Assembly: GCA_003339415.1 (NCBI GenBank)
Contig: PDHQ01000009.1
Location: forward strand, 280,106 to 344,105
Source of the DNA: Ophiocordyceps camponoti-saundersi (nom. inval.)
Taxonomy: Eukaryota; Ascomycota; Sordariomycetes; Hypocreales; Ophiocordycipitaceae
Length of the DNA: 64,000 nt
Direction of reading: 5' to 3'
Part shown: positions 1-64,000 of the stretch, one piece after another
Layout of the letters: every line of letters begins with the position of its first letter
Position numbering within the stretch: position 1 is the stretch's first letter
The notes under the pieces: generated by a model
Databases searched by the model: none
Seen by the model: only the letters and a program-made list of their open reading frames with translations
What the model was told of the DNA's origin: nothing
Program-made: the position numbers and the translations under genes

Positions 1-2
1 AC

Positions 3-830
3 CTTTCCAGAGCGCAACGCGAACACCAGCTCGAGACGCTTCCCTCATGGGTGCCGAACTGGTGTGACTTTTCTGTCACGGAGAGAGACGTTGCCAAGAG
101 CCTTTCATGGCTGACTCTTCCTAATAACACGAACGCAGCGACCTTACACTTTCCCGAACACTACAATGCCTCCTTTGGGCTGCCAGCCAAGTTATACACG
201 TCGTTGGATCAGTCTGTTCTTAGACTCGGTGGCCTCAAGGTCGACACTATCGTCAGTACAACTCCATTTGACGACGAGTCGCCGTCGTGTCAAGGGCACG
301 GTGCCAGCGACTCACGGTTACTGCACTTATGGATGACTGCACTTTCATCCACGACCGAGAAAGGGGATTTCGAGGATTCGATAACTTGTTGGATCAAGGC
401 GACCACTGCCGAGCAGTATCGTCTCAGCGGGAACACACTTGAGCAGACTTTGAGAGATGGATCGGCATTCTTGCTCGACTGTCTATCCAGGAATAGGGTT
501 CATGATTATTCTCCGAAACTCTTGGCTGTGTTGAGACAACTGTCTGTTGGTGGAAAGCCACAGTCTTACAGGTCGTTGGCTGGCAACTTTTGCCTGCACA
601 GGACGTTCATCATTACCTCTGAGGGACGAATGGGCATTGGTCCAAAGGCATCGCGGCCAGGAGACTTTGTCTTTGTGATATTCGGCGGAGGCGTGCCCTA
701 TGTTATCCGACGAGAGGGCCATGTCTCCCTTTTCGTGGGAGAGTCATTCGTTGATGGGCTTATGAATGGTGAGGCCATCCAGAGTCAGCGGCGGGGTGAG
801 CTAGTAGAGGAGGTGCTCGAACTGCGATAA
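3..830 (+). CDS. HET-domain protein, C-terminal part (5' truncated by window edge)
   Basis: The reading frame is open from the left edge to the stop at 828-830, so only the last ~275 residues are seen. A short Leu-Pro-Ser-Trp-Val-Pro-Asn-Trp stretch at about 39-62 resembles the proline/tryptophan segment that follows the HET domain in fungal heterokaryon-incompatibility proteins. The C-terminus has the usual ending of this family, with GRMGIGPKASRPGD and FVIFGGGVPYVIR followed by a glycine-rich FVGESFVDGLMNGEA. Proteins of this family trigger cell death after fusion of unlike hyphae. The HET core itself lies outside the window, so activity cannot be judged. No intron is needed in the visible part. 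Its neighbour downstream is an NLR-like gene, another recognition-type protein. Confidence 0.8.
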   Translation, partial: LSRAQREHQLETLPSWVPNWCDFSVTERDVAKSLSWLTLPNNTNAATLHFPEHYNASFGLPAKLYTSLDQSVLRLGGLKVDTIVSTTPFDDESPSCQGHGASDSRLLHLWMTALSSTTEKGDFEDSITCWIKATTAEQYRLSGNTLEQTLRDGSAFLLDCLSRNRVHDYSPKLLAVLRQLSVGGKPQSYRSLAGNFCLHRTFIITSEGRMGIGPKASRPGDFVFVIFGGGVPYVIRREGHVSLFVGESFVDGLMNGEAIQSQRRGELVEEVLELR

Positions 831-1387
831 TTACCTCTCTTCAACCTTGACTACATTACCGCATGGGAGCAGAAGCCGTGAAGTTCCTGAGGCCGAGGCT
901 GTTCCAGAGATATTTCCATCGAGACTGCCAAACATCATCCTTGCATGTATAATGTACGTAGGTGTATACCTATGTATGTGCGTCTATATTCAGATAGGTT
1001 TCTGAAGGGGGCGTGGCTGAGCGGCAACAGAGGTGTGGACGGAATATAGCCAACCCCTATTCCCGTCCTTCATAGCCACCACTAACTCATGCACACCCAT
1101 CTAAGAATACCTACTGTTATACGACAGGAAGGCTGATGCTTAACACATACCGAAATATTCGTGCCAATACTTACAGTTCGAGGTATCACTTCCCTCAGCT
1201 GGCCCAAAAGCAAAAGCAAAACCTCGTCTGCCCGCTTTCACAGCAATGCCCACCTTTGTGTATAAAGCTTGGATAGCTCTCACGAAACGGTCATCCCATC
1301 GATTGCCTCCTCCTTCACAGTTAACATTGACATCAATCACTTTACATCACCCGAGATTTCTACACAAGGAAGACTTTGACTTGAAAG
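831..1387. other. Intergenic spacer between HET and NLR-like genes
   Basis: No convincing gene is seen. The stretch has short TATG/TACC-rich runs near 945-985 of the kind scattered through other spacers here. It probably contains the HET terminator and the promoter of the NLR-like gene. Confidence 0.5.
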
Positions 1388-4300
1388 ATGGCGATACCCA
1401 ATGGCTTGCCTCGCAAGTACGGACTGATACAAGTGTATCCAGACGAGGACGAAGATTCTATCCGAACAGAGTTAGAGTAAGTTCTCTCCTGACGTCTGCT
1501 TTCCTGCAGATTCTGACCTGGAGCAGCATCGTTGCCATCCACGGCTTAGATACTCATTCGCCAAAGGCATGGGTGGCTTGGAAGAGTGATGGCGACCCGT
1601 CTTCTGGACATGTCCACTGGCTTCAGGACAGAGACATGCTTCCTTCCGTGATACCAAATGCTCGCATCTTTACTTACGATTGGAACGCGGGCTTCGACAA
1701 CAATCCCGCAGCCATGTCCCTGTTCGGCCATGCCGAAGCATTGTTAGATCGGCTCCAGATTCAGAGATCCCAAGTAAGGATAGGAGTTCATGTCTCTGCT
1801 CTCGTGTTCTTCAGTCTAAGAGTAATGTGTCACAGCTTCCAGCGAATCGTCCCGTCATTTTCGTCGCGTCTTGTTTCGGTGGCCTATTGCTACTCAAGGT
1901 TTGCATCCAAGGACTTCATCACCTCAGTACAGAAGCTGATTGCTTACGCGCAGGCGCTAATCCGGGCGCGGGAGGCTCATGAGTTTAAAGACATCCTTAA
2001 GTCTACTCATGGTGTCGTATTTCTGGGAACTCCTTTTCAGGGGAGTAGCAATTCTTTCTACACCGCCACTGATCTGCGGATCGCCGTTGCGGTAGAGATG
2101 GGTTGTGACTGGAACGATGATTTGGTCAAGTATCTCAGAAATGACGCCCGGGGCCGAGGAGAGCTCGATGAGATTGTTCACCGGTTCTGCGAGATGGTGA
2201 ATGACGATGAATTCAAGCTTCCCATGATTTGTTTCTTCGAGAACCTGACGACAAACTTCACCAAAGTTATCGACAAACTCCCAGACAATTTCAAGATGTT
2301 GACCTCTAACAGTGGAATTGTAAGTTCGCCGTATCCTGTGGAGGTGAATGTAGCTGACCTTTGAGAACAGCTCGTCGAAAAACATTCAGCTTGCCTCCAA
2401 GGTATAAAATCGCAAGGATTAGACGTCAGACACTCATAAATTCCCGGGGCCCCAAGACGACGCCTATGTGAGAGTGTCTTTCCGCTTGATGAAGTTCGCA
2501 GACAAGGCATTGAAACCAAAGGGTTAGCAAAGATAATCTCTTGTACCATTCCAGAGTTGCTTCAGAGTGCTTCTTATGTATGTATGTATGTTATTGCATA
2601 TACGTATGCTAACATGACACTCGCTGCTATACATCTCCTTGGAGCCATCGATCAACAGCCACGGAAGCAGTGACAAAGACTATCACGCGGTCCTCCAACG
2701 ACTGAACACTTGTGCGTACCTGGATCGAAAAAATCGAAATACAAAACGTGTCCAAGGCACGTGCGACTGGTTCGTCTCACATGAAAAGTTCCAAGCCTGG
2801 CAGCACAGCACGTCGTCGGAAGTGCTTTGGGTGACGGCAGATCCGGGATGCGGCAAGTCAGTCTTGGCAAGGCATCTGGTTGATGAAGTTCTCCCGAAGC
2901 GTTCGAGGACAGTGTGTTACTTCTTCTTCAAGGAGGAGTACGACGACCAGCGAACGGCAATCGGCGCGCTCCGCTGCATCCTACTCCAGCTTTTCAGGGC
3001 GAGACCCGATCTACTCTCGCCCAGCATTCTCGGCGATCTCAAGATCCTTAGGGAAAGGTTAAACAACTCGTTTGGAGAACTCTGGAGTGCCCTCACCAAC
3101 GCCTCAGCTGCTCAGAGCGCCGGTGAGATCGTCTGCGTGCTCGATGCCCTTGATGAGTGCGAGTATCAGGGCATGTCTCAATTGATTGCCGAGATAAGGA
3201 GCCTCTGCGGAACAAAGAAAACGGAAAAGCACTTGAACTTGAAGTTTCTCATCACAAGCAGACCCTGTCGTCCGATCCGCATGGAGCTCAGATCTCTCGC
3301 ATCCCAAACATCGCCCATTATTCGCTTAAGTGGCGAAGACGAAGAGGAGGCTGCACAAATAGCCCAAGAAATACAGACCTTTATCAGGTTCAAGGTCCAG
3401 GATGTCGGAGCACGATTGCAGCTCTCGGACAGGAAGAAAAGTCTTCTGTGGGAGAAGCTTACGACAGTGCCTAACAGGACATACCTGTGGGCACACCTTT
3501 GCTTCGAGGTGATAGAGAAGGAATACAACATCGACAGACCCGGAATCAGAGAGATGGCTTCTCATCTTCCTGGAAGCTTGGACAAAGCGTATGACAGCAT
3601 CCTTTGCAAGACTTACAATGCTAGAATAACCAAGAGGATTCTACATATAGTTGTGGCAGCGGCTCGACCACTAACCTTGAGGGAGATGAACCTGGCCTTG
3701 AAGATTTACGAGAAAAAACCTCAATCCTTCGGCGACATTTCACTTCCAAGCGATAGTCGTTTTCAAGAGGAGTTGCGGGAGACGTGTGGGCTTTTCATAA
3801 CAGTCGTTGGCTCCAAGGTATACCTGCTTCACCAAACGGCAAAGGAATTCTTGGTCCAACCCAACAACGTGGGCTTTCGAGATTCAAGAGGCCTTGCTTG
3901 GAGACAGGTGCTCCAACGGCAAGAGTCTCATCGGATCCTTGCCGAGATCTGCATGCAGTACCTGCTTCTCAAAGAGTTTGAGAACTCTTCAGTAGAGGAT
4001 CAAGTGTCTGAATACGATCTTCTAGACTACTCGGCAAAGCATTGGGCCACTCATTTCCGGGAGTCACAGAAGAAGACACCGGAGATGACTGAATCAGCTC
4101 GTGCAATATGCAAAGCAGGATCAACCCGCTTCAAAACTTGGTTCAAAGTTTACTGGCCAAACATGAACACCGCAGTACCCGAGGGATTCACCACGCTCAT
4201 GGCCGCGTCTTACTTTGGTCTGATAAGCGTGGTAAAGTCTCTACTCACAGACGACGACGTTGATGTCGACGTTCTGGAGGCCACAAGTCATCGGTCCGCC

Positions 4301-5530
4301 CTGTCGTGGGCTGCTGAAGGCGGCTTTCACGACGTCGTCAAACTGTTGATCAAAGGCTCAGGATCCTCCTACCTCAGCTGCATCTCGAAATCAATACCAG
4401 GTATGAAAGTCACAGTTGACTCACCTGATAGTCAAGGCCGAACACCGTTATCACACGCCGTTTGGAGCGGGAACGTGGAGACCGTCAAGTATCTGGTTAA
4501 GGCCGGGGCTTCGGTAGGCTTCAAGGACGACATTGGTGGAACACCAGTTCTTTATGCCATCTTCAGCCATCAGGAAGAGATACTGGATATTCTCTTGAAA
4601 GGCAAACGCCGCGTTCTTGCAACCAAGGAAATTGGCGAGAAGCTCCTCCTTTCCGCAGCAAGGCAAGGCCAACTTTCCTTGATAAAGCTGCTACTCGATG
4701 CCAACGTCGATACGGAGACCAGAGATATTCATCAGAAAACGCCACTCTTTGCAGCTATCCTGAATAACCACCAAGAGGCGGCAAGACTTCTCCTTGACAG
4801 GGGAGCCAACAAAGAGGCCAGGGATTCTTACAAGAGGACGCCACTCACTACAGCCATAGAGAGCCAGAAAGAAAGGGCCACGAGACTGCTGATCGAAAAG
4901 GGCGCCGACATAGAGGCCAGGGATTGTTTCGAAAAGACACCACTTATTACAGCTATAGAGTACCACAGTAAAGCGGCCTTAAAACTGCTTCTCGAGAGAG
5001 GGGCCGATACTGAGGCAAGGGATAAGTACGCAAGAACACCACTAACTACAGCCATAGAGAGAAACAACGAAGCTGCCACGATACTACTCCTCAAAGAACC
5101 GCGCGTCGACATAGAGGCGAGGGACGATTACGAAAGAACACCGCTTATTATAGCCATAGAGAGACGCAACGAGGTGGCCATAAGACTGCTCCTCAAAGCA
5201 GGCGCTAACAAGGAGGCGAGGGATAAGTACGAAAGGACACCACTTATCGTAGCCATGCACAGCAGCACCGAAGTCGCTATAAGACTTCTCCTGGAAGAAG
5301 GTGTCGATGTGGAAGCAATGGATAACGAGGGGAAAACACCACTTGATATAGCTTCGGAGAGCTACAACGAAGTGGCCGCGAGACTGCTTATCGACGCTGG
5401 TGCCCAAGACACGCATCGTTGGTCGAGGAAAAGACTCACGAGACATGGCAATAGCAGCAGGAGCGAGGCAAATCTGATGAAGAAATCAGCGGAGAGAGAC
5501 ACAACAGGAGGAGAAGATGAGGCTGGCTGA
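1388..5530 (+). CDS. NLR-like protein: alpha/beta-hydrolase, NACHT, ankyrin repeats (exon model uncertain near 2402-2494)
   Basis: Proposed exons are 1388-1476, 1527-1773, 1836-1898, 1954-2319, 2371-2401, 2495-2577 and 2645-5530, giving 1254 codons in frame. The N-terminus reads DIVAIHGLDTHSPKAW and then FVASCFGG, a PGAP1/lipase-like hydrolase fold with Cys where the nucleophile Ser of GHSLGG would be. The NACHT domain has a P-loop (ADPGCGKSVLA) and a Walker B stretch (VCVLDALDECE). About 12 ankyrin repeats fill 4180-5420. The long exon has no ATG at its start. Its acceptor at 2644 pairs in phase with a GTATGT donor at 2578 and a GCTAAC branch site, so hydrolase and NACHT belong to one transcript. 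Read straight through without the 93-nt intron 2402-2494, the frame meets a TAA at 2437-2439. That intron has a weak acceptor, so a broken gene is possible. The acceptor at 1835 could also be 1814. Confidence 0.72.
4690..5412 (+). repeat. Tandem near-identical ankyrin repeats (99-nt period)
   Basis: At least seven consecutive 33-residue units share RTPLTTAIE-like cores followed by LLLE-GAD-EARD. They are clearly more alike to each other than the earlier, diverged ankyrin units at 4180-4690. Such internal similarity points to recent unit duplication or gene conversion, as known for repeat domains of fungal incompatibility NLRs. Confidence 0.8.
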
Positions 5531-7527
5531 GGCCTACAAGAAGAGATTACCTAGGGTTGTGTTGGACGGCCAGCATGAAGTGTAGCATGTAAGAAGAGAT
5601 TGATAGCGAACGCATGTCCTACATAATAATTAATCTGAACCTGATTACGGCTTGCATCAATATCTGCTCTATCAATTTAATTATCAGGATCATCAAAGGC
5701 AGAATTGTCTGAACCAGCAGAGACTGAGTTTCCTTAGACAAGGGCTATTTTATATATTCGTTTTCTTGTCTACATACTTGCCGTCGACCCCTCTGAAATC
5801 GGAAATCGGAGCTGTGATCTCGATACGCGGGTGCTCGGGAACTCGAAGTTCCTTATGATAATGACCTAGTCGCCCGGGGTGTCTATTAGTTGTATCCCTC
5901 ATGGAGTGACGCGGCTCTATCAGAGCTGGTGGAACTAGATTATCATCACCTTGAAAGAGCTCTCATGCTGGTTTTTTTTAGTTTGCTTCATAAGGGTCTC
6001 GCACAGGGGGTGTAATGGAAGAAGCCTTCGCCAAGAGTCTGTAACTATTTTGACTAAAAAGAGTTTCTGTCCCCTTTCATGCGAGTTTCTCCCATTCCAC
6101 GCCAGTTTCTCCCCTTTCACCTATAAGAAGTCAAGAGAAACCAATCACTACTCTTCAGAGTGGGTAAGATTTCCCGTCCACGAGTGATGCGGTGTTGTTG
6201 GTAACGCGGGTTCCAAGTCCATCTCCCGTCCTATCGTCCAGTCGACATATTTGTCTATTATAATTACAATGAATCGTCCCTCCCGGATCCTCTTTCACTG
6301 GCTCTAGACGCGTTGTCCAGCTTGACGGCGTTATAGAGGACTTGTGAGCACATTTAAAAGGCACAACGTTTGTTCAATAGAATAAGAGGGGGTTTCTAGA
6401 CCTCTCTATAACTCTATGACAGCTGGTCAAGACATCGTAGCGGGGGAAAGTCTGGTCAGAGCTGGGCATATCTAATGGGGTGACCTGTCGGAACAATTGG
6501 ACGGAGGATTTTAACCACAATGATACGGACAGTAGACCCGGTCATCGAGTTTACATGCCAAAGGTGGGATAAGAATACGACTGTCTGATGTCTATATGTA
6601 AAGATGAATGTCTCCTTCTACCCGATGCTCACTCCTTCTGAAGCGATTTCGTGCAGCGTAAGGATTATACGTGTCTTCGTTCATGACGGTCAAATCAGAT
6701 GCCAGAAACCAAGAACCAATCCTAACCGTTTTTGCCTTAAAATTCCTTATATGGGCCGAGAACCTTGGCCCCTACCTAGGCTTTGCGCATACGTGTATCA
6801 TGCGGTTTGCTATAGAGATTATCAAGACATCTCTTTTCCTCTCATCTACACGGCGAGCTTGCAATAGATACGACATACCTCAATGCCGAGAGTAAATACA
6901 TATGCAGCCAGAGTCCCGCCCAAGGTGAAATCCACGTCGGGTTTTTCCCGCCTTTCGATCCGGAAGCCTCGGCTTTGGCATCAACAAGCGCTCGTTTAGA
7001 GTTTCAATACGAAGAAAAATTATATAGACGGTGTGATTATGTCCCCTCAATCAGCTGTCGGATTCTCCAATGCCAAATCGCCGCCGCACGCTGATGGCGA
7101 TAGCTCCTTTGCTTCTGCTCCGACGCTGCCGAAGGAGTCCCAGACTTGCTGGAGTATTGATATGCGACTGTTTCTTGTCAGCTGGCGTTTCCATCAGTCA
7201 AGAAGGGCTCGGCCAATACGACCCGCAAGTTCAATGGACTGGTCTGATGTATACTGCATGGAGTCAAAGGGCATTCTATCAACTCTTGGTAAGACGTTGA
7301 CGGGTTCCGGTTAGAAAGGCGACAAATTTCGGAAGACACGTTATCTTGATTATCTGTACATAGTTTCTATTACTCTCTCACCATCTATAAAGACTCCATC
7401 AGTGCCCATCTATGTTGCGAAAGATGCAGACCACCATCTTCTCACAAGTCAGAAGCTCAACGCTAATCATCCATCCGCTCCTTCGCTCTCCTTACCTGCA
7501 ACCTATTTATCTCCAAGAAGAGGAAGA
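5531..7527. other. Gene-poor spacer
   Basis: No gene is recognised. The stretch is richer in A/T than the flanking genes. Reading frames of 60-90 codons at 6604-6895 and 7033-7314 show no family resemblance and no splice structure that I could support. At 6060-6120 there are three short, related TTTCTCCC/TTTCTGTCCCC-type segments. Confidence 0.4.
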
Positions 7528-7788
7528 ATGCTTTTCAAGGATCTCATCCTTGCTGCCGCCTTTGCTATGGGCAAGGTCTACGCCAACTACGGTCGATGGG
7601 AGGTTCACGACAGAAACACCACGCAATTCAAAATACGCCCAAGAGCCATGAACATTGCCTTTCCAGGCAGAGACCCAGGCATCATTGCTAGCGCGAGTCC
7701 GGACGAGGCTATCAGGTGTCGGATCAACTGGTGTTACAGTCCTCGTCGTCATCGTTGTGTTAGACGGCGCGGCCGATTCTGCCCTTGA
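7528..7788 (+). CDS. Small secreted cysteine/arginine-rich protein
   Basis: An 86-residue single-exon protein. The ATG at 7528 is chosen because it opens directly on a classical signal peptide (MLFKDLILAAAFAMGKVYA). The mature part is about 67 residues. It ends in a compact tail with four cysteines (CRINWC, then C and C near the end) embedded in many arginines. This layout suits a small disulfide-bonded secreted peptide such as an effector or antimicrobial protein, but no family is recognised. The frame extends upstream to 7402 without a stop, so a longer N-terminus is possible but would hide the signal peptide. It stands alone in a gene-poor stretch, as many effector candidates do. Confidence 0.5.
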   Translation: MLFKDLILAAAFAMGKVYANYGRWEVHDRNTTQFKIRPRAMNIAFPGRDPGIIASASPDEAIRCRINWCYSPRRHRCVRRRGRFCP

Positions 7789-9514
7789 CGGAGGTTAACG
7801 AAACTGTTAGCAATGAGATTATGATGGGCATCTGGAGAGATTTGCGAATGGAAGCAAGGAAAAAGGCCGGGTCAATCTCTCATATTCTGAATGAACTATA
7901 GAAAACAGGTTATATGCATAGTTCTAGCACCTTTCATTAATATTTCTTCTTTCTCAAGTCTTTGTCTACTTCTCCTCTAGTTGGATGAAGCGCCATTAAT
8001 AAATGAGGAGGAAAGTCTATGATGCATTGGAGGTTCAGCTGAAGTTGCTAGAGCCACCTCTGTGTCATCAACTGAATGTTAATCTCAGAGACAACATCGC
8101 CATAGTGTTGTTCATTGCGCCTTGCCGCTCTCAGCTACCAACGCAACACCAAGTGCGAAAGATCAGTCAACGTACATATCATCTCCCCTTACCAAGAAGT
8201 ATGATACAACTCTACCTCCACCAGTCTATAAGGATTTCAGATCGCAAGCCAAGCGAGCTGCGAAGCAGAAATGGAATCCTTACCCTAATAAGTGCGCTCA
8301 TCCATTCTTAACAACCTTGTTAACTCTGTTCCGTCCCCTTGAGACTTGCGGTTAATAGTCTGATCTGTTATAGTTGATTTCACAAACCATCAAGTCTAGT
8401 TGGATAGCCCATGACTTAAGAAAGCCCTTTCGTAATAGCATCCTTCGCTCATCTCACGTCGTCTCCGAGGCACGTCTTTGAAGCAGTTGACTCGGCGCCT
8501 TGCCAGCCCTCAATCAACGCTGTGAATACTACCATACATGACGAGCCTAGCTCATCGCCACTCAGCAGCACGTCGTTTCCCTCGCCAAGGAAATCGTCCC
8601 CCTGCGTTTATGCCCCGGAGTGCTCGAGGATGGGGCACAAGATATCTAGTCTCCGTGTCCACTCCACACGGGGAAGTGGGTTACCGTTCTATAAGAATCT
8701 CACAGCTTCATTGAACTACAAACCTTACATCGTAACAGTCAATTCATGCGTAAGGTGGACTATCGTAACACACATGCATTAAGAACAACGTCTTTTTCGG
8801 AAACCGGCTTCATTCTTCCTGAATGTAGGGTTCCTTTGCTTGCAGGCTTTGAGATAGTCCTTGACTTCATGCTGCCTACGCCCAACGCAATTATCTAGAA
8901 TAGGTACATTTCAGCCTACCTAAAACTGGCGGAGCTTTTCAGCAAGAGTGGCTACCAAACAGGTCATGTCCCTACCCAGCTGATAGCGCAACCTATATCA
9001 TCGCATTGCGTAAAAACATGCGAGAAAAATAAGCGATGCTTCTCTTCCCGTTATCATTAACCGGCGGACATTAAGATTTCGTAACTTCTTTCTTTCGCGA
9101 GATAGTGGTTCTCCTATAGGCACGTTACCGTAAAGGGCCATTGCTCTCCGAAGACAACTCTTGGCAGTGCGACGCCAATGACTTGTTTTGTATATAACGA
9201 GTGCAAGTAGGTAGAATAGGAGAGCTACATATACTGATAGCGAATACCTCACTCTGCAGCATTCTTTTCTTCAGGCTCTGCCCGATACTCTCATTTAGGC
9301 TTCTTTGTTCTCGGACGTCCTCCTTCTTACGGGTTGTGCTACTTTGTCCTTTGAAACAATTCCTCATCGACGGGTTGCTATAAATATCAAGTGGTAGTTT
9401 TCTTTAATTCTCTAGTTACCTTTCTTCATAGATATCAAGTTTCTAATCAACAGAGAGTTTTTTTTAAAAAAAAGGAAAGAAAGAAAAAGACCGCATAACT
9501 ACCTAGTCATCGTC
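7789..9514. other. Gene-poor spacer
   Basis: No recognisable gene. Frames at 8003-8311 and 8522-8782 have low-information composition. A run of T then A at about 9450-9490 precedes the next gene. Confidence 0.4.
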
Positions 9515-10369
9515 ATGTCGATATCTTCTTTGTATTCGTGCGGCACCATGATGCCTTACCAGGTTAATCCCCTCTGGCCAGTTGGAACAAATTTCACAAC
9601 TTCCCATCCCCTGGACTGGCTGGGATATCCACTGAACCACAGTAGCAGCCTGGGAGTCAAGATTATGCGAACTCTACCAGTCGGTCTCCGCATCGATATC
9701 GCCCAGACAAAAGGCTGGGACGCGGGTACTTTTATCGAAGAGGTTGACTTTGCCCTTAAGCTTCTGCATAACGACGATGCCGTCAAGACCTGGTATTTCG
9801 ATCATGGATTCATCGGCCAGAAAATCTGCTGGGACAAAGATGTGCCATCCGTCCTTGATAGTCACTCCAACGTCGTAGGTGGCCTTTCGTCATTGATTGT
9901 GCGTCCGGAGCACATCAGCGATGACCTACCGGCGAGGAGGTTCTACCCAGGCTTACCCCCTTGGTACATGGCGAGAGGGAGTCCGCATTGCATCAACGCA
10001 TCTAACCCTCACTACGAAACCGTCTCGAGGGTCGTGCTCGATGCCATGTCCTGTAACTTCCATACTCACCAGACCAATGCAAATTATCTAGGTATGGTCC
10101 GCCACAGACTCAGAGAGTATGCGCATCCGATGCTTCGAGCTATATACTATGCTTCCATCAAGAACTATGATTGCCCGCACATCAGGAGTTGCTTTTGGTA
10201 CAGTGCAGGTAACGGGAAGCATCATCGGGCCATGACGCCTCCGAATTTCTTTGGGTTCGCAAAGGTTCTTCGGGGGCTGTTCAGGAACAAGGAGTCGGTT
10301 TGCGTTCTCTTCGGGAATGTCCCTTCTCCTGTCGGCTATCATAACATTCTAGTCAGACCGCGGAAGTAG
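9515..10369 (+). CDS. Hypothetical protein (orphan)
   Basis: A single-exon frame of 284 codons with natural amino-acid composition. It is rich in aromatic residues, His and Cys, and has no low-complexity stretch, which supports real coding. I do not recognise a family. There is no signal peptide, membrane span or known catalytic motif. A second in-frame ATG follows 11 codons later at about 9548 and could be the true start. The leader is an oligo-T/oligo-A run. The next gene downstream is a GH16 enzyme on the same strand, with a 390-bp spacer. Confidence 0.55.
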   Translation: MSISSLYSCGTMMPYQVNPLWPVGTNFTTSHPLDWLGYPLNHSSSLGVKIMRTLPVGLRIDIAQTKGWDAGTFIEEVDFALKLLHNDDAVKTWYFDHGFIGQKICWDKDVPSVLDSHSNVVGGLSSLIVRPEHISDDLPARRFYPGLPPWYMARGSPHCINASNPHYETVSRVVLDAMSCNFHTHQTNANYLGMVRHRLREYAHPMLRAIYYASIKNYDCPHIRSCFWYSAGNGKHHRAMTPPNFFGFAKVLRGLFRNKESVCVLFGNVPSPVGYHNILVRPRK

Positions 10370-10759
10370 TGAGATGGAGGCTCAAGGAGACGGATAAAAC
10401 GGTATGAACGAAGGCATGGATCTTTCGGTGTAGATTAACTGGAAAGGGGGGGAAACAGAGTTATGCTCGGATTGCTGCGTGGCTTCATCCACGTACTAAT
10501 TCTGCTACTTGATCTGTGGTGCAGATCTTGTGGTGCAGGTCGAGGCATGCATGATGCAGAGACATGTGGTCTAAGAAAGTTTCGATAACTCAAGCCAAAG
10601 ACTAAAAATCTTTTCAAGGGCACTCGAAGGCAGTGTGAAACCATGTGTCAAAGTCTGAGTTGCTCGTGACTTTAAATATTGGATAACTGAAAGTGAAACC
10701 CGGAGCAGGGAGTGTCTCTCGCCAGTTGAATCGTAGAATGCTCAAAGAGCTAGCGCGTT
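10370..10759. other. Spacer between orphan gene and GH16 gene
   Basis: Nothing beyond the probable terminator of the upstream gene and the promoter of the GH16 gene is visible. Confidence 0.4.
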
Positions 10760-11797
10760 ATGGAACCAATTCATGTCTCAAAGAGAGCATCGCCAGTTCA
10801 TCAAGTCGCGGATGGAAACCGTCACCTTCGTCGGACGCATAAACTCTGCTTCCATGGCAGGACACCGTGGCTAATGTTAATTTTTACTCTCATCTTTGCA
10901 TTCAGCATATTGACAACGGCTCGACATCTTCCACAGGATGTGAGTCCGGCAATGCCCGATGGCTTCACTCGCTGCCTCTTTCACGATGACTTCACCGACC
11001 GAGACGCCGACGCTCTCCCGTCCTCGGCCAAATGGATGATCGCCGCCGGTACCTCGTACCCAGGAGGTGCTCCGCAATGGGGCACAGGCGAGGTGCAAAG
11101 GTATACGGAGACCAATAACAATATTCAGGTGACGGAAGATAGCACGCTTCTCATCACGCCGAACCGACAAGACGGGAACTGGACCTCATCGCGTGTAGAG
11201 ACGACGGCAGACTGGGACTTTGCCTGCCAGCCGGATCACCGGGTGCGGGTCGAGGCCCGTATCAAGCTCGGCGACGACGCGCAGACGAAACAGCTCGGCA
11301 TCTGGCCGGCTTTTTGGGCCCTCGGGGCCTCTTTCCGCAAAGATCCCAACGCCTGGCCGGCCGTCGGCGAGGTGGACGTCATGGAGGCGGCCAACGGAGA
11401 GACGACGATGCGGCACGCTGTCCACTGCGGCGTCGCGCCGGGCGGTCCGTGCAACGAGTTCACCGGCATAACATCCGTGACCGAGTCGGTGAAACGAGGC
11501 GAATGGCACGTCTATGCATGGGAGGTCGACCGGAGAGCTGGACAGGGGCTCGAGGTCCTAACCTGGTTCGTCGACGGCAATCAGCGGTGGAGGATGGAAA
11601 AGCAGGCTATCAAAGACGACAACGGCGCCGCCTGGGATGTCCTCGTCAACGGCAAGAAGATGTTACTTCTCAACGTTGCCGTCGGGGGTGGCTTTCCCGA
11701 CGCTCTGGCCGGGGGGAAGACGCCGACTGACGCCACGGTAGGCGGACGAGGTGCGAGCATGGAGATCGACTATGTGTCTGTCTATGAGGGAAGCTGA
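10760..11797 (+). CDS. Secreted glycoside hydrolase family 16 (beta-glucanase-like)
   Basis: A 345-residue protein without introns. The GH16 active-site signature is present as GEVDVMEA, giving the nucleophile Glu, the auxiliary Asp and the acid/base Glu in E-x-D-x-x-E. The surrounding sheet strands are typical, including WPAFWALG upstream and a YVSVYEG ending. Family members cleave beta-1,3(4)-glucans or related wall polysaccharides outside the cell. The first ATG gives a 36-residue basic lead before a hydrophobic stretch. The in-frame ATG at 10874 would instead begin directly with a clean signal peptide (MLIFTLIFAFSILTTA) and is a plausible start. GC content rises sharply from about 10980. 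The exact substrate is not decidable from sequence. Confidence 0.88.
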   Translation: MEPIHVSKRASPVHQVADGNRHLRRTHKLCFHGRTPWLMLIFTLIFAFSILTTARHLPQDVSPAMPDGFTRCLFHDDFTDRDADALPSSAKWMIAAGTSYPGGAPQWGTGEVQRYTETNNNIQVTEDSTLLITPNRQDGNWTSSRVETTADWDFACQPDHRVRVEARIKLGDDAQTKQLGIWPAFWALGASFRKDPNAWPAVGEVDVMEAANGETTMRHAVHCGVAPGGPCNEFTGITSVTESVKRGEWHVYAWEVDRRAGQGLEVLTWFVDGNQRWRMEKQAIKDDNGAAWDVLVNGKKMLLLNVAVGGGFPDALAGGKTPTDATVGGRGASMEIDYVSVYEGS

Positions 11798-12085
11798 GAG
11801 AGCCGTGTTTGTCCCGCATATGAGGAGGAGGAGATAGAGGAGAAGATGATTTAATGGCCGATCCTACGTAATACTAATAGAGAGTGGTGGTAGGGATTGG
11901 GGGGGTTTGGATGTTGGCCGCATATCACGTGGTCACACAAGACTCGATGAGCTGCCTTCTTATGCCTCGTCCCAACTTCATCTCACGCTGGATAACTCAG
12001 CTCTTCTTCTCAGCAGAGCAGATAGATGATATCGGGACCCCTACGATCAAACCTGCAATTATTACAGGGTCCTTTCTCCTTTGCC

Positions 12086-13842
12086 ATGCCTGAAATCCCC
12101 ATCTCAGGAGCCGCGGGCATAACGACTCCCTTCGGCGACGCCGTTCCGCCCGCCCCCCGGCATGCCATTACAGTACACATGCCAGGCTTCGCAACAGCCG
12201 AACGGTTCGGTAAAGATCCTCCCAGCGTAATAGCCCACTTCAAGAGCGTGTATCCGCGGATGAAACCGCACCAGGACATAGCCCGTGTAAGTCTTCCCTT
12301 CAGTTTTCCACAACCTGATACACCATAAGAAAAGAATCTCATCGCCCTTCCGTAAAATTTCCCCCTTCAAAGCTCATCGAGGCTGTCCTTGATCGGCTTC
12401 AAGTTCCCGAACGAGCTTGTTTCCTCTTTGCTTCGCGCCAGTCTGCAGACGAGTGCGTGGCTTATGCCTCGTCGCCCAAGAGGGAAGACGGCTGCACCAA
12501 GCATCCCGTTTCGCCGGAATTGATGAGCGTCCACGCTTTTGTTGCAAAGGATGTCTTTTTTGCTGTGATTTTCCCTCCTGAGGCTCGTCCTGTCGTTGGT
12601 GGCTTTTGGGTCACGCCTGGCTGTGGAGTGTCGTCTCGCTTCGCCGAGGCTAACTTGCTGCACTTGGATCAATTGGCAGAGGTTAGTTTGGGCGATGACG
12701 ATACCTTTGAGAGACCCGGCTTTGAGGGTCTAGATCATCGAATGGTCCGTGAGAGGATCATCACCCTTCTCGGACGTGCCCCTCTCGTCAGCCCTCCCCG
12801 GCAACAACAGAGTCCCTCCGTCGAAGATGTATACTTCTTCCAGACTGGCATGGCCTCCATCTACAAGACTCACAGCTACCTTTTAAGTCTTCATCAAGGC
12901 ACTACGATCCTCTTCGGAATGGCCTTCACGAACACGGTTTCTATTTTCGAAGAGTTTGGCTCAAGCTACAAGTTCTTCGGCCTCGGAACTGATCAGGAGC
13001 TGGACGAGCTTGGTGTCTTTCTTGAGCACGAACGAAGTCATGACCGCAAGGTCCAGGCCATCTGGACTGAGTTTCCAGGAAACCCGCTCCTCGTAACTCC
13101 AGACCTGATTCGGCTCCGGTCACTGGCTGACGAGCACAACGTCGTGTTGGCCGTTGACGATACTATTGGGGGATATGCAAATGTCGACGTTTTCAACCAG
13201 GCTGACCTGCTCGTCACATCCATGACCAAATCCTTCAACGGCTACGCCGACGTCATTGCCGGAGCTGTAGTCCTGAACCCGTCGAGACCAAAGTACAAAG
13301 AACTGAAGCCTCTCTTTGAGAAATGCCATGTTCCCGAGCTATATGTCGACGATGTCAAGGCCATCGAGCGAAACAGCCGTGACTATCTATCTCGCTGTGC
13401 CCGTCTTAACGACAATGCTCTCGCTCTCGTCCAATTCCTGAGCTCTCGCGCGAAAGAGCCGGCCTCGTCTGTTCACCGCGTCTTCTACCCTGCCGTCAAC
13501 GACTCCAGAAAGCACTATGAGCGCTTCATGCGTCCCGCCACGCCAGAGTTCTCCCCCGGCTACGGCTGTCTCTTCAGCGTCGAGTTCGTCGATATCGCCG
13601 CGGCAAAGGCCTTTTACGATAATCTCGCCGTCCACAAGGGTCCTCATCTTGGAGCGCCCTTTACGCTCGCCTTTACCTATACCGTGTGCATCTACATGAC
13701 CCGTTTGGACTGGGCGGCGGGGTACGGGCTGAAGCCGACGCAGATCAGGGTCTCTGCCGGTCTTGAGGATACAGAGACGTTGATCAAGGTGTTTAATGTT
13801 GCTTTCGAAGCAGCGAATCAAGCTCAGGAAAGAAGTTGTTGA
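12086..13842 (+). CDS. PLP-dependent Cys/Met metabolism enzyme (cystathionine gamma-synthase-like)
   Basis: Two exons, 12086-12286 and 12373-13842, joined by an 86-nt intron (donor GTAAGT, acceptor CAAAG), give 556 residues. The fold-type I trans-sulfuration signature is present. VDDTIGGYANVDVF carries the PLP-contacting Asp, and TSMTKSFNGYAD places the Schiff-base Lys near residue 353. YFFQTGMASIY, upstream, is the usual cofactor-phosphate region. The family includes cystathionine gamma-synthase, beta/gamma-lyases and O-acylhomoserine sulfhydrylases. The N-terminal extension (PGFATAERF...YPRM) matches the fungal form that is often annotated as cystathionine gamma-synthase. The precise reaction is uncertain. 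Confidence 0.87.
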
Positions 13843-14306
13843 CTACATGTTGTTCGCATGTGACTCGATATGGTGTCATCACTGCTGTGAAGGACACGAA
13901 GACTAACGTTTGATGTGATGCACTGATGATGACGCGAAGCTGTGATGATGGGGTCATAGTCGTTAAAAATTATACGAAGCGCGCGGCAACAGAGCCGCTA
14001 TCATCGTCAAATCTGTTGAAGGAGGGACGGATTCTACTCGGAGTTCCGATCGGAACGCGGAATGTCCTGAGATCCCAGTCGATAGTAGGGCTTCTAGAGG
14101 CGATATTAGGCTTGTAAGCGAAATCTCGCACGTATAAATAGACTCTGCAGAAGAGGAAGCTCTTGGGTTCGTGAAATGACTGGTCATTTTGTGTAGGGAT
14201 ACAGGATTCACTTGGTTAAAGTAGACTGTCCTTCGATATAGGATGAATTGCTATCTGACGATGTCCTTCTCGTCAACTTCATGCGAGTGACAAGTGTAAC
14301 ATCTAC
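13843..14306. other. Convergent spacer
   Basis: This lies between the PLP enzyme (+) and a minus-strand orphan. It should hold both 3' ends. No gene is seen. Confidence 0.4.
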
Positions 14307-14967
14307 TTAGGTATGCTTCCCGATACATGGAGTACAACATTCAAAGCCCCGACCAAAGAAGACCCCCTTGTTACAGCAAAGAGAGAATAGGGCGTCCTTC
14401 TCCCTCAACCATTTCCTCAAAGCCAAGACGGGAATTAGCTGTACCATGAGTTGCGCGTCGCCGAAATAACACCACCCGATAGGCTTGCAGTAACCGAGGT
14501 AATGCTCGACTATCCGAAGCACCTCTTCGTACGTCAAGGGCCCCAGCAGGGTATTGAGATGGCTAAAGATGAGCGTGACGGAGAGTGAATTCTTGTCCGC
14601 GATAGGAGAGCAGTACATTTGCGCGTCAATAGCCAGGTTCGTCGATATTAGCCTCAGGTAATACTCCACGTCGTGAAGTCTTCCGAAGCAGAGGCTGACC
14701 ACTACGCGGTAGCGTATTCCCTCTCGTGCGCATGTCTCCTGCTGATTCCAGACTTTCTTGCGTTCGAAGACGGGGATGTCCGGTACGGTATGGTCTCTGA
14801 GATATTCGTAGAGACGGTGAGGTTCCGGCGCACAATTTGCTCCGAGGCATCCCCAACAGCGTGTCTGCGACTTCACTTAGTGCTGGCTGTTGAAACGTTA
14901 GGTTTATGCAAAGGTGGAAACTCACGGAATCAAGAGAGGGAAGCGGAAGCTTCACGATGAGAGACAT
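14307..14967 (-). CDS. Hypothetical cysteine-rich protein
   Basis: Two exons on the minus strand, 14967-14926 and 14870-14307, are joined by a 55-nt intron with donor GTGAGT and a CTAAC branch sequence, giving about 201 residues. The large second exon has coding-like composition with many cysteines (CWGC, CC, ECCTPC near the end) and hydrophobic segments. Without exon 1 the frame has no ATG, which supports the splice. No signal peptide and no family are recognised. The acceptor could shift by six bases. Its promoter region is shared back-to-back with the GH105 gene. Confidence 0.5.
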
Positions 14968-15075
14968 GGCTGCTGCAGGTCTTAGTCTGGCTTTGGAGCT
15001 GTATATAAAAGTCTCACTTAAACCCGACTAGAATAGCCCAGCTCTCTTCTTCTTCTTCATCATCCTCCCTTCTAG

Positions 15076-15083
15076 TATAAATA
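15076..15083 (+). promoter_or_regulatory. TATA-box-like site upstream of the GH105 gene
   Basis: TATAAATA lies 213 bases before the ATG at 15296, inside the divergent spacer 14968-15295. A second TATATAAAA at about 15002 is also present. Confidence 0.35.
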
Positions 15084-15295
15084 TCCCCATCTAGATACTA
15101 TTCACAGCTCTTTTCTCATCATCTTCACCAACATTCTTTCCTCTCTGCCATTCACTCACCACTGGCCCTGCATCAACACGTCGTACCAGCGCACGGTCAC
15201 CAACTCTGCAGGGGTGAAAAGGGGGGTTGAGAAAGCGGACAACCTCGGTGGACTGAATCCAGTCTGACATCCAAAGAGAAGGCAACGGGGGAAAA

Positions 15296-16474
15296 ATGAA
15301 GCTCGCGACGCTCCTCGTCATCTTCAGCTGCGTCGCGGCAACCCCCCTTTCAAGGCTTATGCTCGATAGCCTCAAGACTCGGCTTCAGGGCATTGCCTCG
15401 TCCGGAGCCTCCTCCAGCACTCTGGAAAGCGCTGTGCTGGCGCAGGCAATCCAAGCTCTTATAGCTCAGTATCCCTCGTCCTCTCCCGGCCCCGAACCGG
15501 ACAACGATGAATACTTTCTCGGCGCCGTCCTCGATCTCGCTTCCGTGCCCTTCACCGACGCGAATCGTGCAAAGGACTGGCCTCTAGATCGCTTCGCCCT
15601 CGCCACGGCCATCGACAGGGCTATCCGCAATGGTCGTACGCCCATCTCTCCAGCGGCGTTCACCGCAACCAAGGCCATCGCCGCTTCGCTTCCGCTTCAG
15701 GCCCGAAACCCGGACGGCGGCTTATGGTACTATCACGCCTATCCGCAGTGGTCCTACTTGGACGGCATCTTCGGTGTCTTGCCTTTCATGGCCGAGTCGC
15801 CGGGCCGCAACGAAAGTGACATGGAACTACAGCTTGCTCTGATGCAGAAACACTGCGATATTCCATCCGCCCGTCCCATGCTAGTCCACGGCTACGACTG
15901 GTCGCGGACGGCGCCATGGGCTGATCTTAGGACCGGCGCGAGCACTCACGTCTGGGGCCGTTCTTTGGGCTGGCTGCTAGTCGGCATCATCGAGACGTGG
16001 GAGCTGCTGGGATGCCTTCCTGGAGATGCTTTCCGGCCACTGTGTGTCCGGCTGCCGAGTCTAGCTAAGCAGATCGCCGACTCACTCGTCAGCTTCGTCG
16101 ATCCCGAGTCCGGCGTCTGGCGTCAGCTGACCGTCCTCTCGCCCAATTTTGGCAACTATCTCGAGAGCTCGAGCACGGCGCTCTTCATCTTTGCTCTCCT
16201 CAAAGCTCGTCGCCTTCGCATACTTCCGCCCGGCTATCCTTACTATCGACGGGTTGCTGAGCGTGCTTACGACTACATAGTTCACTGCTTCGTCACCTAT
16301 CATCCGGTCAACAATAGTACGATTGGCTATGATCGTACCGTCTCGGTCTGTAGCCTTAACTCGACTGCTTCCTTCAACTACTACGTCACGCAACCCATCG
16401 TGGCAAACAGCCTGCTCGGCGAGTCGGCCTTTATCTTGGCCTCGCTCGAAATGGAGAGAGGGCTTCGAGACTGA
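15296..16474 (+). CDS. Secreted GH105/GH88-type unsaturated glucuronyl hydrolase
   Basis: A 392-residue intronless protein with signal peptide MKLATLLVIFSCVAATPLS. The six-hairpin glycosidase family signs are visible: GGLWYYHAYPQWSYLDGIFG with the conserved Asp, then HGYDWSRTAPWA, THVWGRSLGWLL, and NYLESSSTALFIFAL. These match the rhamnogalacturonyl hydrolase group (YteR/YesR-like), which removes the unsaturated uronic acid left by pectin lyases. The protein acts outside the cell. Together with the nearby GH16 gene it gives the locus two secreted polysaccharide-degrading enzymes. Confidence 0.88.
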   Translation: MKLATLLVIFSCVAATPLSRLMLDSLKTRLQGIASSGASSSTLESAVLAQAIQALIAQYPSSSPGPEPDNDEYFLGAVLDLASVPFTDANRAKDWPLDRFALATAIDRAIRNGRTPISPAAFTATKAIAASLPLQARNPDGGLWYYHAYPQWSYLDGIFGVLPFMAESPGRNESDMELQLALMQKHCDIPSARPMLVHGYDWSRTAPWADLRTGASTHVWGRSLGWLLVGIIETWELLGCLPGDAFRPLCVRLPSLAKQIADSLVSFVDPESGVWRQLTVLSPNFGNYLESSSTALFIFALLKARRLRILPPGYPYYRRVAERAYDYIVHCFVTYHPVNNSTIGYDRTVSVCSLNSTASFNYYVTQPIVANSLLGESAFILASLEMERGLRD

Positions 16475-16592
16475 GCTGCCGGTTCGGCATCATCAGGAGT
16501 AAACATCTAACGGAGAAAAGACAAGGTTATATTACAACGTCGCAGTGTCAAACTCGCCTCCCGCACCAACGCATAACAACATACACACCCAG

Positions 16593-17894
16593 CTATTGAA
16601 CAGGCTTGCGAGCAACCATTAGATACATGGGCGTGAACAGATGTTCGCGCCCGCCTGCAACGAGACTGTCAGCAGCCAACGCCAAGCTATCTGCCGTCTT
16701 TTTCGTCCCCGCCGGAGCCAGTCGGAGCGTCTCAAGCAGACCGGCCAGGTTATGGGCCAAGGTTCGGCCCCATCGAGTCATACGCGCAATGGTAAAGATG
16801 TCGCCCACCGATTGTATGTAGCGCATCTCTCCCGATAGCGGCCAGTACCACGGTAAGGGGTCCGGACGGTCGGCAAGATCTTCGTTGCGCACGAGTTCGA
16901 AGCCGGCCGTCTTGATGGCATATAGAGCGTCCGAGATCTTGCACATATTGGAGATTCCGTCACCTTGTTCGATTCCGAGGCGTATCTCACGGTGTTTGAG
17001 GTTGTTGTTGTCGTAATCTTCCGTCATGAGCCACTCGTAGACGCCGAAGACACCTCCTGGTTTCAAGACGCGGTATATCTGTCTGTAGATGCCTTCTAGC
17101 GTCGGCGCATGGACGGTGGCCTCGATGGCGTAGACGGCATCGAAAGAGTTGTCCGGGAACGACATTTGCTATTGTCGGTGTCAGTGCGCCCCGCCAGCCA
17201 AGCATCGTGATGTGGAACCCACCATGAAGTCACCCTTGACAAACTGGAGCTGATCGGACAGCCCTTCCTTGGCGGCATAGTGAGTGGCACGTTCGATTTG
17301 ATAGTCATTGTTGTTGAGGCCCGTGATGTGAGCGCCGGTAAACTTGGCTATCTCGCGAGCCGGACCGCCAACACCACAGCCAACGTCAAGAACCTTGCTG
17401 CCCTCCTGGATTCCCATGCTGAGGGCAAGGTAATGCTCATGCCGAGCGATAGCCTGATAAAAAGGCTCGCCCTTGGAGAAGCGGCAAAAATGAAATGACT
17501 GACCCCAGCCGTACTCGTACAAGTCAGTGGCTAGGTTATAGTAACTGCAGATGGCGTGAGACGAGTAAGACCGAGACGACACGGGATAGACTGCACTCAC
17601 TGCCTCGTAAGTGTCGCGTACTCGGCCGTCCGCGCCTGTCGTCTGTCAGTGACCATTGTCCGAGAACGCGCGCTCGAGACTTACAGCTCGCTGTTCGGGC
17701 GTCTCGTCGGCGGCAGGCTTATTATCCCAGTGCTTAAAGTACTCGTCCACGGCAGCCTTCTTGGCGTCGGCGCCTTTGGAAAACATGGCCGCTACACCGC
17801 CGCGAGCCTGGGCTGACTTGCCATGCATAGCCTTGTTAAAGGCGGCATCGCGGCCGTGGTCCTCGCGCTCGAGGTCTGACTTTGTCGAGGACAT
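16593..17894 (-). CDS. erg6: Sterol 24-C-methyltransferase
   Basis: Four minus-strand exons, 17894-17685, 17635-17601, 17544-17223 and 17168-16593, sum to 380 residues, the usual ERG6 length. Diagnostic pieces are [12 protein letters not shown] (about residues 91-102), the SAM motif [14 protein letters not shown] (133 on), the IEATVHAP sterol-binding stretch and the C-terminal [12 protein letters not shown]. The enzyme adds the C-24 methyl group to zymosterol-type sterols in ergosterol synthesis and sits on ER and lipid-droplet membranes. Introns are 49-56 nt. Exon 2 is only 35 nt and encodes [11 protein letters not shown]. It shares a 285-bp divergent promoter with the splicing-factor gene. 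Confidence 0.96.
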
Positions 17895-18179
17895 GGTGAG
17901 ATTTCGGTAGTCAGGCAGAGAGACGGTGTCGATGAGGGAGAGGCTTGTCACTCTTTTGAAAAGTGAGTGTGAAGCTTCGCCCCTGAGCCGTGATCATCTC
18001 TAATATCCAGATCCAGGGTTCATCCATACATGGGGGGGCTGGGCGGTTGATGAAGATTAGTAAGCGACTATAAGTCCTGAGCCGGGCCGACGTAAAGCCG
18101 ACCTCGAAGAAATCGATAGCAGAGACCTGCAGCTTTCCAAGCATCAACATCGTCATCCTCCTTATCCTCAGTCACCGCC
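17895..18179. promoter_or_regulatory. Divergent promoter, erg6 / splicing factor
   Basis: A 285-bp spacer between two diverging start codons. It must hold both promoters. No specific factor site is claimed. Confidence 0.5.
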
Positions 18180-19337
18180 ATGCCGCCCCAAATCAAGAAA
18201 GACCTCAACCGCTCCGGATGGGAGACAACCGACTTTCCATCCGTCTGCGAAAATTGCCTACCCGAGAACCCTTTCGTCAAAATGATCAAGGAAGACTACG
18301 GCGCGCAATGCAAACTAGTGAGTTCTCAGCCCTCGCCACTCTTCCCTCTCCTCGATCGACACGCTAATTATGATGGGGAAAAGTGTACCAGACCGTTCAC
18401 CGTGTTCGCCTGGAGCACTGACCGAGCCCAAGGCCGCAAGAAGACAACAAATATCTGCCTGACCTGCGCCCGACTCAAGAACTGCTGTCAAGGCTGCATG
18501 CTCGACCTGTCCTTCGGCCTGCCCATCGCCGTTCGAGACGCCGCTCTCAAACTCGTCGCTCCTGGTCCCCAATCTGATATCAACCGCGAGTATTTTGCTC
18601 AGAACAACGAAAAACTCATTGAAGAGGGCAAGGTGGGCACAGAAGAATACGAGAAGACGGACGAAAAGGCACGCGAGCTACTTCGCCGCTTGGCTACCAG
18701 CAAGCCATACTTTCGCAAGGGCAGGGCTGTCGATGAGACGGAGGCCAGGGCAAGTGACGCCTCCGGGGGAAGTACCGGCGTGGGCCCCATACGCACACGC
18801 GATAGCCGCGCCGCTGCCAGGGGAAAAGCTGGCAAGGGTCGACTGGCGGTTCATAGCGCCGCTCCGACAGCCCCGACGCCTCGCGACTGGCTACCTCCTG
18901 ATGACAAGAACATCATGTCCCTCTTCGTCACGGGCATCGAGGACGATCTACCCGAGTACAAGCTACGCGACTTCTTCAAGGCTCATGGCAGGATCAAAAG
19001 TTTGGTCTGTTCGCACATGTCGCACTGTGCCTTCATAAATTACGAGACGAGAGAGGCGGCGGAACAGGCAGCCGCAGCATGTCAAGGTCGTGCCGTCATC
19101 GCCGGATGTCCATTGCGCGTACGATGGGGTCAGCCCAGGGCCATCGGAACTATGGACAAGGAAGAGCGGGGCAACATGCTGCGCGATGCTCGTGTGCATC
19201 GCGCGAGGGGCAGAGATCAGCAATGGGCTGCCATCGAGGGCGACGCAGCACAGGAGGGTCCGGAAGGATCTGACGCTGTACCGGCACCACCGGGCGCCGG
19301 TGGCGGGCCCAAATACTCGAGCCTTTCTGGGGAGTAG
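18180..19337 (+). CDS. slt11: Pre-mRNA-splicing factor SLT11/ECM2 (RBM22-like)
   Basis: Two exons, 18180-18317 and 18384-19337, give 363 residues. The N-terminal zinc-binding block has CENCLPENPF, then QCK-LCTRPF formed across the splice, CLTCARLKNCCQGC and the QSDINREYF stretch typical of Ecm2/RBM22. An RRM follows at about 225-300 (MSLFVTGIEDDL ... CAFINYETRE). The protein joins the activated spliceosome through the NTC-related complex and contacts U2/U6 RNA. The intron (66 nt, donor GTGAGT, GCTAAT branch) is a multiple of three and has no stop, so retention would add 22 residues inside the zinc-binding block. The tail is Ala/Gly/Pro-rich. Confidence 0.94.
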   Translation: MPPQIKKDLNRSGWETTDFPSVCENCLPENPFVKMIKEDYGAQCKLVSSQPSPLFPLLDRHANYDGEKCTRPFTVFAWSTDRAQGRKKTTNICLTCARLKNCCQGCMLDLSFGLPIAVRDAALKLVAPGPQSDINREYFAQNNEKLIEEGKVGTEEYEKTDEKARELLRRLATSKPYFRKGRAVDETEARASDASGGSTGVGPIRTRDSRAAARGKAGKGRLAVHSAAPTAPTPRDWLPPDDKNIMSLFVTGIEDDLPEYKLRDFFKAHGRIKSLVCSHMSHCAFINYETREAAEQAAAACQGRAVIAGCPLRVRWGQPRAIGTMDKEERGNMLRDARVHRARGRDQQWAAIEGDAAQEGPEGSDAVPAPPGAGGGPKYSSLSGE

Positions 19338-19552
19338 ACTGGTTGCGCAATACCCTTTCCTGGTGTCATGATTGGTCAAGGCGTTTTATGGAATGGGAAC
19401 GGTAGTGAATTTGCATGACGCTGGTGTCGGGGAGTCGGCTTTTTTCTATCATATCGAACCTCATTAGCAAAGTCCCGGTTCAGGGTTCAGAGGGTGACGC
19501 ACACCATCTTCGTCATGAATGGGGGCAGCACCTGGGAGAATACAAGTACGTG

Positions 19553-19993
19553 TCATCGCTTGCACGTGTTACCGATGGTATCGTTATCCCCCAGCTCCGT
19601 GTGCTCGTGAATGCGAAGCTCTGCGCACCAAGTTCAGCAACAAAAGATGGGCCTTATCTTAACAGGGGCCGAGACCGACTGTAAGTATCACCGTCCGGAT
19701 GTACTCTCTCGCCCTGGACGACATTGCAGCGCAGGAATCGAGCCAGATCCTTGGCCCTTTCTATGGCTTTCTGTGCTTCCTTACTGGAGGGGTCCAGAGA
19801 GGCCTTCTCACGGAAAGCGCATCCGATTTTAGTCCAGGCCGCTGTCAGGACAGGGTTATCGCCTTGAAGTCTGCCGTTAGCTGGGCACGTCAAGGAAAGG
19901 CTGCCATTGAGTAGCTGAGAGAGGCATGATGGCTTTACCACGAAAGGCTGTGCGGGCGGCCTTCCTCAGTTCCCTGTACAGACTGCGGGACAT
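19553..19993 (-). CDS. mzm1: LYR-motif mitochondrial complex III assembly factor MZM1
   Basis: Three minus-strand exons, 19993-19939, 19862-19680 and 19620-19553, give about 101 residues. The LYR motif is at residues 5-7 (SLYRELRKAART). The middle reads LTAAWTKIGCAFRE and then ARFLRCNVVQGERV, and the end reads KLRIHEHTELGDND, the order found in fungal Mzm1. The protein is a matrix chaperone for the Rieske Fe-S subunit and affects mitochondrial zinc. Intron 1 is 76 nt with a GCTAAC branch. Intron 2 has an unusual GTCGGT donor but joins the frame exactly. It is convergent with the splicing-factor gene and divergent from zuotin. Confidence 0.88.
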
Positions 19994-20289
19994 GGTCTGC
20001 GCGATGAGGAGGCAGTTGGCGATGAGAGGATGGTTGGGCAGAACAACTGAGAGTCCTGGGTTTTGCACAGGTCTGAGGTGAAGTGAGGTGAGTCGGAGAA
20101 ACATTATGCCGTTTTCCGTTTCGGTCGTGGCTTCACCAGTCATTACAGACTTTTTCTCCCTCCCTCCTGTAAATAGAGCGTCTTCACCAGCGCTCGTCCA
20201 GGTCCAGCTCGACCTTTGTTTGAGCCGAGCTCTCTCTAGGATCGACAACATTTACAAGCTACATACATATATCAATCCCCCCCCAAAAA
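19994..20289. promoter_or_regulatory. Divergent promoter, mzm1 / zuotin
   Basis: A 296-bp spacer between the diverging starts. It contains a CT-rich tract and C8A6 just before the zuotin ATG. Confidence 0.45.
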
Positions 20290-21718
20290 ATGGCGTCAGC
20301 AGCTCAACTTACCTTGACGCTGCCCGCCCTCCCCGAAGGCTGGGCTGGTGAAAAGGGCTTCAAGGCCATCGGTCCTCTGTCGGGGGCGTCCCAGCGAAGC
20401 ATCGAGCCTGTCGGTCCTCATTTCCTCGCTCATGCCCGTCGTTCGCGTCACAATCGTACCTTTTCCGAGGATGATCGGCTTCAGGCGCAGGAGAATGTCA
20501 AGAAGATTGAGGACGGCGACGAAGGCGAGGAGAGTGAGCCTGAGGATCCGATGATGTTCCAGATGCAGGCCAAAGACTGGAAGGTCCGTTTTCTCCTCCC
20601 CTTGTCTCTCTCTTTCTTTCTTGTCTCGCTATTATATGTACAAATATCTAACAGGCCTCTCTCTTCTTTAGACCCAAGACCACTACAAAGTCCTCGGTCT
20701 CTCGAAGTATCGCTACCGCGCGACGGAGGAACAGATCAAAAAGGCACATCGCAAAAAGGTCCTCAAGCATCATCCGGACAAGAAAGCCGCCCAGGGCCGG
20801 GCCGAAGACGACCAGTTTTTCAAGTGCATCCAGAAAGCGACCGAGGTGCTACTCGACCCTGCCAAGCGACGACAGTACGACTCGGTCGATGAAGAAGCCA
20901 ACGCTGAGCCGCCCACCAAGAAGCAGCTGCAAAAGGGTGACTACTACAAGCTCTGGGGCCGCGTCTTCAAGTCGGAAGCCCGCTTCTCGCGCAACCACCC
21001 GGTCCCGACTCTGGGTGACGTTAACTCGACGCGCGAACACGTGGAAGACTTTTACAATTTTTGGTACAATTTTGACAGCTGGCGCTCCTTCGAATACCTT
21101 GATGAGGACGTGCCAGACGACAACGAGAATCGCGATCAGAAACGGCATGTAGAGCGTAAGAACGCAAACGCCCGCAAGAAGAAGAAGGTGGAAGACAACG
21201 CCCGGCTCCGCAAGCTTCTAGATGATTGCTCCGCCTCGGACGAGCGCATCAAGCGATTCCGACAGGAGGCCAACGCTGCCAAGAACAAGAAGCGTCTCGA
21301 AAAGGAGGCGGCCGAACGTCAGGCAGCAGAAGAAGCTCGCGCCAAAGCAGAGGCTGAGGCCCAAGCCGCACGCGAAGCCGACGAAAAGGCAAAAGCTGAT
21401 CGCGACGCAGCCAAGAAGGCAAAGGAAGCAGCCAAGAACGCCGTGAAGAAGAACAAGCGCGTCCTCAAGGCATCGGTTAAGGAGGCGAATTACTTTTCAT
21501 CCACCTCGGACGCAGCTTCCGCGGCTCAGATCGACGCCGTGCTGGCAGACGTGGAACTCGTCCAGTCAAAAATGGAGCCGGATGAGATGGCCTCTCTGGC
21601 CTCTAAGCTAGGTGGCTTGTCCGTCGCCGACGAGATCAAGGCCGTATGGGCAGCCGAGGCACGTCGTCTGGTCGACGCTGGAAAGGTGAAGGATGGTGAG
21701 GCCAAGACGTTGCTGTGA
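20290..21718 (+). CDS. zuo1: Zuotin, ribosome-associated J-protein
   Basis: Exons 20290-20583 and 20672-21718 (88-nt intron ending CTTTAG) give 446 residues. The J-domain follows the splice, with HYKVLGLSKYRYRATEEQ and the HPD triad at about 132-134. The conserved zuotin part GDYYKLWGRVFKSEARFS and FYNFWYNFDSWRSFEYLDE comes next, then a long Lys/Glu/Ala-rich charged helix that binds ribosomal RNA. The protein works with Ssz1 and Ssb-type Hsp70 in the ribosome-associated complex at the nascent-chain exit. Confidence 0.95.
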
Positions 21719-24153
21719 GATTTTGGCTGTGCAAACATGCCACGGTGCCTTCTGAGTGGTTGGAAAGGGGAGACACAAGGGGAAAGAAAAGGGAGGAGAA
21801 ACTAAAAGAAGAGCGGAACTGCTTGGCTTGGATGTGGGAGCGACACTAAATAGATCTTGGTCGTGGGAGGAGAAAAGCAGTCGTATGTACGTGCGTACAT
21901 ATATAGATAGGTAGGTATGTCATAGAGCGAACAGAGTCTGATGGATGGTTCCGGTGAGAGAGACTGTTTGGGTGGTTGCATTCTAACTCTAGAACCTCTC
22001 GAGGCACGACTTGTGTAGAGTCATCGTAACGGGGCAAGGCGTCGAGACACGATCACAACGCGGAGGCGTACGTGGTAGAGGAGACCGCACGTTCGCCAGG
22101 TTGCAATGAAGAGAGTCTCAGTCTGTAACCATCTTTCTTCGTGCACTGATAGATTCCGACACGTACGGCCATGCCTGGTGGGATACATGATACACGGAAT
22201 CTCGTCAAGCTCTTACACAGTGGTCCATGCTACGCCCTATTATATAGTTCCTCGGGAAATAGAAGGCTGGTTAAACATAAGATGAATAATATTCTTGTTC
22301 TTTGTCTCTTCTCGAACCTGTCATGTTGAGATTCGTACGACAGGACTTGGGGAGTTATCCACAGCTATCCTTGAGTCCCGGAAACGTAGTGCATGTTTAC
22401 CCATTGATGAGATGACCTGAGACGGACGGTGTCCCTACCAAGTAATATACATAGGTAGGCAGACATCGTTGGCTAAACTCAAAGCAGCCTCTTCATAGCA
22501 CGCTCTGGCAATCGAAATCCCAACAAGTCATCAATACGCAGCTTGCCTTTACAGGAATAACTTAAGCCGATGAAATGGGTGAAACTCCGTCGGCTTATCA
22601 GGCTTGAAAAGATCAACGATGGCTTTTCCTGAGATGTTATCGTTTTTTTCTACATGGCCGACGTCGTCTATCGGCTGCCTTCCCCAATGTACTGATTCAA
22701 CAACAAAGGCTTAATTTAAGGTTATTTCTAAGGTTGTATTTACCTACAATCCCTGCCTAGCTTTGCATCCTGAATCAGCAATCGCCGTCACCACATACGT
22801 TATCCGTCCGTGGCTCGGCATTGATCTTGACACTCGAGATGATGATGATGAGGGTGATGTAGGGTTAGTAGGGTTTTGATCTGCTACAGGGTTAGAGCAT
22901 AGCTTGATCCTAGAAAATCACCTAAAATTGACTTTAACGTGCCAGCCTTGCCTGTCAGTTGGTTCTTCTCAGGGGGGGACGGCCAAGGCTATGTCTGGCT
23001 GTCATGCCAGCGACGTCGGGGAAAGGGAGACACAGCCCGATCATAACGCCTTGCGTGCGATGCAGGACTTGTCTGCATCTGATTCTGTAACTGAATACCA
23101 ACTACCTACCTAGGTAGGTAGGTATTGAACAGGCTGTTAACTGTGCATTGTAAAGAATTTCTCTTCGCTGATAATTTGGCACAGGTCGATGACAGAAAGG
23201 TACACTTCTAAGTAGGAAACGGGAAGCCAGGCTTCTTGTTAGCGGACCACCAGTAGGCATCACAACGGGCATACATACCTACTATGCTCAGGCATCTTCT
23301 CAAATACCTACCTGCGTTGCATAGGTATGCGTGGCGGCTACTTGTACATTTTCTCTATCGAGCCCTCTTGAACAGAAAGAGAGACAGTCTAGATGTTTCT
23401 CAACACACGAGTCAGTGAAAAGGATTGGCTTCACGTACATGTAAGATTGCCTTGCTACATACATCTATCATATATAGCACGTGGTTTAAAGTATGAACAT
23501 TTCTACTATCATAGATAAATTCGATCTAGCTGGTTATTTGTATGTAGAACGATCATAATTAGGAATATCTATAAACGGAATGTGACAATGTCACTGTTCT
23601 ATCTCGCCCAATCATCGTCAACTGTGAAACTCTGTAGCATTATCATCTTAGATTTTCTACTTTAGGGATTTCGATCCTGCGTTCCCTGTGCTCGCTCGTT
23701 CCGAACCTCATGGTTCCTGTTTTTGTGGTAATATAAAGAGTTGAAACTCTCTCTCACTGAGTGGAATAGATGTAAGGACAGAAGGCCGTTTCTCGAAACA
23801 CTTAAAACACGTAGGTCCAAGGTACGAGACGTCGGAGGAAACTGATCAATTGCGTTATGAAATCATGAAAGCGTATTTGTAAGAGAAGAACCGGTGCAAG
23901 AGCCTTGCATGAAAGAACTCTCTTCTCCACCGACTAAGACAAACAATTCGAATAAAACGAACCCCCCCCCCCCCCCCCCCCCCAACAAAAAAAAAAAAAA
24001 TAATTTCTATCCCGTTCCCATGCAACGACTGCTCGGTTACACGACCACGTGNNNNNNNNNNATGTTTGTTTGAAGGAAAAACGGGGTTTGGAGTCGTATG
24101 GTAAAAAACGCCGTTTCCCGGCGGAAAAAGAAAAAAAAGGCGAAGAAAGGGCC

Positions 24154-24184
<31 letters not shown>

Positions 24185-24221
24185 GGCTTCTTTCTGTACT
24201 CTATGCTCGAGCACTAGGATT
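21719..24221. other. Large spacer with scaffold gap
   Basis: About 2.5 kb without a recognisable gene. It includes a palindromic TACC/TAGG run at 23103-23125, homopolymer C and A runs at about 23960-24000 and 24150-24185, and a 10-N gap. Short telomere-like AGGGTTAG pieces near 22859-22895 are not arranged as an array. Confidence 0.5.
24052..24061. other. Assembly gap (10 N)
   Basis: Ten N characters. The flanks look like two versions of the same sequence, one of them noisy (see findings), so the gap probably does not represent missing DNA. Confidence 0.9.
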
Positions 24222-25976
24222 CTATTGTGATTTCAGTCTTCCTTCCTCGTCAATGTACCACTTAGATGTTGATGTTTGCGACGCGTTGTGGTAAGTCGGT
24301 AGATCTTCGCCCGGCACCGGTTCACACGATGTCTGACACTATAATCACCATCCTCATTATCACCCGATCGGTCTTGAAACAACGTCGTACACGGCCTACT
24401 CACCTGTTGAAGATCTTTCATTGCACCGTTTCGTTCAGCCTGCAAAAGCCCGTCAGATTAGCTGTAAAGGTCCACATTTCAGTTGCCAGAGACGGAGCGT
24501 CACTTACACGGCATCCATGATAGACTTGCCGCGAGACGTTATCATAATAGACTGGATAATTTCGCCGGCAGCAAAAGTATTGTTCTGCACCCATATTCCG
24601 TGTTCCCCAGACACATATCCTGTCCATGTATGCTTCCCGGCAATTGACACAAAAAGTCCAATCTGGGCCGAGTGAACTTGAACTTTCAGTCAAAGTACAT
24701 TTCTCTTTGCATTCTTTAAGCGTCGCTGATGGATTGCTTCCGGGGAAAGGGGGACTGGACTGATAATCGTCTGTCATCAGCTTATCTTTCTGTAGCGACT
24801 TGGCAATCGATTGGTCACGTCGTCATTGACGGGGGAGGTGAACAGGTAGGCAGATGAAGGTCAAACACCAAACGTACATAAACCTGCAAGAAATGTAGGG
24901 TTGGTAGGGTTAGATGACGGTTAACAACCAGCCTGCTCGTGGTTTTGGCGGCGAAGGGGTTTAACTTGCTTTCTGTAGTAAACATCACATTAGCACTCTG
25001 TAGCCAATGAAAGATGAACTGTTATCAGCCGACAAGATAGGCGCTTACTTCCTCCTATCATAGTTGACAGTTCTCCATTAGTTTATAAAGGTACGGCCCA
25101 GTCAACGGGATCAGACTTTGACGGGATAAACAAAGTGACGTACAATCTATCGCCGTTAGCCATATGAAAGCGTCGTCGCGCACATTGTTTTACTTGTACT
25201 TACAAGCTATCATGATTCCTGCTGTTAGAATCTCCGCTCCTGTATGTAGACAGCTCTTTTATTCGACGACGAAAGTCACTTACTGCCATCTAAAGTGGTT
25301 ATTCCATCCATTAGTATTTCGCTGGCGAGCCACACATTGCGGAACCGCCACCTACCAACTATCGTCACCCGTCAAGTTAGCTGCCTGCGAACCAGAAAAC
25401 TTCCTTTACGTCAAGGAGATACTCACATCCTGAAGCATCATTTGTCAGACGATGTGTCAAAATTCTCTCTTCATAGCGATGGTATAAGGAACCGCTCACC
25501 CACTGAGAAGATAATGTCGTGTTAGTCATGGCAATGTCCGTCAGTCCGAGAAGAAGAACTCACTTTCTGTGTGACAAAGTTCATATCAGCACGTCACCCG
25601 CCGTCAGTCAACTGGGCAATCATCGTGAGACACCATCGATCAGCTATCTTACTTTATCGTCCTACCACACGTCGTCAATATGCATCAAACCAGCTGGCAA
25701 CTTATTCGGCACGGGTGCCACTCACTTTGTATTTGTGCTATTGCCGTTCGTTGTGTTAGTTCGTCGTCACCGTCTAGCCGCAAAACCCTATCGCTCCAGT
25801 CTTTGAGGACTTACGTGGATCTGATTTGTTTCACGTCGCCTTTAGCTCTTCTTACTTGATCCGGCCATCGAGGAAAGAAGCTCACTCACGATTCCATCCC
25901 AGCTCTCTTCATTTGAGCTTGCTAATCCGGCATGCGGGCCCGCAAGCATTGTAAGCAGGAGAATGAAAGGACGCAT
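24222..25976 (-). CDS. Secreted cysteine-rich protein encoded by a 17-exon micro-exon gene
   Basis: Minus-strand exons: 25976-25890 (87 nt, signal peptide MRPFILLLTMLAGPHAGLA). Then 13 micro-exons at 25820-25815, 25737-25726, 25661-25653, 25566-25564, 25502-25500, 25429-25427, 25358-25356, 25289-25284, 25206-25204, 25146-25144, 25054-25049, 24972-24970 and 24883-24878. Finally 24789-24508, 24439-24404 and 24338-24222. Every exon is a multiple of three in phase 0. The sum is 588 nt, or 195 residues. Introns are 57-89 nt with GTGAGT/GTAAGT-like donors, CTAAC/CTGAC branch sites and YAG acceptors. The intron at 24969-24884 begins GCAAGT (GC-AG type). Micro-exons encode residues 30-51, a Lys/Asp/Glu-rich segment. 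The mature domain has 10 cysteines (ECKEKC, FCVNC, FCC, CQTSC). No family is recognised. The alternative is one ~1.1-kb intron with decoy sites, which I consider much less likely. Confidence 0.75.
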
Positions 25977-27346
25977 CTTGGCAAGCCTAAGAGTTGCTGA
26001 GAGACCTTGAAGCGAATGTGGTGAACGACCGACCGACTCTGCGTTTGCACAGACGAGATGGGGATGACGAGATACCGAGATGTCAGAGGGAAACACGGGG
26101 GACAAGTGAGGAGCACAATACAATATATGTGTTGTGTAGGTATACTCAGTTACTGGAACGCTCAACTAGGCATACTAAGGATTCCATGACTCCCTTTGTC
26201 GACTGACTTAGGTACCAACTTACATACGAAGACCCTGTAGAGGCTAGGCACAACGCCAATATCCAGAGACAAGGCACACTGCAAGCAAGCATGTATGCAC
26301 ATACATACATCTCTTCCGTTACGAGCCAATATTTCGTCCTGAACATGGTTGCCGTCCGTGGGTCAGAAGATCCATGACGCATTGCATGTCAAAGAAAACC
26401 TCGAGTCAGGTTACAAGCCTCGTATGCCGAGATAGGATGAAGGCAGTCTTTACTTCATATCTTCACCGTTGAATTAGCGTAAGGCTTCGAGGCTGGCCGA
26501 AAGGGAGTTGAGCCCTTGGAAAGAGGGGATGGTATATGAGCCAGGCATAACATATGAGGGGCGATTTTAACAAGACGAACTCACCTTGGCAGGGTAGATT
26601 GTCTGGATGGTCGCATGGTGGGGTATTGATAGCGAGTATCCGTCCAATTCCTATGCTAGGGGGGGGGGGGGGGGGAGGGCTAGAAGCGGCCCCCTTTTCT
26701 CGACCTTACTCAAGCTTACTCCCTGGAGCTTGAGCGAGATCCAGAACGCAGGATTGAGGTCCCCCACCAGTATCAAGCCTAAGCTTCCCAAGAACAAAGC
26801 GGCGAGGTGATTGCACATCATACCTACCTGATGATCAATAGCACATACGAAGTCTCCGCCATTCTTCTCATGGTACCCAGGCATACATACAGACACGCAT
26901 ACCTACCTTGGTGCTAGGCATTTATTGGTCTCCAGCCTCGTTCGTCATTATCAGCACGCCCTGGCTTTGGCCCTGTCGAATTCTCAACAAGGCGAGCCGG
27001 CATGGTGCAACTACAGATTGGCCCAGTCTGCTTTAATCTGCCTAGAAGACGCCAATATCTGATATCTGACATTAGGTCAGGCAGATTCTCCTACCCACAC
27101 ATGCACATGCATGCACTTGCATTCGTAGATACTTACACTTACATACATATGTATGTGCCTACTACTACTTATGTATGTGTATGTGTGTATGTATGTGTGT
27201 TCTTCTATACCGGCCAGGTAGATTTTGTGACCGTTTTCACTCCCAGTACAGATACCTGGTAAACAATTCACATCCTCGTATATTCATGCTCTAGTAGCAC
27301 GTGAATGAATAAATAGATAACAAGTCCAACGAAAACGAAAAAGAGA
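25977..27346. other. Spacer
   Basis: No supported gene. A G15 run lies at about 26660-26676. A (TATG/TACA)-rich microsatellite tract at about 27098-27205 is the most repetitive part. Confidence 0.4.
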
Positions 27347-28888
27347 TCAAACACTGGGAGATCTGTCCTTCAAGCTTCTAATAATTTGGGTGAAATCGGG
27401 CTTCTTAAGAACCTTGACGTCCACCAGCGTCAAGTCGGCTTCGGTCTCCGATATATCATCCTCTGTATCAGATTGCGATCCAGACTCGGCAGATTTCGAT
27501 TGAGTGTCGGCAGATCTTGGACTCCTTCCTCCCCTCATGTCTAGATATCTTAACCTGGATTCATTAGTCGCTCCACAGTTGTCTCTCAGGTACTTGGGAG
27601 CCTCTGGCCAAGCTGGGTAATCCCGTGTGTAGAAACTCTTTCGCTTGGCTCCATTCCGGGAGGGACTCCAATAGCGTGGCCCCAAGTTAGAGACGTCATA
27701 TTCCCAGCCGCCGTTGAGGAGGCAACGCTTCGAAGTAGTGTCGAAACTGACAGCCTTGAATATTATCGGGGGAGGCTTGTGGCTAGTGCCTTCCCCGTAC
27801 CTTAAAAGGACCTGCGCAGATACTGGCTTCTTGTCAGGGTTCAAAGCCGGGTATTCAAAAGAGCAGTCCCTGAAAGGAATCTTGGGGGTTAAGCCGGGAG
27901 TAGATTCGTGAAGTATAACGTCTCCATAGCGAGTGAGGTTGCGCGGATACCGCGGATTCGGTTGCGTCCAAAACTGATCGGACACAATCGGGGCCCAGTA
28001 TGAGCGTATTAGCTTGGGCATGGAGGCGGCGGCGAGGACACTAATATTTGGCCATTGAGTGGGAGCCCTTATATTGTAGAGGCAGTCGGGTACGGCCACG
28101 GGTAGCATCCCGCACCGGCCCTTGTACCGGACGACGAAAGACACTGTTACATGCTTGCATGTCATTCTTGGTTCGCAGTCAAGCAAGCTCTGATCTATAT
28201 CGGTCTCGTCATAGCCAGAGAAAGAATCTGCGCTGGATCCGTGATTTACTCCGATGGTTGAGGAGTTCGTCTTGGATTTGCTGTAATGGTCCGTCAAGGT
28301 TTTGCCGGAGTGTGATTCAGAAGTTCCTCCTCCACCCCAGGTGGTGGAAGCACCGCCTTCGAATATTCCAGGGATCCCGCCGCCGCCGTGGACTGTTCCA
28401 GAGCCTTCCCAATGCTTTCCGCTAGAGCTACCACTTTCACTTGTGTTCGTATGGCTACTCTCACCCGTGTCCGATATCGTAGTTTGATCAGTGTTTTCGT
28501 AGTTCCATCCGAGTCTTTGTGTACTTGTCTTTGCGTGTGACTTGATAGTGGTTTTTGAGAAGCCATGCCACAAACTGTCCTGGATGGCATGTCCAATATC
28601 GAACTCCAAGCTGATATCTTCGAGTATTGTCCAGCGTAGGTGAATGCATTTTGGAATTTCACGAGATGTATTCGTTATGTTGTTCGTAGACACTGAAGCG
28701 AGCGGGGCCTCCGTGTAAGGAATATGATCAATGGAGTCGAAGGGCTCAAAGACTTCGACCACGTCACGTATCCTCGCATCGTTTTTCACACGATTCGTGA
28801 TGTCGACGGGCACAAATTACCCCTGCTCGGCCACCGTGGAAGCGGCCATCAAGGCGACCAGGCTGCTAAAAACAATAGTAGGAATCAT
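27347..28888 (-). CDS. Putative secreted aerolysin/MTX2-like beta-pore-forming protein, start region interrupted
   Basis: A frame of nearly 490 codons on the minus strand ends at 27347. It has no ATG of its own near the start. In the same frame, ATG at 28888 opens a signal peptide (MIPTIVFSSLVALMAAS), but a TAA at 28819-28817 separates the two. A 48-nt intron with donor GTAATT and acceptor GCGAG would remove the stop in phase. Otherwise the gene is broken by one nonsense codon. The middle third alternates Ser/Thr with other residues around a glycine-rich turn (GGGGIPGIFEGG ... TTWGGGG), resembling the membrane-inserting hairpin of aerolysin/ETX-MTX2 proteins. Several cysteines follow. The tail is acidic and Ser-rich. 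The function assignment is inference from pattern only. Confidence 0.5.
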
Positions 28889-30012
28889 TTTGAGGTCGTG
28901 AGCAGCTGGATTCCTCCAAGAGAATAGATTTAATTCCAAAGAGGGACGTAAGAGAGAAACGAGTTGTCGAGAGTGAGAGGCCGCTCGGAACATGGATTAT
29001 GCGATCGACGATGCCTGAATTTATAGATATGGAGAAGAGAACCAGCTTGTTTGCCTTTTCAAGTCGGCCTTGAGCATCTGCCTACATGCTCTGCTGTTCT
29101 GCCTTGATGCCTGGGGTATCTGCCTGCCTACGTCCAAAGCAGAATGGTGCGTACGGGAGCATTAGTCGGACTCGAGCTCGTAGCTCTCGAAATTAAAGCC
29201 AAGCCAGCTATTGATGTGTATGTACAATGCAGCACTCTGGGTCGTGGGCGAGAAATCCGTAAACTGGAATCACTGACAACGCTGAAGGATGAGTCTCCCG
29301 GATTTGTGGATAAAGTATACCTGTAGGTAGGAGTCAGTAATAGCGGTCGAGGCTGATTTGCCGGTTCGCAGCCAACTTTACCCCCTTGCCCCGGCTCTGA
29401 CGACCTGTCGCGCTATGCCTTCTGGCGAAATTCCTCTGCAAATTTATGCGATGAACAAGATGGGCTAAGTGGCACCGGCTCGCCGACTTAGTGGATCAGC
29501 ATGAATCCATCGAAAGATAGACAAAGGACCCAGGAGTCGTAAAGAAGTGGAGGGTTAGGCATCTTATTGGACTGAGTCTACATCATCTTTCAATAGTCAT
29601 ATTTTGAGGATCGAAGCTAGTTGCCTTGAAGTGTAGGGTCAGGCATTCTTTGAAGGGATCGGGAGAGTCGATGCTATGGTCTCCTGGAAAGAGACTGAAT
29701 CGTACAGAGGTCGAGAGCTAGGCGTTTTATTGATAAGAGAAAACATGATGGAATATTCATGCAATTTCTCGTATCTTGAGGATGAGAGTCTGTCTCCTTC
29801 AAAGAGAATGAATCGTAAAGAAGTGGAGGACTAAGCGTTTTATTGGGAAAGGAAAAAAGACCAGAGAAAAGTTCTGCCAAAGAGATGGAATCCAAATTAT
29901 GCCTTGAGGACAAGAGTTGGTCTCCCCCCCTTTACATAGGCGACAATGGTATCAGCTTCAGCTTGGGAACTCTGCCGTCTTTAGATTTCACTGTTCTCTC
30001 GTTCGTCTCAAG
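28889..30012. promoter_or_regulatory. Divergent spacer between two secreted-protein genes
   Basis: A 1.1-kb region between the pore-former-like gene (-) and the next secreted protein (+). Several related segments occur around 29520-29560, 29620-29640, 29690-29740 and 29810-29860 (AAAGAA/GTGGAGG..TTAGGC..TTTTATTG), suggesting degenerate duplicated pieces. No gene is seen. Confidence 0.45.
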
Positions 30013-31350
30013 ATGCTTGCGCAGAAACTTCTCTCGCTTCTGGCTGCTGGCCTCATTGGAGGAATCTACGGCCTCCCGGTGAATACCGCCTCTGTCGAGC
30101 CATCGAACAACCGTGTTCTCATAGGCTATAGAGTTGTCCACCCGGTATGCATGCTGCCGCCGTCCTCGTTCTCAGTGCCAGCGACTATTATCCCTGTGGC
30201 TGATGTGCTAGTATCTTCACACAGGTCCAAGCCGCAAAATATGAAGAATATGGGACCTTAACCTACGATATGAACTTCCATGGCAAAGGAACCCAGCTAG
30301 GACTTGGTGTCTATACAACCTTCAAGGCCGGAGATTGGACACCCGAGTCAATGGATGGCGTGGAATATGTGTTCGTCCATGATATCGTTCCCCTGAATCA
30401 ATCAATGAGTCTGACACTTCGCTTCTATTTCAAGCCATCTTGCCATTACCGCCAGTGCCGACAAGTGGAACGAAGTGCAGAAAGTATGGGTGCCGAATGA
30501 GCTATTCCGTGGAGCTTCGGTTCCCGGGTATATTAGTAGGATGGGCTTGGACCCCAACAGAGTGGTGGCCATATCTTACATCAATGGGGATAATAAAAAC
30601 CCGCCTCAGATGATGGTCCCCCTTGGTTTACTGGACGAATATGGCGGCAGCCACGAGTTCCGAATTCAACGAGTGGCCAAGGAAGATCTAGAGAGGCAGC
30701 CAGTCGTCAACTACGAGACGTGGAAAGAAGTACAGCTTGGTCCTCCTCCACACCAGTTGCCTGAGCCAACCGACAGGAACTGGCCACCACTAGTCTATCG
30801 AAAAATTAGACCTACGGGAACGAAGCAGGAAACGACTAAAGCTCTTCAGGAAGCAAGAAACCGCTTGGACGATCTCAGGGCAGAAATAGCATCGTCAAGG
30901 CAGAGTCTTCTTAAGGTAGAAGAAACCCTCAAGGCATTAAAGGATCAGGAATCGGAGGGCAAGACGTTGGACTCTCAAGGAAAGTCCAAGTTGAGGTCAT
31001 ACACCTATAAGAAAGAAGATTGGGAAGCAGTAATCGAAGCCACCGAAAAGTCGATCCAGGCTACTCAAGATGAGGTTGATGCGCTTGAAAAGGAGGAGAT
31101 GGGCAGCACACAACAAACCGATGGCCGTCGTCAGCGGCCGCAGATGCCTACCAAAGTTGGCGACGACCTCAGCCGAACAATACCTGGCGGTTCCAGTCAA
31201 GTTCCCGACGGTTCCCACCAAATTCCCGGCGGATCCCATCAGATCCCTAGCCGAGTCGCCGCGGAAGGAGGCGGCGAAGGCGCCGAGGCACCTGACCGTG
31301 AAGGCGTCGAGACATCCGACAGCGAAGGCGTCGAGGCGCCGGAGAATTAG
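30013..31350 (+). CDS. Secreted protein of a hypocrealean expanded family (possible ADP-ribosyltransferase-like fold), coiled-coil tail
   Basis: Exons 30013-30144, 30225-30370 and 30435-31350 give 397 residues. A signal peptide (MLAQKLLSLLAAGLIGGIYG) is followed by VLIGYRVV and QLGLGVYTTFKAGDW, then KVWVPNELF and QMMVPLGLL. This order matches a family of secreted proteins that I know from hypocrealean genomes. The early Arg-containing strand and the later G-x-YTT stretch recall ADP-ribosyltransferase toxins, but this is tentative. Residues from about 275 on form a charged coiled coil, then a Gly/Ser/Pro tail with GGSHQIP-like repeats and an acidic end. Intron 2 (64 nt, donor GTTCGT) is less certain. 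Coding-like sequence continues in another frame after the stop, up to 31652. Confidence 0.65.
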
Positions 31351-32055
31351 AGGATGAAGGTACCAAGGATTCAGACGTCGACGAAGCCATCGACTTAACG
31401 CGCTTCGGTTCCTCGACCAGCTCGAGCAACACACTGCGCCGGTTGGTGTTGACACGTAGACTGGGCTTCGGAAAAAAGAAAACCGGGGGATCCCGTAAGC
31501 CCAATCCACGGCCGACTGAGCCGGGCCGGCAGCCAACGGAGGCGAACGACGGCGACGACGACGACAAATCGGAAACCTCGGTGAACAAAGACGAAGAGCG
31601 GTCCAGACAGGCCGAAGACAAGCAGGAAAGAAAGGCACAGGCTGAACGATAGTTCTTAGGTTGGAAGGGGAATATTGAGAAGTCTATGTCTTTTTGCACA
31701 AGAATGCCGCACTCTTTTCTCTCTTTCGTGCCTCTTTTCCTTATTTCTTTTCGTTTCTTCCTAGTCAATTAGAAAGGAGATAGAAGTAAACTAGCTATAG
31801 ACTGTCGTCATTATCCATCTCAAATGTCTCGTCAACGTATCTTCAGGATGAACGGACTTCTTATACATGTGAGCACGCTCAAATACAAGATGGGGGAACA
31901 ATCATCTTTACATCAAGTTGTGGCTATCAATCCGATTAGACCTATTCGCCTTGTTCATTATATAGGTACAAACATAGTAAGTAGTTAGCATGTGCGTAAG
32001 TATCTGCGTCCAAAGAGGATGATGAGGGATCGGTCCAACCCTCGATATTTGAAAA
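31351..32055. other. Convergent spacer with coding-like remnant (31344-31652)
   Basis: An uninterrupted frame from about 31344 to 31652 has acidic and Lys/Arg-rich composition (VDEAIDLTRFG, KKKTGGSRKP, DGDDDDKSE). It overlaps the stop of the upstream gene in a different phase. It may be the former C-terminus of that gene after a frameshift, or an alternatively spliced end. The remainder has no features. Confidence 0.4.
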
Positions 32056-34200
32056 TTACACTTCGCGATCAAGCGACTGCCCCAGCACCATATCATGATA
32101 AACACCCCTTTTCGCCACCAGCTCCTCATGCGACCCCCTCTCGACGATACGGCCTCTCGCCAAGACGGCAATCAGCTTCGCTCCCCGGATGGTGCTCAGC
32201 CGATGAGCGACCGCCACCGTCGTCGTCTGTCCCCCGGCCGCGGCCCGGTCCAGAGCGTGCTGTACTAGCCGTTCCGATTCCGAGTCGAGGGCACTGGTCG
32301 CCTCGTCGAGTAGGAGGAGGCGCGGACGCCGGACGAGGGCCCGCGCGATGGCTATGCGCTGCCGCTGACCCCCTGAGAGGGAGAGCCCTTGCCCTCCGCA
32401 GGGGGTCTCGAGGCCTTGAGGTAGGGAGGCGATGAAATCCCATGCGTTCGCCGCTCGGCAGGCCGCTTCGATGGCCGCCGTGTCGAGAGACGACGAGGGC
32501 GAGCCCATGGAGACGTTATCACGAACCGAGCCTTGATAGAGGACCGGCTCTTGCTGTACGAGGGCCACGTCTCGTCGGAGACGCTGTCGGCCTTGGAAGC
32601 GGACGTCGTGGCCGTCGAGACTGACGCTGCCCGAGCTGGGGTCGTAGAAGCGCTCAAGTAGGGCGATAATGGTCGACTTTCCGCAGCCCGAGGCGCCGAC
32701 CAGGGCCACCATGGAACCGGGCGCGACGGAGAGACCGATGTCGCGCAGGACGCGTTGTCGTGGGCGCTGCGGAAATGCAAAGTTGACATCTTCGCACGTC
32801 GCTGCCATACCCAGCTTCTTCTCCTCTTGCGGCGAGTCCTCCGAGTCATCATAGTCGTCCTCATTTTCGTCATCGTCAAGCAGCTCGACGGAGCGGCGCA
32901 GGCTCACGATGTAGTTGATGGCGGCTTGCGCCTTGGTGATGCTCGTCGTGTACTGGAACATCATGGCGGCCGCCTCGCCCGAGTAGATGACGGCCATGAA
33001 AACGGTGAAGAATTGCGCATTTGAGTACTCGCCCGTCGATACAAGCTGCCCGCCGTACCAAAAGCCCAAGGCAGAGGCAAGCAAGGATACGGACTGGCTG
33101 AGAGAGTAGAAGAACATGCGCCAGCCGAGTCCGGCCAGTGCTCGCGTCGCCACGTTGCGCAGCGCCTCTTCGAAGCGGCCGACGACGACGCGCTCCAGCG
33201 CCAGCGACGAAACGGTTCGGATACCCATGGCCGCTTCCGCCGCGATGCCGCTTCCGCGGGCGAAGAGGGCTGCCGTATCCTTCTCAAATTGGTACTCGAG
33301 TCGGATGCGGATATAGCCGGCGAAGACGAGAACCGGGAGGGCGCCGAGCGACAGAGTCAGTCCCAGCTTCCACCCGTACGCTATGGCCAGCGCCGCCGAC
33401 GACACAAGGTTGATGGCGTTGATGAGCAGCAGTTCCATGTTAACCGACAGCAGCTCCTGCAGCGACGTCGGCTCCGACGCCAATCGTGAGACGAGAGCAC
33501 CCGTCGAGTTTTCAGGTCGATCAAAGAAGGCCATGTGCTGGCGCAGCGTGTTGCTGAATATCTCGCTGCGATAGAAGCGCATCACCGTCTGGGCTAGAAC
33601 GTTGGCGAGCCAGCCGGCGATGGCATAGGCCACCAAGTTGGCCAGCGCGACGATGAAGAACATCAGTGCGATGAAGTTGGCGCGCGACTGATCTACCTTC
33701 TCGAACGCGTCGAGCGCCTCGGCGAAGAGGATGGCCAGGGCGGGAGAGGTGCCGCCGGCAATGATGAGGCATACGGCCGTGATGGCCAGCGGACCCCATA
33801 GCGGTCGTTGCTCGCCGAGGATGAGGAGTAGGCCGCGGAGGAGTCCGTATTCGCTGTCGCTGGATCTCTCGGGCACAATGGACCCGGCGATGGTCGAAAC
33901 GCGCGTAGGCACCAGATCAAGATCTGCCACATCGGCGTCGTGACCGTTCGACTCGTCCTTGCGCTCCTCCTTGTCATTCACGCCGCCGCTACCGAGGTTC
34001 TGAGCTTCGACGAGCCGGGCGTAAGCGCCGCCGCGGTCTATGAGCTGCTGATGCGTCCCGCTCTCGACCACCTCGCCCTTGGATACGACTACAATATTGT
34101 CGGCGTCGCGGATCGTCGAGAGGCGGTGGGCGATGACCACCATGGTGCGACCTTTGCCGACGTTGTTGAGGGCGGCTTGCACAATCTTCTCAGCCTTGGG

Positions 34201-34232
<32 letters not shown>

Positions 34233-36232
34233 TGACGCGTGGGTTGGAGATGATGGTGCGGGCGATGACGATGCGCTGCTTCTGGCCGCCCGAGAGGGAA
34301 CAGCCACGCTCGCCGATTTCCGTATCGTAGCCCTGTCCTGTGTTAGCGTCTAGTTTCCTGGCTTTCCAGTCTAGTCAAAGCCTACGTTGGGCAAATCCTC
34401 TATGAAGTCGTGGGCGTAGGCCGCCTGGCAAGCCTCGACCACGAGCCTGCGTTTCTCGTCGTCGGAGACATCAGCCAAGTCTGTGGTGGCAAGGCCGTCG
34501 ACGACATTCTGAAAGACTGTCCCACTGAGGAGAGTAGGCTCCTTTAGCAACAACAAACTGCGTTAGCCAGCATCGTCTAGAAGAGATCGAATGTTGCCGC
34601 ACCTGCTGAACCAGCCGAACGTTAGTACGCAGCCAGCGCAGATTAAGGCTGGTGATTTCGTGGCCGTCAAGGGTGACGGAGCCAGCCGAAAAAGGGTACC
34701 ATCGCTCCAAGATACCAAAGATGGTGCTCTTGCCGGAACCGCTGGCGCCGACGAGGGCCGTGGTGCGGCCGGCCGGGACTTTGAGGTTGAAGCCGTCAAG
34801 GACGACTGCCTCGGGCCGCGAGGGGTAGGTGAACCGCACGTTCCGCAGCTCGATCTCGCCGCGGAGACTTGGGATGCAGACGCCTTCGTCGGAGAGAGAG
34901 TCTACGGCTGACCGACGATCGATGACGCGGAAGAGATCCTTGGCGGCCGCTGTAGCCTTGGAGATGGCAATGGTCTGGGGGGCAATCTGTGTGAGGGCTT
35001 GGGCAGCGACGAGAACGGCGAAGATGACGCTATCAGGGCTTGGTCAGATGGCCCGTAGAGTCTCGAAGGGGGAAATCAGGGGTAATAACTAACGTAACGA
35101 CGGTGCCAGGTTCTGAAATCTCGCCGGCTCTATACATCCTCATGCCCTGCCAAAAAGCCAGAGCGTATCCGGAGATGACGCAGAAGAACTCAATGGGGAA
35201 GAGGATGGCGTAAACAATAGACTTGCCGTCTCCAATTCGGCGAGCACGGTCGAGGATGGCGTCGAAGCGGCGAGCGAGTCTGGGGAACACCCAAAAAGCA
35301 TGGGCGGTACGGATAGAAGCAAAGGCCTCCTGGGCGAGGATACCACTCTCGGCGTAGATGTCAAACATGCGGTACTCGAGGGAAACGTCCCGAGCAACGC
35401 ACCCGCCTGTGACGATGACGTTGAGCGGTACGATGGCAAGGATAATGAGAGTCAGCTTCCACTGAACGGCGAAGGCGACGACGAAGGCGATGATAAAGCT
35501 GGAGATGGCTTGGATCGTTAGGCCCAGCTTTTCCGATATGCCGGCGCTGACGAGATTCCCGTTGGTGGTGATTTGGTTGGAGACGGAGGAGGTCGGCGCG
35601 TCAAAGTAGGGGATTTCCTGCCGAAGGAGTTGGCGCAGGAGGTCGACGCGAAGGGACTTTGTAGCACGGATTGCCGTGACGTTGACGAGCACCTGGCAAG
35701 GTCAGCATCTTGACTGATCCAACAAAGCCCAGAAAGGCCGTACCGTCCAAATGTACGTCAAGGCAAGCTTGGCGATGAAGATGTAGACAAAGTAGAGGCT
35801 GGCGTTGTGAGTTCAAGTCCCAGTTGGGTGAGTCAATCGGGTGAGAGCACGTACGAGAAGCGAGAAACCTCCTGTCGGTAGCCGGCGGGTGAGAGTCTAC
35901 CCGCGGCGAAGTCGTTGAAGACGTTGACGAAGCGGCCGAAGACAATGTCCATTACGGGCAGGGCGGCGCTCGAAGCGACGACGCAGAGAAAGGCGATGGC
36001 GTTCATGAGCCAGCCCCTTGAGTCGTTGTAATGGAAGACGCGCTGCAGAGGTGGGAAGTGTTCATCGTTAGCTTGATAGATCGGTATATCTTGCTCTCCC
36101 TTTGATCTGACGAACCACGAGATACTTGAAGCTTGCGCCGCCATCGCCGCTTTTGGGGCCGGGCTTTTCGCTGCCGCTGTCGCTGCCGCCATCGTCGGCT
36201 CGGGCCATCACTTTCTCGTCAAGGGCTGCCAT
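32056..36232 (-). CDS. Full-length ABCB/MDR-type ABC exporter
   Basis: Seven minus-strand exons, 36232-36119, 36042-35855, 35798-35744, 35692-35094, 35029-34603, 34541-34386 and 34332-32056, give 1271 residues, the usual size of a P-glycoprotein-like pump (TMD-NBD-TMD-NBD). NBD1 has Walker A GASGSGKST, signature CSLSGGQKQR and Walker B VMLLDEATSALD. NBD2 has GASGCGKST, LSLSGGQRQR and LLLLDEATSALD. Both sites look catalytically complete. Membrane segments precede each NBD. The intron phases all join cleanly. The intron-1 donor GTGGTT is weak but supported by a GCTAAC branch. Likely a plasma-membrane exporter of lipophilic compounds (multidrug, a metabolite or a sterol). It shares its promoter with a Zn2Cys6 regulator. 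Confidence 0.95.
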
Positions 36233-36985
36233 AGCAGAACTGGCCAATGCCGAAGAAGTGAGAGAGAGATGTGGAGGCGAGGAAGCATCTAATGACACAA
36301 TGAAAGGGGAGAAAGAATGAGATGAAGCTGGGGGGGGTAAGGGATGTTTTGTTTGTTGCATTTTCTTTTGGGAGAAGTGCCTCTTCTTTGCTCTCTCGTT
36401 TTCGTCTTCTGAGTCATATAATCGCCTTGCTCATCTCTGGATCGTTAGATCTTCGCTTCGGGACGACCAACAAAACATGGATGTACGGATACGTATGTAA
36501 CAGAAGAAAAATGAAGTAAACAAGGAAAACTACGGAGTAATTCCGTATACGAGGTGCTCATCCCAGCTCCTGCAAGCCTCCTCGCTGTCAAGCCTGTCAC
36601 TGAAAAGGCCGCTTTCCTACTAGTAAAAGGTGTTGCTTGGCGTGGCCTCGTGGAACAATGGAAAGCCCCACTTCACTTCGTCCAACCCCCGCCTTAAAAA
36701 AAAAGTGGCTACCCAGCCCTATAGCTACGCTTCTACAAATTACTAAGACAGCGCCAAGACCTGCGGCTCTGTTTCGCCCCGCTTCCGCAGCCCCCACCCC
36801 GCGGACTCCGCGGACCCCGTCCCTCTCTTCTGTGGAGCCGTCATCTCTCTCCCATCTCGATCGCGCCGTCTCGGAACGCCTTCTTTTCGCGCGCTCACCT
36901 CAATCAATCAATGCAGAGCTGATACTACCCTCGTCTGTCTTATTGTCCACCGCCGTTACGCGGTTTCCTCCCCTTCCCCCCCGTC
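36233..36985. promoter_or_regulatory. Divergent promoter, ABC exporter / Zn2Cys6 factor
   Basis: A 753-bp region between the diverging starts. It contains TACGGAGTA with TTCCGTA just downstream (about 36530-36550), an imperfect inverted pair of the CGGA type often bound by zinc-cluster factors. Binding is not shown. Confidence 0.45.
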
Positions 36986-39603
36986 ATGCAGACAGAGCCC
37001 ACTCCGGATCTCACCGCCGATGAAGCATCAGGTGGACGTAGAGCTGTGAGTGTCGTGTCACGTGCCTTTTTTCTTCCTTTTTTTCTCTTCCCCCAGTTCG
37101 TCCTTCGAGAGCCTGTTGGCACGTTGCGCGTACGTTGGCTTTAGCTGCTAACGGTCAATAATGCTTGTCGTCGTCGATGTTAGTGCGATCAGTGCCGATT
37201 GCGCAAGGTACGGTGATACCCATTGTCTCGGATTGATTACTCGGTACCTATTGTTCGCGACTAACCTCCTTCGCCTCAGATTCGCTGCGACCGCGAGTGG
37301 CCATGCTCCAATTGCCGCGTCGCCAAGCGGTCTTGCTCTTCTACGGGCCTTGGCCAACGGCCCAAAGAGCCTCGACAACGAGTGCTCATTTCTTCTCGCT
37401 AGTCCGTTAACCCCTTCCCCTCCTGTCGGCACGACGAGTCGCTGAACTCCCCCCTCCGGATAGCGAGACCAAGATAGACCAAATCGAGACTCGTCTCGCC
37501 AATATTGAAGGCCTCCTCAGAAACCTGCACCCCGTGAACCCCGACGATCATGGTCTCCCAACGTCCAGCAGCAACATTCAAAACAATAACAATAACCCCT
37601 TTATCAACACACCCGCCACCGTGCCCACTGTTGCCTCCACCGCAGATAGCGAGGATGAGTCGGTCTTGGTCGGTGATGAGGGGTTGACAGCCCAGACGAC
37701 CTTTGCCAGCGAGTTTCTCGAGAAGGCCGTTGGTCGTACAGCGATGCCTCAAGCGAGCCCTAAAATGGAGGCTGCTCTAGCCAACCTCCGCCAGCTCGTC
37801 AAGATGCAGAGACGTCGTTCCAATAACTGTGGTCCTCGCTTTCCGCTGCAGAAGCCGCTTCCTCCTGGCGGTGTCTGTAAGCTGCCCATGCCACCCATGC
37901 CCGCCGTCGTCGAACTCCTGAAGCAATCTAAGAGTGAGTCGTCGCCTCCTTTATCACAGAGCCTCGCTAACTATATCTCTTCTTTCGAGCTGCTCCCCCG
38001 ACTCTCTTCTCCGTCATCTGCTCACTCGTCGGCCTGGCTGACTTCTCCAACCTCTGCCGCCTCGTATACTTTGCTACAGACGACTTTTCCGACGCCACGT
38101 TTACCATTGTCAATGCCATGCTCTACAACCTCTTCATGGAGCAGCACGCTCTGGCCACCGACCCCGTGGTCCGCGAGGAATATCATGCCTACATGCAACA
38201 ATGCCGCGCCAACCTCGAGACGTGTCTTGCAAACACCCCACTCTTCCTCTCGGCCAAGACGGAGAATATACAGGCCCTCGTGTTCGGGGTAGCGCTCCCT
38301 CCCTCTTTTTGCCTCCTTTGTACTTGGATATAACGTTCCCCAGCTAACGCGCGCAGGCCGTCTACGCCATCGACGTCTCGCGACCCTCCGTTGCATGGCA
38401 TCTCAGCTGCATGGCCGCCCAGCTGTGCCAGTCGGCCGGCTACCACCGGTCCGAGACGCTCAAGCACGACTCGGCCTCCGTCTCCAACCTAAAGCGGACT
38501 CTCTTCTGGCACGTCTACACCCTGGACAAGAGTCTCGGTCTGAGACTTGGGAGGGCCCCGGTCATCAACGAGTGCGACATCGATATTCCCCGTGTCTTCG
38601 ACTTTGACGTTTTGGATCCCATCAAACCGAGCAGCATCCCGACTCTGTGGGTCAAATTTAGTCACCTGCAGAGTTGCATCTACGAACAATTGTGAGTCAC
38701 CGGCATCGATGATTCATTGATCCCTGCACAACGGCTTGCTTATACGAGGCCCGCAGATACAGTCCCGCAGCCTTGGCACGTCCACGGGCGGAGCTCACCG
38801 AGCGGGCTAGAGCATTGGCAGAAGACTGCCGGCGGCTCGAGGCCGAGTCTGAAAAGTGTCGGGAGCCGGTGTACAGCTACCTCAAGGCTGCCAACACGTC
38901 GGGCATGGTTGACATCTTCTTACGAGGCGATGAGGTACAGTTTCAAGTGACCTTTACGCTCGTCTATCAGATTATCCCCGCGCCCGAGGGATCACTTAGC
39001 CGTTTTTGCGACGAATGCCTAGAGGCGGCCCGCAAAGCCATGAGGATCCACCAGCAATGCGGCGTGAGAAATCTGGGTAGCTTTTTTCGCTCTATTTACC
39101 TCCACTGGTGAGTTACGTCTCGGCCGTCTTGAGACGTCGCTGACCTTGCCAGGAACCTGCTCCTGATACCCTTTGCACCCTTTTTTGTCCTTTTCTGCTA
39201 CGTCATAGAAACGTCGTCGCCCGACGACCTCAAGCCTCTCCACGAATTCGTCGCCTCCCTCGCCGAGTCGCGAGGGTGTTCCGAGTCGGTAGACAAGCTC
39301 TATCGGCTGACGCAGGTCATGGTCGATATCGCCAGCCTGTACGTTGAGGCCAAGTCGCAGCAGCAAGATGACCAGGCCATGGTGCCAATAGGTGACGAAT
39401 TCGAGATGTATCTAAGTCAATTAGGATTCATGCCAACCGAGGACCATACCATGAGCAATACGCCCAACGCTGATGGCAAGGGACTTACAGCTGTCAACGG
39501 ACAAGTGGCGCAGATAGCCGACTGGTTTTCCGGGAACATGAATATGATGGGTTTGTTGGAGGAGGACCTGTCGCAGATAGACTCGTATCGGTGGATGCAA
39601 TAA
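36986..39603 (+). CDS. Zn(II)2Cys6 transcription factor with fungal-specific TF domain
   Basis: Eight exons: 36986-37045, 37184-37207, 37280-37381, 37468-37933, 37990-38288, 38357-38691, 38757-39107 and 39153-39603. They total 695 residues in an unbroken frame. The zinc cluster is split over exons 1-3: cysteines at about 21, 24, 31, 37, 40 and 47 fit C-x2-C-x6-C-x5-C-x2-C-x6-C. Exon 2 is only 24 nt (CDQCRLRK). A short coiled coil (KIDQIETRLANIEGLL) follows. The PF04082-type middle region includes YAIDVSRPSVAWHLSCMAAQLCQSAGYHR and RTLFWHVYTLDKSLGLRLGR. The acceptor of exon 4 (37467) is the weakest junction. A nuclear DNA-binding regulator, possibly of the adjacent ABC exporter. Confidence 0.92.
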
Positions 39604-39699
39604 CACACGGGGCCATAGAGAACGATGATAAGAAGGAAAGGGGACGTGACTCATACATGCAGGATAACGGAAGAAGACAAAAAATGTCGTAGCACCGCT

Positions 39700-40239
39700 T
39701 TAGTCGGTGGGGAAACGCGGATCGTAGCGTTCGAAGCCCTCGTCCTCGGTGTCGCTTTCGTTGGGCGCTTCTTGCTTGGGGGTAGCCTCGAGCTTCACAG
39801 TCTCCTGCTTCACGGTCGAGTCGGTAGCAGCCGGTTGGGCAGCCTCCTTGGAAGCAAAGGCACTTTTGAAGCCGCTGCGCTTGAAGCCCGGTTTCGTCCC
39901 GGGGGCGGGTGCATCTTTTTCCTCAAAGGTAATGCTAACGAGACCGTCGGCCTTGGCTTCAGCCTTGCGAGCGCGGGCGCCGGCGTTGGGATCGCGGACC
40001 ATGGCCTTCATGTCCTTGAGGCGCTGCTTGTGGGTGTGGTCGTAGCTGCTGAGGTGGGCTTCGTACTCGTTCATGCGCGAGTAACCCTTGGAACAGAGCT
40101 TGCAGAAGAAGGACTTTTGTGCTTCGCGTGCCGACGACGTCTGCGGCGGAGGGAGGGTTTGGTGTCGCTTTGGAGGTTGAGAGTTAGCGGGTGTGGTTTT
40201 TTTCTTCTGCAGTCAGGAAATTCGGCTCACCGGTGGCAT
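39700..40239 (-). CDS. C2H2 zinc-finger protein (GPATCH8/ZNF804-type finger)
   Basis: Two minus-strand exons: 40239-40231 (9 nt, Met-Pro-Pro) and 40167-39700, joined by a 63-nt intron with a GCTAACTC branch. Length 158 residues. A single U1-type finger FFCKLCSKGYSRMNEYEAHLSSYDHTH fits C-x2-C-x12-H-x5-H. The following HKQRLKDMKAMVRDP helix is the hallmark of this group. The rest is Lys/Ala-rich with an acidic end (SDTEDEGFERYDPRF). Such proteins are nuclear and linked to RNA processing, but the role here is not known. Only 96 bases separate its stop from that of the upstream transcription factor (convergent). Confidence 0.82.
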
Positions 40240-40533
40240 TTCGAAGAACTTTCGCGAGAGAGACGGTTCGTTGGCGCGGGGATGAAGAGAGAAGATAATG
40301 GAAACGCGTCAAGGTTGGAGGAGGACGATGGTGGGAATGTGCAGCTATGGCGGCAACTAAGTTGGTAGTCCAGAGTATAGGGTAGCTTCACTCTCCCCCT
40401 GGCTGACACATCAGTCTCGAGAACTGCACTTCACCGCGTCACGGCGTCACTTCACTGCCTTCAGAGACGAAACATAACAAAAAAACGCCAGATAGAGACC
40501 AAAGAAGTTGAAATCCGAATAAGGCATCTGGCG
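40240..40533. promoter_or_regulatory. Divergent promoter, C2H2 protein / MCP1
   Basis: A 294-bp spacer between the diverging starts. No specific sites are claimed. Confidence 0.4.
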
Positions 40534-41560
40534 ATGGACACGCCTCGGCAATGGCAGCGTCGCGACTCGCAGCAGACGCTGATTTCTCTACTGCAGTTGG
40601 ATCCGTCGCCGATAGATTCGCCGCCCCCGTCGCCGTCGCCGATTCATGACAAGGAGTTGCCGCCGCTGCCGGCGCGGAGTGGCTCTTCGACGACTGGTGC
40701 ACCGGGGCTGAGCGCGAACGGTGGCCGCGGCGCAATCTTTTATCGTGCGTGTCGTCGATCCATCTTTTCTATCTCTGTCTGTCTTTTTCTCTCTTCCTGT
40801 CTCTCCCTAACTAGGTAGCCTCCCTTTCTTTACAGTGACGCGACTGCAGCGGTACTCGAGCTTCGCCACCGGCCTCTTCGCGTCCATACACCTCGCCAAC
40901 GTCTCGTTGATACCACTCGCAACGCGATCCGTCCCCGGCTCCGAAACGTATCTTCTCATGACGCGCGAGATCTACCAGACGCCTCTGGCTGAGCCGCTGG
41001 TGGTGGCTCTGCCCGTGTTGGCGCACGTCGGCGCTGGTCTTGCCCTGCGACTGTTAAGGCGATGGCAGAACATGCGAAGGTACGGGGCCGCGACGCCCGC
41101 CATGTACGCTCTGCACCGAAAACGAACAGCGACCAATGACAGCGTGAGGCTGTGGCCGTCGCTTAGCTACGTCTCGGCTTCGGGCTATGTCCTGACTGTC
41201 TTGTACGCCGCCCACGTAGCCGTCAACCGCGTCCTGCCGCTGGTTGTCGAGGGCGACAGCGCCAACATCGGGCTGGCGTACGTTGCTCACGGCTTTGCTC
41301 GCCATCCGGGACTGGCATTGGCTGCCTACGCCGGTCTTATCGCCACAGCCTGCGGACACATGGCCTGGGGAACGGCTCGATGGCTCGGTCTCGCCGACGG
41401 TCGTTCCTCTAAGCGGCGGCGGATGGGTGTCAATGCTGCGGCTGCCGGCATGGCGGCGCTCTGGGCTGCTGGTGGGCTAGGCGTCGTGGCGAGGGGGGGA
41501 GCGGCTCAGGGTTGGGTCGCGGCGGCTTACGATCATATGCTTGCTGCTGTGCGGCTGTGA
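40534..41560 (+). CDS. mcp1: MCP1-like mitochondrial outer-membrane protein (DUF1691)
   Basis: Exons 40534-40744 and 40836-41560 (91-nt intron) give 311 residues. After a Pro/Ser-rich N-terminus, the two repeated DUF1691-type units appear. The first contains RLQRYSSFATGLFASIHLAN with TREIYQTP; the second contains LSYVSASGYVLTVLYAAHV and GLAYVAHGFARHP. About five hydrophobic helices are visible, with conserved His residues. In yeast, Mcp1 relieves loss of ERMES contact sites and interacts with Vps13 in lipid transfer. That role is inferred from family. Confidence 0.87.
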
Positions 41561-42173
41561 GCAAGGTGGGAGCAGCGCGCTAGGTTTTGTGTTTCCTGCT
41601 TTGGGGGGCGTTATCGGGGTTTCGTGATATAGCATTGCTTTGGCAGCAGGAAGGCAGAAGGGGGGCGTTTTATATTCTGGTATGGATGGGGCTGCCAGCT
41701 GGCAATGGCGGCATCCACAGTGTACTCTCAAAGACAATGTACGATAGGGAGCGAATATATGTATGTAGATTTCTCGACACTTGGATGACGTTGTCTTTAA
41801 GCTGTTTCATACCTGTTCCGTTGCGATTTCTTGGAGGTGTGAAGCAGCAGCATCTTCGGAGCGGGTGCTTCCGATCTCCGAGGCAGCTCTATCGGTATAG
41901 CGCCAAAACGCCGTTTGCTCTAACCACTACCCGTACTCCTCCACTCATCATCCTTTCCTCCACTCATCTCCTCTCCACCCATCTCTTCTTTTCTCCTCTC
42001 CTCTCCTCTCCTCTCCACCTCCCTTCTTCTCCCACTGTGGGCCGCTGCATCCTGGATAGCCTCGGATCAGCGATCATTAAAGATAAACACCCTGACCCAC
42101 TTACGCCTCGTTCTCCTCTCCTCCACTTCATCCCTGCCAAGAACCACCACCCGTTTCGAAGCCGCCGGCTGTG
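41561..42173. other. Spacer with TCTCC microsatellite
   Basis: Promoter and leader of the F-box gene. A pyrimidine microsatellite (CTCTC)n lies at about 41991-42017. No gene. Confidence 0.5.
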
Positions 42174-43853
42174 ATGGCTGGGGTTAAGCGCCCACAAGTG
42201 CCCGATGGCGGCGGAAACGACATTGACGAAGTTCGCCCGCCTCCTGCACTTCGCCACTCCGCCGCCTTGCCGAAAGACTTCGTCTCGACGCTGTCCGACG
42301 AGATCCTCGTTCGCATCCTGTCCTACATGGACGAGAGTGAATTGCTCAGCATCTCACTCGTCTCGCGTCGTCTGAACCGAGTAACTGCCGATTCGCAACT
42401 TTGGCGAGTTCATTGCTTCTCTCGGTTCATTGTTCCCCGCTTCCGTCGTTTCTCGCGGGCTCAACCTACGATGCCTGTTCTGCGCCGCAGAATCGTGGAC
42501 AGCAATAGTGACGCCGACCACGACCAGAAGATCGACTGGAAAAAGCAGTATATGCTGCGACACAACTGGTCTAAAGGCCAATGTGTGACTAGTCAGCTTC
42601 TCATTCGAGACGCCAACCTGCCGTCGTCGACGCAGCTACCGGCATCGCCCAAGTGGCAGACTTTGGTCAAGGTGGTTGATGGCTTGGCAGTGACGGCTGA
42701 TGCTCGGGCTGGTCTGCGGGCGTGGAATCTCAGGACTCGCAGTCTCATCGCTAAAATCGACCTGGATGGACCCCTTTACCTTCATCCTACGTGCCTGGTT
42801 CTCGACGATCAGCAGCTGGAGAAGTCGGCCTTGCTTGACATCTCGGCTGGCTTCCACCGAGGCACTTTTGCAGTGTGGCGGCTCGATATTCGTCAGCGGA
42901 AACTGGTCCCGCTGTACTGCCAGGAAAGCGGTGATTGCGATCCACTCGTCGCCATTGCATATCAGCATCCATATATACTAACAATGTCCAGTTCCAGCTC
43001 TCTCTGCCTCTGGGCCTTTGACTCGATCGACAAAGACGACGATAGCGGAAGATCTGCGGATGCGCTGCAGCTCGGCTCGCCTCGTCAGCTCACATCGCTC
43101 AAGTCGCATTCCCAACACATGCCGGTGACACTGTCGATCCGCAATACTGCGACGGCAGTGGTGGCCTCTCTCGTATACACTTCTCACTCGCTGGATGGTT
43201 GGATCATCAGCATTCATGATCAGGACATATATCGACCTGAAGGGCAGTCGCTTGTCGAAGCCTTCAGGTCTCGCAAGGCCTCCACAAGTCCCACAAGGAC
43301 GCGTTTATCCGAACTGGCTTCTGAGAGGCGGCTGCGGCGGCTACGGCGGCGGTGGCGGCGCGGCGGTGGCGGCTGCTTTGAAGACGACGACGACGACGAC
43401 GACGAAGGAGAAGCTGACGACGAGTTAGACGGTCCCATCCGGCTATCCTACAACCATCCATACCTTCTGGTTACGCTACCTGACAACTGCATGATTATTT
43501 ATCTGTGTACGGCGACGGCTACATCTATGACCATCTCACCAGGCACCCATCTCTGGGGCCACACGTCGGGAATTGCGGACGCGGAGATAACGCAGCGAGG
43601 GAAAGCCGTTAGCGTCAGCTCGCGAGGTGAGGAAATGAGGGTATGGGATCTGGAAGGGCGGTTCGATGCCGCCAGCATCGAGGTTCGGCCTCGGAAGCCG
43701 ACGGGGGAGGGGCAGGAGCCGGAGATCGCGACGTCTCTCGATGCCGATTACTCAAGCATGAAGAAATGGGTCGGCTTCGACGATGAGATGATTGTTGTTC
43801 TCAAGGAGGAGAAGAATGGGGAGCAAAATCTAGTGATTCATGATTTTGCCTGA
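42174..43853 (+). CDS. F-box protein with beta-propeller-like repeats
   Basis: An intronless protein of 559 residues. The ATG at 42174 is the first in frame. An F-box lies at about 35-80 (LSDEILVRILSYMDESELLSISLVSRRLNR ending LWRVHC). The C-terminal two thirds contain WD40-like strands (GLRAWNLRTRSLIAKI, LCLWAFDSIDKD, MRVWDLEGRF). A low-complexity arginine/glycine stretch followed by a run of 7 Asp (about residues 380-410) interrupts the propeller. It likely serves as the substrate receptor of an SCF ubiquitin ligase. The substrate is unknown. Confidence 0.88.
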   Translation: MAGVKRPQVPDGGGNDIDEVRPPPALRHSAALPKDFVSTLSDEILVRILSYMDESELLSISLVSRRLNRVTADSQLWRVHCFSRFIVPRFRRFSRAQPTMPVLRRRIVDSNSDADHDQKIDWKKQYMLRHNWSKGQCVTSQLLIRDANLPSSTQLPASPKWQTLVKVVDGLAVTADARAGLRAWNLRTRSLIAKIDLDGPLYLHPTCLVLDDQQLEKSALLDISAGFHRGTFAVWRLDIRQRKLVPLYCQESGDCDPLVAIAYQHPYILTMSSSSSLCLWAFDSIDKDDDSGRSADALQLGSPRQLTSLKSHSQHMPVTLSIRNTATAVVASLVYTSHSLDGWIISIHDQDIYRPEGQSLVEAFRSRKASTSPTRTRLSELASERRLRRLRRRWRRGGGGCFEDDDDDDDEGEADDELDGPIRLSYNHPYLLVTLPDNCMIIYLCTATATSMTISPGTHLWGHTSGIADAEITQRGKAVSVSSRGEEMRVWDLEGRFDAASIEVRPRKPTGEGQEPEIATSLDADYSSMKKWVGFDDEMIVVLKEEKNGEQNLVIHDFA

Positions 43854-46846
43854 TGTTTTGCGGAGGGATGTCGGGACAGCGGCGACTTTGGTTCCGATGC
43901 TGCGATGAGCGTCTTGTCTCTGGGGACAAGGCTGATGGGCGGATCACACTCTGAGGACGTGTAGAGTAGGTAGATAGCATTTCGTTGTAGAAGAAACGGA
44001 CTGCACATTAGTCGCAATGACTCAAGCCTGGACGTAGACTACACAAGTCATCGTTGTCTAGGTAGGTAGGTAGGCAGGCTATTCGAGAGCCCTCTTCTAT
44101 GCCTGAACAACTACCTAACAAGTGGCAGGGTTGTGATACGTTGAGTGTGACGAATGGGTGACAAAGTGGGCTGGTTCCTGAATTGGAGCTGTAACTAGGT
44201 ACGTAGGTAGTAGGCATGTATGTACGGATATGCATAACCCGTTTGGATGATAAATAGGTCAATTCAGCTGATGGGGACTCAAATGGCGTCATGCTCGTTG
44301 GTTACGCTGTGATTGAAGTGTTCTGGCATTGGATACGGTGATGCTTGCGAGAGTCAGGCCTACAATCGAGCTGAGTGGAGGCAGTTTGCCACAGATAGAG
44401 TGGCCACAGATGGAGCGATGGATTGCGGCTGAGCAGACGGCAAGAAGGGGAATCGAGATGATTCCATGACCTTGCCGCCATTCACACCCTTTCGTGTCAG
44501 CGGGACAGCGGTAGAGGGATTGATAGTCCGGCCTTATCTTGTCCGGGACATGTGGGATAGGTGGTGTATGTATCCGTACTGTGTCTCCCTGTAAGCGACG
44601 AAGGCATGTGAGACTGCTGAAGATATCGCACCGTATGAGCTCCGTATATGTCACTCTTTCTTTCGGGGAAATACAAAGATTTCAATTCGAATCATGATGC
44701 GGATATAGAGGGAGAGAGAAGAGGAGAGTGAAGAGTAGTTGTGGGTGTGAAGCGTCAAGTGACCGTGGACGAAGCGGCGAGAGTCATCATCCGACCGCGT
44801 CACGATGTCGCATCCTGCTGAAGAGAGGTGCTACTAGTGACGGATCTAATTTTTGGGGGGGTGGTGGGTGATGATGGCGAACCGCTTTTGCCGTGCATAT
44901 TCTATGTGTACCTAGGTAGGTATGTACGGAGTCTGTACGCATGTATCAAGGTAGAAAATATGGTTAACAGAAGGGCCTGTTTGGCAAGTCAATGAGAAAA
45001 GTGAAGAAGCAAACAAAGCAGAGAAGAAAAAGGAAATTAACAGACGATCTACAGAGTATCCGTAGGCAGACGAACAAACATGTGCCAAGATACGGATATT
45101 TTTAACTACCTACCTACTAACGTACGGATAGTGAATACCGAGGCATGCTTTTCATCCCCGATCCTCCATTACGTAGGTAGGTAGGTAGGCAGTCCGTATG
45201 GATGGACGGGAATTTCGACGCTTAGCTGCGAGGGGCATAGCCGCATAACCGTCTTTTTGTTTCGGAGCCCCGGTCCTGTGACTCACAACATCCTGGCAGG
45301 GCAGAGACGAAGTCAATGAGACGGAGGACGGAGTTACGAGAGAAGTTGTCCTCTTTCGCAGGACTTGTTACACAGGGGAATGCTAGAAACTAGGAGCTAG
45401 GAATGCCATTGGCTGAGAAGGGCAAAAGGAAAAGAGCTATTTGGGCGAAAAGTGAGCTGAAGAAACTGTCTGTGATGCCAATTCCCTCTTCGATGGATGG
45501 ACGATGGAGCTTATTTTTTTTGTTTTCCCATTGGACTTATCAAGTGAGGCGGACGTTGTGCTGTTTGGTGTGACCCGCTGATGAGTTGTTGTCTTGAGGG
45601 TTCACCGGGGGAAGAGAGGGGAAAGGGGGGGGTGTGGATGGGAGAAGAGGCTTGGCTCTTAAGGGGGGAAAAGGCGGAGTGGATGTCATCGTTAAAGGAC
45701 AATAAAGGAGAGAAATTGAAAGAGAGGGAAAAATTGAGATAATAGAAAAGGATAGGATAGACAATAGGAAGCTGAAGGAATCGACAGAGGAGCGGACTTT
45801 ACACATACACACAGCGAGAGAGATAGATAGGGGAAGGGGGGGGGGGGGGAAGCACGAACGGTATAGGGTAGGTGGCCAACCCGCTCAATCCCGGCGGGAC
45901 AGATGACCTTTTAGCACTGGACAGCTGACTAGACTCTAGTGACTCTGGAGTAGAGGGGGGGGGCGTGCGTCTATGCAGGGCCGACCCGCCGAAGAAGGCT
46001 ATGGCCGGCAGATGGAGGAGAAGGAGGAGGCATGGCCTTTGCAGGGGAAGGTATAAAAAAGCAGGCTTTGTAGGCGCAATGCATGCATGCATGTCTGCCC
46101 ATACATATCATATATGTACATACTACGGATCAGTACGATGTAATTGTATCCGAATGGATATACTTTCCGTACTATGTAGGCAGAAAGTATTGTTAGCAGT
46201 AGCACGTTTTAAAAAAGAGTGAAAGTTTCTTCCTGCATGCTGCTAATGGAGGATCGGTAGAGGTAAGAAGAAAGGTAGCAAGTCTGTCCGCCTCGTTCGA
46301 AGAGCGCTTCCTTGGCGATTGACGGTGACGTGCTTGGCGGCGGGCCGGCGGGGAGGGGAAAGCGGACGTGCGAATATCAGCCCCGGGAGAGCCCATCTGG
46401 GGATGAGGTGGTAACAGATACTCCATACACACTGTACTAATATATGTACACTATCGTATGTGTGTAAGACTGAGACATGGTTCTTGATCGCCACCGAGCC
46501 TGTGATCCGCCGCTTATTTTTCTTCTTGGTGCATATTTGGATGCAGATTCTAAATCGCTTTCATAGGTTGGATGAGATAAAGTTGCGAGAAGGAAAGGAA
46601 AAAGAAAGGAAACACAGAACAGAGGCTGTGTCTTCCATCTTCTTCACAGTTACTCTGTACAGACGTGTGTAGGTCGAATATACATACCGATAGCCTACTA
46701 TCTTTCCCCGTCTTACCTAAGGCTGGCCTCGCTTCTGCGCCCACTCCACCTCTTCCCCACTCCACTCCCCTCCCCCCCTCTCTCCTACGACACCCCCCCT
46801 CTTCTAGTCTAGCAGACAGGACCCTATCCAGCTCGTCCCACCCCCT

Positions 46847-46876
46847 TCCTCCTCCTCCTCCTCCTCCTCCTCCTCT
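46847..46876 (+). repeat. (CCT)n microsatellite
   Basis: About ten consecutive CCT/CTC units in a pyrimidine-rich leader. Confidence 0.8.
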
Positions 46877-47747
46877 TTGTCCTCCTTTGCTCTACCCTTC
46901 TTCTTCTACTTCTTCTTCTTCATTCTCTTCGTCTGCTTATTTTCTTGCCTGCTGTTTTACTCCGCTCATCGCAACTGCTACGCTCTAACACTCTCCGTCT
47001 CTTAAGTTTCACTCGTCCCAAAACCTCTTCTCTTCTTTCTTCCGTCTTCTCTTCCTTCTCTTTCCCCCCCAAACAATCGACACAATACGCCTCTACGGAG
47101 ACGCAAAAAGGCACCGTGCGGCTTGCAAACGCCTCTTGTTTCCATTGAAGCAGGATTCGAGTTTCTTGGCCCGCTTCGTCATCCATTCTCGTCGTCGTCG
47201 TCATCGCCCCTCCGTCCGCTGAGCTGCCCAATCTTCTCTTTTAACCCCCGGCCCCCCCTCTCCTCGTCTCCTATACAAGTGCCCGTGGGCGCCTCGCAAT
47301 CCATTGGCAAACGAACACCGCAAATAAAACAGGGAAGATTAAAAAACAGGAGTCATCCTACACGGTACCGTCAGTCCGATTCCTTGATTACTACTTAACG
47401 CCCCAATCACCGTCTTCGCTGGCTCTTTGTCCCCTCTCCTTGCGGAGGGCGTGTGCGCGTTCGCGTGCCTGCGTCTTCCGTGCTGGCCGCCACCTAACGC
47501 TTTCGCACGCATCATCCCCATCGGGTATCAACGAGGCACAAGCAACACACAAATTGTCAGCTACCTCTTGCCACGCAATCAATCGCTTTCGCTTTACTGC
47601 CAATGAGCGCTCTCAATTCCGCCCTGCGCCTATTGACAACGACAATCCATTCGACCTCATCCATTCACCCCCCCCCCCCCCCAAACAAAACAAAAAAAAA
47701 AAAAAAAAAAGAACAAACACAAATCAACGCTAACAAACAAAAAACAA

Positions 47748-47757
47748 NNNNNNNNNN
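47748..47757. other. Assembly gap (10 N)
   Basis: Ten N characters, flanked on both sides by versions of the same ~145-bp sequence (47541-47692 and 47758-47903). This points to overlapping contig ends rather than missing DNA. Confidence 0.9.
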
Positions 47758-48084
47758 CAACCCACACACAAATTTTCAGCCACCCCTTGCCCCGCAAAAA
47801 ACCGCTTTCGCTTTCCTCCCAATGGGCCCCCCCAATCCCCCCCGGCCCCTTTTGACAACGACAATCCATTCGCCCTCATCCATTCCCCCCCCCCCCCCCC
47901 CCCGGTCAATAGGCACGTCAACAACAATTGCCTGACTCTTCGTCTGCTTGCTCACTGGCTTTTCCCCTCCCCTTCCTCCTCCTCCTCCTCCTCCTCTTCT
48001 TCTTACCCTTCCTCTTCTTTTTCTTCACTTCACTCATCATCTTCGCCACCATCTGACAACTAATTCACCTCAACAATTGCCGCC

Positions 48085-49476
48085 ATGGCTGACAAACCAG
48101 TGCATGGTCATCCGCACTCTTCCAGCGCCTTCGACAAGAGCCCAAGCTCCGTCGCTACCTGGCAGACCGTAGCAAACCAGCCCAATAACGTCTCTTTCTC
48201 CGCCTCCCCTTATTCAGCCCCCAACCTGCGTCCGCTCGACTCCTTCAAGACGTCCATGGCACCGCCTCCCCTGCCGACGAAGGCTTCACTCGGGCCCAGG
48301 AAGGTCGAAATCAATAGCCTCATGTCGCCACCTGACGCTTTCCTCGACAGCTTTGCGCCCTTCGCGGCTAAGAACATGCCCGCAAACATCACGCCGCCGT
48401 CGGCACAGCAGCCGCTGAGAGGAACGCCACCTCAGCAGCAGCCTCTCATGTCGCCGCCCGTCTCGCCTTACAGCAAGCCCACCGTCGCCAACACATCACC
48501 GGCCGCGCCGCGGCCCCAAACGTCGCCGCCGCCATCGGCTCATCAAGTCAAGGACCCTGTTTTGTACCCGGCCGAGGACGCCTCGCCGACGAACTTGTCC
48601 CAGCCGCCGCTCTTCGCGCCCGCCGAGTCGGACCACCAGCGCATCATCGACCAGCACATCGGCGCCCGTCTCCAGACCATTTTTGCCGACGTCTCGCCGC
48701 CGCGCCGCGAGGACTACGAACTGGCTCTGACCTTTCGCTCCCAGGTCATGAAGCTCTATAACGCCGATCGCAGATCTTGGCTGCGCCAGGAACGGGCTTT
48801 CCTCGAGGCCGACCGGCGCGCCCGTGCCCGTGGCCATCACGTTATCATGCCGGCCAAGCCCGTCGCCGTCATCAAGCCCTCGAGGCCGCAGCGCGATCGC
48901 GCCGTCAGGGCTCATCCCGTCAATCCGCGCCAGATGCGCAACCATAGCCAGCAGCATCAGCAGGGGCAGGGGCAACGGCAGCACCCCCACCAACTCCATG
49001 TCGCGGCCGCCGCCCCACCCGCGACGACCGTGCCCGCCAAGACGCCCGCTGCGGTCCGCGTTAGCGCCACCCCGGAACCTTCGCGCCGGATCGTCGCCCC
49101 CAATCGCGAAGATAAGGACTTCGACGCGCTGCCCAACTTTTGCCCTCCGACGAGCTCGCTTCCCAACCGTCCCAACAGCCTCAAGGTGGACTGGAAGGGC
49201 CAGCCCATCGACCTGAGCAACGATCGCAACGCCCACCTCCTGCATCCCGACGAGTTGATGCTTGCTGGCAACCTGCGGCTGGACTGCGCCACCTATTTGA
49301 CGAGCAAGCGGCGCATCTTTGAGCGACGCCTCCAATGTCTTCGCACCGGTAAGGAGTTCCGCAAGACGGACGCTCAGCAAGCGTGCAAGATCGACGTCAA
49401 TAAGGCATCGAAGCTCTGGACGGCGTTTGAAAAGGTCGGCTGGCTCGACGCCGAATGGGTGCGCAAGTACTTGTAA
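48085..49476 (+). CDS. SWIRM-domain chromatin protein
   Basis: An intronless protein of 463 residues. The N-terminal two thirds are Pro/Ser/Gln-rich and probably disordered, with INSLMSPPDAFLDSF as a conserved-looking short motif. The C-terminal ~95 residues form a SWIRM domain (LHPDELMLAGNLRLDCATYL, RRIFERRLQ, ACKIDVNKASKLWTAF, ending WVRKYL). SWIRM domains bind DNA or partner proteins in histone-modifying complexes. Fungal relatives include yeast Fun19 and fission yeast Laf2 of a Clr6/Rpd3-type deacetylase. The assignment to a given complex is inference. Confidence 0.9.
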   Translation: MADKPVHGHPHSSSAFDKSPSSVATWQTVANQPNNVSFSASPYSAPNLRPLDSFKTSMAPPPLPTKASLGPRKVEINSLMSPPDAFLDSFAPFAAKNMPANITPPSAQQPLRGTPPQQQPLMSPPVSPYSKPTVANTSPAAPRPQTSPPPSAHQVKDPVLYPAEDASPTNLSQPPLFAPAESDHQRIIDQHIGARLQTIFADVSPPRREDYELALTFRSQVMKLYNADRRSWLRQERAFLEADRRARARGHHVIMPAKPVAVIKPSRPQRDRAVRAHPVNPRQMRNHSQQHQQGQGQRQHPHQLHVAAAAPPATTVPAKTPAAVRVSATPEPSRRIVAPNREDKDFDALPNFCPPTSSLPNRPNSLKVDWKGQPIDLSNDRNAHLLHPDELMLAGNLRLDCATYLTSKRRIFERRLQCLRTGKEFRKTDAQQACKIDVNKASKLWTAFEKVGWLDAEWVRKYL

Positions 49477-52400
49477 GGCCCGTCGTAAGACTGGCTACCT
49501 ACGGATGCGCAGAAGACATTTCCTTTATGTTCTTTTCCTCAGTTTCCCTTCTTTATCGTTCACATTGTTCTTCGTTTCGTTTTCCCCTTTTCTTCCTTCC
49601 ACTACGAATACGCATAACTCTTTTGATCTTTACGACGTCGACGCTCATCACGACCCCCCTCTCAGCTACAGGCTAGCCAGCGCTTTGTCACTGCATGACT
49701 TTAAAGGGTCATCATCTCGTTCTTCCTTCTTCATCCTCAATTATCCAGCTCGATTTGTTACCTCAAATTACGATTATACCACAGCCTCGACGAACGATAC
49801 CCGGAGTGCGACGCGCGGTCACCATCTCGTACCCCCCACTCCACATTTTCCTTTTCGTCCTGCTTTTCTTTAGTACCGATTGTTTCCCTTTTTTCTTTGC
49901 CTACCACTCAGCCTTATGTCCTATCTGTGGCCAGGATGTCATGCGCCAAGAGTGGACCCTCTTGCCCTGACGTTGACGTCATTCCTGCGGAGGACGAGGC
50001 TTCAGGATATTGCATATTTTTTTTGGCGTTCTCGTCTACCCACCGGTTTTGTTTTGTTCTGTCACGAACAGAGGCAGATGGACAGGGAGGCAGAATGACA
50101 AGTCGATAAAGTTGATTTGTATCAAGGAGAAACACAGACGGACAACTTGGACCCTGCGTCATGAAGCTGCGGGGACCCCTGATGATGATCACACCGACAC
50201 ATTAAATATACTACATATCCAGATACACAGGATGGCAATGAATCAGGACGACGCAGCAACGGGGGCAATACACAATTCTTTGACCCTCTTCCTCATCTTG
50301 GTCTTGAGTCTTTTAAGCGGAAGTGAGGTATTGATATGTATGTATAGCAACGGTATAGATGCCGAGCTATATATATATACACGTAAAAGACTCCCTTGTT
50401 CTGATACGACGAAATAAGACGCGAGATATAAGACGGAGACAAGGGGAAGAAAAAAGTAAATCAGGGTCAAAAAGAAAGGCTTCTCAGCCCTACCGAATGC
50501 AGCGATGGCTTGCAGGGCGGCACGAGCGGGGGAAAGGAGGGGGGGTGTTGCGATGGTGCTGGGGGGACAAGTGCAGACTGGGGGCGGGAATTGATCAGGA
50601 GGGGGTTTACGGATAGAGAGGGGGGGAATACGAGATTTGGGGTGGTGATGACTGGTTTTTGCATGTGTTGTGACTGTAATGAGGCTTGAGCTTGGATGAG
50701 TGTGAATGAGTGAGCGTTTATTTGCGTGTTGGTAATTGTCGGTAAGATGAATGAGATTTTGTTCTTCTCTTTGTGTGCCATGTGTGTCGGTATGCATAAC
50801 CTGTACATACTACATAGGTATGCGTGTGTTGTGCCGGTGAGAATGAGATACTGAGTTGTCAAGTTGAAGAGTTGGAATATGTTTATATCGTGTCGTACTA
50901 TGAGTAGGTATCTTAGGTTGGTAGGTGTGTACCTAGGCAGTAAACGTACCCATGATCTCTATCAGTTGATTTACGTGTGATGCTTCTCATGACTCAGAAA
51001 CGTGGGTTGGAATACATGGCTTCGCGCCGGCTGCTTTGAATAGAGAATGCATCTACCTGCGAGGCAGTGGAAGACTTTCTTTAGTATTTCCTCGTTATGT
51101 ACACGACGACTACATCATGCAGCGTCTTTCTTAGTGGAGAAATCGAATACAGATTGCCTTTGGCATGTGCTCGCTAGAAGGGTGGCTGGTTTTAGGTTGA
51201 ACACATCATGGGATCTCGTCTGCACTCCTTTTCGGCCGAGTGGACCAACTCGTCCAGCATCTGATGCTGACGCCCCCAGAAAAGTTTCCGAAGCCACGAT
51301 TGTCTCTTTACTTTTAAAGTACAGTTTGCCATTGCACGCACCGACGTGTCGTGGCGTGCTGGCTGGAGCGATCCGGGAGGCAATCAGGTGCTGGTATAAC
51401 TTGCGCTACGATCGGCGCCTTGCGCCCATTGATGTCGACGACGGACTGTACAGTAGCATGTCGGATCATTGATATCTATTCTGGAAACAAAACTTATTTC
51501 ACGGCTAGTCATTACGGCTATTCTGATCATACGTCGCTTGGGAGAAACATGGGCACGATTCAGTAACGCTGTGTAAGTGTAGCAATTAAAGTACCTATCT
51601 AGGTGGGTATGTATGTATGGGTGTGTGTGTGTTTGTATGTATTTATTTAACGCCAGAGAAGGGTATTATTCTCTACCTCCTCTTCGCTACGTTTAACAGA
51701 CGAGAGATCTTATACCAGCGCTTCGCTCACAGTGACGGCGTTCACGGCCCGGGCCATGAAGCCTCTGACGCATGTCTTGGAGAAGTGACGGAGGAAATCC
51801 GTATTCAGTGCAAAGGACTTGAATAGCCCCAGAAGTAGCCGAACCATGGGACGACTCTTTTGTTGCTCGTGAGCGCTTTTATGGTTGCGTAATATCTTGT
51901 TATCGCGGATGAAAGGCTGGAGTATAAAACTTTCAAGTCTCTGGCGCTCTCCTTATAGGTACTAGTAGGTAGCAGATCGGAAAGGATCTTTTGCATCATA
52001 TCTCATCAATTGCGCAACTGAGGCCGTAATTATATGAGGTGGCTTGCCGTCCTGAACTATGTACCTGTTAAGCATACTTGGCGATAGGTAACTAAAACTC
52101 CCCCTTGAGTATTAATGAACAGCGTGGCAATTGGTGGAAGTTGTATGGTCCGACTCGGCGGCGGTAAGAACAGCCAGTAATTCCCCCCCCGACACCAATC
52201 AGTTGCCCCTCGTGGTTGTCAGGCGTTTAAGAACCGAGACATCTGCCTGCTTCGAATACGCTTGTTTCTGCTTCCTCGAGCCCTTGATCAGAGGGACGTA
52301 TCTCAATTCACGAGGGCTTCTTGGACCATCTCCCCGTCTCTCCTATATGCCCTACAGCTTTCTGGGTCATCAGCTGAGGCATACATGATGTTGATAATCG

Positions 52401-52699
52401 AAGGGGCAATTTGAAGCATAAGAAGAGGTGTTGATAGGGGTAACTTAGTGCTGCGAATAATGAGAAAGGCGGTAGAGAGATATTTTCCGTATGCCTGCTA
52501 TCTTATCAATAGGGGGAAATGAAGAAAAAAAAGGATCCCATTGCCTGCCGTGTCTGCTGGTGCCGGCCATAACAGCCAGGATTGTAACGGGAATTGTTAC
52601 CGTTTTCGGGTAAGATCTTAAACCAGTGAGATAGGGATAGTTAAGAATCTTCGTCTTCTGGGTTGGTCAAAGCGTAAACTTCCTTCGTTCCACGATGGA
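49477..52699. other. Gene-poor spacer
   Basis: No supported gene in about 3.2 kb. Frames at 50243-50797 (-) and 51047-51472 (+) lack family signs, plausible starts or splice structure. TACC/TATG-rich microsatellite pieces occur around 50800-50945 and 51595-51650. Confidence 0.4.
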
Positions 52700-53480
52700 C
52701 TCCAATGATGAAAGTAGCTGATCGCTACTGGTGTAAGAGCGGGGATTTGGTGAGACGACACCTGAGGTCTGACACAATCATTCTTCCCACGAACACGATC
52801 ATCACGTCCTGTATCAATCATGTACGTCGAAACTCTTTGCCACCTCGATATAATGAGCGACATGTGGAAGGCTGGCTCGGACAACCTCCCACATCGTGAT
52901 AGCTTCAGGTCTGTTCTTCGAGGCACCCTTTCTCGAATGATGTTATCGAGCTCTAGAGCTGGGAGAGCCTTATGCTTTGTTAATGATGCGTCGAATTCTT
53001 TTTGTTTAGGCAGTCGTCGGCGATGGATATTATGAGCGGAGGGATGAAGCGATTGTTGTTGTTTTTCTCTTCATCCACGCCCAGCAAGGTTCTATGGGGT
53101 TAAGATCAGGTGAATTACCACACCAAGGAAGGCGATCATCGCCGTAAAGTTAATAAAGTCGTTAAAAGGCGTAATAATAAGAAGGCGTTTCGTCTTTCTG
53201 AACCAGAATACTGCCGCCAGGTAAATAGTTCTTAGGGTCTTTGCAAAGGCAAAAAACCAGAAGATACTTTTGATAGCGATACCAGTCGATACCGCCCCTT
53301 TGTAGCTTTGTGAGATAAATTCCCGGTTTTTTGATCCCATCGCCATTGAGGCTTTTTCCCGGGAAGTTGACGAAGTCGAAGGCTTAGCATACCGTTATTG
53401 ACTTCCCACTGTTCGTGAAGTACCGGCTCGAAGCTCGGCTCCCTGCCGTCCTGCACCACCGACTTATAACCTCGCGCCAC
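52700..53480 (-). pseudogene. Decayed Tc1/mariner-like DDE transposase
   Basis: On the minus strand, pieces of an ascomycete Tc1-like transposase lie in order but in different frames. GKKPQWRWDQKTG is near 53370-53330, a DWYRYQKYLL-like piece near 53290, and a VQKDETPS-like piece with one catalytic Asp near 53190. LPWCGNSPDLNPIEPCWAWMK (the last DDE carboxylate region) is near 53130-53070. A charged C-terminus follows down to about 52700. Frameshifts and stops separate them, so no functional transposase is made. Terminal inverted repeats were not identified. Confidence 0.72.
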
Positions 53481-54150
53481 CGATCATTCCTCCACAGTTT
53501 GGTAAGACGGAGAACCGAAAGGTTCGTCTTCCCCTGGAGGTCAAGGCGGTCCACGATCATGTCAGTGAGGTCCTTTTCTTTACAGGTGACCTGCGGCAAT
53601 AGTGTCCCATCTTGGTTTCGATGCCCACTCTAGTTGTATCCAGATCTGTCCGTGACAGTCGGCTTTGGCTATAATCCGGAGACAGAAGGTGTGTAAATCT
53701 TGATGGTATAACGGCTCTAGGCTCGGCCCGCTGCCGTCCTGCACCACCGACTTATAACCTCGCGCCACCTATCATTCCTCCACAGTTTGGTAAGACGGAG
53801 AATCGAAAGGTTCGTCTTCCCGTGGAGGTCAAGGCGGTCCACGATCATGTTAGTGAGGTCCTTTTCTTTATAGGTGACCTGCGGTAATAGTGTCCCATCT
53901 TGGTTGAGATGCCCACTCTAGCTGAACCTGGAGACTGAAGTTGTGTAAATCTTTATGGTATAACGGCGCGAGGCTCGGCTCGCTGCCGTTCTGCACCACC
54001 GACTTATGACAGGTCGCCACCCATCATTCCTCCACAGTTTGGTAAGACGGAGAACCCTGGTCGTGGAGGTCCAGGCGTTCCACACCTTTTCTGTGCGGAT
54101 CATCTGTGGTAGCAGGGTCTCATCTTGTTGAGACGTCCACTCTAGTTGTG
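53420..54150. repeat. Three degenerate direct repeats, period about 250-290 bp
   Basis: The cores begin with CTGCCGTCCTGCACCACC-like sequence at about 53442, 53731 and 53983. They end at a CCCATCTTGGTT-like segment at about 53618, 53905 and 54130. Copies 1 and 2 are very similar; copy 3 is shorter and more diverged. They sit directly upstream (in transposase orientation) of the Tc1-like relic. On the minus strand all encode an RLTKLWRND..VISRWCRTA stretch, so they may be tandem copies of a once-coding segment. Confidence 0.75.
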
Positions 54151-54818
54151 CCCAGACCTGTCCGTGGCAGTCGGATTTGTCTATGACAGAAACGTAATTA
54201 GGTTGTGACGTGGCTTCAAATCGGTCATCGCTTTCTCGTGCACTTCGGCCAACTCCCGGGTCGTGTTTTTCTTCAAGGACTTTGTCGATGAAGGCAAGAT
54301 GGATCCAGGCTAAGCGACGTCTCCATATTCTGTAGATGCTGGTGATTTATCACAGAAATCCTTGGTCGTACGTATGCATGATCATTGTTGCTTTATCTAG
54401 TTCGATTTAATAAAGGAACTTATTGCAGTGTCGGATTTTCTCGCAGCTGCTGAAGAGAGTAATCAAGCTCCAGGATAGGGGTTGATGGTCGGAAGATTCG
54501 ACGGTGTCGGCAGAGACGATGGTATCGACAATACTGTGAAACAGAAAGTAGAAGACTCAATAAGCAGAGGTAGGTAGAAAGTGATTTAAGTTGAGAAGTA
54601 GGTAATAGGCATCTTTATTCGATCATCGCACACTATGCAATCCGAATGGTTATTAGTGCATGTCGTTGATTAGTGAAGTATGAATTGCTTCCCTTGTCAT
54701 CGTCTGCTGGCCTCCGCGTGCGACGATTCGTACTTTACCAGCTCGCCGTCTTCATCGTGCTCGTGATAAGAGTGGCGTCAGGGGCCTCTCTTGAGGTGAC
54801 ATGTCGTTCGCGTTCGGG
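54151..54818. other. Spacer
   Basis: No gene is recognised between the direct repeats and the small secreted-protein candidate. Confidence 0.4.
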
Positions 54819-55159
54819 TTAAAAGAGGAGGGCCATCGTGTTGGAGGGTGTGGAGGCATTCGAGGGGGCAGTTGAACGAAAGCTAGCGCAGCCTTTACCG
54901 TCTCTGGAACCACATCTTCGTCCGACACTCAAGTTGTGCCGCCGAGCCGGTGGAGGCGATGCCGACTGACGACCTCGTGAAGGGAGGCGCTTCTCCATCT
55001 TAATTTGAAAGACACTGCCCGGAAGACTTTTTTTGTCAGGCATTTCAGTTCTAACCTGAAGATTTGATGCTCGGCCACCATCAAAAGGGCAAAAAGAGGC
55101 GTAAAAAGGCAGGCAATATGAAGGTTGACGGTGGTAGCAGGTGTTTGGATCGAAATCAT
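54819..55159 (-). CDS. Candidate small secreted protein
   Basis: Minus-strand ATG at 55159 opens a stretch with a long hydrophobic core (VNLHIACLFTPLFALLMVA) that could serve as a signal peptide or membrane anchor. A 41-nt intron (donor GTTAGA, CTGAC branch, acceptor GGGCAG) would join it in phase to a Ser/Arg-rich 65-residue tail ending at 54819. The intron is short and the tail is low in information, so this is a weak prediction. Confidence 0.3.
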
Positions 55160-56430
55160 TGAGAGAAGAAGAAAGAGAGCAAGGACACCTTACTGCAATA
55201 TATGCCTCGCTTCGTAGTTTTTTTTGTTTCCACGAATCCGAATATATGGTATCGTGACTCCGAAGTTTTTCTTCTTCGACCCTTTTCCGGAGAGGTCTTC
55301 TCTATGCCACTTGTCAAGCCGTATCAATCAGGCTCTGTTGATCATTGTTCTTGACACCGACAAGTGTAGAGAAGAGTGTCTGAGAAGATGACGAGTCCAT
55401 CGATACAAGCGGCTGCGCATGGGGCACAGTTACGCGGAAAGTCGTTCGAGTTGTCGAGCTCTTTCTTTGGCATTCACTTGAGGGGCCGAGCCGACCCCGA
55501 CTGGCGTTTTCATTTCGCTGCCCGTAGCTCAGAAAACAACGACGGATCGAGATGGAGAGAGAAGAGCGTTTCAGAAGCAATCGTTCAGATTCTGTGATGA
55601 TGGTGCAAAGTTGAGAATCATGAGCAGAGTGTGTGGAATTTTGATACGAGAAAAAGAGGGAGAGAAAACCTTCTCTGTCACATGACTTACATATATTGCT
55701 TGAGGCAGAATGTCACGAAACCGTATCATGGGTACGATAGGTTCATCTTCTAACATCACCGTTTCATTCAAGCGGTTATCAACGGACATGTCCTATCTTC
55801 AGGCCTCTCTGCCTATCAGATGGACGGCTGGCCAGCTTGCCCGCCTTCTCTGCCGACCATACCCGTACACATACATACATGCATATGCGGAGTACGGATG
55901 CCTCAGTACGACATCTCTGCCGTCTATACGACGTCGTGCCCTCCATCTCGATATACATGGCTACCTATGCAAAGACCTGTCGTTGCATGACGGCACATGC
56001 GGCCGTCAAAGACATCTCTCCGGGAAGAAGAACGGCTTTGGCTAGTGAAAAAGATAGCTTCAAGTTCGAAAACAGCGTGTATAAGTTTGTTGAGTAGTTA
56101 CCTATTGCCAAGTGCTTTTCCTCGCCTTTCCCCCAAGTCGCACCGCAACTATGCCACCGTCAATACGGATGCATACTACCTATCCATCCATCCATCCATC
56201 CATCCATACATACCGATACCTATATATATGCATATACACACCCATTACCTACCTGCCTATACACACACATGCCATAATTATGTATGTATGTACACTGGGC
56301 GAGTCCATTATGCCAATCCATTACGCGTCGCAAAGTAATTCGCTGTCCGTCGTTGCGACACACCTATCATCAAGGCCGAAATTCCGTCACAAACACGCGA
56401 CAAGAGAGAAACGGAACAGAAGAGAACCAA
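55160..56430. other. Spacer
   Basis: No supported gene. A CATC tetranucleotide run lies at about 56183-56206, with TACATA-rich pieces at about 55863-55885 and 56206-56295. Confidence 0.4.
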
Positions 56431-57097
56431 TCAAAGGCCGACGCACAGATAGGTGTTTGCCCACATATTGGTGCAATCCGCCCCGATAGCCGGATTCCAA
56501 GAGAGCAGGTCGCGGAAGGAGACGTTGTACATGGCCTCGACGACTTCGCACGTCTCCGCCGGCTCGACGTAGTGGAAGCGGCGGCAGTTGCCGACCATTC
56601 CCGGCTGGATCGGCGTTGGCGTCGTCACCGGCGCGGGGGGAGGAGGCGGGATTGGTGCGTCCGGAGCGGCGATACAGGCCCAGTGGTCGGCTAGGAGGAG
56701 CTGACAGTTGCTTCCCACGCTCGGGTTCCAGCGCACGAAGCGGGATAGGGAAACCTTGTTGGCCGCCGCAACGGAGGCGCATGTGTCTCCGGGGCGAACG
56801 AGGTAGAAGAGCTGGCAGCCGGCTACCATGTTGGGCTGTGCCGGCTGCGGAGTCACGGCGGGCGGTGGTTCTGCCGAGGAGGAAGGAGAGCGGAGAACGC
56901 TGGATGCGGGTATGAAGGGGGAGGGGGCTTATAGATGGGTACATGTGTTAGTTAGTGAGTGTGAAGAATGAAAAGCAGCGCGTACGTGGATGGAATCGGT
57001 GGATGCCCCAGCCGACGCGGTGCTCACCATTTGGTGTCTCGCCCGAGACGAGGTGAATGCTGCTAAGCAGAGCGAGGGCGAGGGTTTGAAACAGCAT
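56431..57097 (-). CDS. Secreted protein with two LysM domains (LysM effector-like)
   Basis: Two minus-strand exons, 57097-57028 and 56870-56431, with a 157-nt intron, give 169 residues. The signal peptide is MLFQTLALALLSSIHLVSG. The first LysM (CQLFYLVRPGDTCASVAAAN ... FVRWNPSVGSNC) and the second (CRRFHYVEPAETCEVVEAM ... LLSWNPAIGADC) each keep the WNP core and the fungal cysteine pattern. A Pro-rich linker separates them. There is no catalytic domain. Such proteins bind chitin oligomers and shield hyphae or blunt chitin-triggered immunity; that role is inferred. The intron is longer than most in this window. The next gene is another secreted protein on the same strand. Confidence 0.9.
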
Positions 57098-57738
57098 ATT
57101 GGGTGGTGTGCAGATGACGATAGGAGCGAGGTGGTGAACAGAGCACGAAGTTTGCTACAGATAAGAAGATGCTGAACGCCGAGACGGCTTCCAGTCTTCC
57201 TCTATTTATCGGCTTCGGGTCCTTGCGTCATGAAAGCAGCGGTCTGATGATATCATGTCGATTACGGTCACTACCACTATGTACTACACGCATACATCGA
57301 CCTCGACATTGTCACCAGCAGCGAACAAGACATCACGACGGAGCATCCAGTAAAAGAGAGGAAATCAAAGGAAAGAAAGATGATCGGCATGTGCGGCTAC
57401 GATACGAGCCAGCCTGCCGCTCGATCTCAGCCGGGGTCGCTTTATATTGTTCCTTTCTGCCGGGCCATTGCTTCTACAACGTTAAAGGTAGTATCGAGGG
57501 CAAGAGAATGAAGACCGAGTGTCCTGCTGACGCTGATTGCTGCATGGAACGATGATGACCACACCAACACCACCATCGATCGAGCTTCACCTGATGCTGC
57601 ATTGATGGTCCTGTACGGGGATGGACGCCCTCGATCCGGCGTGCTTGATCTATGTACCCTTGATATATTGATCTATGGCATGATATATTGACCAGTTCAG
57701 ATACACTCGAGAAGATAGAAGGAAACAGAGAAGTATCC
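57098..57738. other. Spacer
   Basis: Promoter of the LysM gene and 3' region of the next minus-strand gene. No other feature seen. Confidence 0.4.
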
Positions 57739-58434
57739 TTACAGCGGGATGCACTCAGTCGCATCACTGACACCGAACGCCTCAAAAGCTTGACCATTCC
57801 TCTTAACCCTCTCCGGATCTGTGCCGTTCGTGCCAACGCACTCGGTCACATAGTCTGCGCAGGAGGAAACATTATCACGCAGCTTCGTCTTGATATCCGT
57901 CTTGTCACACTGCGTAGCATAGAACCAAGCCAGGCTGAAGAAGTTTCCCTGATCCGTTTCGAGAACGGCGTTGAGAACATCGTTGCATTTATCGGCGTCC
58001 TTGCACGTCTTGTCTGCACATTCGAGGCTCGTCACGTCGGAGAAGCTTCCCTTCTTGAGGTCTTTGGCCCATTTGAGGTTGAAGCCGCACTGTTGCATGT
58101 TGACTGTCCCCTGGCCCGGCCTGCCTGGGCTTTGGTTCCGCATGAAGGTGAAGTTTACGGATTCCAGCATCGCCAGCCCTACCAGACAGGCCGCTTCTTG
58201 TCGACATCCTATGTTGAATTGCTTAAAGGAGGCTTCGAGCTGGGGTGCCACTGAGGTAGAGTTGCGGCATTCTTTGTCCTTGGCTTTGCATTCTTTCGGC
58301 GCCCCGAGTGTTTCGAGTACTTGGACGAGGTCAAGGGATGATGTTGATGAGGCTTCGCAGCTCTCCTCGGCCTGATCTGCTGCTATGAGGAGTGGAAGGG
58401 AGGAGAAGAGGAGGAGTCGTCCGAGGAAGAGCAT
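57739..58434 (-). CDS. Secreted cysteine-rich protein (possibly lysozyme-like fold)
   Basis: A single-exon protein of 231 residues on the minus strand. It has signal peptide MLFLGRLLLFSSLPLLIAA and about 12 cysteines in the mature part. The stretch CLVGLAMLESVNF with NQSPGRPGQGTVNMQQ and FNLKWAKDL is typical of a family of secreted fungal proteins. Its helix-Glu pattern resembles lysozyme-like glycoside hydrolases. Catalysis is not proven. N-glycosylation sequons (NST, NFT, NVS, NGT) are present. It lies next to the LysM gene, so both may act on cell-wall polymers. Confidence 0.75.
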   Translation of the reverse strand: MLFLGRLLLFSSLPLLIAADQAEESCEASSTSSLDLVQVLETLGAPKECKAKDKECRNSTSVAPQLEASFKQFNIGCRQEAACLVGLAMLESVNFTFMRNQSPGRPGQGTVNMQQCGFNLKWAKDLKKGSFSDVTSLECADKTCKDADKCNDVLNAVLETDQGNFFSLAWFYATQCDKTDIKTKLRDNVSSCADYVTECVGTNGTDPERVKRNGQAFEAFGVSDATECIPL

Positions 58435-59377
58435 TGTTAGTCTTTTTAGTTGCTTTTGAAGATGAGGATGAACAAAGTGTCAAGTGAATTCTCAGAATTG
58501 TGTATAGTAGCGAGATGTTGGCTTAATCAATCTGAAGGTTGCAAAAAGAAGATTGTATGAGAGAGTGCACAACTATATAGTTGGACACCTTTACTACAAA
58601 AACGTCAGCCTTTCGTCCGACACAAAGCAGATAATTCAAAGTCTTCATTGTATGTACATGTCGTCTACCTTGTCATGACTCAAGCCGAAGCCTAGCAGAT
58701 TAAGGATGCGCAGTAAGTTTCGACTCTAACACGCTGAGCATGTCCCAGACTTGACGTGAAACGGAAAATGGGGTAGCTGAGAGTCCTTCTTTCGACTTGG
58801 CTTGATCCATTCTACCTATCACGTTGATCGGCTTCTCTTTAAGCATATCCGGAGGGGAGGCTCATTTCATGCCATGTCCACTTCTATCTATTTTAAGGCA
58901 TCGGAGTGTACCCTCTATCCTCCACCATGCCCTTTACTCTCATGCCAGAGGCATAAAATGCATGCCCCGTCGTTCATATAGACTGCGTGTATGTACAGCC
59001 TTTCCTCGAGGCATAAACCATGCAAGCGTACATATAGCCATGCTAGACCTACCCTGTTAACGGCTTCGTCCCAAATTCAACAGCTCGTCGTCTTTTGCAA
59101 ACAGGACTTGAAACTATCTGTTCAAGCTAGACTGACGCGCCTCTGTTTACTCCGTCCTTCAAGTCCCAACACTTTCATGTATGAAACGTAGTTAAGTCCT
59201 TGACTGATAGACTCTGAAGCTGGGATGGGCGCTTGGCTCGGATAGCTCTTTTTCCACCTCCTGAGCTGAGCATCGAGGTAAAAAGGTATGAAAATGAAGA
59301 AAATCATGTATACATACGTCTATGGATATTCACCAAGTCGTCGTCTTACAGTATGATCTCTCTACATACAAATATTC
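58435..59377. other. Spacer
   Basis: No supported gene. Holds the promoter of the secreted Cys-rich gene and the 3' end of the FAD oxidoreductase. Confidence 0.4.
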
Positions 59378-61030
59378 CTACGTCAACACCTCGTCCGCAA
59401 GGTTCCTCAGTTCGGCCCGCCGTAGCCGCTTCTTGTCGACGGCCAGCTCCTCCAGCGGAAACCACTCTGCCAGCTTTCCCCCCGGCCGCCCGCCCTCTCC
59501 CGGAGGCAGCGCCTCTTCCTGACGACCTACAAGCATGACGCCGACGGCGGCGCCGCAGAGCCAAGCCCACACCATTCCCTCGCCGTTAAAACCCGCCACG
59601 ACCCATTGCCGTCGCCGCCGGCGTCTTCCTTCCGTCTTCCTCCTCCGCCTTCGTTCCGGTAGTCGGCCAACCAGTGGAAGCGAGTCGCCGGTGAAGCCCA
59701 TGATGCCAGACCAGGCTGCGCCGGCGTCGGCTGAGAAGACGCCGCCTCCGCTGCTGCCGCCGCTGGGCTGAAAGACGGCGGAAAGACTACCGCGAAGGTG
59801 CATCAACGGAAAAGCGTCGAGCCGGCTGTCGTCCCAGACGCCCATCTGATCAAGACCGCCGTCCCGGCTGCGAAACAGACCACCGCCAAGCATGATGTCG
59901 CCGGGGGAGCCGTCCGCGCGGTCCGGCCGCTGAGTGGCATAATCGAAGCCTTCTGACGACGGGTATATGACGGACCACGAGCGCAGGCCGTGATTATCGG
60001 TCGGAAAGGTCGGAGTACAGGGTCGCTGCGCCGTCATGTGGCCGATGACGCCGGTGAGACGACCGCGCAGCTTGGGAATTAGCTGGCCTGCGAAGGCGTT
60101 GGTGGCGTGGACCACGTTCCGAGCGGAAATTGTGCCGGCGCCGTTTCCGCAGTGAACCAGTAAAGAGGTGCCATCGTCTTCGACGGCTTCGACGGGGGTC
60201 AGCGTTCGTATGCTCAGGTTGTTCGCGTGTCGCGTTCGCAGTTCGTTCCATACCGCCGTCACGAGGCGATAAGGCCACAGAGCGCCGGCCTTGTAGGAGA
60301 CGGCGCCGGCGATCATGGGGCCTGCTCCGGTCTGGAGAAAAGGAACGCAAAGCGACCGTCAGCAAAGTAACCATGAAAGGGAGGGACGGGACGGATGGGT
60401 GTGTGATATTATTGCCTTGCATCGGGCTTCTTCGCCGTTCAGCACGGTAGCATCGACGTCTGGTAGCCATGGTCGCATGGCATCGACATGACGTCTCGCC
60501 GTCTCCAAGTCGTCGACGTCGAGGAAGAAGTCGGTCGTCTCGACCTCGCGCACCTCTGCCTCGGGATAGCGAGCACCGAGCCGTAGCAGGGCAGGAAGAT
60601 GCATCAGCTGGAAGCGAACCAAGCGACGCGCCGTCTGATGACCATATCGCCGCGCTAATCGAGCCAGCTCCTCGTGCGGCACAACCTTGACGTGTCCCCC
60701 ATTACGGCCCGTAGCGCCGCTGCAGAGCTGTCGAGCCTCGACGACGACGATGCGCAGGTCCGGCTCAAGCTCCAGCGCAGCGTGCGCCGTCGCAGCCGCA
60801 GCGATGCCGCTTCCGATGATGACGACGTCGGCCGTTGCCGGGAGCGGGTCGCGCACCGTCGCCAGCTCCGGGAACGGAGGGTCCGTCAGCCAGTACGGCT
60901 CCGTCGCCTCCGGAGCCGGTAGACCCGGCGCCGCCGATGCGCGCTGGAGCAGCTGTCGATAGCGGGTAGTAAGCGACAGCAGCGTTCGGATCGCCCCGAA
61001 GATGGCTGCGAGCTGGTCGCCGAGGCTCAT
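59378..61030 (-). CDS. FAD-dependent oxidoreductase (DAO family)
   Basis: Minus-strand exons 61030-60416 and 60331-59378 give 522 residues. The Rossmann dinucleotide motif VVIIGSGIAAAATA lies near residue 70, followed by VVVEARQLCSGATGRNGG, the usual DAO N-terminal signature. The end has GFTGDSLPLVGRLPE and VVAGFNGEGMVWAWLCG, the second FAD-contact region. Low-complexity Arg-rich and Gly/Ser inserts are present in the second half. The 84-nt intron starts with GC (AAG then GCAATA), a GC-AG intron; no phase-compatible GT is nearby. Members oxidise amines or amino acids. It lies divergent from the PKS, so it could be a tailoring enzyme. Confidence 0.88.
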
Positions 61031-62393
61031 GGCGGAGGGGGAGAGAGATGAAGAGGAAGAGGGGGGCAATAGCCGGTCGCGCTCGTGAGGGAGGCGTGGA
61101 GAGGGTTGAGTAGCTGTTGTACCAGTAGTAGTTTATATGACTCATATTTGCACATGTGAATCAAACTTGCCCGCTTAAACAGGTACGAGCTCTATCCAAG
61201 TCAAGGCCATTCCGAGCAAGAATTGTTTGCAGCTGAGAGAAACGGCTCTTTAAGACGACTTCAACCCATGCTGCGATACTTCAAGTCGATTGGTACTACC
61301 CGAGGGCAAAAGGATAGGTCTTGCTAGTGAAGTTGTCACGATCATCAACGCGTCCGCAAAACGACAGTCTCCTCATCCCAGTCAGGACAAAGATCAATCA
61401 CTGTGTCAGTTGAGACATGCAACCGAGGAATATTGTATCCCATTCCTGTCACTAGAGGAGAGTCTTGAAAAGAAGAAGCAGAGTAGGGTCAGAATGAACG
61501 ACAGAATTGACGACGAGCTTTGCAACAGTCTTTCGTCAATGACCATGCAATATGTGACTGGTTCTATGTCCAAGCAAGATCCGATGTTATTCGGAATAAC
61601 AACAGCTCTTTCACCGACTTCCTACACGCTGTGTAACCACACGCGTCTCGACGGTGAACTTGCCCAGCCACTGACACGTCGAATGGAGGTTACATAACAC
61701 AGATACAAAGACAGAAGACCTTCATCGAACTTGGTCATTAATTGCACACTCTCCCTAATGGGTGATGAAAAACAGCCAGAGACCGTCTCGCCCAGGTGAC
61801 GCTGAGGCCATTGTCTTGATGCGTGCCACGGTGAACTGCTCGGCAGGTAAGTGACACATGCTTCGCGATGGCAAACTCCCGGTTGCTGAACACAATTTTT
61901 GGGAACCCAGAGACACTATGTACGGTTTTCACAACCTTGGGCTACCCAAATACGCGGTCAAAGCGACGACACAGCTGCCGTCTGTTCACATAACCATGAA
62001 ATCACGACATGGGGCTGAGGCGGGCGTCCTGCGGCGGTGGACCCCTGGAGGCATCAGCTGTGGATGTCAATCATGTCCGTAGCAGGACAAGATCAACATC
62101 GTCTCCTGTCAAGGCAGTGAAACACAGAAACAAAAAAAAGAAGAAGAAGAAAGGTGCAAAAGACACGCGAGAACATAGCAAGGTAAAGAAGAAGACAGCA
62201 AAAGAAAAGGGGAGCAGAAAGATGACAAAAGGAAAAATAAGACTTGGTCGAGTGCCTGCTATTGCATGGCTTACAGAGGTGTTAAAGAGGAGTTTCTCTC
62301 CCGGCTGGATTCGCTTTCGAGTGGCATTAAGAGTGATACGCACAGAAGGAGCAATTCTAAAGATCCGACACAACGTTTTTTACTAGATCAGCA
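61031..62393. promoter_or_regulatory. Divergent spacer, FAD oxidoreductase / PKS
   Basis: A 1.36-kb region between the divergent starts. An A/G-rich tract runs from about 62125 to 62240. No gene is supported. A long non-conserved frame at 61290-61697 lacks an ATG at its start. Confidence 0.4.
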
Positions 62394-64000
62394 ATGACAG
62401 AACAAAGCCCTCCCTCGCCCATCGCCATCATCGGCATGGGCCTCCGACTCCCAGGAGGCGTCTCGACGGCTAACGAATTCTGGGACCTCCTAATAAACAA
62501 GCGAGACGGAAGGCGAAGGGTGCCATCCGATCGATTCAACGTCGACGGCTTCCACGGCTCAGCAGCTCATCGACAGAAAGTCGCCAGCGATCACGGCTAT
62601 TTCCTCGACGCTGATATCAAGGCTTTCGACAACGATTCCTTCCCGTCCAGCGCCTCCGATCTGGAAAGATTAGATCCCCAGCAGAAACTCTTAACAGAAG
62701 TTGCTTGGGAGACCATAGAGAGTGCTGGCCAGGCGAGCCTAAGGGGATCAGACATGGGTGTCTACGTTGGCGTCTTCGGAGAGGATTGGCATAATATTAT
62801 GCATCAGGATAGGCAGAGTACCGGCAACAGTCGCAGCATAGCTTCTGGTGACTTTGCTTTGGCTAACTGGCTCTCGTATGCCCTCGATGTGAGGGGGCCG
62901 AGGTGAGTAATTCTTTCCATCTGTCTGTGTAATTCATATTGCTGATTTGACCTCGAAACCAACCAGCATGACGATCCGCACGGCATGCTCGGCTTCAATG
63001 TCCGCTCTGCACCTAGCATGTCTGGCCCTTCGCAACGGAGACTGCCAGTCAGCCCTCGTGGCCGGCTGTAGTATCATCATAGAGCCATCTATGACGCTGG
63101 TAATGTCCGACCAGCAGGTTCTATCCCCTACAGGGTCTTGTAAGACCTTCGACGCGGCAGCCGACGGCTTCGCTCGAGGCGAGGCTATAAACGCAATCCT
63201 CATCAAACCTCTGGATGCAGCCCTCCAGGCGGGCGACCCTATCCGCGCTATCATCCGTGCAACTGCAGCTAATTCGGACGGCAGGATGTCCAGTTTGGGA
63301 TGTCCGAGCGCAGAGGCACAAGAGGTTATGATCCGGAACGCCTATAAATCAGCTGGTATCGATGATATATCCCTGACACCTTATATCGAGTGTCACGGTA
63401 CGGGCACGCCTGTGGGAGATCCGATCGAGGTCGCCGCTTTGGCTGGCGCTTTCGGCCGACGAGGAGCATTTATCGGATCGGTAAGAGACAGATGTCAGTC
63501 TCTGTCGTGGAATCTCTGCTAAGATTGTCATAGGTGAAACCGAATGTCGGCCATGGTGAGGGAGCGTCTGGCATCACGAGTATAATCAAGGCCGCTTTAT
63601 CGCTGGAGAATTCCACGATCCCGCCCAACATCAACTTTTCCACGCCGAGCCCAAGGAGTAAGCTATGAAAGGGCCATTGATGTTGATCGTAACTGACTTT
63701 AATGGTATAGTTCCCTGGGATGATTACAAGTTCGAGGTTCCCCTGGAGCCAATGCCATTTCCTGAGGGCAGACCAGCTCGAATCAGTGTCAATTCCTTTG
63801 GCATAGGCGGAGCCAACGCTCATGTGAGATTCGAATAACACCTTGGTTCGAAAATCTATGCTCTCTTTCGGCTGACCCGCGATGAATCTCACAGGCCATC
63901 TTGGAGTCGGCGGCCGAGTATGGGATCTCAAGGCTTACCAACGGCCAGAGAAACGGACACTCAACAAACTCGGCAGAGGAGCAGAGCACCAACGGCGTAA
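62394..64000 (+). CDS. Highly reducing type I polyketide synthase, N-terminal ketosynthase (3' truncated by window edge)
   Basis: Exons 62394-62902, 62967-63480, 63534-63657, 63711-63823 and 63895 to the window end. The ketosynthase opens with [16 protein letters not shown] and LDPQQKLL. The catalytic Cys is in TACSAS (about residue 177), and the two His are in [12 protein letters not shown] and [21 protein letters not shown] closes the domain. The N-terminus starting directly at KS, without a SAT domain, and these motifs fit highly reducing PKSs. Later domains lie outside the window. Four short introns (51-71 nt) all join in phase. The product is unknown. Confidence 0.93.

Follow-up and report, generated by a model that had tools for sequence, protein, structure and literature searches.

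Whether the 1.1 kb between a signal-peptide-like exon and a cysteine-rich exon is one ordinary intron or a run of exons as short as a single codon is the question raised by a minus-strand gene at positions 25976-24222 of the window, the whole stretch of 64,000 nucleotides of Ophiocordyceps camponoti-saundersi DNA analysed here. The fungus is an ant pathogen of the Hypocreales and belongs to the O. unilateralis complex (PMC11057048). An earlier note on this DNA had proposed a gene model with a spliced CDS of 588 nt, stop codon included, and both the model and its coordinates were borne out when the letters were read base by base and checked by script. The gene comprises 17 exons and 16 introns, ordered from 5' to 3' as a start exon, 13 micro-exons of 3-12 nt and three larger exons, the first of which is Cys-rich. 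The micro-exons measure, in order, 6, 12, 9, 3, 3, 3, 3, 6, 3, 3, 6, 3 and 6 nt, so that seven of the 13 consist of 3 nt and the longest of 12, and their codons place 22 residues between the signal-peptide-like exon and the Cys-rich part. Posteriors for each micro-exon were calculated in two ways, unconstrained (no frame rule) and framed (multiples of three and no stops), and are given with the features below.

25890-25976, minus strand: exon 1, 87 nt; start codon and hydrophobic, signal-peptide-like N terminus (signal peptide judged by eye)
24790-25889, minus strand: micro-exon array with 14 introns, 57-89 nt long, in every one of which a donor, a branch-like site and an acceptor can be recognised
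25815-25820, minus strand: micro-exon 1, 6 nt; posterior 0.98 unconstrained, 1.0 framed
25726-25737, minus strand: micro-exon 2, 12 nt; posterior 0.997 unconstrained, 1.0 framed
25653-25661, minus strand: micro-exon 3, 9 nt; posterior 0.96 unconstrained, 0.999 framed
25564-25566, minus strand: micro-exon 4, 3 nt, AAA; posterior 0.98 unconstrained, 0.994 framed
25500-25502, minus strand: micro-exon 5, 3 nt, TGG; posterior 0.955 unconstrained, 0.985 framed
25427-25429, minus strand: micro-exon 6, 3 nt, GAT; posterior 0.96 unconstrained, 0.993 framed
25356-25358, minus strand: micro-exon 7, 3 nt, TTG; posterior 0.59 unconstrained, 0.94 framed
25284-25289, minus strand: micro-exon 8, 6 nt; posterior 0.87 unconstrained, 0.97 framed
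25204-25206, minus strand: micro-exon 9, 3 nt, CTT; posterior 0.38 unconstrained, 0.995 framed
25144-25146, minus strand: micro-exon 10, 3 nt, ATT; posterior 0.88 unconstrained, 0.94 framed
25049-25054, minus strand: micro-exon 11, 6 nt, GAGGAA; posterior 0.68 unconstrained, 0.89 framed
24970-24972, minus strand: micro-exon 12, 3 nt, AAA, followed by a GC donor; the least certain, posterior 0.27 unconstrained, 0.68 framed
24878-24883, minus strand: micro-exon 13, 6 nt; posterior 0.93 unconstrained, 0.95 framed
24508-24789, minus strand: exon 15, 282 nt, Cys-rich, with 8 Cys in 94 residues (translation)
24404-24439, minus strand: exon 16, 36 nt (sequence, translation)
24222-24338, minus strand: exon 17, 117 nt with stop codon and two more Cys (translation)

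Checked exon by exon, each of the 17 has a length divisible by three, is in phase 0 and contains no internal stop, and all 16 introns measure 57-89 nt and end in YAG, in agreement with what had been claimed for them from the letters. The same holds for the donors, the 14 of the array including exact GTRAGT seven times and GCAAGT once. Branch sites resembling CTAAC or CTGAC, also part of the original claim, are present as exact matches in eight of the 14 array introns and with one mismatch in the remaining six, their distance to the intron end being 9 to 47 nt and exceeding 30 nt in three introns; taken alone they are weak evidence for the array because a one-mismatch site easily arises by chance.

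The layout as a whole was assessed by a chain scan to which the location of the array was not supplied, and in which introns of 45-100 nt, scored for donor, branch site and acceptor, were linked via exons of 3-15 nt. The array emerged as the sole outlier on both strands of the 64-kb window, reaching 92.6 bits over 14 introns with splice-signal weights that express general fungal preferences, were chosen once the array was already known and owe nothing to training on this genome; all other chains scored 12.4 bits or less. The best chain reached 15.4 bits in 40 whole-window shuffles, 22.2 bits in 3000 shuffles of a 1477-nt region (Markov orders 1, 2 and 3, with 1000 shuffles per order), 17.3 bits in 244,102 bases elsewhere in the same genome and 5.5 bits on the opposite strand of the 1477-nt region. 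Every one of the 13 segments chosen freely by the scan (up to 15 nt) was a multiple of three, and exon lengths of this class outscored the other two classes by more than 66 bits. No second array was detected in the approximately 308 kb scanned of the 45.7-Mb assembly (733 contigs). Weak three-intron chains of micro-exon-like form, at 17.3 bits and within the range of the shuffles, were seen at two places (L006 near position 7611 on the plus strand, and L025).

Of the 13 micro-exons that had been proposed, micro-exon 12 (AAA, 24972-24970) is uncertain. At this position the unconstrained calculation gives a posterior of 0.47 to a 28-nt exon (24997-24970), the length of which is not a multiple of three, and 0.14 to a 9-nt exon, while in the framed calculation the rival is the 9-nt exon 24997-24989 with a posterior of 0.28. 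Micro-exon 9 has a rival in a 15-nt form (25218-25204), which carries in-frame stops and has an unconstrained posterior of 0.59; it is this form, not CTT, that is present in the 92.6-bit chain.

Small fungal introns are recognised as units, a mode termed intron definition, and at their length the 14 array introns can each be recognised independently in this way. The introns would be removed successively and the micro-exons stitched on stepwise, since an exon of 3 nt has no room for splicing factors at both of its splice sites simultaneously. Judged from its sequence, the array is very probably spliced as micro-exons in truth. When the 16 introns are retained singly, 12 introduce a stop and the other four a frameshift, their lengths not being divisible by three, whereas skipping of any one micro-exon preserves the frame, given the model. 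This asymmetry is to be expected if variants of 1-4 residues are tolerated or useful, and variable inclusion might generate isoforms varying by as many as 22 residues in the stretch that links the signal peptide to the Cys-rich part, although the chances for and against such combinatorial isoforms appear evenly balanced.

The same features can be given another meaning, in which the array is real and serves chiefly to restrict expression or set its timing: with 16 short introns and 3-nt exons that are difficult to splice, correct mRNA would be rare outside certain conditions, mis-spliced RNA would be destroyed and isoforms would be irrelevant. That the frame is broken whichever of the 16 introns is retained fits this idea, as does the presence of several weak donors among them (GCAAGT, GTACGT twice and GTAGGT), and a precedent for control through a very small exon is provided by the single microexon of Trichoderma Xlr2, reported to act as a glucose-dependent switch (PMC11121469). 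Control by mis-splicing does not, however, require exons that are in phase 0 and multiples of three throughout, and this explanation is considered unlikely.

The 1.1 kb could alternatively be one intron that is removed by recursive (ratchet) splicing, with the 3-12 nt segments serving as landing sites that never enter the mRNA. Acceptors and donors adjoining each other within a few bases do look like recursive splice sites. Landing sites, however, could be of any length, but the 13 segments are without exception multiples of three, and there is no evident need in a fungus for 13 steps across 1.1 kb. Classical ratchet sites, moreover, have zero bases between acceptor and donor, unlike the segments seen here. 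A model with a single 1.1-kb intron scores about 54 bits worse than the array. Recursive-splicing exons are known in animals (PMC6224609), and for the fungal locus this route is nevertheless regarded as very improbable.

With splicing into micro-exons as the preferred reading, the product can be considered. Its N terminus, which by eye resembles a signal peptide, makes secretion of the predicted protein quite likely, and exon 15 contributes eight Cys and exon 17 two more. The protein would be secreted, disulphide-bonded and facing the ant host, and from the sequence we infer the secreted, Cys-rich host-interaction protein that the earlier note had suggested; the host-directed role taken by itself is held tentatively, at slightly less than an even chance. 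In a relative from the O. unilateralis complex, manipulated biting is reported to be accompanied by upregulation of 61 small secreted proteins, and of all small secreted proteins encoded in its genome 49% are unique to the complex (PMC4545319). This context makes a host-facing role plausible, without bearing on the micro-exon gene in particular. An amphipathic helix formed by the 22 micro-exon residues was considered as well and found to be unsupported (permutation p = 0.94).

Searches for relatives of the protein gave little. Exon 15 matched no Pfam family at E 0.001, and no homologue sharing three 5-residue words with it was found among candidates of 74-234 aa in a protein database of 5.8 billion. 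Because this database holds at least one annotated protein from the same contig and exon 15 is nonetheless unmatched, the gene has probably either gone unannotated or been modelled with a different length. Such a word-based search would miss an orthologue that evolves fast, given that even the pof12 protein of the window shares only 71% identity with the closest of its listed relatives from other species. The open reading frame in question (42171-43853), a pof12-like F-box protein, has 100% identity over 61% of its length to the annotated O. camponoti-saundersi protein CP533_0177 (40534-43853, plus strand; 895 aa), which bears PF07950 along with the pof12-like F-box part. Among the 120 relatives listed, PF07950 is found elsewhere only in a 969-aa O. 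camponoti-leonardi model, and the combination is possibly a gene-prediction fusion shared by the two.

Within its own genome, the micro-exon gene matched only itself when the exon 15 protein, the exon 17 protein and the DNA of the whole gene were searched at E up to 10, a search that scores only the best first-look candidates, one per query. A search of the PDB by sequence, also at E up to 10, returned five weak matches, the best of which (entry v31Bagel8) had an E of 0.0016. Recent copying of an intron-plus-exon unit is not supported, the most similar pair among the 16 introns scoring 22 against shuffle maxima of up to 24. The mean similarity of the 16 introns, at 13.2, lies above the 12.1 of the shuffles (standard deviation of shuffle means 0.22, a difference of about 5 standard deviations), which shared branch-type motifs could explain.

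The lack of a three-word match to exon 15 among database proteins of 74-234 aa, and of relatives found by other means, would suit a gene that is a relic or unexpressed, with a layout that is historical and no activity today. Decay would, however, soon break some of the 32 splice sites, and none of the 17 exons is closed by a stop, while plausible donors and acceptors persist in all 16 introns. Exons of such size are commonly missed by gene annotation according to a study in plants (PMC8831610). A silent relic is accordingly rated a slim prospect. That the pattern was picked out by a reader hunting for splice sites, which are short and degenerate motifs, is excluded for practical purposes by the location-blind scan of both strands with its single outlier of 92.6 bits against at most 22.2 bits by chance. 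The best explanation in its entirety, mechanism and role included, is that of a real, protein-coding gene with a micro-exon array, and it is considered probable.

Several features of the surroundings deserve mention. Between 23980 and 24190, beginning within about 40 bases of the stop of the micro-exon gene, there are two T runs, each followed by approximately 20 G, with 10 N between them, an arrangement that resembles a gap left by the assembly or an artefact of sequencing. The gene is adjoined by an open frame of 488 aa (27347-28813, minus strand) with no Pfam family at E 0.001. Further away, an open frame of 963 aa (2639-5530, plus strand) combines an NPHP3_N/NACHT-type domain, a winged helix and many ankyrin repeats, making it a candidate NLR-like fungal receptor.

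If the reading is true, the locus would show the spliceosome handling thirteen consecutive exons of 3-12 nt, and the repeated invention of micro-exon genes (MEGs) by parasites would become testable in a setting where introns are small and spliced by intron definition. More such genes may sit unannotated in fungal genomes because gene predictors skip exons of this kind, and the effector catalogues of insect-pathogenic fungi may then lack whole genes. Zombie-ant fungi might have evolved MEGs independently, with arrays of 1-4-codon exons between short introns of their own that yield in-frame secreted variants aimed at the ant, and with more of them unannotated, a generalisation put forward as a possibility against which the balance presently leans.

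If cDNA bears the array out, no denser run of tiny exons would be known in a fungus, as far as we are aware and among the matches listed from the open-access literature. No fungal micro-exon array in print was found among those matches, which is consistent with the earlier statement that no fungal counterpart has been described, and the nearest cases are Xlr2 and the P450 genes of Phanerochaete. Trichoderma belongs to the Hypocreales, and the likeness of Xlr2 lies in the occurrence of a microexon in a fungus of this order. Xlr2 of Trichoderma virens is a transcription factor with one microexon of 20 nt that is switched by glucose, and the report describing it states that functional microexons were previously undescribed in filamentous fungi (PMC11121469). 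It has no array and is not secreted. The P450 genes of Phanerochaete chrysosporium resemble the gene analysed here in combining small exons, the shortest of 6 bp, with frequent short introns of 45-55 bp; their small exons, in contrast, are scattered over many genes, and no run of 3-nt exons is described in the available part of that report (PMC1184071).

Outside the fungi, two parallels had been drawn. The one to the bicycle genes of aphids, a large family of putative effector genes in insects, holds for the many micro-exons of one phase and for the slight sequence similarity to other proteins, and is weakened by the phase itself, the internal exons of bicycle genes being almost all in phase 2 (PMC9168663) whereas those of the fungal gene are all in phase 0; the fungal gene is also a single known gene rather than a large family. 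The parallel to the MEGs of Schistosoma is close in architecture: long outer exons, the first with the signal peptide, enclose central micro-exons, 26 of 33 of which are symmetric in one set (PMC4671649). Long outer exons and central micro-exons below 36 bp, mostly multiples of three, are common to these MEGs and the fungal gene, and the small secreted MEG proteins with a signal peptide in the 5' exon would have a putative counterpart in its 87-nt exon 1, signal-peptide-like by eye. Short exons of Schistosoma MEGs range from 3 or 6 to 81 bp (PMC4671649, PMC10526429), with a majority of 15 bp and mostly multiples of three, and the introns extend from 100 to almost 5000 bp (PMC10526429). The fungal micro-exons are mostly shorter, its introns of 57-89 nt fall below the roughly 0.1-5 kb of the flatworm genes, and three exons follow its array, unlike in Schistosoma. 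No sequence relation to MEG proteins was found for exon 15 in the general protein search (74-234 aa) and in Pfam, the micro-exon part being too short for comparison, and with introns that are shorter the gene is therefore MEG-like and not classed in the schistosome family. We infer that the gene functions in the manner of the schistosome MEGs and has a separate origin, by convergence; confirmed by cDNA, it would represent a further independent origin of MEGs in host-dependent organisms, beyond flatworms and aphids.
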